From Acidobacteriota bacterium (GTDB lineage: Bacteria > Acidobacteriota > Terriglobia > Acidiferrales > UBA7541), in NCBI GenBank assembly GCA_003152355.1, contig PMAA01000201.1, forward strand, positions 30,811-94,810: a DNA stretch of 64,000 nucleotides. Reading direction: 5' to 3'. Under the pieces are notes generated by a model. That model had not been told where the DNA came from, made no database searches, and saw nothing but the letters and a program-made list of their open reading frames with translations. The translations under genes and the position numbers were made by a program. Positions 1 to 64,000 of the stretch are shown piece after piece (positions within the stretch are counted from its first letter, which is position 1; every line of letters starts with the position of its first letter).

Positions 1-2
1 GC

Positions 3-1754
3 GTGAAAGTGCAGCCGTCGCCGGATTGGTTGCGCCAGCGTCTCGAAGCGCTCGGCCACGCTTCGATCAACAACGTCGTGGACGCGACGAACTACGTCAT
101 GCTCGAACTGGGCCAACCGCTGCACGCCTTCGATCTCGATAAACTCGCGGAGAGCCGCATCGTCGTGCGCCGGGCACGGCCGGGAGAAAAGATGCGCACG
201 CTCGACGGGATCGAACGCACGCTGACGAAAGATATGTGCGTAGTTGCCGACGCGTCGCATGCGGTGGGCATTGGCGGTGTGATGGGCGGCGCGGAGAGCG
301 AGATCGGATTCTCAACGCGCAATATCCTCATCGAGGCCGCCTGGTTCGATCCGATTTCTATTCGCCGGACTTCGAAAACTTTGGGACTGCGCACCGAAGC
401 TTCGATGCGGTTCGAGCGCGGAGCTGACATCGAGATGGCCGAATTGGCCTCGCGCCGGACGGCGGAGCTGATTCAGCAGCTTGGCGGCGGCGAAATTCTT
501 GCGGGCGTGGTGGATGTCTACGCAAGCCCCGAGCCACAGCGAAAGCTGGAGTTGACGCGAACGGAATTTCTGCGCGTGATGGGCGCGGATGCGCCGGATC
601 GGGAGATTGAGGGAATTCTCGGCGTACTGGGATTTCAGCCTGTGCGCATCGACGAAAACCGCGGCCGCGACGAATCGTTGACGGCAGCGTGGGAGTGTCG
701 CACGGTTTCGTGGCGACGTGACGTGACGCGAGAGATTGACCTCGTCGAAGAAGTCGCGCGAATTTACGGCTACGACAAGTTTCCGCCGCGAATGCCGTCG
801 TCGAAACAGCCTGCTGCGCGTTTGCCGCACGCAGGCGCCGAGGACCAGCTTCGCCAGCGTCTGATCGGCTTGGGCTATCAGGAAATTGTCGGCGTCCCGC
901 TCGTGAATAAAGCGCTTGACGAATTATTTCGGCCTGAAAGTGTGATGCCGGCGATCATCGGCAATCCGCTCTCCGAAGAAGCTTCGACGATGCGCGGTTC
1001 GGGCACCGTCAGCATGCTCGCGACGCTCGAATGGAATTTGAATCGCGGCCAGCGCAATCTGCGTCTCTTCGAAATCGGCAAGGCTTACGGGATAAAAGAT
1101 GGGAAACCAGAGGAGAATCGCGTTCTCACTTTGGGCGCAACGGGCGATGCGAGAGAGAAAAGTATTCACGAGGAAGCGCGCGAATTCGAATTCGCGGATC
1201 TGAAGGGCGATCTCGACCGGATTGGCGAGCTTGCCGGCGGCTTCGCATGGGATTCGGAGGTTTTGAACTGGCTATCGAATGCTGCTGCCGGCCGGATCGG
1301 GCTCGCTGGCTCCGGCGGCGCGCTGGGCACGGCAGGAAAGATCGGCAGGAAACCTGCCGAAGTATTCAAGCTGCGAACGGATGCATTTGTTGCCGACCTA
1401 GCGCTCGAACCGCTGCTGGAAGCAATCGATCGCGCGCGAGCTTCGCGGCGATATGAACCGCTGCCGCGATTCCCGGCGGTCGAGCGCGATTTTTCACTGC
1501 TGCTCGGGGACGGAATCGAATTCGCGCAGGTGCAGGAAGCAATCCGCGCTTTGCAGATTCCCGAAGTTGCGCGCGTTGAAGCCGTGGATTTGTTCCGCGG
1601 CAAGAATGTTCCCGCCGGAAAGTATTCTCTTCTCGTTCGAGTCTTGTTCCAAAACGCGCTGGCGACATTCACGGATGTGCAGCTGACCGATTTCTCCGCT
1701 CGCATCGTGGCCGCGCTCGAAAAATCGCTGGGCGCGTCCCTTCGCGCAAGCTAG
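3..1754 (+). CDS. pheT: Phenylalanine--tRNA ligase beta subunit, 5'-truncated by window edge
   Basis: Protein has PheT B3/B5 and C-terminal ferredoxin-fold anticodon-binding sequence ([36 protein letters not shown]); 583 aa is shorter than full PheT, and the start lies outside the window. Confidence 0.95.
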
Positions 1755-1876
1755 TTTCCCCCGGCAACCTGCCTCGCGAACCGCAATTGGTGGCGCGGGC
1801 AGAACCGCACGTTTCTGCTTGTCACTCAAGACGCGACGCCGCAGAATACACGTGGCTCAGCCGGAGAGAGGCTCCC

Positions 1877-2155
1877 GTGAAGATTGAAATTTACAACCAG
1901 AGCTACAACGTTCAAGCCGATGAGAACGAAGAGTACCTGAAGGGGCTAGCGGCATTCGTGGATGAAAAGATGCGCTCGGTCGCGGAAGCCACTCGTACGA
2001 TCGACTCGGTGCGCGTCGCTGTCCTCGCCGCGCTCAATATTGCCGACGAACTTCATACACTTAAGAAGCGGCAGGACGCGATCGAAGGGCCGCTGCGCCA
2101 GCGCGTCGAAAAATGCGTTGCGATGGTCGAAAAGACGCTCGAACAAACGGCCTGA
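1877..2155 (+). CDS. zapA: Cell division protein ZapA-like
   Basis: KIEIYNQSYNVQADENEEYLKGLAAFVDEKM is ZapA-like; GTG start at 1877 preceded by GGAGAGAG, so the ORF-track start at 1787 is too long. Confidence 0.85.
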   Translation: MKIEIYNQSYNVQADENEEYLKGLAAFVDEKMRSVAEATRTIDSVRVAVLAALNIADELHTLKKRQDAIEGPLRQRVEKCVAMVEKTLEQTA

Positions 2156-2268
2156 CCCTGCACTCGCCCGAACGTATCGGGTGAGTATCGAGGCAAACAC
2201 AACGTTTCAGTTCTGCCAGGCATCTCCGATACAATGGTTTAGGGCTCGTGGTTGAACGGCAGTGAAGC

Positions 2269-2556
2269 TTGAACTCCTTAAACAAATATACTCGGCATCT
2301 GATCGTGCCCCTGGCACTCGTCGCTCTTCTCGTCATCACGACCACGCTAGGCAACGTCTGGCACCATCACGATTCAAACTCTGAGACCACCTGCCCGATC
2401 TGCCATTTCAATCATCAACCGATCGAGAAGCCGCTCGCCGGCAATCGTCTGCCCGTGCTTATGCCGGTTAGTTCGAGCCCCGATGTGTTTCAGCCTTCCC
2501 TTGAGCCGACGCCAGACTCACACCGCATTCCCGCCCGCGCACCTCCTTCCGCGTAA
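2269..2556 (+). CDS. Small membrane-anchored His/Cys-motif protein (HHHD..CPICH, C-terminal RAPPS)
   Basis: TTG-start ORF with N-terminal hydrophobic segment, WHHHDSNSETTCPICHFNH motif and RAPPSA tail; related to the ORF at 8379-8681. Confidence 0.7.
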   Translation: MNSLNKYTRHLIVPLALVALLVITTTLGNVWHHHDSNSETTCPICHFNHQPIEKPLAGNRLPVLMPVSSSPDVFQPSLEPTPDSHRIPARAPPSA

Positions 2557-2617
2557 TCTTCTGTCTGTGCGTTCTGCGCCGGGCTCGGCGCGTTGATCCA
2601 CTTTTTCCGATTTTCAT

Positions 2618-3904
2618 TTGAATGGTGGTGTTATGCGTTCACGAATACCTTTTTTCGCAGTTTTGTCTGTCCCGCTATTGTGGGCGGGGATCGCCGCTGG
2701 GCAAAGCTCCGGCCCCGTGCGCGTGAGCCTTGACGACGCGATCAAACTCGCGCTGCAGCACAATCACACCCTACTCGCGGCTCGCGTGACGATCCAAGAA
2801 AGCCAGGCCGAGGAGATAACCGCGAATCTGCGGCCGGACCCAGTGCTCGGCGCGGACGCTCAGTTTCTGCCCCTCTTTCAGCCAACTCAGGCTAATGCCA
2901 ATTACTTCGACCAAAACGCGCAGTTCGACATCGGCCTCAGCTATCTCTTCGAGCGCGGCAGGAAGCGCCAGCACCGCCTCCAGGCCGCGAAGGACACCAC
3001 GGCGGTAACAACATCGCAGGTTGCCGACAACGAGCGCGCTTTGACGTTTCTCGTCGCCTCCGATTTCGTCAACGTGCAACTCGCGGAATCCACTTTGGCA
3101 CTCGCCGAGCAGGACCTGAAAAGTTTTCAGAACACGGTCGACATCAGCAATATCCGTTACAAAGACGGAGACATGAGCGAAGCAGACCTGCTCAAAATCA
3201 AACTGCAGCTGCTGCAATTTCAGACGGATCTTTCGCAGGCACAACTCGCGCGGGTGCAAGCGCTCATCATGCTCCGCCAGTCGCTTGGCTTTGAATCCGT
3301 CACGGCAGATTACGACGTGGCAGGAGAACTCGACTACCAGCCGGTCCGCGCAAAGCGCGACGACCTTGAATCGCTGGCCATTCAGCAGCGGCCCGATTTG
3401 CGCGCAGCCGTGCAGGGTGTGACCGCAGCGCAGAGCCAATACGAACTGCAGCGCGCCATCGGCAAGCGCGACATCACGGGGACCGCGGATTACAGCCATA
3501 CGGGAGGCACGAGCGGCATTTCGCTCTTCGCGAGCATGCCCCTCCCCATCTTCGATCGCAATCAGGGCGAAATTGCCCGGACGCGGTATGCCATCACGCA
3601 ATTCCAGGAAACCCAAAAGAGCGCACAGGAACAGGTGTTGACCGACGTCGTCAATGCGTACGAAGGGCTTGAAACGAACGACCAGATAATTCAACTGTAC
3701 CGCGGCGGCTATCTCGATGAAGCCCAACAATCGCGAGACATCAGCGAGTACGCGTACAAGCGCGGTGCTGCAAGCCTTCTCGATTTTCTCGACGCCGAGC
3801 GCAGTTATCGCGCCGTTCAACTCGCCTACCGCCAGTCTCTCGCGGCCTATCAACTCGCGGTCGAGCAGCTTCGCGAAGCGGTGGGCACAAGGAGCCTGCC
3901 GTGA
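2618..3904 (+). CDS. TolC/CzcC-family outer membrane efflux protein
   Basis: 428 aa with signal peptide and OEP repeats (SLDDAIKLALQHNHTLLAARVTIQESQAE...); first gene of an RND tripartite operon. Confidence 0.9.
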   Translation: MNGGVMRSRIPFFAVLSVPLLWAGIAAGQSSGPVRVSLDDAIKLALQHNHTLLAARVTIQESQAEEITANLRPDPVLGADAQFLPLFQPTQANANYFDQNAQFDIGLSYLFERGRKRQHRLQAAKDTTAVTTSQVADNERALTFLVASDFVNVQLAESTLALAEQDLKSFQNTVDISNIRYKDGDMSEADLLKIKLQLLQFQTDLSQAQLARVQALIMLRQSLGFESVTADYDVAGELDYQPVRAKRDDLESLAIQQRPDLRAAVQGVTAAQSQYELQRAIGKRDITGTADYSHTGGTSGISLFASMPLPIFDRNQGEIARTRYAITQFQETQKSAQEQVLTDVVNAYEGLETNDQIIQLYRGGYLDEAQQSRDISEYAYKRGAASLLDFLDAERSYRAVQLAYRQSLAAYQLAVEQLREAVGTRSLP

Positions 3905-5139
3905 AAACGAACAGGCACGCTTCCATCCGAATTCGCAGGAGTGGGGGCGGTAAAACCCGGTGTGATTCGCCCGCGCCGAGAACACGATCTTGGAGAGTGA
4001 ACGTCGCGGTGCTCGCGGTGGTCTTCGCGCTCGCCGGCTGTGGAGAAGGATCAGAAAAGGCCAGCAAAATGACTTCGTTCTCGACAGCGGAAAGTCCCGA
4101 GGCCAAGGCCGAGATCTTCTCACTGCCCACCGGCCAAATGTCTCACATCCAGGTCGTGACGGTCGAGCAGGGACGGCTGACACGCATGCTCCGATTGAGC
4201 GGCGCAGTCGAGTACAACGACTTCAAGACCACGCCAGTAATCACGCAGGTAGGTGGGCCAGTCAGCCGCGTCGTGGTTGCGCCGGGTGAGCATGTGCGGG
4301 CCGGCCAGCCTCTGCTTTACATCGCCAGCCCGGACTACTCTCTTCTGCGGGCAGCTTATATCAAAGCACGTGACGCATTTCAGCTCGCAGACAAGTACTA
4401 CCTCCGCGCGCAGGACCTTTTTGCGCACGGCGCGATTGCCCAGGCCGACCTCGAGCAAGCTGAATCGAACCGCGCGCAGACACAGGCTGACTTCGCGTCC
4501 AGCGCGGACGCCATCCGGATCCTCGGCATCCCGGACCCGGAAACGATTATCAGCAAGGCTCCATCACCGGAAATCCCGCTGTTCTCGCCCGTGGCTGGAG
4601 AAGTCGTCGACCGCGAGTGCTCCGTGGGGCAATTGCTGGCGCCGGGCGCCACGCAGTGTTTCACGCTGTCGGACATGAGTTCGGTCTGGATTCTTGTCAA
4701 CATCTACCAAAAAGACGTGGCCTACGTGCACGTCGGCGATCCGGTGACGATCGACAATGAATCGTATCCCGGCGTCGTGCGCGGCACGATCGAATACATT
4801 TCTCCCGCGCTCGACCCCACCACGCGCACGCTCCAGGCGCGCATTGACGCCCCGAATCCCGGCGAGCGCTTGAAAAAGGAAATGTACGTGACCGCGGAGG
4901 TCCAAGCCGGGGTGATCCCCAACGCAATTTCCGTCCCTAACTCTTCCGTTCTCCGAGACGAACAAAACATGCCCTACGTCTATCTACAAACCGGAAACAC
5001 CCAGTTCGCCAGGCGCGGCGTCACGCTAGGCGAAAGCCAGGATGGAAAAACGCAAATCCTCACCGGGTTGCAAGCAAACGACCGCGTGGTCGGCGACGGC
5101 AGCCTTTTCCTGCAATTCCAAAATTCGCTTCAGCGCTAA
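3901..5139 (+). CDS. RND efflux periplasmic adaptor (CzcB/CusB-type), probable lipoprotein
   Basis: Overlaps the upstream OEP gene by 4 nt; lipobox-like ALAGCG; barrel-sandwich segments (GGPVSRVVVAPGEHVRAGQPLLYIASPDY; SPVAGEVVDRECSVGQLL). Confidence 0.9.
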   Translation: MKTNRHASIRIRRSGGGKTRCDSPAPRTRSWRVNVAVLAVVFALAGCGEGSEKASKMTSFSTAESPEAKAEIFSLPTGQMSHIQVVTVEQGRLTRMLRLSGAVEYNDFKTTPVITQVGGPVSRVVVAPGEHVRAGQPLLYIASPDYSLLRAAYIKARDAFQLADKYYLRAQDLFAHGAIAQADLEQAESNRAQTQADFASSADAIRILGIPDPETIISKAPSPEIPLFSPVAGEVVDRECSVGQLLAPGATQCFTLSDMSSVWILVNIYQKDVAYVHVGDPVTIDNESYPGVVRGTIEYISPALDPTTRTLQARIDAPNPGERLKKEMYVTAEVQAGVIPNAISVPNSSVLRDEQNMPYVYLQTGNTQFARRGVTLGESQDGKTQILTGLQANDRVVGDGSLFLQFQNSLQR

Positions 5140-5158
5140 GGGGTGGCACAGGACTTAG

Positions 5159-8100
5159 ATGATCCATCACATCGTTCAATTCGCTCTCCGCCAGCGCTTC
5201 CTGGTCCTGATGGTGGCAGCGTTCGTGGTCGTTGCCGGGGCGGTCTCGTTTCAGCGGATGCCCGTGGACGCTTACCCGGACCTTTCTCCTCCGCTTGTCG
5301 AGGTCATCACTCAGTGGCCCGGACACGCGGCGGAGGAAATCGAGCGGCTGGTTACACTGCCGATCGAGCTGCAGATGAACGGCGTGCCGCAGATGGTGTT
5401 CATGCGCTCGATCTCGCTCTACGGCCTGTCCGACGTGATCATGACGTTCCAGGACAACGCGGATAACTATTTCGCCCGGCAAGTAGTGTTTGAACGGCTT
5501 TCGGATGCCACGCTGCCTCAGGGCGTGACGGGCAGTCTGGCGCCCCTCTCGAGTCCGTCAAACCTCGTCTATCGCTACGTGATTGAAAGTCCGGACCGCA
5601 CTCCGCAAGAACTGAAGACGTACGAGGACTGGGTGATTGAGCGCGCCTACAAGTCTGTGCCGGGCGTGGCCGACGATTCAGGTTTCGGCGGCACGGTGAT
5701 GCAATACCAGGTACTGCTCGATCCCGCCAAGATTTATAGCTACCACGTCGCCCTACCGCAAATACTGACTGCCTTGGCCGCCAATAATGCCAACGCGGGC
5801 GGCGGTTTTTACTCGCAGGGCTCGCAATTCTTCTACGTGCGCGGACTTGGATTGGTCACCAAAACCGAAGACATCGGCAACATCGTCGTGGGAAATAACA
5901 ACGGTGTGCCTGTGCGCATTCGCGACATTGGCGACGTCACCATCGGCAACGCTCCTCGCCTCGGAGAGTTCGGTTTCCAGAACGATGACGACCGCGTCGA
6001 AGGCGTCATCCTGATGCTCACCGGCGAGCAGACGCAGAACGTCCTCAAACGAGTGGAAGCGAAGACCACGGAGATCAACCGCGATCTCCTGCCGCAGGAT
6101 GTGAAGGTCCGGCCCTACTACGACCGGAGCGACCTGGTACAGGTGACCATCGATACCGTGGAGCATAACCTGCTGCTCGGCATGGCCTTGGTCTTCATTG
6201 TCTTGATTTTCTTCTTAGTCAGCGTGCGCGCGGCGATCATCGTCGCTCTGACCATTCCGCTGAGCTTGCTGTTTTCTTTTATATTCCTGCACGGGCGCGG
6301 CATCCCGGCGAACCTGCTTTCCATCGGCGCGATCGATTTCGGAATCATCATCGACGGCACAGTCGTAATGATGGAAAACATCTACCGCGAGCTGGCCGCG
6401 CGCCACGGACAGGACTACAAACTCCACGAAGTAATTATCGCGGCAGCACACGACGTGGACCGGCCCATTTTTTATTCGATCGCCGTCATTCTTGCCGGCT
6501 ACCTTCCCATCTATGCGCTCAGCGGCCCGTCCGGCAAGCTGTTCCACCCTATGGCGGAAACGATGTCCTGGGCGCTTCTCGGTTCGCTGATCTTCACCCT
6601 CACACTCGTTCCTGTGCTCGCTTCCTATTGGTTCACGCACGGTGTGAAGGAAAAGGTAAACCGCGCGTACGATTGGCTGAAAGACGAGTACGCTTCGGAA
6701 CTCCGTTGGTGCCTGGACCGCCCGAATCTTACGATGATATTGGCCACCATTATTTTCGGCGCTTCGCTTCTTCTGATTCCGTTCATCGGCGGTGAGTTCA
6801 TGCCTCACCTCGACGAAGGAGCCATGTGGGTCCGCGCCACGATGCCTTACACTATCTCCTTCGAAGAGGCGGCCAAATTCGCTCCACAGATCCGCAAGAT
6901 CCTGATGGCGTATCCGATGGTTACCGAGGTCGGCTCCGAGCTGGCGCGCCCCGACGACGGCACCGACCCAACCGGGTTCTTCAACTGCGAGTTCTACGTT
7001 GGGCTGAAACCCTACAAGGATGCGACGTGGACCCGCGGATCGATCCACAACAAAGCCGATCTAACGAAGGACATTCAGAAGAAAGTCGAATCGTATCCCG
7101 GTGTAATTTTCAACTTCACGCAGCCGGCCGAAGACGCCGTGGACGAAGCGCTCACGGGCTTGAAAAGCGCGCTGGCTGTGAAAATTTTCGGCCCGGATCT
7201 GCAGGTACTCGAAGACAAAGCGGTCGAAATCAAGCGCGTGCTCCAGCAGGTGCCCGGCTTTACCGAACTGACCGTCGTTCGCGAGTTGGGACAACCCAGC
7301 GTGAAAATAGACGTGGACCGCGAAAAAATCGCGCGTTACGGCATCAACGTCTCCGATGTCGAGGGCGTAATTCAGGCCGCGGTAGGCGGCCAAGCGGCCA
7401 CGCAAGTGATTCAGGGCGAGCAGCTGTTTGACCTTGTAGTGCGCATGAAGCCTGAATATCGCTCGAGCACGCACGCTATCGGAAATTTGCTGGTGCCAAC
7501 TCCTTCGGGGCAGCAGGTTCCGATTTCCGAGCTGGCCACCATCACTCAGGGCAATGGTGCGTCGTTCATTTATCGCGAGAATAATTCGCGTTACATCGGA
7601 GTTCAATTCAGCATCGAGGGGCGCGACCTGGCCCGCGCAGTGGATCAGGCGCAGAAGGCAGTGCAGTCTTCCGTCAAACTGCCGCAGGGCTACCGGTTGG
7701 ACTGGGGCGGCGAATACAGCGAGTACGTCGCCGCACGACAACAGTTCGCGGTTATCGCCCCGCTCGCCGTTCTCCTGATTTTTACGATTCTGTTCGCGCT
7801 CTACGGCAATTTCAAGTTCCCGATCACCGTTCTCATCGGCGTGGTTATGACGGAACCAGTCGGGGCTTTGCTGGCACTCAAGCTTACGCATACAACGTTC
7901 AGCGTCTCTTCCGTTCTGGGGCTGCTCGTACTGATGGGCGTATCGGCCGAGACTGCGATCATCGACGTCTCGTATATCAATAAGCTGCGTCTCGAAGGAT
8001 TTGGCATCCGCAAAGCCACGCTCGACGGATCGCTGATCCGCCTCCGGCCCATCATGATGACGGCGCTGGTCGCTTGCCTCGGCCTTCTACCCGCGGCGCT

Positions 8101-8245
8101 TTCCACCGGTGTGGGCTCGGACTCGCAGAAACCGTTTGCGATCGTCATTGTGGCGGGACTCGTCTCGCGGCTATTTCTGGGGCGGATCGTGAGTCCGGTG
8201 CTTTACCAAATGGTGGCGCGCGAAGGGGATGTTTTGCAGGTATGA
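5159..8245 (+). CDS. czcA: Heavy-metal efflux RND transporter, CzcA-type
   Basis: 1028 aa HME-RND; TM4 motif DFGIIIDGTVVMMEN matches the DFG...DG...EN signature of divalent-cation (CzcA-type) pumps. Confidence 0.88.
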   Translation: MIHHIVQFALRQRFLVLMVAAFVVVAGAVSFQRMPVDAYPDLSPPLVEVITQWPGHAAEEIERLVTLPIELQMNGVPQMVFMRSISLYGLSDVIMTFQDNADNYFARQVVFERLSDATLPQGVTGSLAPLSSPSNLVYRYVIESPDRTPQELKTYEDWVIERAYKSVPGVADDSGFGGTVMQYQVLLDPAKIYSYHVALPQILTALAANNANAGGGFYSQGSQFFYVRGLGLVTKTEDIGNIVVGNNNGVPVRIRDIGDVTIGNAPRLGEFGFQNDDDRVEGVILMLTGEQTQNVLKRVEAKTTEINRDLLPQDVKVRPYYDRSDLVQVTIDTVEHNLLLGMALVFIVLIFFLVSVRAAIIVALTIPLSLLFSFIFLHGRGIPANLLSIGAIDFGIIIDGTVVMMENIYRELAARHGQDYKLHEVIIAAAHDVDRPIFYSIAVILAGYLPIYALSGPSGKLFHPMAETMSWALLGSLIFTLTLVPVLASYWFTHGVKEKVNRAYDWLKDEYASELRWCLDRPNLTMILATIIFGASLLLIPFIGGEFMPHLDEGAMWVRATMPYTISFEEAAKFAPQIRKILMAYPMVTEVGSELARPDDGTDPTGFFNCEFYVGLKPYKDATWTRGSIHNKADLTKDIQKKVESYPGVIFNFTQPAEDAVDEALTGLKSALAVKIFGPDLQVLEDKAVEIKRVLQQVPGFTELTVVRELGQPSVKIDVDREKIARYGINVSDVEGVIQAAVGGQAATQVIQGEQLFDLVVRMKPEYRSSTHAIGNLLVPTPSGQQVPISELATITQGNGASFIYRENNSRYIGVQFSIEGRDLARAVDQAQKAVQSSVKLPQGYRLDWGGEYSEYVAARQQFAVIAPLAVLLIFTILFALYGNFKFPITVLIGVVMTEPVGALLALKLTHTTFSVSSVLGLLVLMGVSAETAIIDVSYINKLRLEGFGIRKATLDGSLIRLRPIMMTALVACLGLLPAALSTGVGSDSQKPFAIVIVAGLVSRLFLGRIVSPVLYQMVAREGDVLQV

Positions 8246-8378
8246 GAGTGACATCATCCATTAAACGCTCGCAGCTGGCCACTCCGGCCGGACCATCGCC
8301 GCGGCGTGGTCTGATACGTCACCCTTTCGCGTCTAGCTGCGTCTAATTGGCTGATTGGTGGTATACGCTGGCGACTAG

Positions 8379-8681
8379 ATGAACTCAGGTTCGAATTCGA
8401 GGCTCGGCACGTCGAGGCTGTTGGCGGTGTGCCTGGCGCTCCTCGCTCTACTGTTTATTACAGCGGAGTCGAGCCTCGCTCACAATCACGACGACACCTC
8501 TTCCGCGACATGCCCAGTCTGCCACATGGCGCAGCAAGCGCCCGTGCGGACAGCCGTCACCGTTAAGCTGCCGGTGCTTTTTGCGGTGGCTTGGCGCGTG
8601 CCGGGCGAAGTGCTCGCGCCGGAACTCGAGCAACTGCCTGAGGACAATCCCTCCAGGGCGCCTCCTTCGTACTCGGTCTAA
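8379..8681 (+). CDS. Small membrane-anchored His/Cys-motif protein (HNHDD..CPVCH, C-terminal RAPPS)
   Basis: ATG start, N-terminal hydrophobic helix, AHNHDDTSSATCPVCHMAQQ motif, RAPPSYSV tail; resembles 2269-2556. Confidence 0.72.
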   Translation: MNSGSNSRLGTSRLLAVCLALLALLFITAESSLAHNHDDTSSATCPVCHMAQQAPVRTAVTVKLPVLFAVAWRVPGEVLAPELEQLPEDNPSRAPPSYSV

Positions 8682-8786
8682 CCTCTCCGACAATCGTCAT
8701 GCCGCTCCGCAATGCGGAGTGGCCCCTTTTCCACTCATACACCGGGCAGCCCGATTGGGCCGTTGCCCATCCCGTGGGAGGGACAA

Positions 8787-11639
8787 ATGGATCGAGTCAT
8801 TCGCTATTCCGGAATATTGGCATTCCTAGTTTTGTATCTTGGCGCGGTGACTTCCATTCGCGCACAGTCGTCCGGCACGTCAGGCAGCGTCGCCGGCACA
8901 GTTGTAGATCCATCTGGCGCCGTCGTGGTCGGCGCAACCGTCGAAATTCAGAATCCTGTGAGCGGCTTCAACCGCACCGGGACGACGGACAGCTCGGGAA
9001 ATTTCATCATCCAGAACGTACCGTTCAATCCGTATCATCTGACCATCATGGCGACCGGCTTTGACGGATACTTTCAAGACGTCAGCGTTAATTCGACGGT
9101 TCCGATCCTCCTGAAAATCGCTCTCAAGATCACGGGTGCAACCACGTCGGTTCGGGTCGAGGCCTCAGGAGAAGACCTTCTCGAGACCGATTCCACGGCA
9201 CATACGGACATAGATCGCGCGCTCTTCGAAAAGCTTCCGCTCGAGAGTGCGTCGTCCTCTCTCAGCTCTCTCGTCACGCTGGCGACGCCGGGAATTGCGG
9301 CGGATTCAAATGGGCTCTTTCATGGGCTCGGCGATCACGCGTCGAACTCGTTTTCCATCGACGATCAACCCATCACCGACCAGCAAAGCAAGGTGTTCTC
9401 GAATCAACTGCCGGTCGACGCCGTGCAATCCATGGAGGTGATCGAGGGCGCGCCGCCGGCCGAGTACGGCGATAAGACGAGCGTGATTATTGTGGTCACC
9501 ACACGCTCGGGGCTGGGCGTGACGACTCCTCACGGTAGCGTCACATCTTCCTACGGCTCGTTCGGATCAACGAACGGTGGATTTGACTTGTCCTACGGCG
9601 GGCAGAAACTGGGGAATTTCATCGCGGTAAACGGGCTCGACACCGGGCGATTTCTCGACGGGCCGGAGTATGTGGTCACGCACGACAAAGGCAACGAAGC
9701 GAATGTGTTCGATCGCGTTGACTTCAAACCTTCGCAATCGGACACCATCAATCTGAATTTCGGCTATACGCGTTCTTGGTTTCAAACGCCGATTTCATAC
9801 GACGCGCAAAACGCAACGGCATGGTCCGGAGTCGTCGTGCCCGCAATGTGCCCTATCGGGCAGATCGGTTCTTGTGGCGGCTTGGGGCCGAACGGCGAAC
9901 CAGTCGGCTCACAGGATCAACGCTCGCAGATCAGGACGATTAATTTTGCGCCAGCGTGGACGCGTCTGATCAATTCGAACACCGTCCTCACGGCCGGCGC
10001 CTTTGTGCGGCAAGATCAATACAATTACTACCCAAGTGACAATCCGTTCGCCGATCTCACTCCCGATCTTCAACTCCAAACGGTGGGACAGAGCCGCAGA
10101 CTAACGAATATCGGCGGCCGCGCGAGTCTGTCGTACGTGCGGGGCATAAACAACATCAAGGCCGGAATCATCTACGAAGACACGCTGCTGACGGAAAACG
10201 ATCACATCGGAATCGTTGATCCGACGGCGAACGCAGTCTGCTTGTACGCCAACCTGTCTCCCGACACGAATCCTCTGCTAACGAATCCTGCCTCATGCAC
10301 TGGGTTCCTGCAGCCGAACGCCGGGCAAGGGATCAACAATGGTGCTTCGATCCCCGCGTTTAATCCGCTGCTGGCGTGTTACGACTTGACGAGGATCGCG
10401 TCGTTGCCTGCCTCCGACGGTTGCCCCGCGTCCGCAAGCGGCATTTATACGTTCAACGGCACGGCCGGCATCAAGGAGCTCGCGCTTTACCTTGAGGACG
10501 CAATCACCAAGAACAATTGGACGTTCAACATCGGTCTACGCGGCGATATCTACGACGGGATCACCCGTCAAAATCAGCTCGAGCCAAGGCTCGGCGCCGC
10601 CTACAACGTGAAGCGGACCAACACCGTGCTGCGCGTCTCTTATGCCCGCACGCTCGAAACCCCGTTCAACGAGAACTTGGTGCTTGCCAGCGAAGGATGC
10701 CTGAACCCGGTTATCAACGCGATCGAGTCTTCGACCATTAGCCCGTGCGTGGCAACGACGCCGCTGAGGCCCGGATGGCGCAATGAATTCCACGCTGGCC
10801 TGCAGCAAGCTTTCGGAAAATATTTGGTGGTGGACGGCGAGTACATCTGGAAATACACACACGGAGCTTACGACTTCAGTGTGCTGGGCAATACGCCGAT
10901 CACCTTCCCAATCGAATGGAGCCGCTCGAAAATTCCCGGATATGCGGTTCGCGCCACGGTGCCAAATTTCCACGGTCTCACGGCTTTCATCGTGTTCTCG
11001 CATGTGGCTGCGCGTTTCTTCGAACCGCAGGTCAGCGGGATCGGAGCCGCGCCTGTCGGAAGCGAAGTTTTCCGCATTGACCACGATGAAAACTTCAACC
11101 AAACAACCCACGTGCAATATCAGCCATGGAAGCGTGGACCGTGGTTTGGGTTCAACTGGCGCTACGACAGCGGCCTTGTTGCCGGCCCGGTTCCCTGCGT
11201 AGGAGGCAATTGCGCAAATGGGCCGAACGGTGGCGGACCGGACAATCTCGTGGATACGTCCATCATCACTCCCGATCAGCAGTTCGAAGCGGGATTGTTC
11301 TGCGGTCCGGTTCGCGCCACTCCGACAACTCCCATCAGTTCGAGTTTTGGCGTCAACCTGTGCCCTGGTTCGCAGTACGGCTCGACGCTGATCAACATTC
11401 CAGCGCCTGGCACCGAGAATGACGATCACAATCCTCCGCGCATCGCGCCGCGGAATCTGTTCGACATGGCGATCGGGCACGACAACCTCTTCAACGGCGA
11501 CAAGTACAAGTGGAGCGTTCGTTTCACGGCGGTCAACGTGACGAACAAATACGCGCTCTACAACTTTTTGTCGACGTTCAGCGGCACGCACTACGTCTCG
11601 CCTCGTACCTTCACAGGCGAGATCGGTTTTCACTTCTAG
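8787..11639 (+). CDS. Carboxypeptidase regulatory-like domain / TonB-dependent outer membrane receptor
   Basis: CarboxypepD_reg-like N-terminus (SGSVAGTVVDPSGAVVVGATVEIQNP), plug-like IEGAPPAEYGDKTSVIIVVTTRSG and C-terminal beta-barrel ending in F; ATG 8787 preceded by GGGAGGGAC. Confidence 0.85.
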   Translation: MDRVIRYSGILAFLVLYLGAVTSIRAQSSGTSGSVAGTVVDPSGAVVVGATVEIQNPVSGFNRTGTTDSSGNFIIQNVPFNPYHLTIMATGFDGYFQDVSVNSTVPILLKIALKITGATTSVRVEASGEDLLETDSTAHTDIDRALFEKLPLESASSSLSSLVTLATPGIAADSNGLFHGLGDHASNSFSIDDQPITDQQSKVFSNQLPVDAVQSMEVIEGAPPAEYGDKTSVIIVVTTRSGLGVTTPHGSVTSSYGSFGSTNGGFDLSYGGQKLGNFIAVNGLDTGRFLDGPEYVVTHDKGNEANVFDRVDFKPSQSDTINLNFGYTRSWFQTPISYDAQNATAWSGVVVPAMCPIGQIGSCGGLGPNGEPVGSQDQRSQIRTINFAPAWTRLINSNTVLTAGAFVRQDQYNYYPSDNPFADLTPDLQLQTVGQSRRLTNIGGRASLSYVRGINNIKAGIIYEDTLLTENDHIGIVDPTANAVCLYANLSPDTNPLLTNPASCTGFLQPNAGQGINNGASIPAFNPLLACYDLTRIASLPASDGCPASASGIYTFNGTAGIKELALYLEDAITKNNWTFNIGLRGDIYDGITRQNQLEPRLGAAYNVKRTNTVLRVSYARTLETPFNENLVLASEGCLNPVINAIESSTISPCVATTPLRPGWRNEFHAGLQQAFGKYLVVDGEYIWKYTHGAYDFSVLGNTPITFPIEWSRSKIPGYAVRATVPNFHGLTAFIVFSHVAARFFEPQVSGIGAAPVGSEVFRIDHDENFNQTTHVQYQPWKRGPWFGFNWRYDSGLVAGPVPCVGGNCANGPNGGGPDNLVDTSIITPDQQFEAGLFCGPVRATPTTPISSSFGVNLCPGSQYGSTLINIPAPGTENDDHNPPRIAPRNLFDMAIGHDNLFNGDKYKWSVRFTAVNVTNKYALYNFLSTFSGTHYVSPRTFTGEIGFHF

Positions 11640-11657
11640 ACAACTATCGCAATTTAG

Positions 11658-11694
11658 GCACGTTGCACGGGATCATGCGTTCCGCGCAACGTGC
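11658..11694 (+). terminator. Stem-loop downstream of the first TonB-dependent receptor (no clear U-tract)
   Basis: Perfect 9-bp inverted repeat GCACGTTGC...GCAACGTGC 19 nt after the stop codon; no T-run follows. Confidence 0.4.
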
Positions 11695-11748
11695 GTGGCC
11701 CATTCGCTTCGACTCCGGCCGCGCGTCAGTATTGTAACAATTTTCTAG

Positions 11749-11777
11749 TTGACACTAGGTTTCAACTACGCTACCGT
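11749..11777 (+). promoter_or_regulatory. Putative sigma70-type promoter for the second TonB-dependent receptor
   Basis: TTGACA (11749-11754), 17-nt spacer, weak -10 TACCGT (11772-11777). Confidence 0.5.
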
Positions 11778-11784
11778 CTTGAGT

Positions 11785-11807
11785 CAGTTGATAATCATTA
11801 TCAACTG
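11785..11807. promoter_or_regulatory. Fur-box-like operator
   Basis: Perfect 23-bp palindrome CAGTTGATAATCATTATCAACTG with the GATAAT-N-ATTATC core of Fur boxes; just upstream of the receptor start at 11837. Confidence 0.8.
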
Positions 11808-11836
11808 GAATTTCTCTTTAGGGCGGTTCCTATCCA

Positions 11837-14800
11837 ATGGGTGGGATCAGGTTAAGACGTCGGATTTCCCGGTTTCTGCTGCCTCTCGCGTTTTTCGTCT
11901 TGGCATGGACGGCCGCGGCTGGCGTCGGCGGGAGCATTTCTGGAACAGTCAAGGATCCCTCCGGCGCCGTGATACCCAAAGTCGCAGTGACAGCGACTAA
12001 CATCGGCACCGATATCCGGCAATCCGCAGAGACTGACGGCAAAGGGGTGTACGTCTTCCCCGCTCTTGCGGTAGGCCGCTACGATCTTGAATTCGGACGG
12101 GCTGGCTTCAGGCCTTTTCGGCGCACGGGAATTGTTATAGACGCGAACTCTGCCTTGCTGGTGGACGCAGTATTAGAGGTGGGCACCCAGACGGACACCG
12201 TTACGGTGAGCGACACCGCAATTCACGCCGAGACATCCAGCACGCAGATGGGTGAGGTCATCACTGGCGCGAACATGACCGCTGTCCCGTTGCTTGGCCG
12301 AAGCTTCACTGACCTACTCGCTCTTCAACCCGGAGTCGTTCCCGCCACATCCATCACATCCGAAACCGTCCAGGACGTGGGGGCAAGCGCGTTTTCACCG
12401 TCGGGCGACCTGAATCCAGGCACCATATCAATTAACGGCCAGCGTGAATTCGCGAACGCTTTCATCGTCAATGGCAGCGACGTCGAAGAGGACGTCAATA
12501 TGGGCACGGCGATTGTCCCGAACTTGGATTCCATCGCCGAATTCCGCATCCTCACAAATAATTTCGACGCTGAATACGGAGAATTCAGCGGCGGCCAGAT
12601 CAACGTCATTACAAAGTCCGGAACAAATCAGTTTCATGGCGATGCTTTCGAATTTCTCCGCAATACCGATCTCGATTCGCGCAACTTCTTCTCACCGGCG
12701 CGCGGCGTGTACCAGCAGAACCAGTTTGGTGGAACGGTGGGAGGCCCGATCAAGCGTCAGAAAGTTTTTTTCTTCACCGATTATCAGGGGACGCGGCTGA
12801 AGCAAGGCGTTGACACTGGATTGATCCCAGTCCCATCTTTGCTGGAGCGGACGGGCGAGGTCGGTGCGCTATCCGGCACGGTGACTGGACTAAATTGGGC
12901 CAGCCTTTTGTCTAAGGAGTTGCACTACACGGTTTCGCCGGGAGAATCTTACTCGAGCGTTTTTCCGAGTGGCACGATTCCGCAAAGCGCGTGGTCCGCT
13001 CCGGCCCAGAACTTGTTGCAATACATTCCGAAGCCGAATCAATCCGGCAATCTCTTTTCGACTTCCGCGGTTGACCAGACCCTCGGCGACGACAAAGGCG
13101 CCCTGCGCATCGACGCCAATACGCATCTGGGACTGATCTCCGGCTACTACTTCATGGATTCCTTTTCCCAGAACAATCCGTATCCCACAGCACAGGGCGG
13201 AGCGAACGTGCCAGGGTTCAACGACCTGAACTTTGGCCGAGCGCAATTGTTGAGCCTGGGTGACACGATACTCAGCGGAACCGGAGTCAATGAATTTCAC
13301 TTCAGCTATTTGCGCGACGCCACCGATCTGGGAGAGCCCGTTGGCGGCGTGGGCGTGAGTCTGGCGTCACAAGGCTTCGTCACCGGCGCGGGGACATCAG
13401 GTATTGTCCCGTTGTCGCCCCAAACCGTGGGAGTGGAGAGCGTCGCCTTCAACAATTTCACCATCGGCACGAATCCCAACAACCTCAGGCAAGTGAACAA
13501 CACATTTCAATGGATCGACAATTTCTCAAAGGTCATCGGCGCGCACACCATCAAGGCGGGCGTGGAAATCCATTACGACCAGGTCAACACATTCCCGATT
13601 GCCCAGTTCAACGGAAGCTTTTTGTTTTTCGGCAGCGAGACGGGATCGGACTTCGCCGACTTCCTGTTGGGCATTCCAAGCCAGTACAACCAGAGTGAAC
13701 TGCAGTCCTTCTATGGCCGGAACAGATACGCGGCCGTCTTCGCGCAGGATAGTTGGCGGCTGAAATCCAATCTCACGCTGAATTACGGCCTGCGCTGGGA
13801 TCGCATCGAGCCGTGGTATGAAAAGTACAACCAACTGAGCGTATTCGAACCGGGTAGACAATCGGTAGTCTTTCCTGGCGCGCCCGCGGGCATCTTGTTC
13901 CCTACCGATCCCGGAGTCTCCCGCACGTTGGCGCCGCCGGGGAATCTCGATTTCGCCCCTCGCATCGGCTTGGCGTATTCACCGACCGCCGGCCGCGACA
14001 CTGTTCTCGGAAAAATTCTCGGAGGCCCAGGGAAGTCGAGCGTGCGGGCCGGCTTCGGCCTTTACTACACGGCGATTGAAGCGCTGACGATCGGCGTCTT
14101 GAGCGCGAACGCGCCTTACGGAACCACATACTCGAGCCCCGCTCCGCCGTTGTTCGCCACGCCTTTCATCACCGCCTCGACGGGAAAGAATCGCGGCCAG
14201 CACTTTCCCGCGCAACTCGCTCCCCTGGACAGCTCGGCAAGCCATCCCGATCCCAACGTGGACTGGTCGCAATACGAACCGATCAGCGGGATTCCTGCTT
14301 ACCCTCCCTCGAACCGCATTCCGTACACCGAGGAATACATGCTGTCGCTCGAACGCCAGTTGAATTCCAACACGCTGCTCAGCGTCAGTTATGTGGGAAC
14401 GCAAGCGCACCGCCTTCTGGTTCTCATCGAGGCAAATCCGGGTGATCCGGCGCTCTGCCTCAGTCTCAGCGAGCCGAGTGACGTGATGCCCGGCACACCA
14501 ACGTGCGGGCCCTTCGGTGAGAGCAACGTATTCACGACCGCTTCGGGCCAGGTAATCAACGGAACGCGAGGGCCGCTCGGGCCAAATTTCGGAAGCGACG
14601 CTGACCAAGCGACGATTGGCAATTCTAGTTACAACGCGCTGCAACTCAGCCTCCGCCATACCAGCGGACGCCTGCAATTCTTTGCGGGCTACACGTTCAG
14701 CAAATCGATGGACCAGGCTTCGAACGTGGGTGAACAAGTTAATCCGATAAATCCCGCGCTCAGCAAAGCTCTCTCCGCGTTCGACGTGAAGCACAACTTC

Positions 14801-15340
14801 GTCATCAGCTACAACTACGAACTGCCCATTGACCGCCTCTTCCGCACGGCAAACCGCTGGACTCATGGCTGGGCAATCTCGGGCATCACTCGTTTCAGCA
14901 GCGGCTTTCCCGTGACGCTCTTCAACTATGGCGATAACTCGTTGTTGGGCGCCGAACCGAACGGCATCAACAACTTTGGCGTGGACGAGCCTGATTTCAC
15001 TCCAGGGCCGCTCGATCTCAATCACAATCCTCGCAACGGGCAGCCCTATTTCAACACTTCGCTATTCAGCCTGCAGCCGCTCGGCTCGCCCGGAAATTCG
15101 CCGCGCCGCTTCTTCTACGGTCCCGGCATCAACAATTTCGACATGGCATTGCTCAAGACTGTGCGATTGAAAGAATCCACATCGCTGCAATTTCGCCTCG
15201 AAGCATTCAACGTCTTTAATCACGCCCAGTTCTATGGCCCGGCGTCGGTGGACGGCAACATCAACAGCACTACGTTCGGACAAGTCGTAAGCGCGGCGCC
15301 CCCGCGTCTGATGCAGGCGGGTGTGAAGCTGGAGTTCTGA
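11837..15340 (+). CDS. Carboxypeptidase regulatory-like domain / TonB-dependent receptor (Oar-like)
   Basis: 1167 aa; GGSISGTVKDPSGAVIPKVAVTATNIGT N-terminus, plug motif EYGEFSGGQINVITKSGTNQFHGDAFEFLRN, C-terminal LMQAGVKLEF. Confidence 0.92.
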   Translation: MGGIRLRRRISRFLLPLAFFVLAWTAAAGVGGSISGTVKDPSGAVIPKVAVTATNIGTDIRQSAETDGKGVYVFPALAVGRYDLEFGRAGFRPFRRTGIVIDANSALLVDAVLEVGTQTDTVTVSDTAIHAETSSTQMGEVITGANMTAVPLLGRSFTDLLALQPGVVPATSITSETVQDVGASAFSPSGDLNPGTISINGQREFANAFIVNGSDVEEDVNMGTAIVPNLDSIAEFRILTNNFDAEYGEFSGGQINVITKSGTNQFHGDAFEFLRNTDLDSRNFFSPARGVYQQNQFGGTVGGPIKRQKVFFFTDYQGTRLKQGVDTGLIPVPSLLERTGEVGALSGTVTGLNWASLLSKELHYTVSPGESYSSVFPSGTIPQSAWSAPAQNLLQYIPKPNQSGNLFSTSAVDQTLGDDKGALRIDANTHLGLISGYYFMDSFSQNNPYPTAQGGANVPGFNDLNFGRAQLLSLGDTILSGTGVNEFHFSYLRDATDLGEPVGGVGVSLASQGFVTGAGTSGIVPLSPQTVGVESVAFNNFTIGTNPNNLRQVNNTFQWIDNFSKVIGAHTIKAGVEIHYDQVNTFPIAQFNGSFLFFGSETGSDFADFLLGIPSQYNQSELQSFYGRNRYAAVFAQDSWRLKSNLTLNYGLRWDRIEPWYEKYNQLSVFEPGRQSVVFPGAPAGILFPTDPGVSRTLAPPGNLDFAPRIGLAYSPTAGRDTVLGKILGGPGKSSVRAGFGLYYTAIEALTIGVLSANAPYGTTYSSPAPPLFATPFITASTGKNRGQHFPAQLAPLDSSASHPDPNVDWSQYEPISGIPAYPPSNRIPYTEEYMLSLERQLNSNTLLSVSYVGTQAHRLLVLIEANPGDPALCLSLSEPSDVMPGTPTCGPFGESNVFTTASGQVINGTRGPLGPNFGSDADQATIGNSSYNALQLSLRHTSGRLQFFAGYTFSKSMDQASNVGEQVNPINPALSKALSAFDVKHNFVISYNYELPIDRLFRTANRWTHGWAISGITRFSSGFPVTLFNYGDNSLLGAEPNGINNFGVDEPDFTPGPLDLNHNPRNGQPYFNTSLFSLQPLGSPGNSPRRFFYGPGINNFDMALLKTVRLKESTSLQFRLEAFNVFNHAQFYGPASVDGNINSTTFGQVVSAAPPRLMQAGVKLEF

Positions 15341-15412
15341 AGTGGAACCATCGGCGCGGCGATGACGCTTGTGTTTGGTTAAGCATCTTCAAAAGTCCAC
15401 ATCTTCCCGAAA

Positions 15413-15440
15413 TTGTTGCGCCGATAATTCCTGTTACAAT
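15413..15440 (+). promoter_or_regulatory. Putative promoter of 6S RNA
   Basis: TTGTTG (15413-15418), 16-nt spacer, TACAAT (15435-15440), just upstream of the 6S closing stem. Confidence 0.6.
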
Positions 15441-15445
15441 TAGGC

Positions 15446-15645
15446 GTGGAGGCGGCCTGCGAAGCGGGTGACGGTGTGACGGCCTATTTGAACCAACACT
15501 GGATCCCTGGGAGCCCCCGTCGTCCTGCCCTTGTGCAATCCTCGCTGGGTAACCGGCTCGGGAAGCCTTAAAGCAGGCGCAGGGCGCCCACCTATTACGT
15601 GGGGTTCAGGGTCTAGCATCGCACGGCCAAGTGGACGCCTCCTTT
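15446..15645 (+). ncRNA. ssrS: 6S RNA
   Basis: GGAAGCCTTAAAGCAGG...CACCTATTACGTGGGGTTCAGGGTCTAGCATCGCACGGC matches E. coli 6S (GAAGCCUUAAAACUG...CACCUUGAACCAAGGGUUCAAGGGUUACAGCCUGCGGCGGC); terminal stem GGAGGCG (15448-15454) / CGCCTCC (15636-15642). Confidence 0.92.
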
Positions 15646-15718
15646 CATTCTCAGTACGAACTTGAATAAGCTCGCGGTCGGATTCAGTTAGGCGCCGCGC
15701 GGATTGTGAACCCTTTCC

Positions 15719-16501
15719 ATGCGCATTCTGTTTGTCGGTGATGTGGTCGGCTCGCCCGGTCGTAAGATTATTCACGACCATCTCGCGGATACGGTCGCGC
15801 AGAGGAAAGTCGATCTCTGCATTGTGAACGGTGAGAACGCCGCGTCGGGCTTCGGCATCACGCCGCGGCTAGCCGAGGAATTATTCGCCGCAGGGGCGGA
15901 AGTCATCACCGGCGGCAACCACATCTGGGACCGCAAGGAAATCCTCGACTATTTGCCTCACGAGCCTCGATTGATCCGCCCCGCCAATTTTCCACCGGGC
16001 GCGCCTGGCAGCGGGCTCTACGTCGGCAAGGCAAAAAATGGAGTGGATTATGCGGTGCTCGATCTCCAGGGCCGCACTTTCATGCCGGCGCTTGATTGCC
16101 CATTTCGCGCGGCCGAGCGCGAACTTGCGCGCGTTCCGGAAAATGTAAAGGTGATCGTCGTGGACATCCATGCTGAAGCCACGTCGGAAAAGCAGGCGAT
16201 GGGATGGTTTCTCGACGGCAAAGTCTCCGTGGTGCTCGGCACGCACACACATGTGGCCACTGCCGATGAGCGCGTGCTTCCTGGCGGTACGGCATACATC
16301 ACCGACGTTGGAATGACGGGCCCGCACGATTCCGTCATCGGCATGGACAAGGTCGGAATCATCCAGCGCTTCCTCGATGGAATGCCGGCGCGGTTTTCCG
16401 TGCCTGAAGGCGACGTCCGCATGAACGCTGTTCTCATTGATGCGGACGAGTCAACGGGCCACGCTCGATCGATCGAACGTGTCGTGCTTCGCCTGGCATG
16501 A
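15719..16501 (+). CDS. YmdB-family metallophosphoesterase (TIGR00282-like)
   Basis: MRILFVGDVVGSPGRKIIHDHL..NGENAASGFGIT..GGNHIWDRKEI..GTHTHVATADERVLPGGTAYITDVGMTGPHDSVIGM. Confidence 0.92.
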   Translation: MRILFVGDVVGSPGRKIIHDHLADTVAQRKVDLCIVNGENAASGFGITPRLAEELFAAGAEVITGGNHIWDRKEILDYLPHEPRLIRPANFPPGAPGSGLYVGKAKNGVDYAVLDLQGRTFMPALDCPFRAAERELARVPENVKVIVVDIHAEATSEKQAMGWFLDGKVSVVLGTHTHVATADERVLPGGTAYITDVGMTGPHDSVIGMDKVGIIQRFLDGMPARFSVPEGDVRMNAVLIDADESTGHARSIERVVLRLA

Positions 16502-16576
16502 AGCGATAGCTTGCAAGCAACGCGCCTCAGGTTGCGGGCATCTTTTGCGTCAGGAGCCTCTATAATTTCCCGGTCC

Positions 16577-17638
16577 ATGATCAAGCGTCTCGCCGCACGT
16601 GTCTCGGTGTCTCTGATCCTCGTTATCGCCCTTGCCGGCGTCGCGAAGCTCGCGAATTTGCGCGCGCAGGAGCTCGATATCGAACTCAGTTCCACCGCAC
16701 ATCTGCTGCCGGATGTGGGTTCCGGCCTTCGCGCCATTCATCGGGATTCAGCGGGACGCTACTACGTGCTGACGGCGCCGGGTACAGTCATTTCAATCTA
16801 TGCGGCCGACGGACAATTGGCGGGAAAAATTCCCGCCATCACGACAAAGGAAGCGTCGCTACTCGATGCCGCGGACTTCGACGTTGATTCGTCAGGCCGC
16901 GTCGTCGTCGCCGACCGCGGAGCGAATGCAATCAAGATATTCAACGCTGCCGGGCACGATCAGAATTCGTTCCCGGTTACCGCTCCGAGTTCTGTCGCGG
17001 CTCTCTCTTCGGGTGAGATCGCCGTATCGAGTTTGCACTCCAGGAAGCTCTTGGAAATTTACGACAAAGATGGAAAGTGGCTGAGGAATTTCGGCGAACG
17101 CACAAATCTCGCGGAACATTCTGAATTGAACCGGAGCCTGAATCTCGGCAAGCTCATCGCCGATCCCGCGAATCATCTTTACTACGCATTCAGCTATTTG
17201 CCGGAACCGACGGTGCGCCGCTACGATCGCCTCGGTAACTCCACTCTCGAGATTTCATTGAGCACACTTGAATTCGCACCTGTCGCGGAGGCCACCCGCC
17301 ACCAGATTTCGGAGCAAGATCAAAAAACTGGAGCGCCGATTTTCAAGCGGGTGATCAACGCGGTTGGCGTGGATCCGCAATCGCTGGATATTTGGATCGC
17401 GATGGGCGATGAGTTGACGCATTTCGATCGCGAAGGTTCGCGCCGCGGCGAAACGTACCGCACATACACAGCCGAGGGCGAGCGCATGGTGCCGATCTCC
17501 ATCATCGTTGAGCCCGATCATCTCATCCTCGCGGCCGATCCGATCGGCGTGTACGTGTTCCCGCGTCCCGACAAGGCTCCTGGCATCGCTCCTGAAAAAA
17601 CAGAAGAAAAACCGGCCGCCGCAGACAAAAAACCTTGA
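16577..17638 (+). CDS. Secreted NHL/6-bladed beta-propeller-type protein
   Basis: Signal peptide from ATG 16577 and repeated propeller-like segments (AADFDVDSSGRVVVADRGANAIKIFNAAG). Confidence 0.65.
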   Translation: MIKRLAARVSVSLILVIALAGVAKLANLRAQELDIELSSTAHLLPDVGSGLRAIHRDSAGRYYVLTAPGTVISIYAADGQLAGKIPAITTKEASLLDAADFDVDSSGRVVVADRGANAIKIFNAAGHDQNSFPVTAPSSVAALSSGEIAVSSLHSRKLLEIYDKDGKWLRNFGERTNLAEHSELNRSLNLGKLIADPANHLYYAFSYLPEPTVRRYDRLGNSTLEISLSTLEFAPVAEATRHQISEQDQKTGAPIFKRVINAVGVDPQSLDIWIAMGDELTHFDREGSRRGETYRTYTAEGERMVPISIIVEPDHLILAADPIGVYVFPRPDKAPGIAPEKTEEKPAAADKKP

Positions 17639-17743
17639 GTTGGATCAAAGTCTTCTGGGGAAAAATTCCCATTGGAATCCAAGAATTCAATTGACATCTT
17701 CGCGAATGGCCTTCTGGCGCGATGTATTTCTCATCCTGTGCCT

Positions 17744-17975
17744 TGTGGAAAACCTGTGAATTGCTTGTGAACGCTGTGGACGGTCCTCTCTCAGTTTTCT
17801 CTTGCTCCGGGAGATTCTTTTAGGCAGAATCCCGCCTCGCGTTCGCTGACGTCTCTCGAAAGGTTTCACTCCTCGGACGGTGGAAGTGGCTTCGGGCGTG
17901 TTGCCGCTCAGCCGAGTCAGAACGCCAGGTCCAATCAGGTCGCGTGATCGCTGGATTTCCACAACATTATCCACA
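17744..17975. promoter_or_regulatory. DnaA-box cluster upstream of dnaA (candidate oriC / dnaA autoregulatory region)
   Basis: Consensus DnaA box TTATCCACA at 17967-17975; four TGTG(G/A)A motifs at 17744, 17755, 17766 and 17775. Confidence 0.55.
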
Positions 17976-18008
17976 GCGGTGGAAATGGTCGGAAGGGTTG
18001 ATGTCCGC

Positions 18009-19316
18009 ATGAATCAGTGGGATCGAATACTCCACCACGTGGAGCGTCGGGTTAACCCACATAGTTTTAACACTTGGTTCCGTCCCACTCGTCTTGAAAT
18101 CGTCGAGGAGGGTAAGCTACTGGTTCGCGTCCCCACGCGCCTTTTCCGCAAGCGCCTGACGGAGACCTATGGTGACGTCATCCAGGCCGTCCTCGTGGAG
18201 CTGAGTCTCACGGACCTGCGCATTGAATATTTGTGCTCTGACCAGGAAGCAGCTGACACCCTGCCGACGCAGCAGGCGCGCCTCGATTTTGATTCGGTGA
18301 CCCACCAGCTGAATCCGCGCTACACTTTTGAGAGCTTCGTAGTTGGCGCGTCGAATCAATTTGCACAGGCCGCCGCATTGGCGGTAGCCGAACAACCTTC
18401 GAAATCGTATAACCCGCTCTTCCTCTACGGCGGGGTTGGCCTCGGCAAGACGCACTTGATGCAGGCGATCGGCCACTCGCTAAAGAAACGGAATCCAGCA
18501 CTGCGGCTCACCTACGTCAGCGCCGAGAAATTCACAAACGAAGTTATCGCCTCGCTGCGCTTCGATCGCATGAGCAGTTTCCGCGATCGCTTCCGGACCA
18601 TGGATGTGCTCATGGTGGACGATATTCAGTTCATCGCCACGCGCGAGCGGACCCAGGAAGAATTCTTTCACACTTTCAACGCGCTCTACGACCAGCAGAA
18701 GCAGATCGTGATTTCGTCCGATTGCCCGCCGAAAGATATTTCCTCCATCGAAGAGCGACTCTGCTCGCGATTTGAATGGGGGCTCATCGCCGATATCCAG
18801 CCGCCCGATCTCGAAACGAAGATCGCCATCCTCCAAAAGAAGGCGGAGAGCGAGCGTATTCGTCTGGACGACGACGTCGCTGAGTACATCGCGCGCTCAA
18901 TTAAATCCAACATTCGCGAGCTCGAAGGCGCGCTAATCCGCCTGATCGCCTACTCATCGCTCACCGGCGCCGACGCCAGCCTGTCCACCGCGCAGCAAGT
19001 TCTGAAGAACATCATCGAGTTGCAGGAAAAGAAAGTCACCATCGATCAAATCCAGAAGCGCGTCGGAGAACATTTCGGGCTGCGCCCTCAGGATTTGAAG
19101 GTTCGATCCAATTCGAAGGTAATCGCTTTCCCGCGCCAGGTGGCAATGTTCATCGTCAAGAAGCTCACGTCGGCGTCGCTCCCGGAAATCGGGCGTCAAT
19201 TCGGCGGGAAGCACCATACGACCGTGTTGCATTCGATCAACAAGATCGAAAATCTCCGCCGGACCGACAAAGAACTCAGCCGCACGATCAATCGGCTGCT
19301 CGATTCCTTTGGATAG
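18009..19316 (+). CDS. dnaA: Chromosomal replication initiator protein DnaA
   Basis: Walker A GGVGLGKTHLMQAIGH, Walker B VDDIQF, C-terminal GGKHHTTVLHSINKIE; likely ATG at 18009 after GGAAGG because the ORF-track start at 17880 includes the DnaA box. Confidence 0.96.
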   Translation: MNQWDRILHHVERRVNPHSFNTWFRPTRLEIVEEGKLLVRVPTRLFRKRLTETYGDVIQAVLVELSLTDLRIEYLCSDQEAADTLPTQQARLDFDSVTHQLNPRYTFESFVVGASNQFAQAAALAVAEQPSKSYNPLFLYGGVGLGKTHLMQAIGHSLKKRNPALRLTYVSAEKFTNEVIASLRFDRMSSFRDRFRTMDVLMVDDIQFIATRERTQEEFFHTFNALYDQQKQIVISSDCPPKDISSIEERLCSRFEWGLIADIQPPDLETKIAILQKKAESERIRLDDDVAEYIARSIKSNIRELEGALIRLIAYSSLTGADASLSTAQQVLKNIIELQEKKVTIDQIQKRVGEHFGLRPQDLKVRSNSKVIAFPRQVAMFIVKKLTSASLPEIGRQFGGKHHTTVLHSINKIENLRRTDKELSRTINRLLDSFG

Positions 19317-19680
19317 AATCGGCTTTCGCTTCGCCTCCAATGCTAAACCGCCGCGAGAAGTTTGCGCTCTTCCGGTGTTGATAACTGTGTGGAATAGATG
19401 TGGGCGTGCTGTGAGTCCCGTGAGCAACCAACCGTCATCACGCAGTTTGGGTTCGCGCGACCGGGTTTATCCTCACAGTTCGCGTCCTGTGCACGGAATA
19501 TCCTTTGCGTAACTGCGTCCGACGAGTCGCCTTACGGGGATATCCGAAGTTTCCACAGGCGCGGCGACGACGGCGGGTTCTATACTTTATACTGAAATGA
19601 AAAAGCTGTAGAGTAGGCCCTACAACATGAGCTCAACTGGAACGCAGATCGGCAAAGAAGCGGCACGAGGACAAACCGAT

Positions 19681-20793
19681 ATGGAATTTAGTGTGAAGAA
19701 GTTCGACCTTCTTGCGGAGCTCGAACTGACGCAAGGCGTCGTCGAGCGAAAGACCACGATCCCGATCTTGTCGAACCTTCTTTTTGAAGCGAAGGGAAAC
19801 CGGCTTTCCATCACGGCGACCGACCTCGAGCTGAGCATTCGAACCTCCTGCGACGCGAAGGTGAAGAAAGAGGGCTCCGGAACAATTCCGGCCAAGAAAC
19901 TTTACGATCTCGTGCGCCTCTTGCCCGACGAAGAGATCCGCTTCAAATTGATCGAGAACCACTGGATTCAGATCCTCTCCGACCGCAAGTCTTACAAACT
20001 CGTCGGCATGTCGAAGGAAAATTTTCCGGCGCTGCCCGGCTTTCCGCACGCGCTCGTGAAGATTCCGGCGGCTCTGTTGAACGATCTGATCGCCAAGACC
20101 ACATTTGCAATTTCACTCGAAGAGTCGCGCTACACGCTGAATGGCGCGCTGCTTGTGCTGAAACCGGAGTCGGTCACGATGGTCGCCACTGACGGGCACC
20201 GCCTGGCGATGGTCGAAAACACGCATAAGCTCGAAGGGTTGAGCGCTGAAGTGCGCGTTCTTGTCCCGAAGAAAGCCATGACGGAAATCCAGCGTCTGGC
20301 TGCGGATTCCGACGACACCGCGACCGCCGATTTCGCTCAGGATGAAAGCCACCTCTTTTTCCAGATTGGCCGCCGGCTCCTCACGTCGCGCAAGCTCACC
20401 GGCCAGTTTCCGAATTACGAAGCCGTGCTGCCGCGCGACGCAAACAAGACCGTCGTTCTCGAGCGCAGTGAATTGCAGGACGCACTGCGCCGCGTCTCGC
20501 AGCTTGCGGACCGGCGCTCACGCGCCGTGAAGTTCGTCCTCGCGAAAGAAGGAATCGAAATATCGGCGTCGAGCCCGGAATACGGCGAGGCCAAGGAAGC
20601 CATCGAGAAGGAATATAAAGGCGAGCCTCTGGCCATCGGCTTCAACGCGCAATACATTTTGGATTTTCTCGCAGCAGCCGCGGATGGCCCAATCGCCTTC
20701 GAGCTGAAGGACGAGCAGTCCGCCGGCCAACTCCGTCCACTCGCTGATGAATCCAGCCGCTATCGCTACGTCGTCATGCCCATGCGCATCTGA
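19681..20793 (+). CDS. dnaN: DNA polymerase III subunit beta (sliding clamp)
   Basis: MEFSVKKFDLLAELELTQGVVERKTTIPILSNLLFEA...C-terminal YRYVVMPMRI; ATG at 19681. Confidence 0.97.
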   Translation: MEFSVKKFDLLAELELTQGVVERKTTIPILSNLLFEAKGNRLSITATDLELSIRTSCDAKVKKEGSGTIPAKKLYDLVRLLPDEEIRFKLIENHWIQILSDRKSYKLVGMSKENFPALPGFPHALVKIPAALLNDLIAKTTFAISLEESRYTLNGALLVLKPESVTMVATDGHRLAMVENTHKLEGLSAEVRVLVPKKAMTEIQRLAADSDDTATADFAQDESHLFFQIGRRLLTSRKLTGQFPNYEAVLPRDANKTVVLERSELQDALRRVSQLADRRSRAVKFVLAKEGIEISASSPEYGEAKEAIEKEYKGEPLAIGFNAQYILDFLAAAADGPIAFELKDEQSAGQLRPLADESSRYRYVVMPMRI

Positions 20794-20905
20794 TGCCGCG
20801 CAAATCGGCTGAATGAATTTACGCGCCGTCGCCAAAATGGCTCTTCCGCAGTTCCCGCCAACAGCTTAGACTTTTCCTACCTGCATACCTAGGGGGGTCT
20901 CGCCG

Positions 20906-21802
20906 ATGAGCGGAAGTGTGGTCTCAATTCACATCACTCGCACGGCCGGATCTCCGATGGAGTCCATTCAATCCGTGAACGCCGTCGCGGGCCGCGGCCT
21001 CGAAGGCGATCGCTATTTCACGGGAGAGGGAACCTTTTCCTACAAAGATGCCGCGTCACCGGACGCGCCGTCTCGCGAGGCGACGCTGGTCGAAAGCGAA
21101 TCCGTCGATGCGTTGAATCTACAGCTCGGCACGAATTTTTCCGCGGGAGAGATGCGGCGAAACATAGTCACGCGCGGTATCGCGCTGAATCATCTCGTGG
21201 GACGTGAATTCCAGGTAGGCGGGGTGTGGCTGCGCGGCATTCGCCTTTGCGAGCCATGCGACCACCTTGAGAAGCTGACGCGCAAAGCACTCAAGTCCGT
21301 GATGCTGCATCGTTGCGGTTTGCGCGCGCAAATTGTTGGGAGCGGAGTTCTTCATCCGGGCGACGCGATCGTTATTCCAGAGTCTGCCGAAGAAACCAAT
21401 AAAAAAGTTATCCGCCGCTACTACGAAGGATTGTGGAACGCGTGGAATTTCGACAAGGCGGCCGAACTTCTTTCGGCCGAGATTGTTTTTCGCGGCTCGC
21501 TGGGCACGGAAACGCAAGGCCGCGAAGCGTTCTGCGAATACATGCGCGAGATGCGCCGTGCTTTCCCGGATTTTCTCAACTCCATCGTGGATCTGATCGC
21601 CGAAGGCGACGAAGTTGTGGCGCGTTTGGAGTACACCGGCACGCATAGCGGCGAACTTTTCGGCATCGCGCCGACGGGCCGCCAAATCACATATCAAGGC
21701 GCCGCTTTCTTTCAGATTTCAGACGGATTGGTGACGCAAGGCTGGGTTCTTGGCGATCTTTTGAGCTTGCTGAAATCACTTGGAGGGCGCACTTTACCAT
21801 AA
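20906..21802 (+). CDS. MOSC domain fused to SnoaL-like (ester cyclase) domain protein
   Basis: N-terminal MOSC-like (GRGLEGDRYF..RRNIVTRGIALNHLVGREFQVGGVWLRGIRLCEPC) and C-terminal SnoaL-like (VIRRYYEGLWNAWNFDKAAELLSAEIVFRGSLG...HSGELFGIAPTGRQITYQGAAFFQISDGLV). Confidence 0.85.
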   Translation: MSGSVVSIHITRTAGSPMESIQSVNAVAGRGLEGDRYFTGEGTFSYKDAASPDAPSREATLVESESVDALNLQLGTNFSAGEMRRNIVTRGIALNHLVGREFQVGGVWLRGIRLCEPCDHLEKLTRKALKSVMLHRCGLRAQIVGSGVLHPGDAIVIPESAEETNKKVIRRYYEGLWNAWNFDKAAELLSAEIVFRGSLGTETQGREAFCEYMREMRRAFPDFLNSIVDLIAEGDEVVARLEYTGTHSGELFGIAPTGRQITYQGAAFFQISDGLVTQGWVLGDLLSLLKSLGGRTLP

Positions 21803-21902
21803 AGTTACCTCAGTCGGGAAAACTGCCACCCGGCCGCCCAAAGAACGCCTGCAAACAGATGAAAATAAACGACATTATCGCCCCCGCCGAGCGAAAATCG
21901 CC

Positions 21903-21932
21903 TTGTGAATTACCCCTCATTTCGGGTACAAT
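21903..21932 (+). promoter_or_regulatory. Putative distal gyrB promoter
   Basis: TTGTGA (21903-21908), 18-nt spacer, TACAAT (21927-21932). Confidence 0.5.
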
Positions 21933-22184
21933 TTAGCTGTTCGATACGGGCCATTTGGAGCTCCAGGCCAGCACTCGAACATATCTGAGTTCGTCGAGAA
22001 TCAAGCGCCTCCCCGATGAAAATCGGGCAACGCCAGGGCGCTCTCGGCAACGAAGCCGGAAGCTTTCTCCGCGAGAGAAAGAATCTTCGCCGCGTCCCTC
22101 CGGCATGCCGGAGTGGGACGGGATGAAGCAATGAATACCCTTCGAGCCCGGCACGCAATGGCTGGGCCAATGGGCAAGGCTTGA

Positions 22185-24650
<2,466 letters not shown>

Positions 24651-24664
24651 GGCGGGGAGGCGCT

Positions 24665-25174
24665 GTGCCCCGAGTATCACGGAAGTCGGAACCGAAATCC
24701 GGACGGCCGGCGATGCCGAAGGGTTACGGCATCCACGCTGGCGCGAAAGGCCTGGTCGCGTGGAGCGAAGTCACGGCGCGACTCGAGAAATCAAAGAACT
24801 ACTGGATTGGCTCGACGCGGCCCGAGGGTAAGCCGCACGTGATGCCGGTCTGGGGTGTGTGGGTGAATGGCGCGGTTTGCTTCGGCACGGATCGCACTTC
24901 GCGCAAAGCGCGAAACCTGCAAGCCAATCCCGCCGCGACGGTGAATCTCGAGAGCGGCGACGAAGCGGTGATCATCGAAGGCACGGTGCGCGAGATTACC
25001 GATGCCAAGGAAATCGTGGCGATCGATGCGGCGTACGTGAAGAAATACAAAATGAAATTAACCGAAGCGCCCGGCATTCCGTACATCGTCGCCATCGAAC
25101 CGCGCATCGTGTTCGCATGGCACGAGCACAATTTCCCAGAGTCGGCCACGCGCTGGCGGCTCGCGCAGCAATGA
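24665..25174 (+). CDS. Pyridoxamine 5'-phosphate oxidase-like / FMN- or F420-binding split-barrel protein
   Basis: NYWIGSTRPEGKPHVMPVWGVWVNGAVCFGTDRTSRKARNLQANPAATVNLESGDEAVIIEGTV. Confidence 0.85.
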   Translation: MPRVSRKSEPKSGRPAMPKGYGIHAGAKGLVAWSEVTARLEKSKNYWIGSTRPEGKPHVMPVWGVWVNGAVCFGTDRTSRKARNLQANPAATVNLESGDEAVIIEGTVREITDAKEIVAIDAAYVKKYKMKLTEAPGIPYIVAIEPRIVFAWHEHNFPESATRWRLAQQ

Positions 25175-25443
25175 AATATCAATTGAACTGGAAGACGCTG
25201 CCGGGATTGAAAGGCCTCTCGTGTTCCAGTTTCACGGCCGCGCCAACCAACGCGCCGAATATGGAGCAAGGGGTCGGGTTCGAATGCACCGATGAAGGCG
25301 AGTGCGCGGATTTGCTGCTGCGACTCGAAGCGCATTTCGGACCGCAACGATTTTCGAACAACGCGTCGGCCTTCGAGTCCGTCAAGGCGTACGTGACGGA
25401 CTGGTCCGCGCGAAGAAATTCAGAAGCAAACGAATCCAAATAA
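25171..25443 (+). CDS. Small hypothetical protein (90 aa), translationally coupled to the upstream gene
   Basis: ATG at 25171 overlaps the upstream TGA as ATGA; extends to 25443, 10 bp before gyrA; the ORF track only shows it as the tail of an out-of-frame ORF at 24859. Confidence 0.7.
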   Translation: MKYQLNWKTLPGLKGLSCSSFTAAPTNAPNMEQGVGFECTDEGECADLLLRLEAHFGPQRFSNNASAFESVKAYVTDWSARRNSEANESK

Positions 25444-25453
25444 CGAGGATTGA

Positions 25454-28105
25454 ATGGCTGACGAAATCAATCAATCGATAATGACGCCGGTGGATATCGA
25501 AGCGGAGATGCGCAAGTCGTATCTCGACTACGCCATGAGCGTAATCATCGGCCGCGCGCTGCCCGACGTCCGCGACGGCTTGAAGCCCGTGCACCGCCGC
25601 ATTCTCTTCGGCATGTACGAGCTGGGCCTCACTTCCACGAAGCCCTACCGCAAGTGCGCGAAAATCGTTGGCGAAGTTCTCGGCAAGTATCACCCTCACG
25701 GCGACACGCCCGTCTACGATGCGCTCGTCCGCCTCGCGCAGCAATTCAACATGCGCTATCCCCTGATCGACGGCCAGGGCAATTTTGGATCTGTGGACGG
25801 CGATCCACCCGCGGCGATGCGGTACACCGAAGCTCGACTTTCGAAAATCGCCGAAGAAATGCTCGCGGACATCGAAAAGGACACGGTTGATCACGTCCCC
25901 AATTTCGACGAGAGCACCGAAGAACCCACAGTCCTCCCGACAAAAATACCGAACCTTCTCGTCAACGGATCGACCGGTATCGCCGTCGGCATGGCCACGA
26001 ATATCCCGCCGCACAATCTCAGGGAAACCATCGAAGCGGCGATTCTCTTGATCGACGAGCCTGAAGCGGGGCTCAAAAAGATCATGAAGCTCGTCCCTGG
26101 TCCGGACTTTCCGACCGGCGGATACATCTACGGCCGCGAAGGCATCGAGCAGGCTTACAAGACGGGCCGTGGGACGTTCCAAGTTCGTGCGAAGGCTGCA
26201 ATTGAGCAGCGCGGCAAGGATCGCCAGGACATCGTCGTCACCGAACTTCCGTACCAGGTGAACAAATCCCGCCTGATCGAGCACATCGCCGAGCTGATCC
26301 AGAACAAGAAAATCGAAGGCATCGCCGACATTCGCGACGAAAGCGACCGCGACGGCATGCGCATCGTCATCGAAGTAAAGCGCGACGAAGAGCCGAAGCT
26401 TATCCTCAACCATCTCTTCAAGCACACCCAGATGCAGGAATCCTTCGGAATGATCCTGCTCGCGATTGTCGGCGGCCAGCCGCGCGAATTGGGGCTCGTG
26501 GAACTGCTCAGGCTGTTCATCGAGCATCGCGTGGACGTGGTTCGCCGGCGCACGCAATACGAACTGCGCAAAGCGGAAGAGCGCGAGCATATTTTGGTCG
26601 GCTATCACATCGCGCTCGATCACATCGACGACGTCATCAAGATCATTCGCGGATCATCAAGCCGCGCGAACGCCCGGCAGAACTTATTCGACTTCTTCGA
26701 AAACAGATCCGTGCGCGTGCTCGTCGGCGCAAGAGAAACGACGATTCGCGGCGTCAAGCTCGACGCAAAAAAATACGCGCTCGCCGCTGCGCGAGGCGAG
26801 ACCGTCGGCCTCAGCCTCATACAAATCGACGCCATCCTCGAGCTGCAACTCCACCGGTTGACGCAACTCTCCGTTGACGAAATCCTGAAGGAACTCGCCC
26901 AAATCCGCGAGCGCATCGCCGAACTGCGCGAAATTCTTGGGAGCGAGAAGAAACTCCGCAACGTCATCGTGGTCGAATTGCGGGAGATGGTGAAACTTTA
27001 CGGCGATGATCGCCGCACGCAAATCGTGGACCGCGTTGAAGAGATCAAGCTGGAAGACTTGATCAAAGACGAAGAAATGGCCATCACGGTCAGCCACGCC
27101 GGCTACGTGAAGCGCACTTCGGTGGATGTCTATCGGCACCAATCGCGCGGAGGTAAAGGCCGCATCGGCGCGCGAACGCGCGAAGAGGATTTCGTTGAGC
27201 ACTTCTTCGTGGCTTCGGCGCACAGCTATATTCTGCTTTTCACCACGAAGGGCCGCATCTACTGGCTCAAGGTTTACGAAATTCCAGAGGCCGCGGCCGC
27301 AACGCGCGGTAAGGCCATTTCGAGCCTGGTGCGTTTCCAGGAAGGTGAGCGGCTCACCGCGGTTGTGTCCGCAAGAAATCTGGAAGAGCAAAGCCGCTAC
27401 GTCTTCCTCGCCACCAAAAACGGCACGGTGAAAAAGACCGAGCTCGCAGAGTTTTCAAACCCGCGTCCGTCCGGCATTATCGGGATCAATCTGGACTCGG
27501 ACGACGAGCTGATTGGCGCGAAGCTGACCGATGGCAAACAGATGATTTTCCTTGCCAGCCGCGACGGCCAGGCCATCCTCTTCCGCGAGACCGAAGTTCG
27601 CCCGATGGGACGCGCCGCCTCCGGAGTGAACGGGATGGATCTCGCCAAGGACGATTTCGTCGTGAGCATGGACGCCGTTCAGCCAGACTTCGGAATTATC
27701 GAGAAGGAGTACAAGAAAACGACTCAAAATCTCGACGAGCTCGAGAGCGATCAGATTCGAGACTCACTCACCTCGCTCATGCTCACCGTTGCAGAGAAAG
27801 GCTACGGCAAGCGCACGCCGCTCGCGGAATATCGCGTCACGTCGCGCGGCGGTAAAGGCGTGATCAATCTCAAGTCCACAGAACGCAATGGCGCCGTCGT
27901 CGCCGCATTGCAGGTGAAGGAAGACTCAGACGTGATGATCATCACTGGCCAGGGCAAAGTCATTCGCGTCCATTCCGGCGAGATTCGCGAAGCCGGCCGT
28001 TCGACGCAGGGCGTTCGCCTCCTGCGTCTCGAGGAAGGCGATCGCGTAGTAGCCGCCGCCGCAGTCCTAGAAGAAGTAGCCGGCGAGCCGGAACCGAAGG
28101 CCTGA
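25454..28105 (+). CDS. gyrA: DNA gyrase subunit A
   Basis: [37 protein letters not shown]-terminal beta-pinwheel ([17 protein letters not shown]). Confidence 0.98.
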
Positions 28106-28168
28106 GAGTATCCATGCGGGGCGGCGCAGAACGTTCTCTTGTCCGCGCCACGCGCAGAACCACGTCCT

Positions 28169-29347
28169 CTACGTCGGTGGCGGCAGGTAATACCCCGGCC
28201 GGGTGCGGAGTTTCACGCCCGGCCGGTCCACCGTCACCTTGATTTCGTGGAATCCGGAAGGCTCGTCGCCGGGCGGCCGGTAGCCGAGCGTATATTGCGC
28301 GTGCAGTTCCCCGCCGATTTCATCCATAGCTTTCTCGATTGAGCGGTCCTTCATCGTGGCGATGTGTCGCCCCCCGGTCGCCAGGGTCGCCACCTCGAGC
28401 GCGTGGTTCTTCACGGTGTTCAATGCGTGCTGCACCACCCAAACCGCCAGCGACATTAGATCAATATTTCCGCCCTGCGCGGCCGCTTCGTTATCTGGTG
28501 TTTCCGGAACACCCGGCGGCAACGGCACCGGAAAAGTCCCCGGCGGGCCGATCGAAGGAGCCGAATATTGACGTGGTTGGCTGCGAACTTCAGCGGCGGT
28601 TGTGCTCAGACCAATGGTGTAAATCGTGACGTTGGCAAGCTCAGCCTCGCGCAGAGCAACGCCGAGTTTCGTCGAGCTTCCCGTATCCTCCGCTTCGCCC
28701 ACGATGAGAAGAATTCGCCGCATGCGCGGAGGCTGTTCGGCCAGCAGCGCAACTCCCCTTGCGATCCCGTCGTAAAGCTTGCTGCCAGACGTCCCCATCT
28801 GCAGTTTGTGCACTGCATTCTCTATTGCGTCCTCATCCCCCGTGAAATTCTGCCGGATTTCCACCGTATCGTCGTAGCTGAGCACCGCGGCATCGGCCGT
28901 CGGGCCCATCACGGTCTGCGTGAAAACGATCCCCGATTGCCTGACGGCGGGGAGAAGCGCTTCGACTCGCGAACTTGTTTCCACGAGCAGCGCAATGGCG
29001 AGAGGATCTCCGCCAAGATCGAAATGATCGATCGTCTGTTCGGCCCCGTTGTCGAAAACGTGGAAGTCTTTTTGTTCAAGATTGAGCACGAGCTCGCCGT
29101 CCCTGTCGCGAGCCGTCACGGGCGCTGTGATTTCGGTGACGCGAACTCGTATCGGCTTCTGCTGCGGCGTTCCCGGCCGCGGTGCCGGACTTTCCGGTAA
29201 ATTCGTTGGAGGTTTCTGAGGAGCCGCATTCGGCGGCGGATGGATTGGTCCGGAAGGTTCCTGCGCACGCGCAGTCGTTGATACCTCAAGCAGCGCGGCA
29301 AAAACGAGAAGAATAAGCCAACGCGTTCGATGCCTTCGAATCCCCAT
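28169..29347 (-). CDS. Secreted VWFA-related domain protein
   Basis: Signal peptide; VTARDRDGELVLNLEQKDFHVFDNGAEQTIDHFDLGGDPLAIALLVETSSRVEALLPAVRQSG; AQYTLGYRPPG. Confidence 0.8.
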   Translation of the reverse strand: MGIRRHRTRWLILLVFAALLEVSTTARAQEPSGPIHPPPNAAPQKPPTNLPESPAPRPGTPQQKPIRVRVTEITAPVTARDRDGELVLNLEQKDFHVFDNGAEQTIDHFDLGGDPLAIALLVETSSRVEALLPAVRQSGIVFTQTVMGPTADAAVLSYDDTVEIRQNFTGDEDAIENAVHKLQMGTSGSKLYDGIARGVALLAEQPPRMRRILLIVGEAEDTGSSTKLGVALREAELANVTIYTIGLSTTAAEVRSQPRQYSAPSIGPPGTFPVPLPPGVPETPDNEAAAQGGNIDLMSLAVWVVQHALNTVKNHALEVATLATGGRHIATMKDRSIEKAMDEIGGELHAQYTLGYRPPGDEPSGFHEIKVTVDRPGVKLRTRPGYYLPPPT

Positions 29348-29487
29348 CGGCGATACTGTATCTGATTCGCGCCCAACGGAGCGTGTTGCATCGAAAGCTC
29401 CGAACCGCCCCCGGCTCGACTGGCATGTCTGGCTTTGGGCGCGGCCTTCTCCTAGAATGCCTGATTCGGTTCCTTACAGGAGGAAGC

Positions 29488-30399
29488 ATGAGCCGTCCGC
29501 GGTATCTTCCGATGGCGAAGCTCGCGTACCACGACGAAGCCTTCATGGAAAGCCTGCCTGCTCGTCCCTTGCGTATCATGGCCGAGTACCTCGACCCACT
29601 CTCGCGAATCCGCCGGGAAAACATCACCGACACCATCGTGATGTTCGGCTCGGCGCGAATCAAATCGCGCGAGGAAGCGCTTTCTGCGTTAGGTCACTTG
29701 AAGAGAGCTTCGAGGCGGACACAGCAAACGGCGGATTGGCATCGAAAAATGGCCTCGGCGAAGCGAGAGCTCGCAATGTCTCGATACTACGAAGACGCGC
29801 GCGAGCTCTCCCGCCGCATCACGGAATGGGCTATGACGCTCGGATCAGACCCGCGACGTTTCGTAATTTGCTCCGGCGGCGGGCCGGGCATTATGGAAGC
29901 GGCCAATCGCGGAGCGCACGAAGCCGGCGGCACCTCGATCGGACTGAGCATTCAACTTCCCCACGAACAGCGGCCGAATCGTTACATCACCCCCGAGCTG
30001 AATGTCTGCTTTCATTATTTCTTCATGCGCAAACTCTGGTTCGCGCAACTGGCGAAAGCCCTGATCGTTTTTCCCGGCGGGTTCGGCACGATGGACGAAT
30101 TGTGGGAAATGCTGACGCTGCTGCAGACTGGAAAACTCTCGTCGCATCACCTGATCTTGATTTACGGTCGGCAATATTGGGACAAAGTGATCAATTGGAA
30201 AACCATGGTCCAAGCGGGAACAATGAACGAACGCGAAATGAAACTCTTGAAATTTGCGGATACGGTGGATGAGGCCTTCGACAGATTGCGTGCGGATCTC
30301 AAGCACCATCACTTGCCTGCCACCGATTGGCCAGGGATTACTCGGAAGGCGCGCGAGGCTCGTCCGCGAAGAGCCGGGCGCGCTAAGACAATTGTTTAG
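29488..30399 (+). CDS. LOG-family (TIGR00730-type) nucleotide hydrolase-like protein
   Basis: CSGGGPGIMEAANRGAHEAGGTSIGLSIQLP and VFPGGFGTMDELWEMLTLLQTGK match PGGxGTxxE LOG motifs; ATG 29488 preceded by CAGGAGGA. Confidence 0.9.
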   Translation: MSRPRYLPMAKLAYHDEAFMESLPARPLRIMAEYLDPLSRIRRENITDTIVMFGSARIKSREEALSALGHLKRASRRTQQTADWHRKMASAKRELAMSRYYEDARELSRRITEWAMTLGSDPRRFVICSGGGPGIMEAANRGAHEAGGTSIGLSIQLPHEQRPNRYITPELNVCFHYFFMRKLWFAQLAKALIVFPGGFGTMDELWEMLTLLQTGKLSSHHLILIYGRQYWDKVINWKTMVQAGTMNEREMKLLKFADTVDEAFDRLRADLKHHHLPATDWPGITRKAREARPRRAGRAKTIV

Positions 30400-30413
30400 C
30401 GGGCGCAAAAACA

Positions 30414-30450
30414 AAAAGAGGGAACACGTTAGACACGGTTCCCCCTCTTT
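30414..30450. terminator. Bidirectional intrinsic terminator
   Basis: AAAGAGGGAAC...GGTTCCCCCTCTTT inverted repeat between convergent genes. Confidence 0.65.
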
Positions 30451-30473
30451 GCATTTGGATGCGCTTGTCGAGC

Positions 30474-30788
30474 TTAGTTCGATGAGACGTTCCGGTCCGG
30501 CTGAAAAACAGCTTCAAAACGCCGCTTTTCGCCCTGATCGTGCAGGAGCACCACCGGAACGATGCGCAGTGATTTCTTGCACTTCCGGCAGACTCCTGCT
30601 TCGCCCTGAAGGTCCTGAACGAACCCGTCGGTGAAGTGATAGGAAGCGCGCGGACGCCGGGCCGCCTTGGTTCCAGGCTCCCCACAATGGGGACACGTGA
30701 ATTCCAGGCGGTCTTCCTGCGGGTCACGGTTCAGCGCGGCCCAACCTGTATAGCGGAGACCAACTGCTTCAGATGATATTCGGTTCAT
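30474..30788 (-). CDS. Zinc-ribbon-like hypothetical protein
   Basis: CPHCGEPG...CRKCKKS; likely ATG at 30788 after GAGG. Confidence 0.7.
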   Translation of the reverse strand: MNRISSEAVGLRYTGWAALNRDPQEDRLEFTCPHCGEPGTKAARRPRASYHFTDGFVQDLQGEAGVCRKCKKSLRIVPVVLLHDQGEKRRFEAVFQPDRNVSSN

Positions 30789-31087
30789 GATAAATGCCTC
30801 GTGATGAATTCGCCCAACCAATTCGATGCTTAACTGGCCATCGATGATGCATAACCGCCATAAAATCATTAAGAGCCTTACTTTTCAGATATATACAAAC
30901 GCTCGAGCACCAGTCATCCCCGAAGCGCTGAAAAAATCGCCCTTTTGTGGCACTGCCAATCCACAGCGGTGTCTATCACATCAAGGTCGCGCGATCCTCA
31001 ATTTCCTCCTGGACGCCTCGCTTCACGAAGGCGGACGCCGAGGACTGCTGGCTGCACAAAGCTGCCAGTGAGAAAGGATGATTGCCG

Positions 31088-31852
31088 ATGCGCGATCCCG
31101 AACTGCTTTCCAATTGCCTCGTCGAAAACGACGCGAAAGACGCGGCTCCAGCAAAGCGTCTCCGCCGCGAATCGTTCGTTCTCTCAATCCTCATTCAAGG
31201 TTCGCTCGTGGCCGCGCTCCTCATAATTCCAATTTTCACGCCCGGTGTCATAAGCCCGCGTTATTCGTTCGTGCCGCTGCCCCCGTATCACGGCGGCACG
31301 CATCTGGCCAACACCGTTCACGCATCCCCGCAACCGGCGCACGGCGCCAGACCCGTATTAAATCCAGTGGCGTTATATCAGCCGATTAGAATCCCGGAAC
31401 ACACAGCAAGTTCGACCGACGCCAACGCGGGCGCCGCAAGTAACGACGCCCCGGCGATCGGAAACGGAGACGGCAGCGGCAATGGGCCGGGCGTCGATTT
31501 CGGGATGGGCCCTTCCGTTCTGACGCCAGCCGTCGCTCCTCCGAAACCGCCGGAGCCCACCAAACCCGTGCGTGTCAGCGCGGGTGTCGAGGAAGCGCGT
31601 CTCATCACGCGCATCGAGCCAATTTATCCGTCAGGCGCCATCGCACTGCGCATGTCAGGCACGGTGCGGCTTCGCGCGATCATCTCCGCGGATGGCACAG
31701 TCAGCCGCCTCGATGTCGTCACTGGAAATCCAATTCTGGCTCGCGCTGCAGTCGCTGCCGTCGGCCAGTGGCGATACCACCCCACACTTTTGAATGGCCA
31801 AGCGGTGGAAGTCGAGACAGACATCACAGTTATTTTTGACTTGACTCACTGA
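31088..31852 (+). CDS. TonB family energy-transducing protein
   Basis: N-terminal TM, Pro-rich linker, C-terminal TonB domain (RIEPIYPSGAIALRMSGTVRLRAIISADGTVSRLDVVTGNPILARAAVAAVGQWRYHPTLLNGQAVEVETDITVIFDL). Confidence 0.9.
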   Translation: MRDPELLSNCLVENDAKDAAPAKRLRRESFVLSILIQGSLVAALLIIPIFTPGVISPRYSFVPLPPYHGGTHLANTVHASPQPAHGARPVLNPVALYQPIRIPEHTASSTDANAGAASNDAPAIGNGDGSGNGPGVDFGMGPSVLTPAVAPPKPPEPTKPVRVSAGVEEARLITRIEPIYPSGAIALRMSGTVRLRAIISADGTVSRLDVVTGNPILARAAVAAVGQWRYHPTLLNGQAVEVETDITVIFDLTH

Positions 31853-31913
31853 TCCAGCGGAGGCCAAGGACTTTCATCCTGGCTCTGCGCTCGGCGCCGC
31901 TCACAATTCAGAG

Positions 31914-31935
31914 CCCCGAGGCTCCCGCCTCGGGG
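31914..31935. repeat. Strong GC hairpin in convergent intergenic region
   Basis: CCCCGAGGC-TCCC-GCCTCGGGG, perfect 9-bp stem with 4-nt loop, no T-run. Confidence 0.55.
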
Positions 31936-32016
31936 TCAACATGACCATAAAGCTTGGGCCGGCAATTACACGGATGGTATTTGTATCAAACAGGCTTGAA
32001 GGAAATGCGACCGCCG

Positions 32017-34938
32017 CTACAGCAACGGCTCGCCGGTATTTTGCGCGACGATTTCTCTCACAGCATCGCGCAGCCTCACGATTTCATGCCAGTCGGCATC
32101 TTCAGCTTTCGCGCTCGTCTCGGTTTTTGGCTGGACGAGCGGGCCAAGCGTGATCTCCACACGCCCAAATTTCGGCAGTAACGTCTTATCGCGAAGAATT
32201 TGCCGCGCGCCTTTCAGCGCGACAGGGCAAATCGGCCGGTTCGTTTCCACAGCCGACTTAAACGCGCCAAGTTGGAATGGACGAATTCCAGGCGCCGACG
32301 TAAACGTACCCTCGGGAAATATGACCACCGACTCGCCCCCCTCCAGGATTTTGGCGACGTCATCCGCCTGGCGGACACGCGCTTGCGAGTCGCTGCGATC
32401 GAACGTGAGGTGCCCGATCCGCTGGATGAATGTGCCGATGAACGGCATCAATCCAGTTTCACCCTTGGCCACAATAAGCACTCCCGCGGGCATAACGGCA
32501 ACCGTCGTCAGGATATCCAGATAGCTCGAATGATTCGGCGCAAAAATCCACGGCCCGGAAGATTTCAGATCCTTGAGGAGATCGGCGCCCTTCACAGAAA
32601 CGCCGATACCGGCACAACGAAGCATTATGCGAGCCCCTGCGCGCGTCGCGCTTGCCGCAGCCCGGCGATTGGGCGCAAGCCGAACCACGATCCACAGCGG
32701 AACGAGCAGGACGCTGAAAGCGCACAGCGCATAGACGCCATATACAAATTCGGCCGCGGCTTTTGCGCCGTGTCGCAAATCCAGGCCCAACCGCCGCGGC
32801 ATGCTGTAGAAAGAAAGCCGCGCGAGCTGCATCCACACAGGTTTGTGCCGGCCGAGCTCGCCCGCCAGAAACAGCCGCCGCGTCTCGGAGCGGCGAAGCT
32901 TTCCACTCGATGTCTTGGGAATTGAATGCGGCGCTAGCAACTCGACGCGATCCGGCGGCACGCCAATCGCTTCGGTCACCTGACGCGTGATATCGGCGGC
33001 GATGCGTTCGCGATCAGCCGCGTTCCGCATCTCCGCGGCAATGATGAAGCGCTCTGTCCCGCTTTGCGCATCTGGCGCGCCGAAAGCCACCACGCAGCCT
33101 GTCCTCACACCCGCCACTCTTCCAGCCACTTCCTCAACTTCGTGCGGATACAGGTTTCGGCCGCCCTTGATGATGATGTCCTTGGCGCGGCCCGTAATGA
33201 AGATCTCGTTCTCGACTACATACGCCAGGTCGCCCGAATCGAGCCAGCCATCCTCGCGCACTAATCCTCGAGTGGCCTCGGGATTGTGATAGTAGCCCTG
33301 CGTCGCTGAGGCGCTGCGGAACCAGAGACGTCCCTCGACACGGTCGCCAATTGCCGAACCCTCGCGATCCACGATTTGCACTTCCATGCCAGGGATGGCG
33401 CGTCCCGCGCCAACGAATTCAAAGGTCGTCGCGTCGTTTGCTGCGGACGAGACCGCGCGGCCTTCCTGCTCGAACGCGTCACGCGCGATTCGATCAACTT
33501 TGTATCCCGATCCAACTTGCGGGGCCGACACGCAGAGCGACGCCTCCGCTAGACCGTACACGGGAGAAATTGCTGTGCGCCGGAATCCGTATGGCGCGAA
33601 TCGTGCTGCAAAGCGATCGAGCGTCTCTGAGCGGACCTGCTCAGCGCCATTCAACGCGGCCCGCCACGAACTGAGATCGAGTCCTTCGATGTCGCGATCC
33701 GCAGTCTTCCGCGTGCAGAGCTCGTATGCAAAATTGGGAGCGGGGCTGATCGTCGCGCCATGCCGGTGAATGGCTTTCAACCACCGTTCCGGCCGCGTTA
33801 GAAATGCGAGCGGCGACATCACAGCGAGGGGAAGCCCAAAGCAGAGCGGGGCAAACCACGCGCCGATCAATCCCATGTCGTGATAAAGCGGCAGCCAGCT
33901 AACCACCACATCCTCGCTCACCAACTGCACCGCCTCTCCGATCGAACGAATGTTGGCGAGTAAATTTGCGTGAGTAAGAACGACACCCTTGGGATCTCCC
34001 GTTGACCCGGACGTATATTGCAAAAATGCGATTTCATTCCCCCGCCCGCGGTAGGAATTGTGATCGGTAGGCCGCGCTTCTGTTTTGGGAGGCAGCGGCG
34101 GAGCTTTGGCCTTGACGAGTTGCGAAGCGTCGAGCAGATCGATCAGCGAAGGCACGCGCGGCGCAAGCAAACGCGCGAGACCCGCTACCTGCTGGAACGT
34201 GATCAGAAACTTCGCCTCGGCGTTGCGGAGAATTCCTTCCTGGCGCGCCGCGTATTCTTCAATTCGATCCGCGCGAAACGGCGGGTACATCGGAACGGGA
34301 ATACCGCCAGCCATCCATATTCCTGCGAAGCAGAAGAAAAATTCAGCGCCAGTGGGAAGCATCAACGCAACTGCTTCGCCCGGACGCAGTCCGCGGCGAG
34401 TGAGTTCTGCGCCGACGGCAGATGCGCGCTCGAGGAGTTCGCCGCACGTAATCGTCCTGATCCGATCTTCTTCCTCGTAAAGTTGGATATGCGCGAGATC
34501 GGGCTCAGCGCGCCCTCTCGCCACAACGATTTCGGTGAGCGATTCGGCGCCCTCCAGGAACTGACCAACGCGGCGTGTCGACGGCGAGACGTTCGAAGCC
34601 GGCGCGCTCGCGCTCGAGACCGTAGCCGGCGCAACGCCCGATCCTCCAGCCGCCTGCCCAACTGTCACCGCGCTAACCAGATCCGCGACCGTTTCTGCTT
34701 GCACCAGCGCGCTGTCGGGAAGGCGAACGGAAAACGCTGCATCAAGGCGCACCAGCAATTCAACCCGTTCGAGACTTCCCAATCCCAGGTCATGCTCGAG
34801 TTGCGACGCGAGGCCGGCTCGATCGAGCGTTTCGACGGTCGATCGGCTGCCCAACTCGACGAGAAGCTGGCGAACTATCCCCAGAGTCTGGGACTCGACA
34901 AGCGCAACTCTATCGAGCTGTGTGCCGGGCGTCGTCAT
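32017..34938 (-). CDS. Fused acyl carrier protein / fatty acyl-AMP ligase / lysophospholipid acyltransferase (PlsC-type)
   Basis: ACP-like DLGLGSLERVELL; AMP-binding LQYTSGSTGDPKGVVLTHANL; C-terminal LPLAT NHSSYLD and FPEGTF motifs. Confidence 0.9.
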   Translation of the reverse strand: MTTPGTQLDRVALVESQTLGIVRQLLVELGSRSTVETLDRAGLASQLEHDLGLGSLERVELLVRLDAAFSVRLPDSALVQAETVADLVSAVTVGQAAGGSGVAPATVSSASAPASNVSPSTRRVGQFLEGAESLTEIVVARGRAEPDLAHIQLYEEEDRIRTITCGELLERASAVGAELTRRGLRPGEAVALMLPTGAEFFFCFAGIWMAGGIPVPMYPPFRADRIEEYAARQEGILRNAEAKFLITFQQVAGLARLLAPRVPSLIDLLDASQLVKAKAPPLPPKTEARPTDHNSYRGRGNEIAFLQYTSGSTGDPKGVVLTHANLLANIRSIGEAVQLVSEDVVVSWLPLYHDMGLIGAWFAPLCFGLPLAVMSPLAFLTRPERWLKAIHRHGATISPAPNFAYELCTRKTADRDIEGLDLSSWRAALNGAEQVRSETLDRFAARFAPYGFRRTAISPVYGLAEASLCVSAPQVGSGYKVDRIARDAFEQEGRAVSSAANDATTFEFVGAGRAIPGMEVQIVDREGSAIGDRVEGRLWFRSASATQGYYHNPEATRGLVREDGWLDSGDLAYVVENEIFITGRAKDIIIKGGRNLYPHEVEEVAGRVAGVRTGCVVAFGAPDAQSGTERFIIAAEMRNAADRERIAADITRQVTEAIGVPPDRVELLAPHSIPKTSSGKLRRSETRRLFLAGELGRHKPVWMQLARLSFYSMPRRLGLDLRHGAKAAAEFVYGVYALCAFSVLLVPLWIVVRLAPNRRAAASATRAGARIMLRCAGIGVSVKGADLLKDLKSSGPWIFAPNHSSYLDILTTVAVMPAGVLIVAKGETGLMPFIGTFIQRIGHLTFDRSDSQARVRQADDVAKILEGGESVVIFPEGTFTSAPGIRPFQLGAFKSAVETNRPICPVALKGARQILRDKTLLPKFGRVEITLGPLVQPKTETSAKAEDADWHEIVRLRDAVREIVAQNTGEPLL

Positions 34939-35292
34939 GTAATCGTGTCGTCATCGAATCGTTGGACCTGCCAACCCACTGCCAGGCCCTTCGTCAAACA
35001 ACGATATTCTGGTTGAGGCTGGAGCTTCAAAACGCGAGGCTATCACTGGCGGGGTCGAGGTTCAATCGGTCTGCTGATTCCGCCTGTTCTTGGCTCGGCA
35101 GAATATATAGGTCATTCGTACTAAACAAAATGAACCCCAAGGCCCATAGTCTCCGGCGCAGCGCCAAAGCAGAATGGTCTTGTTCGAGACGGTGCGCGGC
35201 GCGGCGGTTAACCAACGAGCGCAAGCTTGGTGGAACTGGCGCCTGAGGCGCGGCGTTCCGAGCGTTTTCAGCACTCGTCACCCCATGCCCCC

Positions 35293-35330
35293 GAGCGGCC
35301 GGCACCCCCACCGGCCGCTCATTTTTTTTT
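35293..35330 (+). terminator. Intrinsic terminator
   Basis: GAGCGGCCGG-CACCCCCA-CCGGCCGCTC followed by ATTTTTTTTT. Confidence 0.85.
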
Positions 35331-35372
35331 GACCATCAGTTTTTCGCTGTCCGCCCTAGAACTAAACTCCGC

Positions 35373-35401
35373 TTGACAGAAAGAGCCCGTAAACCTATAA
35401 A
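35373..35401 (+). promoter_or_regulatory. Consensus sigma70 promoter for the Oar-like gene
   Basis: TTGACA (35373-35378), 17-nt spacer, TATAAA (35396-35401). Confidence 0.8.
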
Positions 35402-35540
35402 AATGCTCATATCGGGTGAACCCGTGGTGTAGGGGTGGGGTGGTCCGGCTCTATTTGGTTTTTCTGCCGACGGTTGCCGCGACTGAGACTTCCTGACACC
35501 TCGAGTGCCTGTGGAAGATGTCCACAGACGGAGGTGACTT

Positions 35541-38500
35541 GTGAACCGCAATTCTTGGCTGCGGCGGGGTGTACTTCTATTCATCGCATTTCTAGCGTTC
35601 GGCAAAATTGCAATGGCGCAAGACACCGCGTCATTGCGTGGTACGGTTACCGACGAAAGCGGCGGCGTCATTATCGGCGCCAAAGTGATTCTGACCAACA
35701 CAAAAACAAACGTTCCGCGCGCCAGCACGAGCGGCAATGATGGAGGCTATCTCTTTACCGCCGTTCAAGTCGGAACCTACCAGCTATCCGTCACCCATGC
35801 GAACTTTCAGACCACCGTCCAAACTGGAATCGTGCTCGACCTGAACCAAAACGGCCGCGTGGACGTTGTGTTGAAGGTTGGGCAGGCTACCCAAACCGTG
35901 GAGGTAACCGCGACCGTTTCGCAGGTGGATACGGCGAGCGCGGTCCTAGGAAAAGTGGAGGACGAGCGCGCCATCCGCGATCTTCCGCTTCTTGACCGCG
36001 ACACTTTGCAACTCGGACTTCTGCAGGCCGGTGTCTTTGCGCCCGACCCGGACGATACTTCAGGAAATCCGTTCTCGGTGAGCGGTCAGCGCTCGGAGTC
36101 GTTAACTTTTCTCCTTGATGGTGCTAACAATACGGACTTTCTCGGAAACAACATTGTCGTCAGCCCGAACCCCGATGCCGTCGAAGAATTCAAGATTCTC
36201 ACGAACAATTACGACGCGGAATATGGCCGCACGTCAGGTGGAATCGTCAATCAAATCACCAAATCCGGCACGAATGATTTTCACGGAGACCTCTTCGAAT
36301 TCATCCGCAATGACGCACTGAACGCTCGCGATGCCTTCGCCAACCAAACCTCTCCGTTCAAGCGGAATGTATTTGGCGGCACGATTGGCGGACCGATAAA
36401 GAAAGACAAAGCATTCTTCTTCTTCGCGTATCAAGGAGCGAGACGGCGGGAAGGGCAGGTTCCCCAGGAGATTGCGGTCCCCGATCAAGCCGAACGGGGA
36501 GGCAATTTTGCAGAGTTGTGTTCCGCCTACGATGGCAGTGGCAATTGCACGGCGTCCGCGCTCGCGGCCGGCGGCACGCAACTCATCAATCCGAACACCA
36601 GTGCGAATATCCCATACAACAACATGGCCACGGCCGGTCTGGTAAATCCGACCATGCAGAACTACATAAACAAATACTTGCCGCTCCCAAACTTACCCGG
36701 AAACAATTTTGAGGCGTCGCCATCCGCGCTAGTGGACGACGACCAGGGTATTGTGCACCTCGACTACAACCTCACTTCGCATGACGTCTTTTCCTTCGTT
36801 TACCTTATTGATGACTCGCGCGACCTCTTCCCCGAAGAAGGCGGCTCGATTACTTCGCTCACAGGTGCAGAACCTATTGGCAGCGGCGGCAATGTCCCAG
36901 TAGGCAGCGGCGGGACGGACGGCCAGCGCAATCAAATCGGCACCTTCACCTGGACGCATACTTTCTCAGGTGGAAAGCTGAATGAGTTTCGCTTTGGAGT
37001 GAGCAGGTTCAGGCAGTTACAAGCCTTTCCCACTGACGCAACGTCGCCATCGACTCTCGGTTTCACAAACATCACGCCGGCCGATCCGACTGCGCCAGCT
37101 CCGCCGACCATGTTCACGCCCACATTCGATCTCGGCCCGTCGATCCAGGGTCCAACGACTCTGAATCGAACCAATTGGGCGTGGTCCGACAATTTCACCA
37201 TTCCGCTTGGGCGTCATGAAATCATGTTCGGTGTGGACATCACGAGAATCGAGAACAATTTTTACTACGACTATTACAACAACGGCGGCTTCGATTTCGA
37301 TGAGTACGCCGCGAGCTTCACCGGAAATGACTTCGCGGACTTCGTTGGCGGGTTCTACGACAACTTCGAGCAATCCGACTATTCAACGTACGGAATCCGC
37401 ACGGGATCTTATTCTGGATTCGTCCAGGACACCTGGAAAGTGCTTCCGCGGCTGACTCTCAACTACGGCTTGCGGTACGAGTTCTACGTCCCGCAATACG
37501 ATGTGCACAACAACATACTGGGGTATTTTCCTGGGCAGCAGTCGACCGTCTTCCCGAACGCGCCGCCGGACATCCTCTATCCGGGTGATCCTGGGACCCC
37601 AAACCGCGCTCTGATGTATCCGGACTACAGGAACTTTGCGCCGCGCTTGGGATTCGCCTGGGACATGTTTGGCAATGCGAAACTGGTCATGCGCGGAGGA
37701 TTCGGTATTTTCTACGATCTTCAGGACGGCGCGACAAATCTCCAGTTCGGAGGCGAACCGCCCTTCGGCTACATCGCAAACAATTTTCCTTCGTCCTATC
37801 AAGGCATCACCACGGATCCCGTTGCAGACCCGTACACTCCTTTCGGCCTGGCGAATCCGTTTCCGTACACAAACCTGACATTCCTAACGCCGAAGATTCC
37901 GTATGCTTACGTCACGGCGCCGCATTTCCGAACGCCCTATTCCGAGAATTTCAATTACGGATTTCAGTGGCAGGCCGCGAAAAAGACGATGTTCGAAGCC
38001 GTCTACGTCGGAAGTCTCGGACGAAGACTGATAAGCACCGGCGAGACAAACTTTCCGCAGCCCTCAATTTTGCAATACCAACTTCAGACGTATTATGCCT
38101 CGGCCACGGCTGCGGGAATTTCGCCAATCAATCCTGACTGCGCGCGTCTACTTGCCGCCTGCACCGGTGGATATCTGAACCCTTCCGATCCGTATGATCC
38201 GTCAGGCTCGCCAACGGCAGAGACGCAGATTTTCACGAACCTGGGCAACGGATTGTCCGACAGCCATCAATTTCAATTCACGGCGGACCATCAGTATAGC
38301 CATGGCCTTCAATTTCGCGTTGCTTACACCGTAGCGAAGACGATTGATCTGACGTCCGGCTACCGAGCTCGCTCATTCCAATACACCGACCCGATCGACG
38401 ATCGTCTTGACCGTTCCGTGGCCGATTTCGACACGCCGCAGCGCCTCGTGATCAGTGAAATATGGAACATTCCCTTTGACGCTGCGATTCACAGAGACGG

Positions 38501-39056
38501 GTTCCTGAAGAAAATTGCGGGCGGGTGGCAGTTAAACGCAATCGTTTCATTTCAGAAAGGCAACCCGCTTACATTTTACTCAGATTCCAACCAAAGTTTT
38601 CAAAACAACGGTTTGGATCGCGTTGACGTGACGGGGCCGATCGCATACGTGAATCCTCGCGCGCAGAATTCATTCTCTACCGACTGCAACGGCGGCAACA
38701 CACAAGCCAGTCACAACTTTTGGATAAATTCGACGAACATGCTGTGCTCACCGTGTCCGCTGAACGACCCAACGTGCTCGCAAGCAGGCGATGTTGGCAT
38801 TCCCCTATTCACTTATGGGAACCTGGGACGCAACAGGCTTCGCGGTCCCGGAATCAACAACTGGGACATGTCCGTGACGAAGACAACCCAAGTTACCGAA
38901 CACAAACAAATCGAGTTTCGCGCCGAGTTCTTCAATGCCTTCAACCACACTCAGTTCTTTCGAGTCGATTATGACGGCGGCAGTCCTACGTTCGGGCAAG
39001 TCCTGAACGACCGCGGGCCGCGGCTCATTCAGTTTGGTCTGAAGTTTTACTTCTAG
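35541..39056 (+). CDS. Carboxypeptidase regulatory-like domain / TonB-dependent receptor (Oar-like)
   Basis: GTG start with RBS GGAGGTGA; SLRGTVTDESGGVIIGAKVILTNTKTN; EYGRTSGGIVNQITKSGTNDFHGDLFEFIRNDALNARDAFA. Confidence 0.93.
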   Translation: MNRNSWLRRGVLLFIAFLAFGKIAMAQDTASLRGTVTDESGGVIIGAKVILTNTKTNVPRASTSGNDGGYLFTAVQVGTYQLSVTHANFQTTVQTGIVLDLNQNGRVDVVLKVGQATQTVEVTATVSQVDTASAVLGKVEDERAIRDLPLLDRDTLQLGLLQAGVFAPDPDDTSGNPFSVSGQRSESLTFLLDGANNTDFLGNNIVVSPNPDAVEEFKILTNNYDAEYGRTSGGIVNQITKSGTNDFHGDLFEFIRNDALNARDAFANQTSPFKRNVFGGTIGGPIKKDKAFFFFAYQGARRREGQVPQEIAVPDQAERGGNFAELCSAYDGSGNCTASALAAGGTQLINPNTSANIPYNNMATAGLVNPTMQNYINKYLPLPNLPGNNFEASPSALVDDDQGIVHLDYNLTSHDVFSFVYLIDDSRDLFPEEGGSITSLTGAEPIGSGGNVPVGSGGTDGQRNQIGTFTWTHTFSGGKLNEFRFGVSRFRQLQAFPTDATSPSTLGFTNITPADPTAPAPPTMFTPTFDLGPSIQGPTTLNRTNWAWSDNFTIPLGRHEIMFGVDITRIENNFYYDYYNNGGFDFDEYAASFTGNDFADFVGGFYDNFEQSDYSTYGIRTGSYSGFVQDTWKVLPRLTLNYGLRYEFYVPQYDVHNNILGYFPGQQSTVFPNAPPDILYPGDPGTPNRALMYPDYRNFAPRLGFAWDMFGNAKLVMRGGFGIFYDLQDGATNLQFGGEPPFGYIANNFPSSYQGITTDPVADPYTPFGLANPFPYTNLTFLTPKIPYAYVTAPHFRTPYSENFNYGFQWQAAKKTMFEAVYVGSLGRRLISTGETNFPQPSILQYQLQTYYASATAAGISPINPDCARLLAACTGGYLNPSDPYDPSGSPTAETQIFTNLGNGLSDSHQFQFTADHQYSHGLQFRVAYTVAKTIDLTSGYRARSFQYTDPIDDRLDRSVADFDTPQRLVISEIWNIPFDAAIHRDGFLKKIAGGWQLNAIVSFQKGNPLTFYSDSNQSFQNNGLDRVDVTGPIAYVNPRAQNSFSTDCNGGNTQASHNFWINSTNMLCSPCPLNDPTCSQAGDVGIPLFTYGNLGRNRLRGPGINNWDMSVTKTTQVTEHKQIEFRAEFFNAFNHTQFFRVDYDGGSPTFGQVLNDRGPRLIQFGLKFYF

Positions 39057-39080
39057 ATCGAATCGACATCGAAAAGAAAG

Positions 39081-39120
39081 AGGCCCGCTTCAACTCACGT
39101 TGTAGCGGGCCTGATTTTTT
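39081..39120 (+). terminator. Intrinsic terminator of the Oar-like gene
   Basis: AGGCCCGCT...AGCGGGCCT stem followed by GATTTTTT. Confidence 0.9.
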
Positions 39121-39287
39121 CTGCGGCGCCAATTCCGATTGCAACGCGGGAGCCATCAAAAAAAGGGGCGGCGGGGACGAGGCCGTCGCTCGCCTGCTTC
39201 CGTCGAGCGCGGCCGGACCGCTGCCATCTTTTTGGGACGATGCTGCCGCTATGGCGCCATCCGCGGCGGATGCCCAGCCTGCGCGCG

Positions 39288-39494
39288 CTATCGCGGCCGC
39301 AGGCCTGGCCTGTATGAACTCAGTGACCTCGGGCGCATCCGAAAACGCGGCGCCAGCGGAGGCGGCACGTTGTGCAGCGACGATCCACAGTTGCTGCAGA
39401 ATTCATGCCGAAGTCCCTCCACGCGCAGCCAATGGCCCCGCGCCGGGCAATCTGGATTCAGACACTGCACGGTCCATCCGGGCAAGTACTGCAT
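39288..39494 (-). CDS. Small zinc-ribbon protein
   Basis: ATG at 39494 after CTGGAG; MQYLPGWTVQCLNPDCPARGHWLRVEGLRHEFCSNCGSSLHNVPPPLAPRFRMRPR with CxxxxC...CxxC. Confidence 0.65.
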   Translation of the reverse strand: MQYLPGWTVQCLNPDCPARGHWLRVEGLRHEFCSNCGSSLHNVPPPLAPRFRMRPRSLSSYRPGLRPR

Positions 39495-39703
39495 CGTTCT
39501 CCAGTTTGAAATCCGGGCCCAATTCGCTCGCACAACACCAAAATCCCCCTGTGCGAGCCGAACTAGCCGGGGAGATGGCGGAATTGTGCGCGAAGCGTCC
39601 TTGTGTGTCAACAAGAATCCATACTATTAGTAGCGGTGCCGTTGCCAAGAGGAAAAACCGAGAGGAGGAATGCCTCGCCTATCTAAGTCGTGATCAGAAT
39701 TCC

Positions 39704-40285
39704 CTACTGTTTCTTCTGGTCGGAGCTCGGGCTGGCTTTCCCTTGCAGCGAAGCCAGGATGTCCCGCGCTTCCTGTAACTCCCGCTTCTTGTTTGCGATG
39801 TCGGCCTGTTCGGTGTCAAGCGCCGCTTTTCCGGCCTTGTCGTCCTGATAGTTTGTTTTGCCGTAGTACATGTCCGAATCGAGCGTGAATTTGCGCTGGG
39901 CGATATCAAGATCTTGTTCAAGGTCCGCGATCTTGTCCTTGGCCTGCTGAATTGCGGCATCGAGCTGCCCTTTATTCTCAACAGACACCGCGGGCGCCAC
40001 CACCCCCTCCGCAGGAGCCGGTGCAGGCGTCTCAGTCGAGCCTACAACGCTAACGCCTTCGCCCCGCTTCGGAATATTGTCGTTGTCCCAGACGTGTGCC
40101 GGTTTGGGCTGGCTTTTCTTTTGCTCGCGGGAGTGGCGCGCCGCATCTGCAGGCGATTCCGTTTGGGGCGCCGCGCTCGAAGTTTGTTGAGCGGCCTGCT
40201 GCGACTGAGATCGCGCGGGCGCGGATCTCGCGGTCACAGCGATCGTCAACATCAATAGCGACCATCCGAAACGTGTCATCCTCAT
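39704..40285 (-). CDS. Secreted hypothetical protein with coiled-coil C-terminus
   Basis: Signal peptide, low-complexity linker with HVWDNDNIPKRGEGVSVVG, C-terminal coiled-coil-like region. Confidence 0.65.
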   Translation of the reverse strand: MRMTRFGWSLLMLTIAVTARSAPARSQSQQAAQQTSSAAPQTESPADAARHSREQKKSQPKPAHVWDNDNIPKRGEGVSVVGSTETPAPAPAEGVVAPAVSVENKGQLDAAIQQAKDKIADLEQDLDIAQRKFTLDSDMYYGKTNYQDDKAGKAALDTEQADIANKKRELQEARDILASLQGKASPSSDQKKQ

Positions 40286-40498
40286 GGCGTAAACCTCCGG
40301 CGAAACGCCCGCGTAGTTCAGCGACAGGCCGAACGCCGGCGTAAATCTATGTTAGTCGTCGATACGAGCGTCGTGCAATCCGTCTCTCTCGTCGCTCCCT
40401 AAGAAGCAACCCGTCCGCATGGCCGGCGCGACGAATCGCAGAAGCTTGCCCTTCGCAAGCCGCAAAGCCATACTCCCTCGTCTAAAACTTCAGCGCAA

Positions 40499-41992
40499 TT
40501 GGAGAATCATGAGGTGACAAATCGCCGCAGAATTGCGCGCTGCGTCCTGGCGTGCCTGATGTTAGCGGTCGCTTTCCCGGCGGCGTCAACGCAAGGCGCA
40601 GAAATGTACCTCGCAGCCTCTTGTACCGTCGGCGTTTCGATGGCTCTTCGCTGTTCGACGCCACATGGGAAGGCAGCAGGGTACATCACGGCGACAAGGC
40701 AATCGTCTGCGCCCGCGCAGATGTCGGCACAAGTAAATAACCTGGCAAAAGAGACTCCCGCGTCCCCGGACGAGCACGCACAGCAATCGCAGAAGCGGGT
40801 CACCAGCTACACTCTTCCCCACGGTACGTATGCCAAAGCGCGCCATCTAAGCCGCATCAGCTTCCTCCTCCGCGTCTTCTTGCCCTTCTACCAAATCGCG
40901 TTGCTGGCGCTGATACTTCGTTGGGGCTGGTCTTCGAAGTTTCGCGATTGGGCGGAAGCGGCGTCAACGCGAAGGATCGTACAAGCCGCAATCTATTCCT
41001 CTCTATTCCTGTTAGCTTTCACGCTTCCGCAGTTGCCCATCGCCGCGTGGGTGCATTGGCTGCTCCGCCGCTACGATCTCGTCATTCAAGGCTGGGCCTC
41101 GTGGTTCTGGGATCAGATCAAAACGCAGTTCGTGATTACAATCATCGGAACGTTGGTCATCGCCGGCCTGTTTCGCGCCATACGCAGAAGCCCGCGCCGA
41201 TGGTGGTTTTATTTCTGGCTCGGCTCAATTCCGGTAACTCTCTTTTTCATTTTCATCTCGCCGTTGGTAATTGATCCGCTCTTTAACAAGTTTGAGCCGC
41301 TGCAATCGCACGATCCAGCGCTCGTCGATTCACTCGAGCGAGTCGTAGCGCGCGCGGGCTTGTCCATCCCGCCCGAGCGTATGTTCTGGATGAACGCGAG
41401 CGCGAAAGTGAATTTCGTGAACGCCTACGTCACCGGAATCGGCGCGTCAAAGCGCGTGGTCGTCTGGGACACCACAATTGAAAAAATGACGAACCCTCAG
41501 ATTCTCTTCGTTTTCGGACACGAGATGGGCCACTACGTTCTCGGCCACATTCCCAAAGGACTCGGGTTGCTCGAGGCGTTATTTTTTCTGCTGTTCTACA
41601 TCGGTTTTCGCCTGTCAAATCGCGTGCTGCAGAAAAAAAGCCAGGCGTGGCAAATTCGCGCACCGGATGATTGGGCGTCACTCCCCGTGTACGGCGGGAT
41701 CCTCCTGCTCCTGCTCTTCGTCGCCACGCCGCTCACAAATGGCATGAGCCGCTACTTCGAGCATCAAGCGGATCAATACGGTCTGGAAGTCACGCACGGA
41801 ATCACACCGGATTCAGGCCAAGTCGCCGCGCAGTCATTCCAAATTCTCGGCGAGATTGACATGGAAGACCCCGCGCCAAATCGCCTGGAAATCTGGTGGT
41901 TTTGGGATCACCCGTGGATCGGCGATCGCATAAAGTTCGCGCTCGAATACGGTCCCTGGTCGAAAGGGGAATCGCCCGAGTTTGTGAAGTAG
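40499..41992 (+). CDS. M48 family (Ste24/CAAX-type) membrane metalloprotease
   Basis: Multiple TM segments; zinc motif FGHEMGHYVLGH; EHQADQYGLEVTHG. Confidence 0.92.
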   Translation: MENHEVTNRRRIARCVLACLMLAVAFPAASTQGAEMYLAASCTVGVSMALRCSTPHGKAAGYITATRQSSAPAQMSAQVNNLAKETPASPDEHAQQSQKRVTSYTLPHGTYAKARHLSRISFLLRVFLPFYQIALLALILRWGWSSKFRDWAEAASTRRIVQAAIYSSLFLLAFTLPQLPIAAWVHWLLRRYDLVIQGWASWFWDQIKTQFVITIIGTLVIAGLFRAIRRSPRRWWFYFWLGSIPVTLFFIFISPLVIDPLFNKFEPLQSHDPALVDSLERVVARAGLSIPPERMFWMNASAKVNFVNAYVTGIGASKRVVVWDTTIEKMTNPQILFVFGHEMGHYVLGHIPKGLGLLEALFFLLFYIGFRLSNRVLQKKSQAWQIRAPDDWASLPVYGGILLLLLFVATPLTNGMSRYFEHQADQYGLEVTHGITPDSGQVAAQSFQILGEIDMEDPAPNRLEIWWFWDHPWIGDRIKFALEYGPWSKGESPEFVK

Positions 41993-42002
41993 GGAAGGCC
42001 GT

Positions 42003-43361
42003 TCAGGAACGCTTCGCGAGCGTCATCCGAACACCACTGTGCGCGCGCAGGGTGATCAGAGGTTCCGGCACAACTTTCTTTCCGGCGGGCTCCAAAAATC
42101 GAAACTTCTGCGCAAGTGTAGCCATCACCAGCGCAGCCTCGGTCAGCGCAAATATCTGTCCAATACAACGCCTCGGGCCGCCGCCAAACGGAAAATATGC
42201 GTGTGCCGGCAGGCGGTCCGCCAAGCCTGTGAGCCATCGCTCCGGCCGGAATTCCTCCGGCTCGTCAAAGTAGCGCGGATCGCGGTGCATCACCCATTGC
42301 GACATCAGGACCGTCGTGTTCGAAGGGAAATAATATCCGCCCAGCTCGAAGGGTTCGATGGATGTGCGCTGGATAACGTACGCCGCGGGATAGAGCCGCA
42401 AGACTTCCCGAATCACAGCGTCGAGATACGGCAGCCGCGGCAAGTCTTCCATCGAAGGCGCGCGGCCGTCGAGAACGGATCTCAATTCGTCAGCCAGCCG
42501 CTGCTCGGCGCCGGGATTCTGCGCGAGTAAATGCCACGCCCAACCGAGCGTGACCGCCGTCGTCTCATGGCCGGCGATGAAAAGCGTCATCACTTCGTCA
42601 CGAAGTTGCTTCGAAGACATCTGGCTTCCGTCTTCATCCATCGCGTTCATCAGCAGCGTCAGCACATCATCACTGGGAGCCTCGCCGGACGCGCGCCTGC
42701 GACGGCGATCTTCGATGATTCCGTAAACGAGTGAATCGAGAAATTCGTAAGCGCGATCGGCGCGGCGATTCGCCGGCGTCGGCCACTTGGCGGAAAACTT
42801 GAAAGGATTGCGCAGCCTTTGAACTTGATAACGCATCAGCAGCGTCACAGCACTGCCAACGCGGCCGGCCTCATGCGTGAATTCGGTTCCAAACAATGTT
42901 TTCACCGCGATCACCAGAGTGAGTGCCATCATTTCCTCGGCCATGTCGCGGATGTTGCCCTCGCGCCAAGTCCGAGTGAGCGATAGGGTCTGCTCCACCA
43001 TCGTCTGCGCGTACTCAGCGATGCGCTGGCGATGGAACGCGGGTTGCGCGAGGCGGCGCTGGCGGCGCCACAATTCGCCTTCGCTCGTCAGCAAGCCTTC
43101 ACCGAGCAGACGAGTAGCAGCGCCTTTTATTCCCGGCCCCTTGTCGAATTTCTGCGGCTGCCGGACGATCACGTCCTCGATCAAGTCGGGATGATTGATG
43201 AGAATCCTGCTTTGGAGCAACAGCGGGATATGGGAGATATCGCCGTACTCGCGCGCCACGCGTGTGAGCACGCCGAGAGGGTCGCGCCGAAGCTGAAGGG
43301 CGACGCCCAATACAGGCAGCCCCCGTGGACCAGGCGGCAAATGATAGTTAGGCTGCGCCAT
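42003..43361 (-). CDS. Cytochrome P450
   Basis: Heme loop FPFGGGPRRCIGQ, I-helix GHETTAV, ExxR REVLRLYP; likely start MAQPNYHLPPGPRGLPVLGV. Confidence 0.95.
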   Translation of the reverse strand: MAQPNYHLPPGPRGLPVLGVALQLRRDPLGVLTRVAREYGDISHIPLLLQSRILINHPDLIEDVIVRQPQKFDKGPGIKGAATRLLGEGLLTSEGELWRRQRRLAQPAFHRQRIAEYAQTMVEQTLSLTRTWREGNIRDMAEEMMALTLVIAVKTLFGTEFTHEAGRVGSAVTLLMRYQVQRLRNPFKFSAKWPTPANRRADRAYEFLDSLVYGIIEDRRRRRASGEAPSDDVLTLLMNAMDEDGSQMSSKQLRDEVMTLFIAGHETTAVTLGWAWHLLAQNPGAEQRLADELRSVLDGRAPSMEDLPRLPYLDAVIREVLRLYPAAYVIQRTSIEPFELGGYYFPSNTTVLMSQWVMHRDPRYFDEPEEFRPERWLTGLADRLPAHAYFPFGGGPRRCIGQIFALTEAALVMATLAQKFRFLEPAGKKVVPEPLITLRAHSGVRMTLAKRS

Positions 43362-43427
43362 TCGCGAGTTTCTCTGGAGGTCCGGGGTCAACAAGGAACC
43401 GCCGCCTGCAGGAATTCAGTTTAACCT

Positions 43428-43495
43428 CATCCTGCGTTGCCGTCTCTTCCTGCGTTGTCGTCCATCTTGTGTTGTCGTCTTATCTTGTGTCGTAG
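43428..43495. repeat. Degenerate short tandem repeat (~17-18 bp x ~4)
   Basis: CATCCTGCGTTGCCGTC / TCTTCCTGCGTTGTCGTC / CATCTTGTGTTGTCGTC / TTATCTTGTGTCGTAGCG in divergent intergenic region. Confidence 0.7.
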
Positions 43496-43536
43496 CGCAG
43501 TCGGGCGCATCCAATCTCCACAGCGAACAGCTTGCA

Positions 43537-44766
43537 GTGCCGGCAACTTTCGATAAGATGAACGTTCGCGCGGTTGCAAGTAATGTCCACATTTCGAGAT
43601 TTTGGAGAGTTCGGGTGGAAAGCGAGCGGCCAGATTGGTTGGCGGACGTGGTGGGCGTTCTTGAGACGCTCAATCAAGGAGTCGTCATTGCCGATGACTG
43701 TCACCGCATGATTCATGCGAACGAAATTTTTCTCGAGATGGTTGACCGGACGTCCGACGAGATTTCTGGCCGCACAGCCGCCGAATTTTTTCCTCCCGAA
43801 GATCTGCCATTCTTGAACGAGAGAATCGCTCTCGGCGAATCGACCGGGCACAATCGCTTCGAATTTTATCTGCCGCAAAAAAATGGCAGCCGCTTACCCG
43901 TCGTCGTGAGCGCAAAGCGAGTCGAGGATCCCGACGGGCGCGAATTCTCAGTCATCACCTTCACGGACATCAGCGAACAGAAACGCGCCGAAAACGAGTT
44001 GCGAGAGGCCAACAAGCAGCTTGAAACACGCCAACGCGAAATTGAAGCAGAGTTGGTCCTAGCATCGCGCGTTCAGCAAAGTCTCGCGCCGAAGAACTTG
44101 CACTGGGGCGGCATTTCCGTCGAGGCGTATTACCAACCCGTGCGGACCATTGGCGGAGATTTCGGCCTCGTCATTCCAGATGGCGAGGATTATCTAAATC
44201 TGATGGTCTGCGATGTCTCCGGACACGGCGTCAGCTCGGCGCTCGTTGCCAATCGGATATACACGGAAACAATGTCGCAGCTCGGCCAAAGCATTGGTCT
44301 CGCGCCGATGCTGCGGCATCTGAACCACTTTGTCATCCACGACATTGGCAGCTCGGTCTTTTTTTTCACTCTTGCCGCCGCGCGAATTAATCGATCGGCC
44401 CGCTCGCTGGAATTCATAGGCGCGGGACATCCGCCGGGGATTGTGATCCGGCATGGCCAACCTCCGATCTTGCTCGAATCGCGGAGTCTGGTCCTCGGCT
44501 TTCTCGAGGATGCCGTGATCGGCGAGGCCACGATCGAAATTCCCATTCAGACGGGCGATCGCCTGATGCTCTATACCGACGGCCTCACCGACAATTTCAA
44601 TTCGCAAAACGAAATGCTCGGCGTGGACGGGCTCGCCGAAATCGTCTATGAAACATCCATGTTGGCGCTGCCTGAAATGAAGCAGCGAATTCTCGACCGC
44701 GTCACGCAATACCGAGAGGGCCCCGCCACCGACGATATTTCTCTCGTTCTCCTCGAGGTGTCCTGA
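43537..44766 (+). CDS. PAS domain-SpoIIE/RsbU-type PP2C serine phosphatase
   Basis: PAS (VLETLNQGVVIADDCHRMIHANEIFLEMVDRT) and PP2C SpoIIE (GGDFGLVIPDGEDYLNLMVCDVSGHGVSSALVA; MLYTDGLTDNFN); start uncertain. Confidence 0.9.
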   Translation: MPATFDKMNVRAVASNVHISRFWRVRVESERPDWLADVVGVLETLNQGVVIADDCHRMIHANEIFLEMVDRTSDEISGRTAAEFFPPEDLPFLNERIALGESTGHNRFEFYLPQKNGSRLPVVVSAKRVEDPDGREFSVITFTDISEQKRAENELREANKQLETRQREIEAELVLASRVQQSLAPKNLHWGGISVEAYYQPVRTIGGDFGLVIPDGEDYLNLMVCDVSGHGVSSALVANRIYTETMSQLGQSIGLAPMLRHLNHFVIHDIGSSVFFFTLAAARINRSARSLEFIGAGHPPGIVIRHGQPPILLESRSLVLGFLEDAVIGEATIEIPIQTGDRLMLYTDGLTDNFNSQNEMLGVDGLAEIVYETSMLALPEMKQRILDRVTQYREGPATDDISLVLLEVS

Positions 44767-44796
44767 CCGCTGGCGTGGTAAATTCCCCGCGTCGTT

Positions 44797-45249
44797 ATGG
44801 CCACAATCGAAATTGAAGAGCGCATCGCAGAATCGAGGGCGCTCGTTGGCGCATTTCTTGTCCCGCAGCGCATGCCTTATTGGTATGGCGCGGAGATGAA
44901 TTGCGAGTTTGAAGTGCTCGGCGGAGCTGCCGACTTTGAAATTGGCCAGAAGGTTCGCATCACTGGCCGCCTCGGCTCACGCGAAATTTCTCTCACGGCA
45001 ACCGTTACGCAATTCGAATTTGGCCGCCTTCTCGAGTGGCGCTTTCAGGATTCTTACGGCGTGAAAGGAACGCAATCGTGGGAAATCAATGCCGTGGACG
45101 GTGGGACGTTGCTTCGGATGCGCGATCGGTATGAGATGCCCGGCGCATTCGGGAGAGTGTTTGATTGGCTTTTCACGCGGCATGCCGTGGCGCGCCGCGA
45201 TCGCGATTGGCTCGCCCGATTGAAACGCCTCGCGCAGCACGGAGCGTAA
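44797..45249 (+). CDS. SRPBCC (START-like) family protein
   Basis: Polyketide cyclase-like fold pattern with ESRALVGAFLVPQRMPYWYGAEMNCEFEVLGG. Confidence 0.7.
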   Translation: MATIEIEERIAESRALVGAFLVPQRMPYWYGAEMNCEFEVLGGAADFEIGQKVRITGRLGSREISLTATVTQFEFGRLLEWRFQDSYGVKGTQSWEINAVDGGTLLRMRDRYEMPGAFGRVFDWLFTRHAVARRDRDWLARLKRLAQHGA

Positions 45250-45272
45250 GCGCCTAGCAACAACACGGTTCG

Positions 45273-46505
45273 TTATTCGACGACCACCCGGACAAATTTC
45301 TTTTTCCCGGCGCGCAACAGGAATTCCGAGGGCTTCGAGAGGTCAATTTGTTTTTGTACATCGTCAATTCGCGTTCCGCCCACTTCGACCCCACCCTGCT
45401 TGATTAATCGTTCCGCCTCGCTTCGCGAGGACGCTAATTTCAACTCAACGAGCAGCGCCGAGAGACGCTTCGGCTCTGACGGTTGAAGCTTCTGTATTGG
45501 CGCATCTTCCGGCGATTGCCTGTCACGAAAAACACGGCGGAATTCCTCCGACGCCTTCTTGGCCGCGTCTTCGCCGTGGAAGCCCGCGACGATGTAGTGT
45601 GCAAGCTGCATCTTTGCATCCATGGGATGCAACACGCCGGTGCGCACTTCTTCTTTCAATCGCACAATCACGCGGTCCGTAAAATCCGTCAGCAATTCAT
45701 AGTAGAGCCACATCAGCTCGTCGGAAATGGACATCACTTTTCCGAAGATATCCTGTGGCGCCTCGGTGATCCCGATGTAGTTTCCAAGACTCTTAGACAT
45801 TTTTCTTTCGCCGTCGAGCCCCACGAGAATCGGCATCGTCAGCGCCACTTGGGACGTTTGCCCGTATTCGCGCTGGATTTCGCGGCCGACAAGAAGATTG
45901 AACTTTTGCTCGGTCGCGCCGAGTTCGACGTCGGCATGGAGCGCCACCGAGTCGTAGGCTTGCATCAGCGGGTAGAGCAGCTCGTGAACAGAAATCGGTT
46001 GGTTCGCCGCCAGCCGCGATCGGAAATCCTCGCGTTCAAGCATCCGCGCAAGCCGGTACTTTCCGCAAAGCTGGACGACTTCGAAGCTCGTCATTTTCCC
46101 GAGCCACTCGTTGTTGTCGTGCACTTCAGTTTTTTCGCGGTCGAGAATTTTGTAAACCTGCTCCAGATAAGTTTTCGCGTTCGCCTGCACTTGCTCCGGC
46201 GTTAGCGCGGGACGTGTCTCGGATTGCCCGGAAGGATCGCCGATTAGCGCCGTAAAGCCGCCCACGACAAAGATCGCCGTGTGTCCAAGATCCTGAAAAT
46301 GTTTCAGCTTTCGCAAAACGACGGTGTGGCCCAAATGAATGTCAGGCGCCGAAGGATCCACGCCGAGTTTCACGCGCAACGGCTTGCCCGTCTTGATGGA
46401 TTGCTCGAGCTTCGCTTTCAACTCCGCTTCCGGAACGATTTCCGCCACGCCTTTGCGGATGTAGGCGAGCTGCTCTTCGACCGGTTTGAAATTCGCTGGC
46501 GCCAT
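45273..46505 (-). CDS. tyrS: Tyrosine--tRNA ligase
   Basis: LGVDPSAPDIHLGHTVVLRKLKHFQDLGH, KMSKSLGNYIGI, C-terminal S4-like domain. Confidence 0.96.
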   Translation of the reverse strand: MAPANFKPVEEQLAYIRKGVAEIVPEAELKAKLEQSIKTGKPLRVKLGVDPSAPDIHLGHTVVLRKLKHFQDLGHTAIFVVGGFTALIGDPSGQSETRPALTPEQVQANAKTYLEQVYKILDREKTEVHDNNEWLGKMTSFEVVQLCGKYRLARMLEREDFRSRLAANQPISVHELLYPLMQAYDSVALHADVELGATEQKFNLLVGREIQREYGQTSQVALTMPILVGLDGERKMSKSLGNYIGITEAPQDIFGKVMSISDELMWLYYELLTDFTDRVIVRLKEEVRTGVLHPMDAKMQLAHYIVAGFHGEDAAKKASEEFRRVFRDRQSPEDAPIQKLQPSEPKRLSALLVELKLASSRSEAERLIKQGGVEVGGTRIDDVQKQIDLSKPSEFLLRAGKKKFVRVVVE

Positions 46506-46507
46506 TC

Positions 46508-47125
46508 CTATTTAATCTCCGGTTGAATGAGGACTCTGCGGCCCTCGATGCGAAAGCGGCCTTCGAGCACGATCCGAACCGCTTCGGAATAGATGCGATG
46601 CTCTTCGTGCAAGATGCGCTCGGAGAGAGTTTCCTCGGTGTCGTCATCGCGCACCGCAACTCCCGCTTGAAGCACGATGGGGCCGGCGTCGAGATTTTCA
46701 TCCACGAAGTGAACTGTGCAACCCGCAAGCTTAACGCCATGCTCCAGCGCTTGCCGCTGCGCCTCGAGTCCGGGAAACGCGGGCAAAAGCGAGGGATGAA
46801 TATTCAAAATCCGCCTCGGATACGCCGCGACGAAAAAAGGCGAAAGCAAGCGCATATAGCCGGCGAGACAAACGAGATCAGCATTTGCTTCCTCCAACGC
46901 CGCAGCCACTTGCCGGTCGTATGTTTCGCGCTCGAGCCCCTTCGACGGAATCACCCGAGTCTGGATCGTGCGTGATTTCGCCTTGTCGATTCCTGGCGCG
47001 CCCTCGCGATTGCTCACAACGATTGCAATTTCGGCGTTTGGTATTCGGCCGTTCCTCACGCTCTCGGCGAGCGCCTCGAAATTCGAGCCGCGGCCAGACA
47101 ACAGCACGCCGATCCGCTTCTTCAT
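46508..47125 (-). CDS. purN: Phosphoribosylglycinamide formyltransferase
   Basis: IGVLLSGRGSNFEALAES; YMRLLSPFFVAAYPRRILNIHPSLLPAFPGLEAQRQALEHGVKLAGCTVHFVDENLDAGPIVLQ. Confidence 0.96.
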   Translation of the reverse strand: MKKRIGVLLSGRGSNFEALAESVRNGRIPNAEIAIVVSNREGAPGIDKAKSRTIQTRVIPSKGLERETYDRQVAAALEEANADLVCLAGYMRLLSPFFVAAYPRRILNIHPSLLPAFPGLEAQRQALEHGVKLAGCTVHFVDENLDAGPIVLQAGVAVRDDDTEETLSERILHEEHRIYSEAVRIVLEGRFRIEGRRVLIQPEIK

Positions 47126-47261
47126 AGCCGAAGCAAGTTAGCACAATTCAGAGAGGCAGTGCCGCCGCAATCTCAAGCTCGCGTGGATACGCTGTGGCTT
47201 GACTTCGGATGAAACTCGCGTCATCTTGCACCCACATTTTTCAACTTCAGGAGGCTTCACA

Positions 47262-47759
47262 ATGGAAATCACTCGAAAGTTCACGCTCCTCTTCGCATCA
47301 TGCACTTTGCTTGCTTTCGGCACTGGCTGCACTCAGACCGCAGAGCAAAAGCCGCCCGCACCAGATCTCGCGGCGATCGAATCAAATATTCGCAGTCTCG
47401 ATAAAGATTGTGTCGCGGCCGCCGCCGCAAAAGATTTGGACAAATCGACCGCGTTCTACGCCGATGACGCTCAAATGTTGTCAGCCTTAGCGCCGCCCGC
47501 TGTTGGAAAAGATTCTGTTCGCAAGACTTGGGCCGGGCTACTCGCTGCGCCTGACTTCGTGAGCCTCACGTTCGCGCCAACTTCCGTGCAGGTCGCGCAG
47601 GCTGGAGACATGGCCTATGAACTCGGCACTTTTGAGATCGTCATGAAAGACAAGAAAGGCAAGCCGGCCTCGCAGAAGGGCGCGTACGTCGTGGTCTGGA
47701 AGAAGCAAGCGGACGGTTCGTGGAAAGTCGAAGTGGATAGCTCCAGCGCCGGATTCTAA
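47262..47759 (+). CDS. DUF4440/SnoaL-like lipoprotein
   Basis: Lipobox-like AFGTGC, ATG at 47262 with RBS CAGGAGG; DLAAIESNIRSLDKDCVAAAAAKDLDKSTAFYADDAQML. Confidence 0.85.
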   Translation: MEITRKFTLLFASCTLLAFGTGCTQTAEQKPPAPDLAAIESNIRSLDKDCVAAAAAKDLDKSTAFYADDAQMLSALAPPAVGKDSVRKTWAGLLAAPDFVSLTFAPTSVQVAQAGDMAYELGTFEIVMKDKKGKPASQKGAYVVVWKKQADGSWKVEVDSSSAGF

Positions 47760-47923
47760 TGCAGCGGACGCGGTTTGCTCAGAGCCGCTGCTACTAGCAG
47801 GCGGCCGTTCGGAAAATGGCCAAGCGACGAATCAGACGTGGATTTACTGTCCGTAATTGGTAGTCCGGGGACACCCTTTCCGGGGGCCGAAATCACGTCA
47901 TAGGTGTATACACCCCGCATACG

Positions 47924-48970
47924 CTACGAGAGTGGGAGCTTGCCGCTATAAACCACGCGCGGGGCGCCGGACGCAGTCTCGATGTGTCCGATCGCATAGA
48001 ATTTCTCCCGCCGGCGGTGCAACTCGGATTCGACTTTGCGGATATTTTTTGACGGCACCACAAGAATCATTCCCACTCCGAGGTTAAATGTCCGCAGCAT
48101 CTCGGTCGGTTCAATTTTCCCCAGCTCGGCGAGATACTTGAAGATCGGCAGGACCGGCCAGGAGCCTACTTCGATCACAGCGCGAACATTTCGCGGCAGC
48201 ACGCGCGGAAGATTGGCGGTAATTCCTCCTCCTGTGATGTGAGCCATCCCGGATAGCCAGCCTTTCGCGACGACATTTTTGAGCAGGGGCCAGTAAGGGC
48301 GATGCGGTTTCAAAAGTTCTGCGCCGATTTTGTTGCCGATCGAAGGCACGTACGTATCGGGCTGGAGCTTGGCGGTGTGAAACACGAGCTTTCGTGCGAG
48401 GGAGTAGCCGTTGGTGTGCAGGCCGCTCGACGGCAAAGCGATCAGCGCATCGCCCGGGCGCACCAAGCGCGGCTCAAGCCGTTGATCGCGTTCCACCGCA
48501 CCGACAATAAAGCCGGCGAGATCGTATTCGCCGTGGGAATAGATATCCGGCATCTCGGCGGTCTCGCCGCCGATCAGCGAGCATCCAGCCTGTTTCGCCG
48601 CACGGCTCATGCCCTCGATGATTTGCTCGACCACGCGCGGATCGATTTTGCCCATAGCAAGGTAGTCAAGGAAGAACAGCGGCTCGGCGCCCTGCGTGAG
48701 GATGTCGTTCACGCAATGATTCAGAATGTCCGCGCCGACAGTGGAGTGAACGCCTGTCGCAAATGCGAGTTTCAGTTTCGTGCCAACGCCGTCAGCGCTG
48801 GCGACGAGGATGGGATCTTTCCAACGCTTCCGATCGAGCTCGAACAGCGCACCGAAGCCGCCGATAGCCGACAATACACCGCGGCGGAAAGTGCGCCCAG
48901 CGGCCGTGCGAATGCGCTGCTTCGCATCGTCGGCGACGGAGATATCGACACCAGCATCGGAATAGCGCAT
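47924..48970 (-). CDS. purM: Phosphoribosylformylglycinamidine cyclo-ligase
   Basis: MRYSDAGVDISVADDAKQRI; VASADGVGTKLKLAFATG; GGGITANLPRVLP. Confidence 0.96.
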   Translation of the reverse strand: MRYSDAGVDISVADDAKQRIRTAAGRTFRRGVLSAIGGFGALFELDRKRWKDPILVASADGVGTKLKLAFATGVHSTVGADILNHCVNDILTQGAEPLFFLDYLAMGKIDPRVVEQIIEGMSRAAKQAGCSLIGGETAEMPDIYSHGEYDLAGFIVGAVERDQRLEPRLVRPGDALIALPSSGLHTNGYSLARKLVFHTAKLQPDTYVPSIGNKIGAELLKPHRPYWPLLKNVVAKGWLSGMAHITGGGITANLPRVLPRNVRAVIEVGSWPVLPIFKYLAELGKIEPTEMLRTFNLGVGMILVVPSKNIRKVESELHRRREKFYAIGHIETASGAPRVVYSGKLPLS

Positions 48971-49007
48971 CAGACCAGGCCCTCAGGCTGGATATCGCTG
49001 TGCCAGT

Positions 49008-49715
49008 TCAAAACGTTCGGAACAGCCGCTTCCAGCGAACCTCGCGGGGATGGATCAAGGCGTTGAGGTACGTCGCGAACCGCATTCCGAGATGTCCCGG
49101 CTCCCAGACTTCTTCAGGCGCATCAATGGACATGTAGATCAGGAGCGGTGTCCCGACGATATTCGGACGAGGGACGAAACCCCAGAAACGGCTGTCGTAG
49201 GAATTGTTGCGATTGTCGCCCATCATGAAATATTCACCAGCGGGAACTTTCACTGGACCAAAGTTATCGCCGGGGTTGGGCGGCTCCATGCGATAAGGCT
49301 CGGCGAGCGGTTGGTCGTTAATGAAAACCACGCCGCGGCGGACTTCGAGCAAGTCGCCCGGAAGCCCGATCACGCGTTTGATGAAATCCGGATAGCCCAT
49401 TTCGGGCAGCGGCGCGCGGAAGACGATGATTTGCTGCCGCTTCGGCTCGCGCCAGAGCGGTTCGTGCCAGGGTGTGAAAGGAACGCCCGCATCGTATCCG
49501 ATTCGGCTGACGATCAGGTGATCGCCGATAAGGACTGTCCGCTCCATTGATCCGCTGGGGATCACGCGCGCCTGGACGAGCGTTCCTTCGATGAGAAGAA
49601 ATGCTAGGATCACCCAGAACCAGGACAGTGCTTCCTTCGCGGCGCGGCTTTTCATTAACGCGTTGGAACGCTCGGCCTCGTTTCTCCGCATTGCTACCGA
49701 CTCCGGCATGTCCAT
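49008..49715 (-). CDS. lepB: Signal peptidase I
   Basis: VIPSGSMERTVLIGDHLIVSR, KRVIGLPGD, MMGDNRNNSYDSRFWGFV; ATG at 49715 rather than ORF-track 49904, which overlaps purF. Confidence 0.95.
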   Translation of the reverse strand: MDMPESVAMRRNEAERSNALMKSRAAKEALSWFWVILAFLLIEGTLVQARVIPSGSMERTVLIGDHLIVSRIGYDAGVPFTPWHEPLWREPKRQQIIVFRAPLPEMGYPDFIKRVIGLPGDLLEVRRGVVFINDQPLAEPYRMEPPNPGDNFGPVKVPAGEYFMMGDNRNNSYDSRFWGFVPRPNIVGTPLLIYMSIDAPEEVWEPGHLGMRFATYLNALIHPREVRWKRLFRTF

Positions 49716-49716
49716 C

Positions 49717-51129
49717 TCAACTCCCACGATGAGCCTCCACTTCAAGTTGCACCAGTTCGGTTGGATAGCTGCCGGTATAGCACGACGTGCAAAATTTGCC
49801 TTCGTTGTCTTCCACAGCCTCGCGCAGGCTGGCGAGCGATAAGTAGCCGAGCGAATCGGCTTCGAGGAATTGCCGAATTTCTTCGACGGAATGATTCGCG
49901 GCAATTAATTCGTTCCGCGTTGGCGTGTCCACGCCGTAGAAGCAAGGCGAAATCGTGGGCGGGCAACTGATACGGACATGAACCTCCGCTGCCCCCGCGT
50001 CACGCACCATGCGAACGATTTTGCGGCTGGTGGTGCCGCGCACGATGGAATCGTCCACGAGGATGACGCGCTGACCCTCGATCATTCGGCGGACCGTGTT
50101 GAGTTTGAGCCTGACGCCGAAATCGCGAATCGACTGCTCGGGCTCAATAAAAGTGCGGCCGACGTAATGATTGCGAATCAAGCCCATGCGAAACGCGATT
50201 CCGGATTCGGCCGCGTAGCCCACCGCCGCGGGCACGCCGGAATCCGGCACGGGCACCACGACATCCGCCGAAACTGGATGTTCGCGCGCAAGCAGGCGGC
50301 CGAGACGCTCGCGGCTTTCGTTTACCTGCCGGCCAAAGATAATGCTGTCCGGGCGCGAAAAATAGACGTGCTCGAATATGCAGTACTGGTGCGGTTTTTC
50401 CGGCGCGAAGTGGATTGACGAAATTTCATTGCCGGTGATTTTCACCATCTCGCCGGGTTCAATTTCGCGGACGTACTCGGCGTCAATGAGGTCGAAGGCG
50501 CACGTCTCCGACGCGACCACCCAATTGCCATCGAGCCTGCCAAGATTTAAGGGGCGAAAACCGCGCGGATCACGCAGCGCGTAGAGCTCGTTTTGCGTGA
50601 GAACCAGAAGCGAATAGGCGCCTTCCACCTGGTTCAGCGCATCCACGAGCGCTCCGGTTAAATGGCGCGCATTGCTGCGCGCGACGAGATGGACGATCAC
50701 TTCGGTGTCGCTGGTCGTCTGAAAAATGGAGCCCCGGTGTTCGAGCTTTCGCCGCAACTCCCCGGCGTTGGTCAAATTCCCATTGTGCGCGACGGCCAGC
50801 TTGCCTTTGTTGCAATCAATCACCACCGGCTGCGCGTTCATCATGGAGGTATCGCCGGCGGTTGAATAGCGTGTATGACCGATCGCCGCCGCACCCTGCA
50901 AACGCAGCATCGCTTCGGGATTAAAGATTTCCTGCACCAGGCCCATACCCTTATGGACGTGCAAGGTGGCGCCGTCGGTAGACGCAATTCCGGCGGATTC
51001 TTGCCCGCGATGCTGGAGGGCATAAAGTCCCAGATAGGCGAGCTTGGCCGCTTCTATGCGGCCAAATATGCCAAATACGCCGCATTCATCGTGGAAGTGA
51101 TCGTCCGGCAGTTGAAAGGTATGTTTCAT
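49717..51129 (-). CDS. purF: Amidophosphoribosyltransferase
   Basis: DECGVFGIFGRIEAAKLAYLGLYALQHRGQESAGIA; start MKHTFQLPDDHFHDECGVFG at 51129; ORF-track extension to 51495 overlaps purL. Confidence 0.96.
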   Translation of the reverse strand: MKHTFQLPDDHFHDECGVFGIFGRIEAAKLAYLGLYALQHRGQESAGIASTDGATLHVHKGMGLVQEIFNPEAMLRLQGAAAIGHTRYSTAGDTSMMNAQPVVIDCNKGKLAVAHNGNLTNAGELRRKLEHRGSIFQTTSDTEVIVHLVARSNARHLTGALVDALNQVEGAYSLLVLTQNELYALRDPRGFRPLNLGRLDGNWVVASETCAFDLIDAEYVREIEPGEMVKITGNEISSIHFAPEKPHQYCIFEHVYFSRPDSIIFGRQVNESRERLGRLLAREHPVSADVVVPVPDSGVPAAVGYAAESGIAFRMGLIRNHYVGRTFIEPEQSIRDFGVRLKLNTVRRMIEGQRVILVDDSIVRGTTSRKIVRMVRDAGAAEVHVRISCPPTISPCFYGVDTPTRNELIAANHSVEEIRQFLEADSLGYLSLASLREAVEDNEGKFCTSCYTGSYPTELVQLEVEAHRGS

Positions 51130-51148
51130 TCGCTGCTGCTGATCGTTG

Positions 51149-53470
51149 TTACTGGCCGTAGTTACTTGTAGCGCCGTACCGTAAGGCTTTTTCGAGCGCG
51201 CTGCTCCATGAATCGTGGAGGGATTGCACTGTGCCGCGCACACAAAGAGCGCCCCTATATTCGATGCGAAAGCCGCCGCGCAAGGCTTTACCGATACTCT
51301 GCGCCGAAACAATATATTTTGCAGCAACTTCGGCAACGCGAGCAAGCGAATCAGTCCGCACCGAGACGACCGCCCGGGCACCTCGTTCTCCGAACAATGC
51401 AGATTCATCCGGTTCCGTGCCGTCAAGTGCGACCCGAGCCGCGAGGCCATCGCTCGCGAAACACGATTCTGCAAGCGCAACCGTGAGGCCTCCATCGCTT
51501 ACATCGTGTGCCGATTCGATCGCGCCGTCCGTTGCGAGCGCGACGAGGCAATCCTGCAGGCGCTTTTCCGCTGCCAAATCGATCGCGGGCGGCTCGCCCG
51601 CCACGATTCCGTGGATGGCCTTTGCATATTCTGAAGACGAAAATTCGCGTCGCAAGTTCTCGATCGGTTTTTCCGCCGCCGCCGCGCCATTCAGCAGGAT
51701 AATTACATCGCCTTCGTTACGAAACGCGAGCCCTAAGGCCTTCGATGAGTCCTCCAAGATTCCGAGAACGCCGATTACCGGGGTCGGATAAATGGCTTTG
51801 CCGAGTGTTTCGTTATAGAAGCTGACGTTTCCGCCGGTGATGGGAACTTCGAGAGCGTCGCACGCTTCGGCGATTCCATCTATCGCTTCGCTGAATTGCC
51901 ACATGGCTTCGGGCTTTTCCGGGTTGCCAAAATTCAGGCAGTTCGTTGCCGCAACGGGACGCGCGCCCGAGCACGCCACGTTTCGCGCGGCTTCCGCGAC
52001 GGCGTGCATCGCGCCAACTTTTGGATTGAGCCAACACCACCGGCCGTTTCCATCGGTGGAGAGCGCGAGGGCGCGCCGCGAATCCTTTAGCCGGAGCACG
52101 GCGGCATCGCCAGCGCCCGGGACAATGCGAGTGTTTGTGCGCACCATGTGATCGTACTGCCCGATGATCCATTGCTTCGATGCGATCGCCGGCGACGCGA
52201 TTAGCCGCCGGAAATTTTCGGAGAGGTCCGTTCCAGCTGGGGCGAAATCAATCAAGTTCGCGCCGCCCGCCGGATGCGCAGGCGGAGCGATGGGGCGTTT
52301 GTAGACCGGCCCTTCTTCCGCTATAGCGTGTGCGGGAATCTCAGCGGCAATATTGCCACGCTCCAGAATTCGCAGGCGGCCATCGTCCGTCACGCGGCCG
52401 ATCTCGACGGCATCCAGGCCCCACTTCTCGAAGACGCGGAAAATTTCATCTTCGCGGCCGCGCTCGGCGACAATCAGCATGCGCTCTTGCGATTCGCTCA
52501 GCATGATTTCGTAGGGAGTCATTCGCGTCTCGCGCTGCGGAACTCGCGATAGTTCGATCTCGATTCCCAGTCCGCCGCGCGAAGCCATCTCCGAGCTTGA
52601 ACTTGTTAATCCCGCGGCGCCCATGTCCTGAATTGCGACAACGGTGCCCGTTTTCATCGCTTCAAGGCACGCTTCGAGGAGCAACTTCTCCATGAACGGG
52701 TCGCCAACCTGAACGTTGGGACGCTTCTGTTGGGATTCTTCGCTGAATTCGGCGGAAGCCAGGAGTGATGCGCCGTGAATGCCGTCGCGGCCGGTCTTTG
52801 CGCCGACGTAGATGACGGGATTCCCGGGCCCTTGCGCGCGCGCGAAGAACAAATTCTCTTTTTTCGCGATGCCGAGCGCGAGCGCATTTACGAGCGGATT
52901 ATTCGAATAGCATGGCTCGAATTGGACTTCTCCACCCACCGTTGGAACGCCGAAACAATTTCCGTAGAAGCCGATTCCGCGAATGACTCCGTCGACGAGC
53001 CGCCGGTTCCGCGCGACTTCTTCAACCCCACCGGCAGCGGAGTTACTGGTGTCATTTATGATCGGCCCAAAGCGCAGCGAATCGAGAACCGCGATTGGAA
53101 ACGCGCCCATCGTAAAGATGTCACGCAGAATTCCGCCGACGCCCGTTGCCGCGCCCTGGAAAGGCTCGACGAAACTCGGATGATTGTGCGATTCGATTTT
53201 GAAGACCGCGCAGAGACCGTCGCCGATGTCCACGACGCCCGCATTTTCGCCAGGGCCTTGCAGCACGCGCGGGCCACGCGTCGGCAAACGCTTCAAATGG
53301 ACTTTGCTCGATTTGTACGAGCAATGTTCGCTCCACATCACGGAAAAAATGCCAAGCTCCGTGATGCTGGGCTCACGCCCGAGAATTTCGAGCACGCGCG
53401 AATATTCATCGGCGCTAAGGCCGTGTTCGGCGGCAATTTCCCGAGTCACTCTGATTTCGGTTTCAGGCAT
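51149..53470 (-). CDS. purL: Phosphoribosylformylglycinamidine synthase subunit PurL (small type)
   Basis: [47 protein letters not shown]; 773 aa. Confidence 0.97.
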
Positions 53471-53589
53471 TCAAAATGCCTTTACGAGTTTCGGAGGCGG
53501 CGAAAGAATCGCTGTGGCCAGTGAGATTCAAATTTGTCTCGCACGTTTGTTTCGGGCCCGTCTGTTTACCGCGCAAGTTTGGGCATCGC

Positions 53590-54300
53590 CTACGCGGGTA
53601 TGGCGATGCGCCGCACGAAGCTATCCACCATTGAGCGCAAAATTACAAGACCGTCGGCCGAACCGAGCGGCGCTTCCACCGCACGCTCCGGGTGCGGCAT
53701 CAGGCCGAGCACATTTCGTTCGCGATTGCAGATTCCGGCGATATTTGCGAGCGAGCCGTTGGGATTTCCGTCGTCGTCGTTGCGGCCATCGGGCGTGGTG
53801 TAGCGAAAGATGACCCGGTTCTCGCGCTCGAGTTCGTCGAGTGTGGCGCCGTCGCAGAAATAATTTCCGTCCATGTGCGCGATGGGAATTTTCAGGATTT
53901 GGCCGCGCTGCGCCGCGCTTGTGAACGGCGTGTCGGTGCTCTCCACTCGGATGTGCACTTGCTGGCAGAGGAATCTGAGGCCGCGATTGCGGGTCATCGC
54001 GCCGGGAAGAAGCCCTGCTTCGCAGAGAATTTGGAAACCGTTGCAAATGCCGAGGACGAGGCCGCTCGAGCGCGCAAACTTTGCGACGGATTTCATGACG
54101 GGCGAGAAGCGTGCGATGGCGCCGGTGCGGAGGTAATCGCCGAACGCAAATCCGCCGGGAAGGATGATCGCGTCGCAGCCGGCCAGATTTTCAGAACGGT
54201 GCCAGAGATACTCGACGGGCCGTCCCAGGACGCCGCCAATCGCGCAGAAGGCATCGTGATCGCAGTTCGAGCCCGGAAAGACAACGACGCCAAATTTCAT
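53590..54300 (-). CDS. purQ: Phosphoribosylformylglycinamidine synthase subunit PurQ
   Basis: [57 protein letters not shown]. Confidence 0.96.
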
Positions 54301-54490
54301 CGCTGGGGATCTCCCGAGGGCATTTTAGCATACCGCTTGCGGTTCGCCTGAAGCTCGAAGAATGAAACCAAAGCGAGCGTTGGGGAGCTCAGACGCTCGC
54401 GAAAGTGTGCACAGGAGGGACTGGGTTGGCGCGTGGCAGCTTGAAGAATAAAGGCGAAGAGCCGGCAAGACGCCGGCGGTACAGGAGGAG

Positions 54491-55969
54491 CTAGCGCCGG
54501 CGTGAGGATTTGCGGCTCGCGCGGGGGCGCTTGGATTTCTGTTTTTTGCGGGGCTTTGCCTTGCTGCCGGCCTTGAGCTCTTTTGCAATCTGCGCGCGGC
54601 GTACGGCGGCCCAGCCGGGTTTGTTGATTTGGCGGCCGCGAGCGATGGCCAGCGCATCGGCTGGGACATTTTCGGTGATCGTGGAGCCGGCGGCTACGTA
54701 CGCGCCGTCGCCGATGCGGACGGGCGCGACAAGCGCGGAATCGCTCCCGATGAATACGCGCTTGCCGATGACCGTCTGATTTTTATGCACGCCGTCGTAG
54801 TTGCAGGTGATGGTGCCCGCGCCGATGTTCGCGCCGGCGCCAATCGTTGCGTCGCCGAGATAGGTGAGGTGCGGCGCCTTTGCGCCCTCGTGCAAGACGC
54901 TTTTTTTCACTTCGACAAAATTTCCGACGCGCGCACCCTCGCGCAAATCGGCGCCTGGGCGCAACCGCGCGAAGGGGCCGATGCGAGTGTTGTTTGCGAG
55001 GCGGCTTTCGGTGACGACGGAATATGGTTCGACGTAGACATCGTCGTCGAGGCGGGAATCCGTGATGATGCTGCCGGTGCGAATCGTGCAACGCTCGCCG
55101 ATCTTCGTGTTGCCGAGAAGCTCAACGCCGGGTTCGATCACGGTGTCGCGGCCCACTGCGACGGCTGCGTCAACCACGGCGGATTCAGGGAAATAAATTG
55201 TCACGCCTGAATCCATTAGCGCCGCGGCTTTTCGCTGGCGGAAGATGCGGTCGGCATCGGCGAGGCTGGCGCGTGTGTTGCAGCCGAGGATTTCGTTTGG
55301 GTCAGGCGCAATTGACGCGAGAACGCGTTCGCGGCGCTCGTTCAGCAGCGCGATGGCATCGGTGAGATAGAGTTCTTTGTGGACGTTGTTGGGCTTGAGC
55401 GATGCGAGCGACGGCCACAGCTTGTCGAGCGTGAAGCAATAAATGCTGGAATTCACTTCCGTGATGGCGCGCTGTTCGGGGGATGCGGCGCTTTCTTCGA
55501 CGACCGCGGCGACCGTGCCGTCATTCTTGCGAATGATGCGACCGTAGCCCGTTGGATCGGGCAATTGCGCGGAGAGAATCGTCGCGGCAGCATCTCCGGA
55601 GCGATGCGCGGCAATCAGCGCGGAGAGAGTTTCTGTTCGTAGGAGTGGCGCGTCACCGGGAACGACAACTGCAAATTTTGCGCTGCGGCGAATCGCGCGG
55701 CGCGCTGATTGAACCGCGTGGCCCGTGCCGCGCTGCGGGTTTTGGATTATGGTTTTTGCGCCGAGCGGCGTGACTGCTGCGGCGACTGCGTCCGCCTGAA
55801 ATCCGACGACCACGATAGTGTCGGCAGCTTTGAGCGGCTGGCAGGCGCGGACGACATGCTCGACGAGCGACCGCCCGCCCACGCGGTGCAAAACTTTGGC
55901 TACGCCGGAATAGAGGCGCGTGCCCTTGCCCGCGGCGAGGACGATGACAACGGTATCTTTGGCGGCCAT
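54491..55969 (-). CDS. glmU: Bifunctional UDP-GlcNAc pyrophosphorylase/GlcN-1-P acetyltransferase
   Basis: VLAAGKGTRLYSGVAKVLHRVGG; left-handed beta-helix C-terminal half; terminal K/R-rich tail. Confidence 0.95.
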   Translation of the reverse strand: MAAKDTVVIVLAAGKGTRLYSGVAKVLHRVGGRSLVEHVVRACQPLKAADTIVVVGFQADAVAAAVTPLGAKTIIQNPQRGTGHAVQSARRAIRRSAKFAVVVPGDAPLLRTETLSALIAAHRSGDAAATILSAQLPDPTGYGRIIRKNDGTVAAVVEESAASPEQRAITEVNSSIYCFTLDKLWPSLASLKPNNVHKELYLTDAIALLNERRERVLASIAPDPNEILGCNTRASLADADRIFRQRKAAALMDSGVTIYFPESAVVDAAVAVGRDTVIEPGVELLGNTKIGERCTIRTGSIITDSRLDDDVYVEPYSVVTESRLANNTRIGPFARLRPGADLREGARVGNFVEVKKSVLHEGAKAPHLTYLGDATIGAGANIGAGTITCNYDGVHKNQTVIGKRVFIGSDSALVAPVRIGDGAYVAAGSTITENVPADALAIARGRQINKPGWAAVRRAQIAKELKAGSKAKPRKKQKSKRPRASRKSSRRR

Positions 55970-56048
55970 GAATTGCTTATTGTCGCTTCGCCAATTGCAT
56001 TTGGCAATCGAGAGCGATGCGTGGAGTGCTTCGCGGAGCGGGAGTTGC

Positions 56049-56816
56049 TTACAGGCCCATGATGTGGAAGCCGGAATCCACGTAGATAATATTTCCTGTG
56101 ACGCCGCGGGAAAGATCGCTTGCGAGGAATACGGCGGCGTCGCCGACTTCCGCGGGTTCCGTATTGCGGCGGAGCGGGGCGCGCTGCGTGACTACATCCA
56201 GAATCACTGAAAAATCCTTGATGGCGCGTGCTGAAGCTGTTTTCACGGGCCCTGCGGAAATTGCATTTACGCGGATTTTTTTCGGGCCTAGATCGCTGGC
56301 GAGATAGCGAACCGTTGCTTCGAGCGCGGCTTTCGCAACGCCCATTACATTGTAATTTGGGAGGACGCGCTGGGAGCCGAGGTAGGTGAGCGTCAGGAGC
56401 GATCCGCCGGAGGGCATGAGCGGCGCGGTGGCGCGGGCGACAGCAACGAGCGAATACGCGCTGACTTCCTGAGCGAGAAGATAGCCGGCGCGAGAGGTTT
56501 CGAGGAACGGACGGTCGAGATCTTCGCGGTTCGCGAACGCGATGCTGTGCATCACAGTGTCGAGGCCGCCATCATTGCGCAATTCCGATGTCAAACGCCC
56601 GAGTTCTTCTTCCTTCGTCACGTCGCACTGAAAAACTTTATCGGCGCCGAGCGACTGCCCAAGTTCTTCGACGGTCACCTTGATGCGCTCGGCCTGATAG
56701 GTGAGTACGAGCTTCGCGCCTTCGCGCCGGTAGGCTTGGGCGATGGCATAGGCCAAGCTCCATTTATTAGCGACTCCGAGAATGAGAGCCGTCTTTCCTT
56801 CGAGAAGGTTTGGCAT
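56049..56816 (-). CDS. fabI: Enoyl-ACP reductase (NADH)
   Basis: LEGKTALILGVANKWSLAYAIAQAYRREGAKLVLTYQ; LTYLGSQRVLPNYNVMGVAKAALEATVRYLA. Confidence 0.96.
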   Translation of the reverse strand: MPNLLEGKTALILGVANKWSLAYAIAQAYRREGAKLVLTYQAERIKVTVEELGQSLGADKVFQCDVTKEEELGRLTSELRNDGGLDTVMHSIAFANREDLDRPFLETSRAGYLLAQEVSAYSLVAVARATAPLMPSGGSLLTLTYLGSQRVLPNYNVMGVAKAALEATVRYLASDLGPKKIRVNAISAGPVKTASARAIKDFSVILDVVTQRAPLRRNTEPAEVGDAAVFLASDLSRGVTGNIIYVDSGFHIMGL

Positions 56817-56922
56817 AGGAGCGACATTCTAGCGCGGAAGTTGCTCGCGAGGAACGTTCAGAAGGCAAGTTCGGACCGAGGGCGAGTTCGGGCGCATGGT
56901 GAGATGAGGCTGTTGCAACGGT

Positions 56923-57849
56923 TCAATCCGCGGCTGGAACGCGGGCCGGCACGAGCGGGCGCGAAATCACTTTTTCGCTCCGAGAATCAACTTTCTGAGA
57001 ATCAAGCGTGGTTACTTCCCAGAGCGACGGATCCGCGAGCAGGCGGGTGACGAGCTGCGTGTGCAATGCGTGGCCGGCCTTGTGCGCGACGACGGTGGCT
57101 TTGAGCGGCTTGCCGATAAGCGCCAGATCGCCGATGAGATCGAGTGCTTTGTGGCGAACGAATTCATCGGGGAATCGCACGGGGCCGTTGAGAATGTCGT
57201 TCTCGGAAAGCACGATTGCATTTTCGAGCGAGCCGCCGCGAATCAAGCCCATGGCGCGGAGACCTTCGAAGTCGCTCATGAAGCCGAAGGTTCGCGCGGT
57301 CGCGAGCTCCTTGCTGAACGTGGCGCGATTCACGTCAATTTCCACTTCCTGGCATCCGACTTTCGGATGGGCATAATCTACATAACATCGCACGCGGAAA
57401 CTTTCGCCGGGATAGATGCCGATCATCCGATCGCCATCGGAGACTACGAGAGGTTTGACGACTCTCAAATAAGTGCGCCGCCGCCTTTGACGGCGGAGCC
57501 CCGCGCGTTCGAGCATTTTTACGAAGGGCTGAGCGGAACCATCAAGGATCGGCAGTTCGAGGGCATCAATCTCGACGAAAACATTGTCCACGCCGCACGC
57601 GTAGAGCGCTGCAAGGACGTGCTCGGTGGTCGAGAGCAACACGCCTTGCTTCATCAAGCTGGTCGCGTAGCTCACGCGCGCGACGTTGCGAACGTGAGCC
57701 TCCAGGGCGAATCCGTCCAGATCCGTGCGGCGAAATACGATGCCGGTACCGGGCGGAGCCGGGGCGAGCTTCAGACGCGAACGTACCGCGGTGTGGAGTC
57801 CGACGCCTTCAGTTTCTACTCGGCGAGCAATGGTGTATTGGAATGCCAT
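56923..57849 (-). CDS. lpxC: UDP-3-O-acyl-N-acetylglucosamine deacetylase
   Basis: TEGVGLHTAVRSRLKLAPAPPGTGIVFRRTDL; TTEHVLAALYACGVDN; HKALDLIGDLALIGKPL; HKAGHALHTQL. Confidence 0.96.
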   Translation of the reverse strand: MAFQYTIARRVETEGVGLHTAVRSRLKLAPAPPGTGIVFRRTDLDGFALEAHVRNVARVSYATSLMKQGVLLSTTEHVLAALYACGVDNVFVEIDALELPILDGSAQPFVKMLERAGLRRQRRRRTYLRVVKPLVVSDGDRMIGIYPGESFRVRCYVDYAHPKVGCQEVEIDVNRATFSKELATARTFGFMSDFEGLRAMGLIRGGSLENAIVLSENDILNGPVRFPDEFVRHKALDLIGDLALIGKPLKATVVAHKAGHALHTQLVTRLLADPSLWEVTTLDSQKVDSRSEKVISRPLVPARVPAAD

Positions 57850-57950
57850 CGTAAAGACTAATAAAGCGGTGCATTTCTGCTTCCTTGCTATAGGTTATTA
57901 TCCGTTTATTTTCAGCTGTTTAGAAGCTACATAAATACAACGTTGGGGTT

Positions 57951-57972
57951 ACTGTTGTAAGAATACAACAGT
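57951..57972. promoter_or_regulatory. Perfect inverted repeat in lpxC/lipA divergent intergenic region
   Basis: ACTGTTGTA-AGAA-TACAACAGT. Confidence 0.5.
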
Positions 57973-58115
57973 TTACGAGGTTTTCGTGTGGTGTTTGTTC
58001 GACGTTTTGGTCCTTCCCACATGCGAAGTCCAACGCTGTGGATTTCGATGAGAGTCCGCTGCAACTTGTGAAGGCGTGCCCTCACGCGTAGAATGGATGA
58101 TTCGAGTAAGGGGCT

Positions 58116-59033
58116 ATGGCGTCTCCATTTAACATCTTGCCTAGTGCGCAACCCTTCGTTCCGCCTCCGGCGGCGCATCCGCGTCCGTCCTGGCTGCGCG
58201 TGCGATTTTTTGGCGGGCCGAATTACCAGGATCTGAAGCGCATCATGCGCGGGCTCGATTTGCACACGGTGTGCGAGAGTGCGCGCTGCCCGAACATGGG
58301 CGAGTGCTGGGAGCACCGGACCGCGACTTTCATGATCCTTGGCGATATCTGCACGCGCGCGTGCGGATTTTGCGCCGTGCCGTCTGGGAAACCGGCCGGG
58401 CCTCCGGCCGAAGATGAACCCGAGAGGGTCGCGGAAGCCGTGGAGCGGATGGGATTGCGCTACGCCGTGGTCACGTCGGTGAATCGCGACGATCAGCCGG
58501 ATGGAGGCGCGGCAATTTTTGCGGTCACGATCTCCGAAATCCGCCGCCGTGTCCCTGATTGCCGCGTGGAAGTTTTAATCCCTGATTTTCGCGGCGATTG
58601 GCCGGCTCTGGAATCAGTGATCGCCGCTCGGCCGGATGTGTTGAATCACAACATGGAGACGGTCCCGCGATTGTATCGCCGCGTGCGCAAGGGCGCCGTG
58701 TACGAACGTTCACTCGAACTTCTTCGTCGCGCGCGCGAGATGGCTCCGGAGATGCCGACCAAAACCGGAATGATGCTCGGCCTCGGAGAGACGCGCGATG
58801 AAATCCTGAGCGCAATGAAGGAAATTGCCGCGCAGGGGACGCACATTCTTACGCTCGGGCAGTATCTACAGCCCACGCCGGAACATTTGCCGATCGAGCG
58901 ATACGTCCATCCCGACGAATTTGCGGAGTACAAACACCTCGGCGAGCAGATGGGATTCAAGCACGTTGAAGCCGGTCCGCTCGTTCGTTCGTCCTACCAC
59001 GCTTTCGAGCAAGAAGAAGCCGCACGGAATTAA
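58116..59033 (+). CDS. lipA: Lipoyl synthase
   Basis: [36 protein letters not shown]; terminal RSSYHA. Confidence 0.97.
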
Positions 59034-59148
59034 CTTCTAGATTTTTACGAAGCTTCGACATCCGCATTTGACAGGAAGATTTCGCCGGGGCGGAATGTGA
59101 AACTTTGCTACCCTTTCCGTCCTCGCGGCCGATTGCGCGACGAATTTC

Positions 59149-60498
59149 ATGAACCCTGCGGAAAAGCTCGAACGCGGCCTGGGACTCAAGGAAGCGACCG
59201 CGCTCAACATGATTGACATGGTCGGCATCGGGCCGTTCATCGTGATTCCGTTCGTCATTCAGGCCATGCCGGGGCCGCAATGCCTGCTCGCATGGATAGC
59301 GGGCGCGTTGCTTTCCTTTTTTGACGCGTGTGTTTGGGCGGAGCTCGGAGCTGCAATGCCTGAGGCGGGCGGGAGCTACGTTTATTTGCGCGAAGCTTAC
59401 GGCCCCGGGCGCTGGGGACGGTTCATGTCGTTTCTGTTGATCTGGCAGACGATGATTCAGGCGCCGCTGGTGATGGCGTCCGCGGCAATCGGCTTCGCGC
59501 AGTATCTGACGTATCTGCATCCGCTTAGTTGGATTCAGCAAAGGGCCGCGGCGGGCGCCGTCGTGGTGCTCGTCGTATTTCTTTTGTATCGCCGTATCGC
59601 GGCAGTTGGGAAAATCTCGATGGCAATCTGGGTCGGCGTTGTCGGGACGATGGCTTGGCTGATCTGGGGCGGAGCGACGCATTTTGATGTTCATCGCGCT
59701 TTCACGTTTCCGGCAGGCGCGTGGAATTTCTCGTGGATCTTTTTTGCGGGGCTGGGACACGCCACGGTGCAGACGATCTATACGTATCTCGGTTACTACA
59801 ACGTGGCCACACTGGGCGGAGAAGTGCGCGAGCCGCAAAAGAACATCCCGCGCGCGATTTTCATTTCTATTTTTGGGATCGCGGTGCTTTACCTTGCGAT
59901 GCAGACGAGCATCCTCGGCGTCGTGCCGTGGCATGAGGCACAGCATTCGTCATTTATCGTGAGCACTTTCGTTGAAAGAACATACGGCGCGAACTGGGCG
60001 GCGTTTGCCACCGGCTTGATTCTCTTCATTGCGTTCGGCTCGTTATTTTCGGCGACACTCGGCTATTCGCGAGTCCCCTATGCCGCCGCGCTCGACGGCA
60101 ATTTCTTTTCAGTATTCGCGCGAGTGCATCCCATCAAGCGATTTCCCCATGTATCGCTGCTTGCGCTCGGCGCGGCGGCCTTCATCTTTAGCTTATTTTT
60201 CCGACTGAGCTTCGTAATTAGCGCCATCCTCGCCATGCGGTGCCTCATCCAATTCATCGGCCAGTCCGTGGGCCTCGGTCTGTTGAGGAGGCGCTGGCCG
60301 CGCGAGCGGTTCCCTTTTAGAATGTGGTTCTACCCGGTCCCCGTGATCATCGCCATTCTGGGATGGGCGGCGATTTTCGTATCTACCGGCGGACGGCTGA
60401 TGATCGCCGCGCTGGCGTTTGTCGCGCTGGGGTCGATCATCTACTTGGGGCGGGCACGAGTCCTAAAACAATGGCCGTTTGAGGAGGCCTCTGCGTGA
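59149..60498 (+). CDS. APC-family amino acid permease
   Basis: KLERGLGLKEATALNMIDMVGIGPFIVIPFV, multiple TM segments, ELGAAMPEAGGSYVYLREAYGP. Confidence 0.9.
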   Translation: MNPAEKLERGLGLKEATALNMIDMVGIGPFIVIPFVIQAMPGPQCLLAWIAGALLSFFDACVWAELGAAMPEAGGSYVYLREAYGPGRWGRFMSFLLIWQTMIQAPLVMASAAIGFAQYLTYLHPLSWIQQRAAAGAVVVLVVFLLYRRIAAVGKISMAIWVGVVGTMAWLIWGGATHFDVHRAFTFPAGAWNFSWIFFAGLGHATVQTIYTYLGYYNVATLGGEVREPQKNIPRAIFISIFGIAVLYLAMQTSILGVVPWHEAQHSSFIVSTFVERTYGANWAAFATGLILFIAFGSLFSATLGYSRVPYAAALDGNFFSVFARVHPIKRFPHVSLLALGAAAFIFSLFFRLSFVISAILAMRCLIQFIGQSVGLGLLRRRWPRERFPFRMWFYPVPVIIAILGWAAIFVSTGGRLMIAALAFVALGSIIYLGRARVLKQWPFEEASA

Positions 60499-63101
60499 GG
60501 CAATTTAATTTCGTAAGAAACAAGCTCTCTCTATTTGCGTTGATCGCGCTCACGCTCCTGTTGTCCGCAGGGAATTCGCTGCGCGCACAATCTCTTCCTG
60601 AAACCGTCGAATCCATTGATAAGGCGCGCGTGGTCACGCGAATTCTTTTCATTACCGCACATCCAGATGACGAAGCCTCAGGCCTGCTCAGCTATCTGTC
60701 GCACGGCCTTGATGCCGATGTAGCTTTGCTCACGCTGACGCGCGGCCAGGGCGGACAGAACGCGATTGGGCCGGAGCAGGGCGAACGACTTGGGATTCTC
60801 CGCACGTCCGAATTGCTGGCGGCGAGCAAGAACAACGGCGTCGAACAATTCTTCACGCGTGCTATGGACACCGGCTATTCGAAGAGCGCCGATCAAACCA
60901 TGAAAATCTGGGGCGACGTGCCGCTTGAGGATATGGTTCGAGTGCTTCGCATGTTTCGGCCGAACGTCGTCATCAACGGATGGGGCGGCGTCCATACCGG
61001 ACATGGCCAGCATCAGGCGAGCGGAATTCTCACGCCGCGAGCCGTGGCTGCCGCGGCCGATGCAAGCGCATTCCCCGATCAAATCAGGCAAGGCCTCGCG
61101 CCATGGAAAGTTTCGCTGGTGCTCGAAGATCGCCGCACGGTGCAGGAAAATGGATTCCGTGTTCCGGTCGAGCAAATTTCCGCGCTTTGGGGGAAGAGCT
61201 ACAACGAATTTGGACGTGAAAGCCTCGTCTTCCATCGCTCGCAGGGCGTGACGATGTTTCTCAGCTCGCCGTTCCTTCGCTGGCCGCTGTATTTGGTAGT
61301 TGCTGATCCGAAAGCTGCCGATCAGCATGTCGGCCCGGAGGATTTGTCGAAGACGCTTCTATCGCTGGTGCAGCCGGGAGGTGCCGACGGGCAAAGCCTC
61401 GCGAATGTGGACGAGTCGCTGACTGCGGCGGAAGAGGCGGCGCTCCATCTGGATTGGACCGTTGCCGCAAAATATCTAGCGGCTGCGGGAACCGGCATCG
61501 CCAGTTTTGAAGATTCAGTCAAAGCTTCCAGCGGCGGCAAGAGTGAATTGCTTAGGGAGCTTGCGCGCGTGCGGCAGCGAATTGACCAAGCGCTTGCGAA
61601 TGTGGCCGCACTGCACATTGACGCGCGCGCCAATCGAGATGAACTCGTGGCAGGCGAAACGTTCAAGGTGGACACTCGCTGGACGCTTCGCGAGAACATC
61701 GGCATCAAGGTGAACGACACGACTCTGGTCGTGCCGGATGGATGGAGCGTCGGCGACACACCAATTCCGGAAGGAGAAGGCAAACAGTACGCGGCTTCGT
61801 TCAACGTCGCAGTCCCGCGCCGTGCTGTGGCACCAACGTCCGCGTTGGATTACATTTTGCCGTATCCGCCGCCATTGGTGGTTGCGCGCATGAGCGCCAC
61901 GGTCGGTGGCTATTCGTTTACGAGCGAAATGCCAGTTGTTTCCATACGTGCGACATCAACGAGCGTGGATACTTTTCCGATTACGCTCGTTCCCGCGGTC
62001 ACGCTAACGATTGAGCCGAAGCAAGTGATGCAACCGGAGTCACGCGCAGGCGAGCCGATCGAATTGCTTGCGCGGGTGCGATACCATGCAACCTCGGCGG
62101 CAAAAGTGGGGGTCTCGCTCGACGCGCCGGCAGGTTGGAGCGTCGCGCCGGTTGCGCCGATTGAATTCTCCGAACCGGGCGACCAATTGATTCGATTTAC
62201 CGTCACGCCTCCGGCAAAGCCGGCGCCCGGTGCCTATCCGCTTCGCGCTTTCGGGAAAATCGGCGACGAATCTTTCAGCGTGTCGCTTGAGCCGCTTCCG
62301 TCGCTTCCGACGCGTTCATGGAGCGAGCCGCCGGAAGCAACGGTCCACGTGCTCGATCTCGCCGTGCCGCCAAATCTTCGCGTCGGATACATCGCGGCGG
62401 AAAACGACACGATCCCTGAATTTTTGCGACAACTCGGAATTGACCTGCATCTCCTGAATGAAGTTGATCTCGCGTTTGGCGATTTAAGCCGTTACGACGC
62501 GATCGTTGTCGGAATTCGCGCGTACGAATTGCGGCACGACTTGCCGCGCTCGAATGCACGGCTTCTCGACTACGTGAGCAAGAGCGGGACGCTCGTGGTC
62601 CAATACCAGCGCGATTTTGCGTGGAACAAATATTTGCCGGCGCCCTATCCCGCGAAGATGCCGGATTCGACGGCGCGTACCACCGACGCAAATTCGCCGG
62701 TGAATTTTCTCGCGCCTAAGAATTCGATCCTGAATTTTCCGAACAAGATTACGCAAGATGATTTCAAGGGCTGGGTGCAGGAGCGCGGGCTCTATTACCT
62801 CGGTACTTTCGATTCACGCTATCAGCCTATTCTTGGGCTGACGGATCCGGGCGAGAGCGAAGACAATGGCGCTCTTATTGAAGCAAAACTTGGAAAAGGA
62901 ACTTACATCTACACCGGATTGTCCTTCTTCCGCGAATTGCCTGCGGGAGTGCCCGGCGCGTACCGGCTATTCGTAAACCTCATTAGCCAGTCGAAGGCCA
63001 ACTCGAATACGACGGCAATGAATCGAGAGCATGACACGCACAGTCGCGGAATAATTTTTGATGGCATCGCCGATCCATCACGCCGATTTTTCTTTGAGTG
63101 A
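60495..63101 (+). CDS. Secreted PIG-L family deacetylase with large C-terminal extension
   Basis: Signal peptide; HPDDEASGLLSYLSHG; GGVHTGHGQHQASG; overlaps the upstream permease stop by 4 nt. Confidence 0.88.
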   Translation: MRQFNFVRNKLSLFALIALTLLLSAGNSLRAQSLPETVESIDKARVVTRILFITAHPDDEASGLLSYLSHGLDADVALLTLTRGQGGQNAIGPEQGERLGILRTSELLAASKNNGVEQFFTRAMDTGYSKSADQTMKIWGDVPLEDMVRVLRMFRPNVVINGWGGVHTGHGQHQASGILTPRAVAAAADASAFPDQIRQGLAPWKVSLVLEDRRTVQENGFRVPVEQISALWGKSYNEFGRESLVFHRSQGVTMFLSSPFLRWPLYLVVADPKAADQHVGPEDLSKTLLSLVQPGGADGQSLANVDESLTAAEEAALHLDWTVAAKYLAAAGTGIASFEDSVKASSGGKSELLRELARVRQRIDQALANVAALHIDARANRDELVAGETFKVDTRWTLRENIGIKVNDTTLVVPDGWSVGDTPIPEGEGKQYAASFNVAVPRRAVAPTSALDYILPYPPPLVVARMSATVGGYSFTSEMPVVSIRATSTSVDTFPITLVPAVTLTIEPKQVMQPESRAGEPIELLARVRYHATSAAKVGVSLDAPAGWSVAPVAPIEFSEPGDQLIRFTVTPPAKPAPGAYPLRAFGKIGDESFSVSLEPLPSLPTRSWSEPPEATVHVLDLAVPPNLRVGYIAAENDTIPEFLRQLGIDLHLLNEVDLAFGDLSRYDAIVVGIRAYELRHDLPRSNARLLDYVSKSGTLVVQYQRDFAWNKYLPAPYPAKMPDSTARTTDANSPVNFLAPKNSILNFPNKITQDDFKGWVQERGLYYLGTFDSRYQPILGLTDPGESEDNGALIEAKLGKGTYIYTGLSFFRELPAGVPGAYRLFVNLISQSKANSNTTAMNREHDTHSRGIIFDGIADPSRRFFFE

Positions 63102-63795
63102 GTTTCACGAGCCGCGCATGGTTGGGATTCCCGAAGGCTGGTTCCTGATGGGGAGCGAAGCCGGGCAGGATAACGAACGGCCGGTACATCGCGTGTGGGT
63201 AGACGCGTTCGAACTCGCGGTACATCAGGTGACGAACGCGGAGTACGCGCATTTTCTGAACGCGACAGGCCATCGCAAACCGCAACATTGGGACGACGCG
63301 AACTTTAATCATCTCGAACAACCAGTCGCCGCGCCAAGTTGGTTTGACGTGGTTAGCTATTGCGAGTGGCTCTCGGGCATCACGCAAAATCGCTACCGCC
63401 TTCCGACCGAAGCTGAATGGGAACGTGCCGTGCGCGGTGGCATCGAGGAGAAGTCTTATCCGTGGGGCGATGAGCCGCCGGAGACGCTTCCGAATTACGC
63501 ATCGCGCTGGAAGAATGGGCCCGAACCGGTTGGGCAATACGCTCCGAACGCTTACGGACTTTTCGATATTGGGGACAACGTTCACGAGTGGTGCGCGGAC
63601 TGGTTTGCAGCGGATTATTATTCGGTTTCGCCGGAGCAAAATCCGCGAGGGCCCGCTGAGGGCAAGCGTCGCGCATCGCGCGGTGGTTCGTGGCGGCACT
63701 ATACGAAGGTCTCGCGCTGTGCGGCGCGATCGAGTATTCCTCCGGAATTCCAGTACGCGGACTACGGCTTTCGTATCGCGCGCGATATCGCGTGA
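63058..63795 (+). CDS. SUMF1/formylglycine-generating-enzyme-like domain protein
   Basis: GWFLMGSEAGQDNERPVHRVWVDAFELAVHQVTNAEYAHFLNATG; RLPTEAEWERAVRGG; GLFDIGDNVHEWCADWF; GGSW. Confidence 0.9.
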   Translation: MMASPIHHADFSLSEFHEPRMVGIPEGWFLMGSEAGQDNERPVHRVWVDAFELAVHQVTNAEYAHFLNATGHRKPQHWDDANFNHLEQPVAAPSWFDVVSYCEWLSGITQNRYRLPTEAEWERAVRGGIEEKSYPWGDEPPETLPNYASRWKNGPEPVGQYAPNAYGLFDIGDNVHEWCADWFAADYYSVSPEQNPRGPAEGKRRASRGGSWRHYTKVSRCAARSSIPPEFQYADYGFRIARDIA

Positions 63796-63860
63796 GGGCC
63801 CGCCCGCGCTGCTCCACAAATCGTGCTATTCTCGCGGAAGATCGGGGGGAAAAGAAAAGA

Positions 63861-64000
63861 ATGAGACAGCGAACTGCGGGTGTGCGAAAGATTTTGCTCG
63901 CTATGTTTGTGTTATCAATTTTGTTCGCGCCGCCGGCGCGTGCCGGCTATAGCCCGCAAAAGAATAAAAAGCAGCCGCCTCCGCCGGCGCCAGACACAAC
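63861..64000 (+). CDS. Secreted hypothetical protein, 3'-truncated by window edge
   Basis: ATG 63861 gives MRQRTAGVRKILLAMFVLSILFAPPARAGYSPQKNKKQPPPPAPDTT, signal-peptide-like and open to the end. Confidence 0.55.
   Translation, partial: MRQRTAGVRKILLAMFVLSILFAPPARAGYSPQKNKKQPPPPAPDT

Follow-up and report, generated by a model that had tools for sequence, protein, structure and literature searches.

Two putative CruR/CutF-like regulatory uORFs head an RND efflux operon and a TonB-dependent receptor gene in an Acidobacteriota genome

Organisation of the locus

The window, i.e. the whole stretch of 64,000 nucleotides that was analysed, carries two small ORFs on its forward strand, uORF A (2269..2556, 95 aa, TTG start) and uORF B (8379..8681, 100 aa, ATG start), both found where a preliminary description of this DNA had placed them. 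As it also reported, the OEP, MFP and RND genes lie between them on the same strand. Pfam and TIGRFAM matches support all three. The first encodes an outer-membrane efflux protein (OMF; 2633..3904; PF02321, E=4.7e-47), the second a CzcB-like periplasmic adaptor (MFP; 3901..5139; PF16576 (HlyD_D23) and TIGR01730 (RND_mfp)) and the third an RND permease of the CusA/CzcA family (ACR_tran; 5159..8245; TIGR00914, 879.6 bits, above the cut-off). OMF, MFP and CusA/CzcA-family permease together characterise an HME-RND efflux operon. Among solved relatives the permease is closest to ZneA (762 bits, versus 481 bits for CusA), and its motif reads DFGIIIDG. Many other RND genes are present in the same 4.58 Mb genome.

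The preliminary description did not include the gene that starts 105 nt past uORF B on the same strand, which encodes a TonB-dependent receptor with CarboxypepD_reg, Plug and barrel domains (8787..11639; PF13620, PF07715). The two leaders thus measure 76 nt from uORF A to the OMF gene and 105 nt from uORF B to the receptor gene. Each contains a hairpin on the forward strand: the pump-type hairpin (2575..2592; TGCGCCG-GGCT-CGGCGCG) 21 nt past the uORF A stop, and a hairpin of 10 bp with loop AAU behind uORF B (8701..8723).

Relatedness and family of the two uORFs

The two peptides are related, with 38% identity over 72 residues (BLASTP of A against B, E=7e-13). They share, as had been noted before, an N-terminal hydrophobic helix, HxHD and TCP[IV]CH motifs, a K/R-LPVL segment and a RAPPS tail. 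The CxxC codons of uORF A (CPIC, residues 42-45) are located at 2392..2403 and those of uORF B (CPVC, residues 45-48) at 8511..8522; with the flanking His they form a putative metal site. The RAPP codons follow at 2536..2547 and 8655..8666, within a few residues of the C-terminal ends (RAPPSA and RAPPSYSV, respectively). In an alignment of 17 homologues the residues H, C, C, R, A, P and P are invariant and no gap occurs between CxxC and RAPP.

The suspected resemblance to DUF2946 held in part. Both peptides match the family in an HMM search, with 17.1 bits for A and 18.5 bits for B, which is below the Pfam cut-off of 23.7, and we therefore file them as DUF2946-like and not as Pfam members. Matches to DUF2946 were obtained for 12 of the 17 aligned family members at E<=0.05, the best having an E-value of 1.5e-5. 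Searching the 4.58 Mb genome (86% complete) with the family profile retrieved A and B only. A further DUF2946 match in the genome contains an internal stop and was discounted.

Pairs separated by about 6 kb on a single contig are found again in further genomes of the family, and the arrangement is therefore not due to chance. An ancient split into pump-type and receptor-type peptides was rejected: on the tree the labels switch 8 times, and some genera have loci in which one copy is closely related to the other.

Position relative to downstream genes

The position of these ORFs was surveyed in 80 Acidobacteriota loci picked with the RND pump protein as bait, a less biased design, and on motifs only: a small ORF had to contain CxxC and a terminal R[AG]PP. 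Window included, all 55 such ORFs were located directly before an OMF (36) or a receptor (19) gene, and nowhere else. When variant motifs were counted, 49 of 70 OMFs were preceded by a uORF. A recognisable uORF was missing from the other 21 pump operons, among them one whose pump is 94% identical to that of the window. Of 20 loci with a receptor of the same subfamily, 18 had the uORF before it (19 counting an RPPP variant). It stayed with the receptor when the latter was 2.4 kb from the pump (one locus) or on the opposite strand (five loci). Related ORFs also head 21 of 24 porin-ZnuA-ZnuB importer operons, some of which have a peptide and a leader nearly identical to those of a pump operon elsewhere. 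Whether the operon is of OMF, receptor or ZnuAB type, the ORF comes first in an operon of metal homeostasis.

The homologues are linked to metal transport, as the preliminary description anticipated, each going with the gene directly downstream. Its picture of a pair bracketing the pump is not borne out, each ORF being the uORF of the gene directly behind it; nor is that of pump accessory proteins, since copy B tracks the receptor even when the receptor is distant or divergent. A and B are most likely two separate switches, probably A for the pump and B for the outer-membrane receptor, and not parts of the pump.

Spacing between CxxC and RAPP

The distance from CxxC to RAPP is 44 residues in both A and B. 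Across 94 peptides it is 44 in 81, 42 in 10 and 45 in 3, and the 44-residue spacers have a median identity of 14%. Unlike this spacing, the distance from the first Met to CxxC varies (standard deviation of 21). In CruR, the DUF2946 uORF bp2923 of the BfrG/CrtA receptor operon of Bordetella pertussis (PMC9426467, PMC12992588), the corresponding spacing is 45 and is kept to 1-2 residues within DUF2946 (PMC9426467), a range into which A and B fall. Ribosome arrest at RAPP has been demonstrated for CruR (PMC12992588), so the conserved C-terminal RAPP of this homologue family points to cis-acting regulatory uORFs. A spacer held at 44 residues with hardly any conservation of its sequence, ending on an invariant RAPP, makes sense for arrest and not for a folded chaperone.

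The reading of the preliminary description would make both peptides accessory proteins of the efflux pump that bind metal in the periplasm, in the manner of CzcI or CusF. Export and metal binding are probable for both peptides, given the export helix and the invariant H and CxxC, and the linkage to a ZneA-like pump would fit. Moreover, CzcI of Cupriavidus metallidurans, which resembles uORF A, is a small exported protein encoded upstream of czcCBA, and it is classed as CutF-like although it differs from A and B in having no C-terminal proline arrest motif (PMC9973294). The accessory role itself appears improbable: copy B goes with the receptor and not with the pump, copies also head receptor genes and porin-ZnuAB operons, and the AlphaFold model of uORF B consists of one confident helix with low confidence elsewhere, in addition to the spacer and RAPP pattern above.

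SecM-like arrest peptides that monitor protein export, the metal being needed for folding only, would also possess an N-terminal export helix, and RAPP-type arrest peptides often monitor Sec or YidC (PMC12992588). However, what lies downstream is genes for metal transporters and receptors and no sec genes, and CxxC is invariant, which makes an export monitor the least credible of the explanations considered.

Leader RNA

The pump-type hairpin covaries in relatives, with a score of 0.361 compared with 0.179 when shuffled (0/500) and 0.04-0.12 when slid. The leader of uORF B as a whole folds better than its shuffles (z of -2.7). No known riboswitch or leader was matched in Rfam, and an intrinsic terminator or sigma-70 promoter was rejected as an explanation, neither a terminator of this kind nor a consensus promoter being present near either uORF. 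Because of the CCTCC codon bias, we considered that the RAPP codons act as an anti-SD masking the downstream SD; this was rejected, synonymous recoding being without effect (p of 0.3-0.7).

A variant of the arrest-uORF reading is a translational switch of the CutF type, in which metal would strengthen the stall and thereby open a leader stem-loop hiding the SD. CutF of Rhodobacter capsulatus, like A and B, is an exported Cys-motif peptide with a proline-rich C terminus and a leader stem-loop; it is activated by Cu, a sign that suits an exporter, and the commonest downstream neighbours of CutF-like proteins are efflux OEP genes (PMC9973294). Consistent with such a switch, the leader hairpins are conserved and some receptor leaders carry an SD-complementary segment (CTCTATCC with GGATGGAG). 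The RNA of the window itself can adopt an alternative fold, in which the 3' arm of the 2575..2592 hairpin pairs with the OMF start region and hides the OMF SD. However, CutF combines a CxxxC with an SD-hiding stem-loop, whereas the pump-type hairpin leaves the SD uncovered. SD complementarity is no better than shuffled in pump leaders (mean z of 0.07) and gives weak support in receptor leaders (mean z of -0.64), and SD pairing is unaffected by the recoding of RAPP. We regard a CutF-type output as possible but doubtful.

Arrest-site mRNA and Rho

At the arrest site, class averages of base composition are 0.48-0.50 for C versus 0.21-0.22 for G, a bias partly forced by the RAPP codons. The RAPP codons avoid G, and the first Pro is CCT in 54% of cases versus 12% in the background, the relatives counted not being independent. 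At pump-type arrest sites, again among non-independent relatives, pairing is lower with the natural codons than after synonymous recoding (p=2.8e-5). On class averages, the end of the uORF thus appears to overlap a C-rich, unstructured, rut-like region that can be likened to the Rho site of CruR. Rho is encoded in the genome, its gene being split over two contigs.

Proposed mechanism

We consider it very likely that A and B are cis-acting regulatory uORFs of the CruR/CutF (DUF2946-like) kind, in which a metal-gated arrest at RAPP controls the next gene. This reading is based on homology, invariant motifs and spacing, strict position, a covarying hairpin and a C>G bubble; from these we infer arrest, metal binding and the involvement of Rho. 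It is weakened by DUF2946 scores below the cut-off, by the 21 pump operons that lack a recognisable uORF and by the absence of a consensus promoter or intrinsic terminator near either uORF. The exported nascent chain would bind a metal ion at His/CxxC while this site, 44 residues ahead of the arrest point, is emerging from the ribosome, and metal binding would determine whether or not translation halts at the C-terminal RAPP. Depending on arrest or release, OMF-MFP-RND (A) or the TonB-dependent receptor (B) would then be expressed or not. The likeliest output would be transcriptional, as it is for CruR. A ribosome stalled there would mask the C-rich, unstructured stretch around the stop codon on which Rho would load, its release would expose that stretch, and the leader hairpins may contribute to the decision.

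Comparison with known systems

Arrest at RAPP that copper relieves belongs to the definition of the CruR/DUF2946 class. CruR resembles A and B as a small exported uORF with CxxC, a 44-45 residue spacing, a C-terminal RAPP and a C>G bubble where arrest occurs, and resembles uORF B in having a TonB-dependent receptor downstream. It is longer (145 aa, against 95-100 aa) and is followed by an intergenic region of 162 nt, against the shorter leaders given above. CruR senses copper, whereas A and B have a putative metal site, occur as tandem copies, one of them before an efflux operon, and score more weakly against DUF2946. The receptor behind uORF B is of the CarboxypepD_reg type, unlike that of CruR. 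In Caulobacter, the DUF2946 ORF CC2720 heads czrCBA-zntA and, like uORF A, comes first in the operon of an RND pump, there a zinc-linked one; it is regarded as a hypothetical protein of the periplasm or membrane that Zur controls, and no receptor-linked twin is described (PMC4176598).

In the literature found, the arrest peptides that sense a metal and have been studied in detail are two copper-responsive ones from Proteobacteria (CruR of B. pertussis and CutF of R. capsulatus), and these two respond with opposite signs.

Signal metal and significance

The importer-linked ORFs together with the ZneA-like pump suggest zinc as much as copper as the candidate signal. We tentatively propose that Acidobacteriota possess a portable nascent-chain sensor of zinc (or of mixed divalent metals and Cu), made of a His/CxxC peptide and a 44-residue ruler to RAPP, which, together with its leader RNA, would precede an RND exporter or a porin-ZnuA-ZnuB importer depending on the species, besides TonB-dependent receptors. 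A metal action of one sign makes the same module before exporter and importer hard to explain. If the proposal is true, either metal has the same effect on exporter and importer, or the sign is reversed by a few nucleotides of the leader. Such a zinc-responsive arrest peptide would, to our knowledge, be the first to be reported.

Many genera have preserved the distance between metal site and arrest point while nearly all of the intervening sequence drifted, and the family therefore lends itself to a clean physical test of the effect that metal binding has on a stalled ribosome. Since the same module is found on exporters, importers and receptors, natural leaders only a few bases apart make it possible to test what determines the sign. 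For annotation, the small Cys/His proteins encoded beside Acidobacteriota metal pumps are probably leaders and not chaperones.

Two related small ORFs and the genes behind them

ORF A (2269-2556, 95 aa) and ORF B (8379-8681, 100 aa), both on the + strand, exist as the preliminary description had them, are related (BLASTP, 38% identity over 72 residues, E=7e-13) and share the motifs listed there. The efflux genes between them were also confirmed (all +): an OMF gene (2633-3904; PF02321), an MFP gene (3901-5139; PF16576, TIGR01730) and the gene of an RND permease of the CusA/CzcA family (5159-8245; 879.6 bits against TIGR00914, cut-off 701). The suspected DUF2946 resemblance stood in part: this was the sole Pfam family matched by both proteins, but with a score under the family cut-off. 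The OMF gene begins 76 nt past ORF A, and a TonB-dependent receptor gene absent from the earlier finding (8787-11639, +; PF13620, PF07715) begins 105 nt past ORF B. A family-profile search of the genome (280 contigs, 86% complete) detected no third copy, while many other RND genes occur there; the pairing is therefore peculiar to this locus.

Read from translations, pheT-like (3-1754) and zapA-like (1787-2155) genes lie immediately upstream of ORF A, and the interval between zapA and ORF A gave no match to 6S RNA or to any other Rfam family. Immediately behind the receptor, another large gene (11837-15340) encodes an outer-membrane protein of TonB/CarboxypepD_reg appearance; no uORF with a CxxC and a RAPP was found before it.

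Comparison with known arrest peptides

The C-terminal RAPPS tail of both proteins led to CruR, a copper-responsive uORF of Bordetella pertussis encoding a DUF2946 protein. There, the nascent chain senses copper through a CxxC and arrests the ribosome through a C-terminal RAPP; the result determines whether Rho-dependent termination occurs ahead of a TonB-dependent receptor gene (PMC9426467), the type of gene found behind ORF B. Arrest at RAPP has been demonstrated in vitro (PMC12992588). In the related CutF of Rhodobacter capsulatus, copper strengthens the stall and a stem-loop hiding the SD opens; an efflux OEP is the most frequent gene downstream of CutF-like proteins (PMC9973294), and ORF A likewise precedes an efflux outer-membrane gene. 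ORFs A and B are probably two cis-acting CruR/CutF-type uORFs for putative metal-sensing arrest peptides, and their arrangement is real and conserved.

Survey of RND loci

Eighty named Acidobacteriota loci were collected with the RND protein as bait, and were therefore not picked for small ORFs. These loci and the window together contain 15,284 stop-to-stop ORFs of 50-400 aa. An R[AG]PP ending occurs in 68, and 55 of these carry a CxxC 38-52 residues before it. All 55 directly precede an OMF (36) or a receptor gene (19), and none was found at any other position. Where the receptor lies 2.4 kb away from the pump (locus L051) or on the opposite strand (L059, L065, L076, L084, L087), the small ORF accompanies the receptor. 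The earlier reading of the bracket around the pump as a pair of periplasm-facing accessory proteins was thus not borne out: each small ORF heads the gene behind it, and two of these units in tandem make up the bracket. Small ORFs precede 18 of 20 receptors of the window receptor's subfamily and 35 of 70 OMFs, or 49 of 70 when RPPP, RSPP and RASP variants count.

The RPPP variant, with a CxxC-to-motif spacing of mostly 43-44, is common among other Acidobacteriota (43-45 in L060, L068, L072, L073, L077, L079, L080, L085, L088, L103, L104, L107 and several of L162-L180). It is a possible arrest motif besides RAPP and RGPP, on which PMC12992588 concentrates. Two consecutive CxxC-RAPP uORFs (L144:12191 and 12646, +) stand ahead of a single receptor gene. 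One genome of another family has several clustered RGPP uORFs (L164, L183, L184; G326:C12), whose neighbours are not metal genes but MacB/FtsX-like and AMP-binding genes. In L037 (Acidobacteriaceae bacterium SbA1), the RND is 94% identical to that of the window and the OMF more divergent; neither a uORF nor a receptor downstream of the pump was found there, and the pump gene looks to have been exchanged without its regulatory leader.

On the peptide tree, a short alignment with many unresolved forks, the downstream label (OMF or receptor) switches 8 times, well below the 31 of shuffled labels yet above the one switch of a single split. The two copies within a locus are close relatives in L039, L040, L041 and L070 (one genus) and in L047, which points to repeated duplication or conversion.

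Peptide spacing

In a 17-member alignment the stretch from CxxC to RAPP is gap-free, with one His, two Cys and RAPP invariant. Of 94 non-identical peptides, 81 have a spacing of 44 residues, 10 of 42 and 3 of 45, whereas the distance from the first Met to CxxC varies (sd 21) and the 44-residue spacers have a median identity of 14%. This is expected if what matters is how many residues separate the metal site from the peptidyl-transferase centre, not which residues they are. The CruR spacing is 45, and five added residues abolish control (PMC9426467).

Leader RNA and route of regulation

The short pump-type leaders (median 81 nt) contain a hairpin; its 5' arm begins roughly 18 nt past the stop codon, at a sharp dip in folding energy. 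Over 16 leaders its covariation score is 0.361 versus 0.179 for shuffles (0 of 500 as high), with 13 double-change cells versus 4.4, and drops to 0.04-0.12 when the hairpin is slid; the rows being related to one another, this supports the hairpin but does not prove it. Leaders of the receptor type have a greater median length (132 nt) and fold more strongly (mean z -1.5).

The sequence around the uORF end folds weakly in both classes, and is rich in C (0.48-0.50) and poor in G (0.21-0.22). RAPP synonymous codons avoid G, and its first Pro is CCT in 54% of cases versus 12% for neighbouring genes. In pump-type leaders the putative arrest site is less paired with natural than with synonymous codons (p=2.8e-5), and this comparison gave no support for an SD-hiding role of the RAPP codons. 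Together with the lack of excess complementarity to the SD in pump leaders, these features lead us to prefer a putative CruR-type Rho route; the genome has a Rho gene, split across two contigs. A CutF route is possible for receptor leaders, which show a slight excess of complementarity to the SD, and for ORF A through an alternative fold found in the window's own leader only.

Candidate metal and module sharing

The window RND retains the DFGIIIDG motif and is closer to ZneA (762 bits), a zinc exporter whose PDB annotation is that of a CzcA-like heavy-metal pump, than to CusA (481 bits). Genomes of the same family contain operons for ZnuA (PF01297), an ABC-3 permease (PF00950) and, ahead of both, a porin-like protein with a C-terminal GAHGAHP. 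A CxxC-RAPP uORF heads 21 of 24 of these operons, which often adjoin a uORF-headed receptor. They are a third operon kind behind these uORFs (L118, L135, L145, L153, L190-L207); their first gene product, of about 470 aa, ends in GAHGAHPF, appears outer-membrane-like and has no Pfam match. A DUF2946 ORF also heads the Caulobacter czrCBA-zntA operon of the zinc regulon (PMC4176598). With the His residues beside CxxC, these observations suggest that zinc is at least as likely a signal as copper.

The uORF and leader at L086:7078-7475, before an RND operon, are close homologues of those before porin-ZnuA-ZnuB operons in L198, L200, L202 and L118. The peptide cores of L086 and L198 are 84% identical, and the leaders of L086, L200, L202 and L118 have 79% mean column identity. 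A single module thus stands before export genes in one species and before import genes in another. Either export and import would be switched alike, or the pump may not serve detoxification, or small leader changes may flip the sign. What is new relative to CruR and CutF is the Acidobacteriota host, the tandem pair, the combination of pump and receptor, the module shared by import and export, and possibly zinc.
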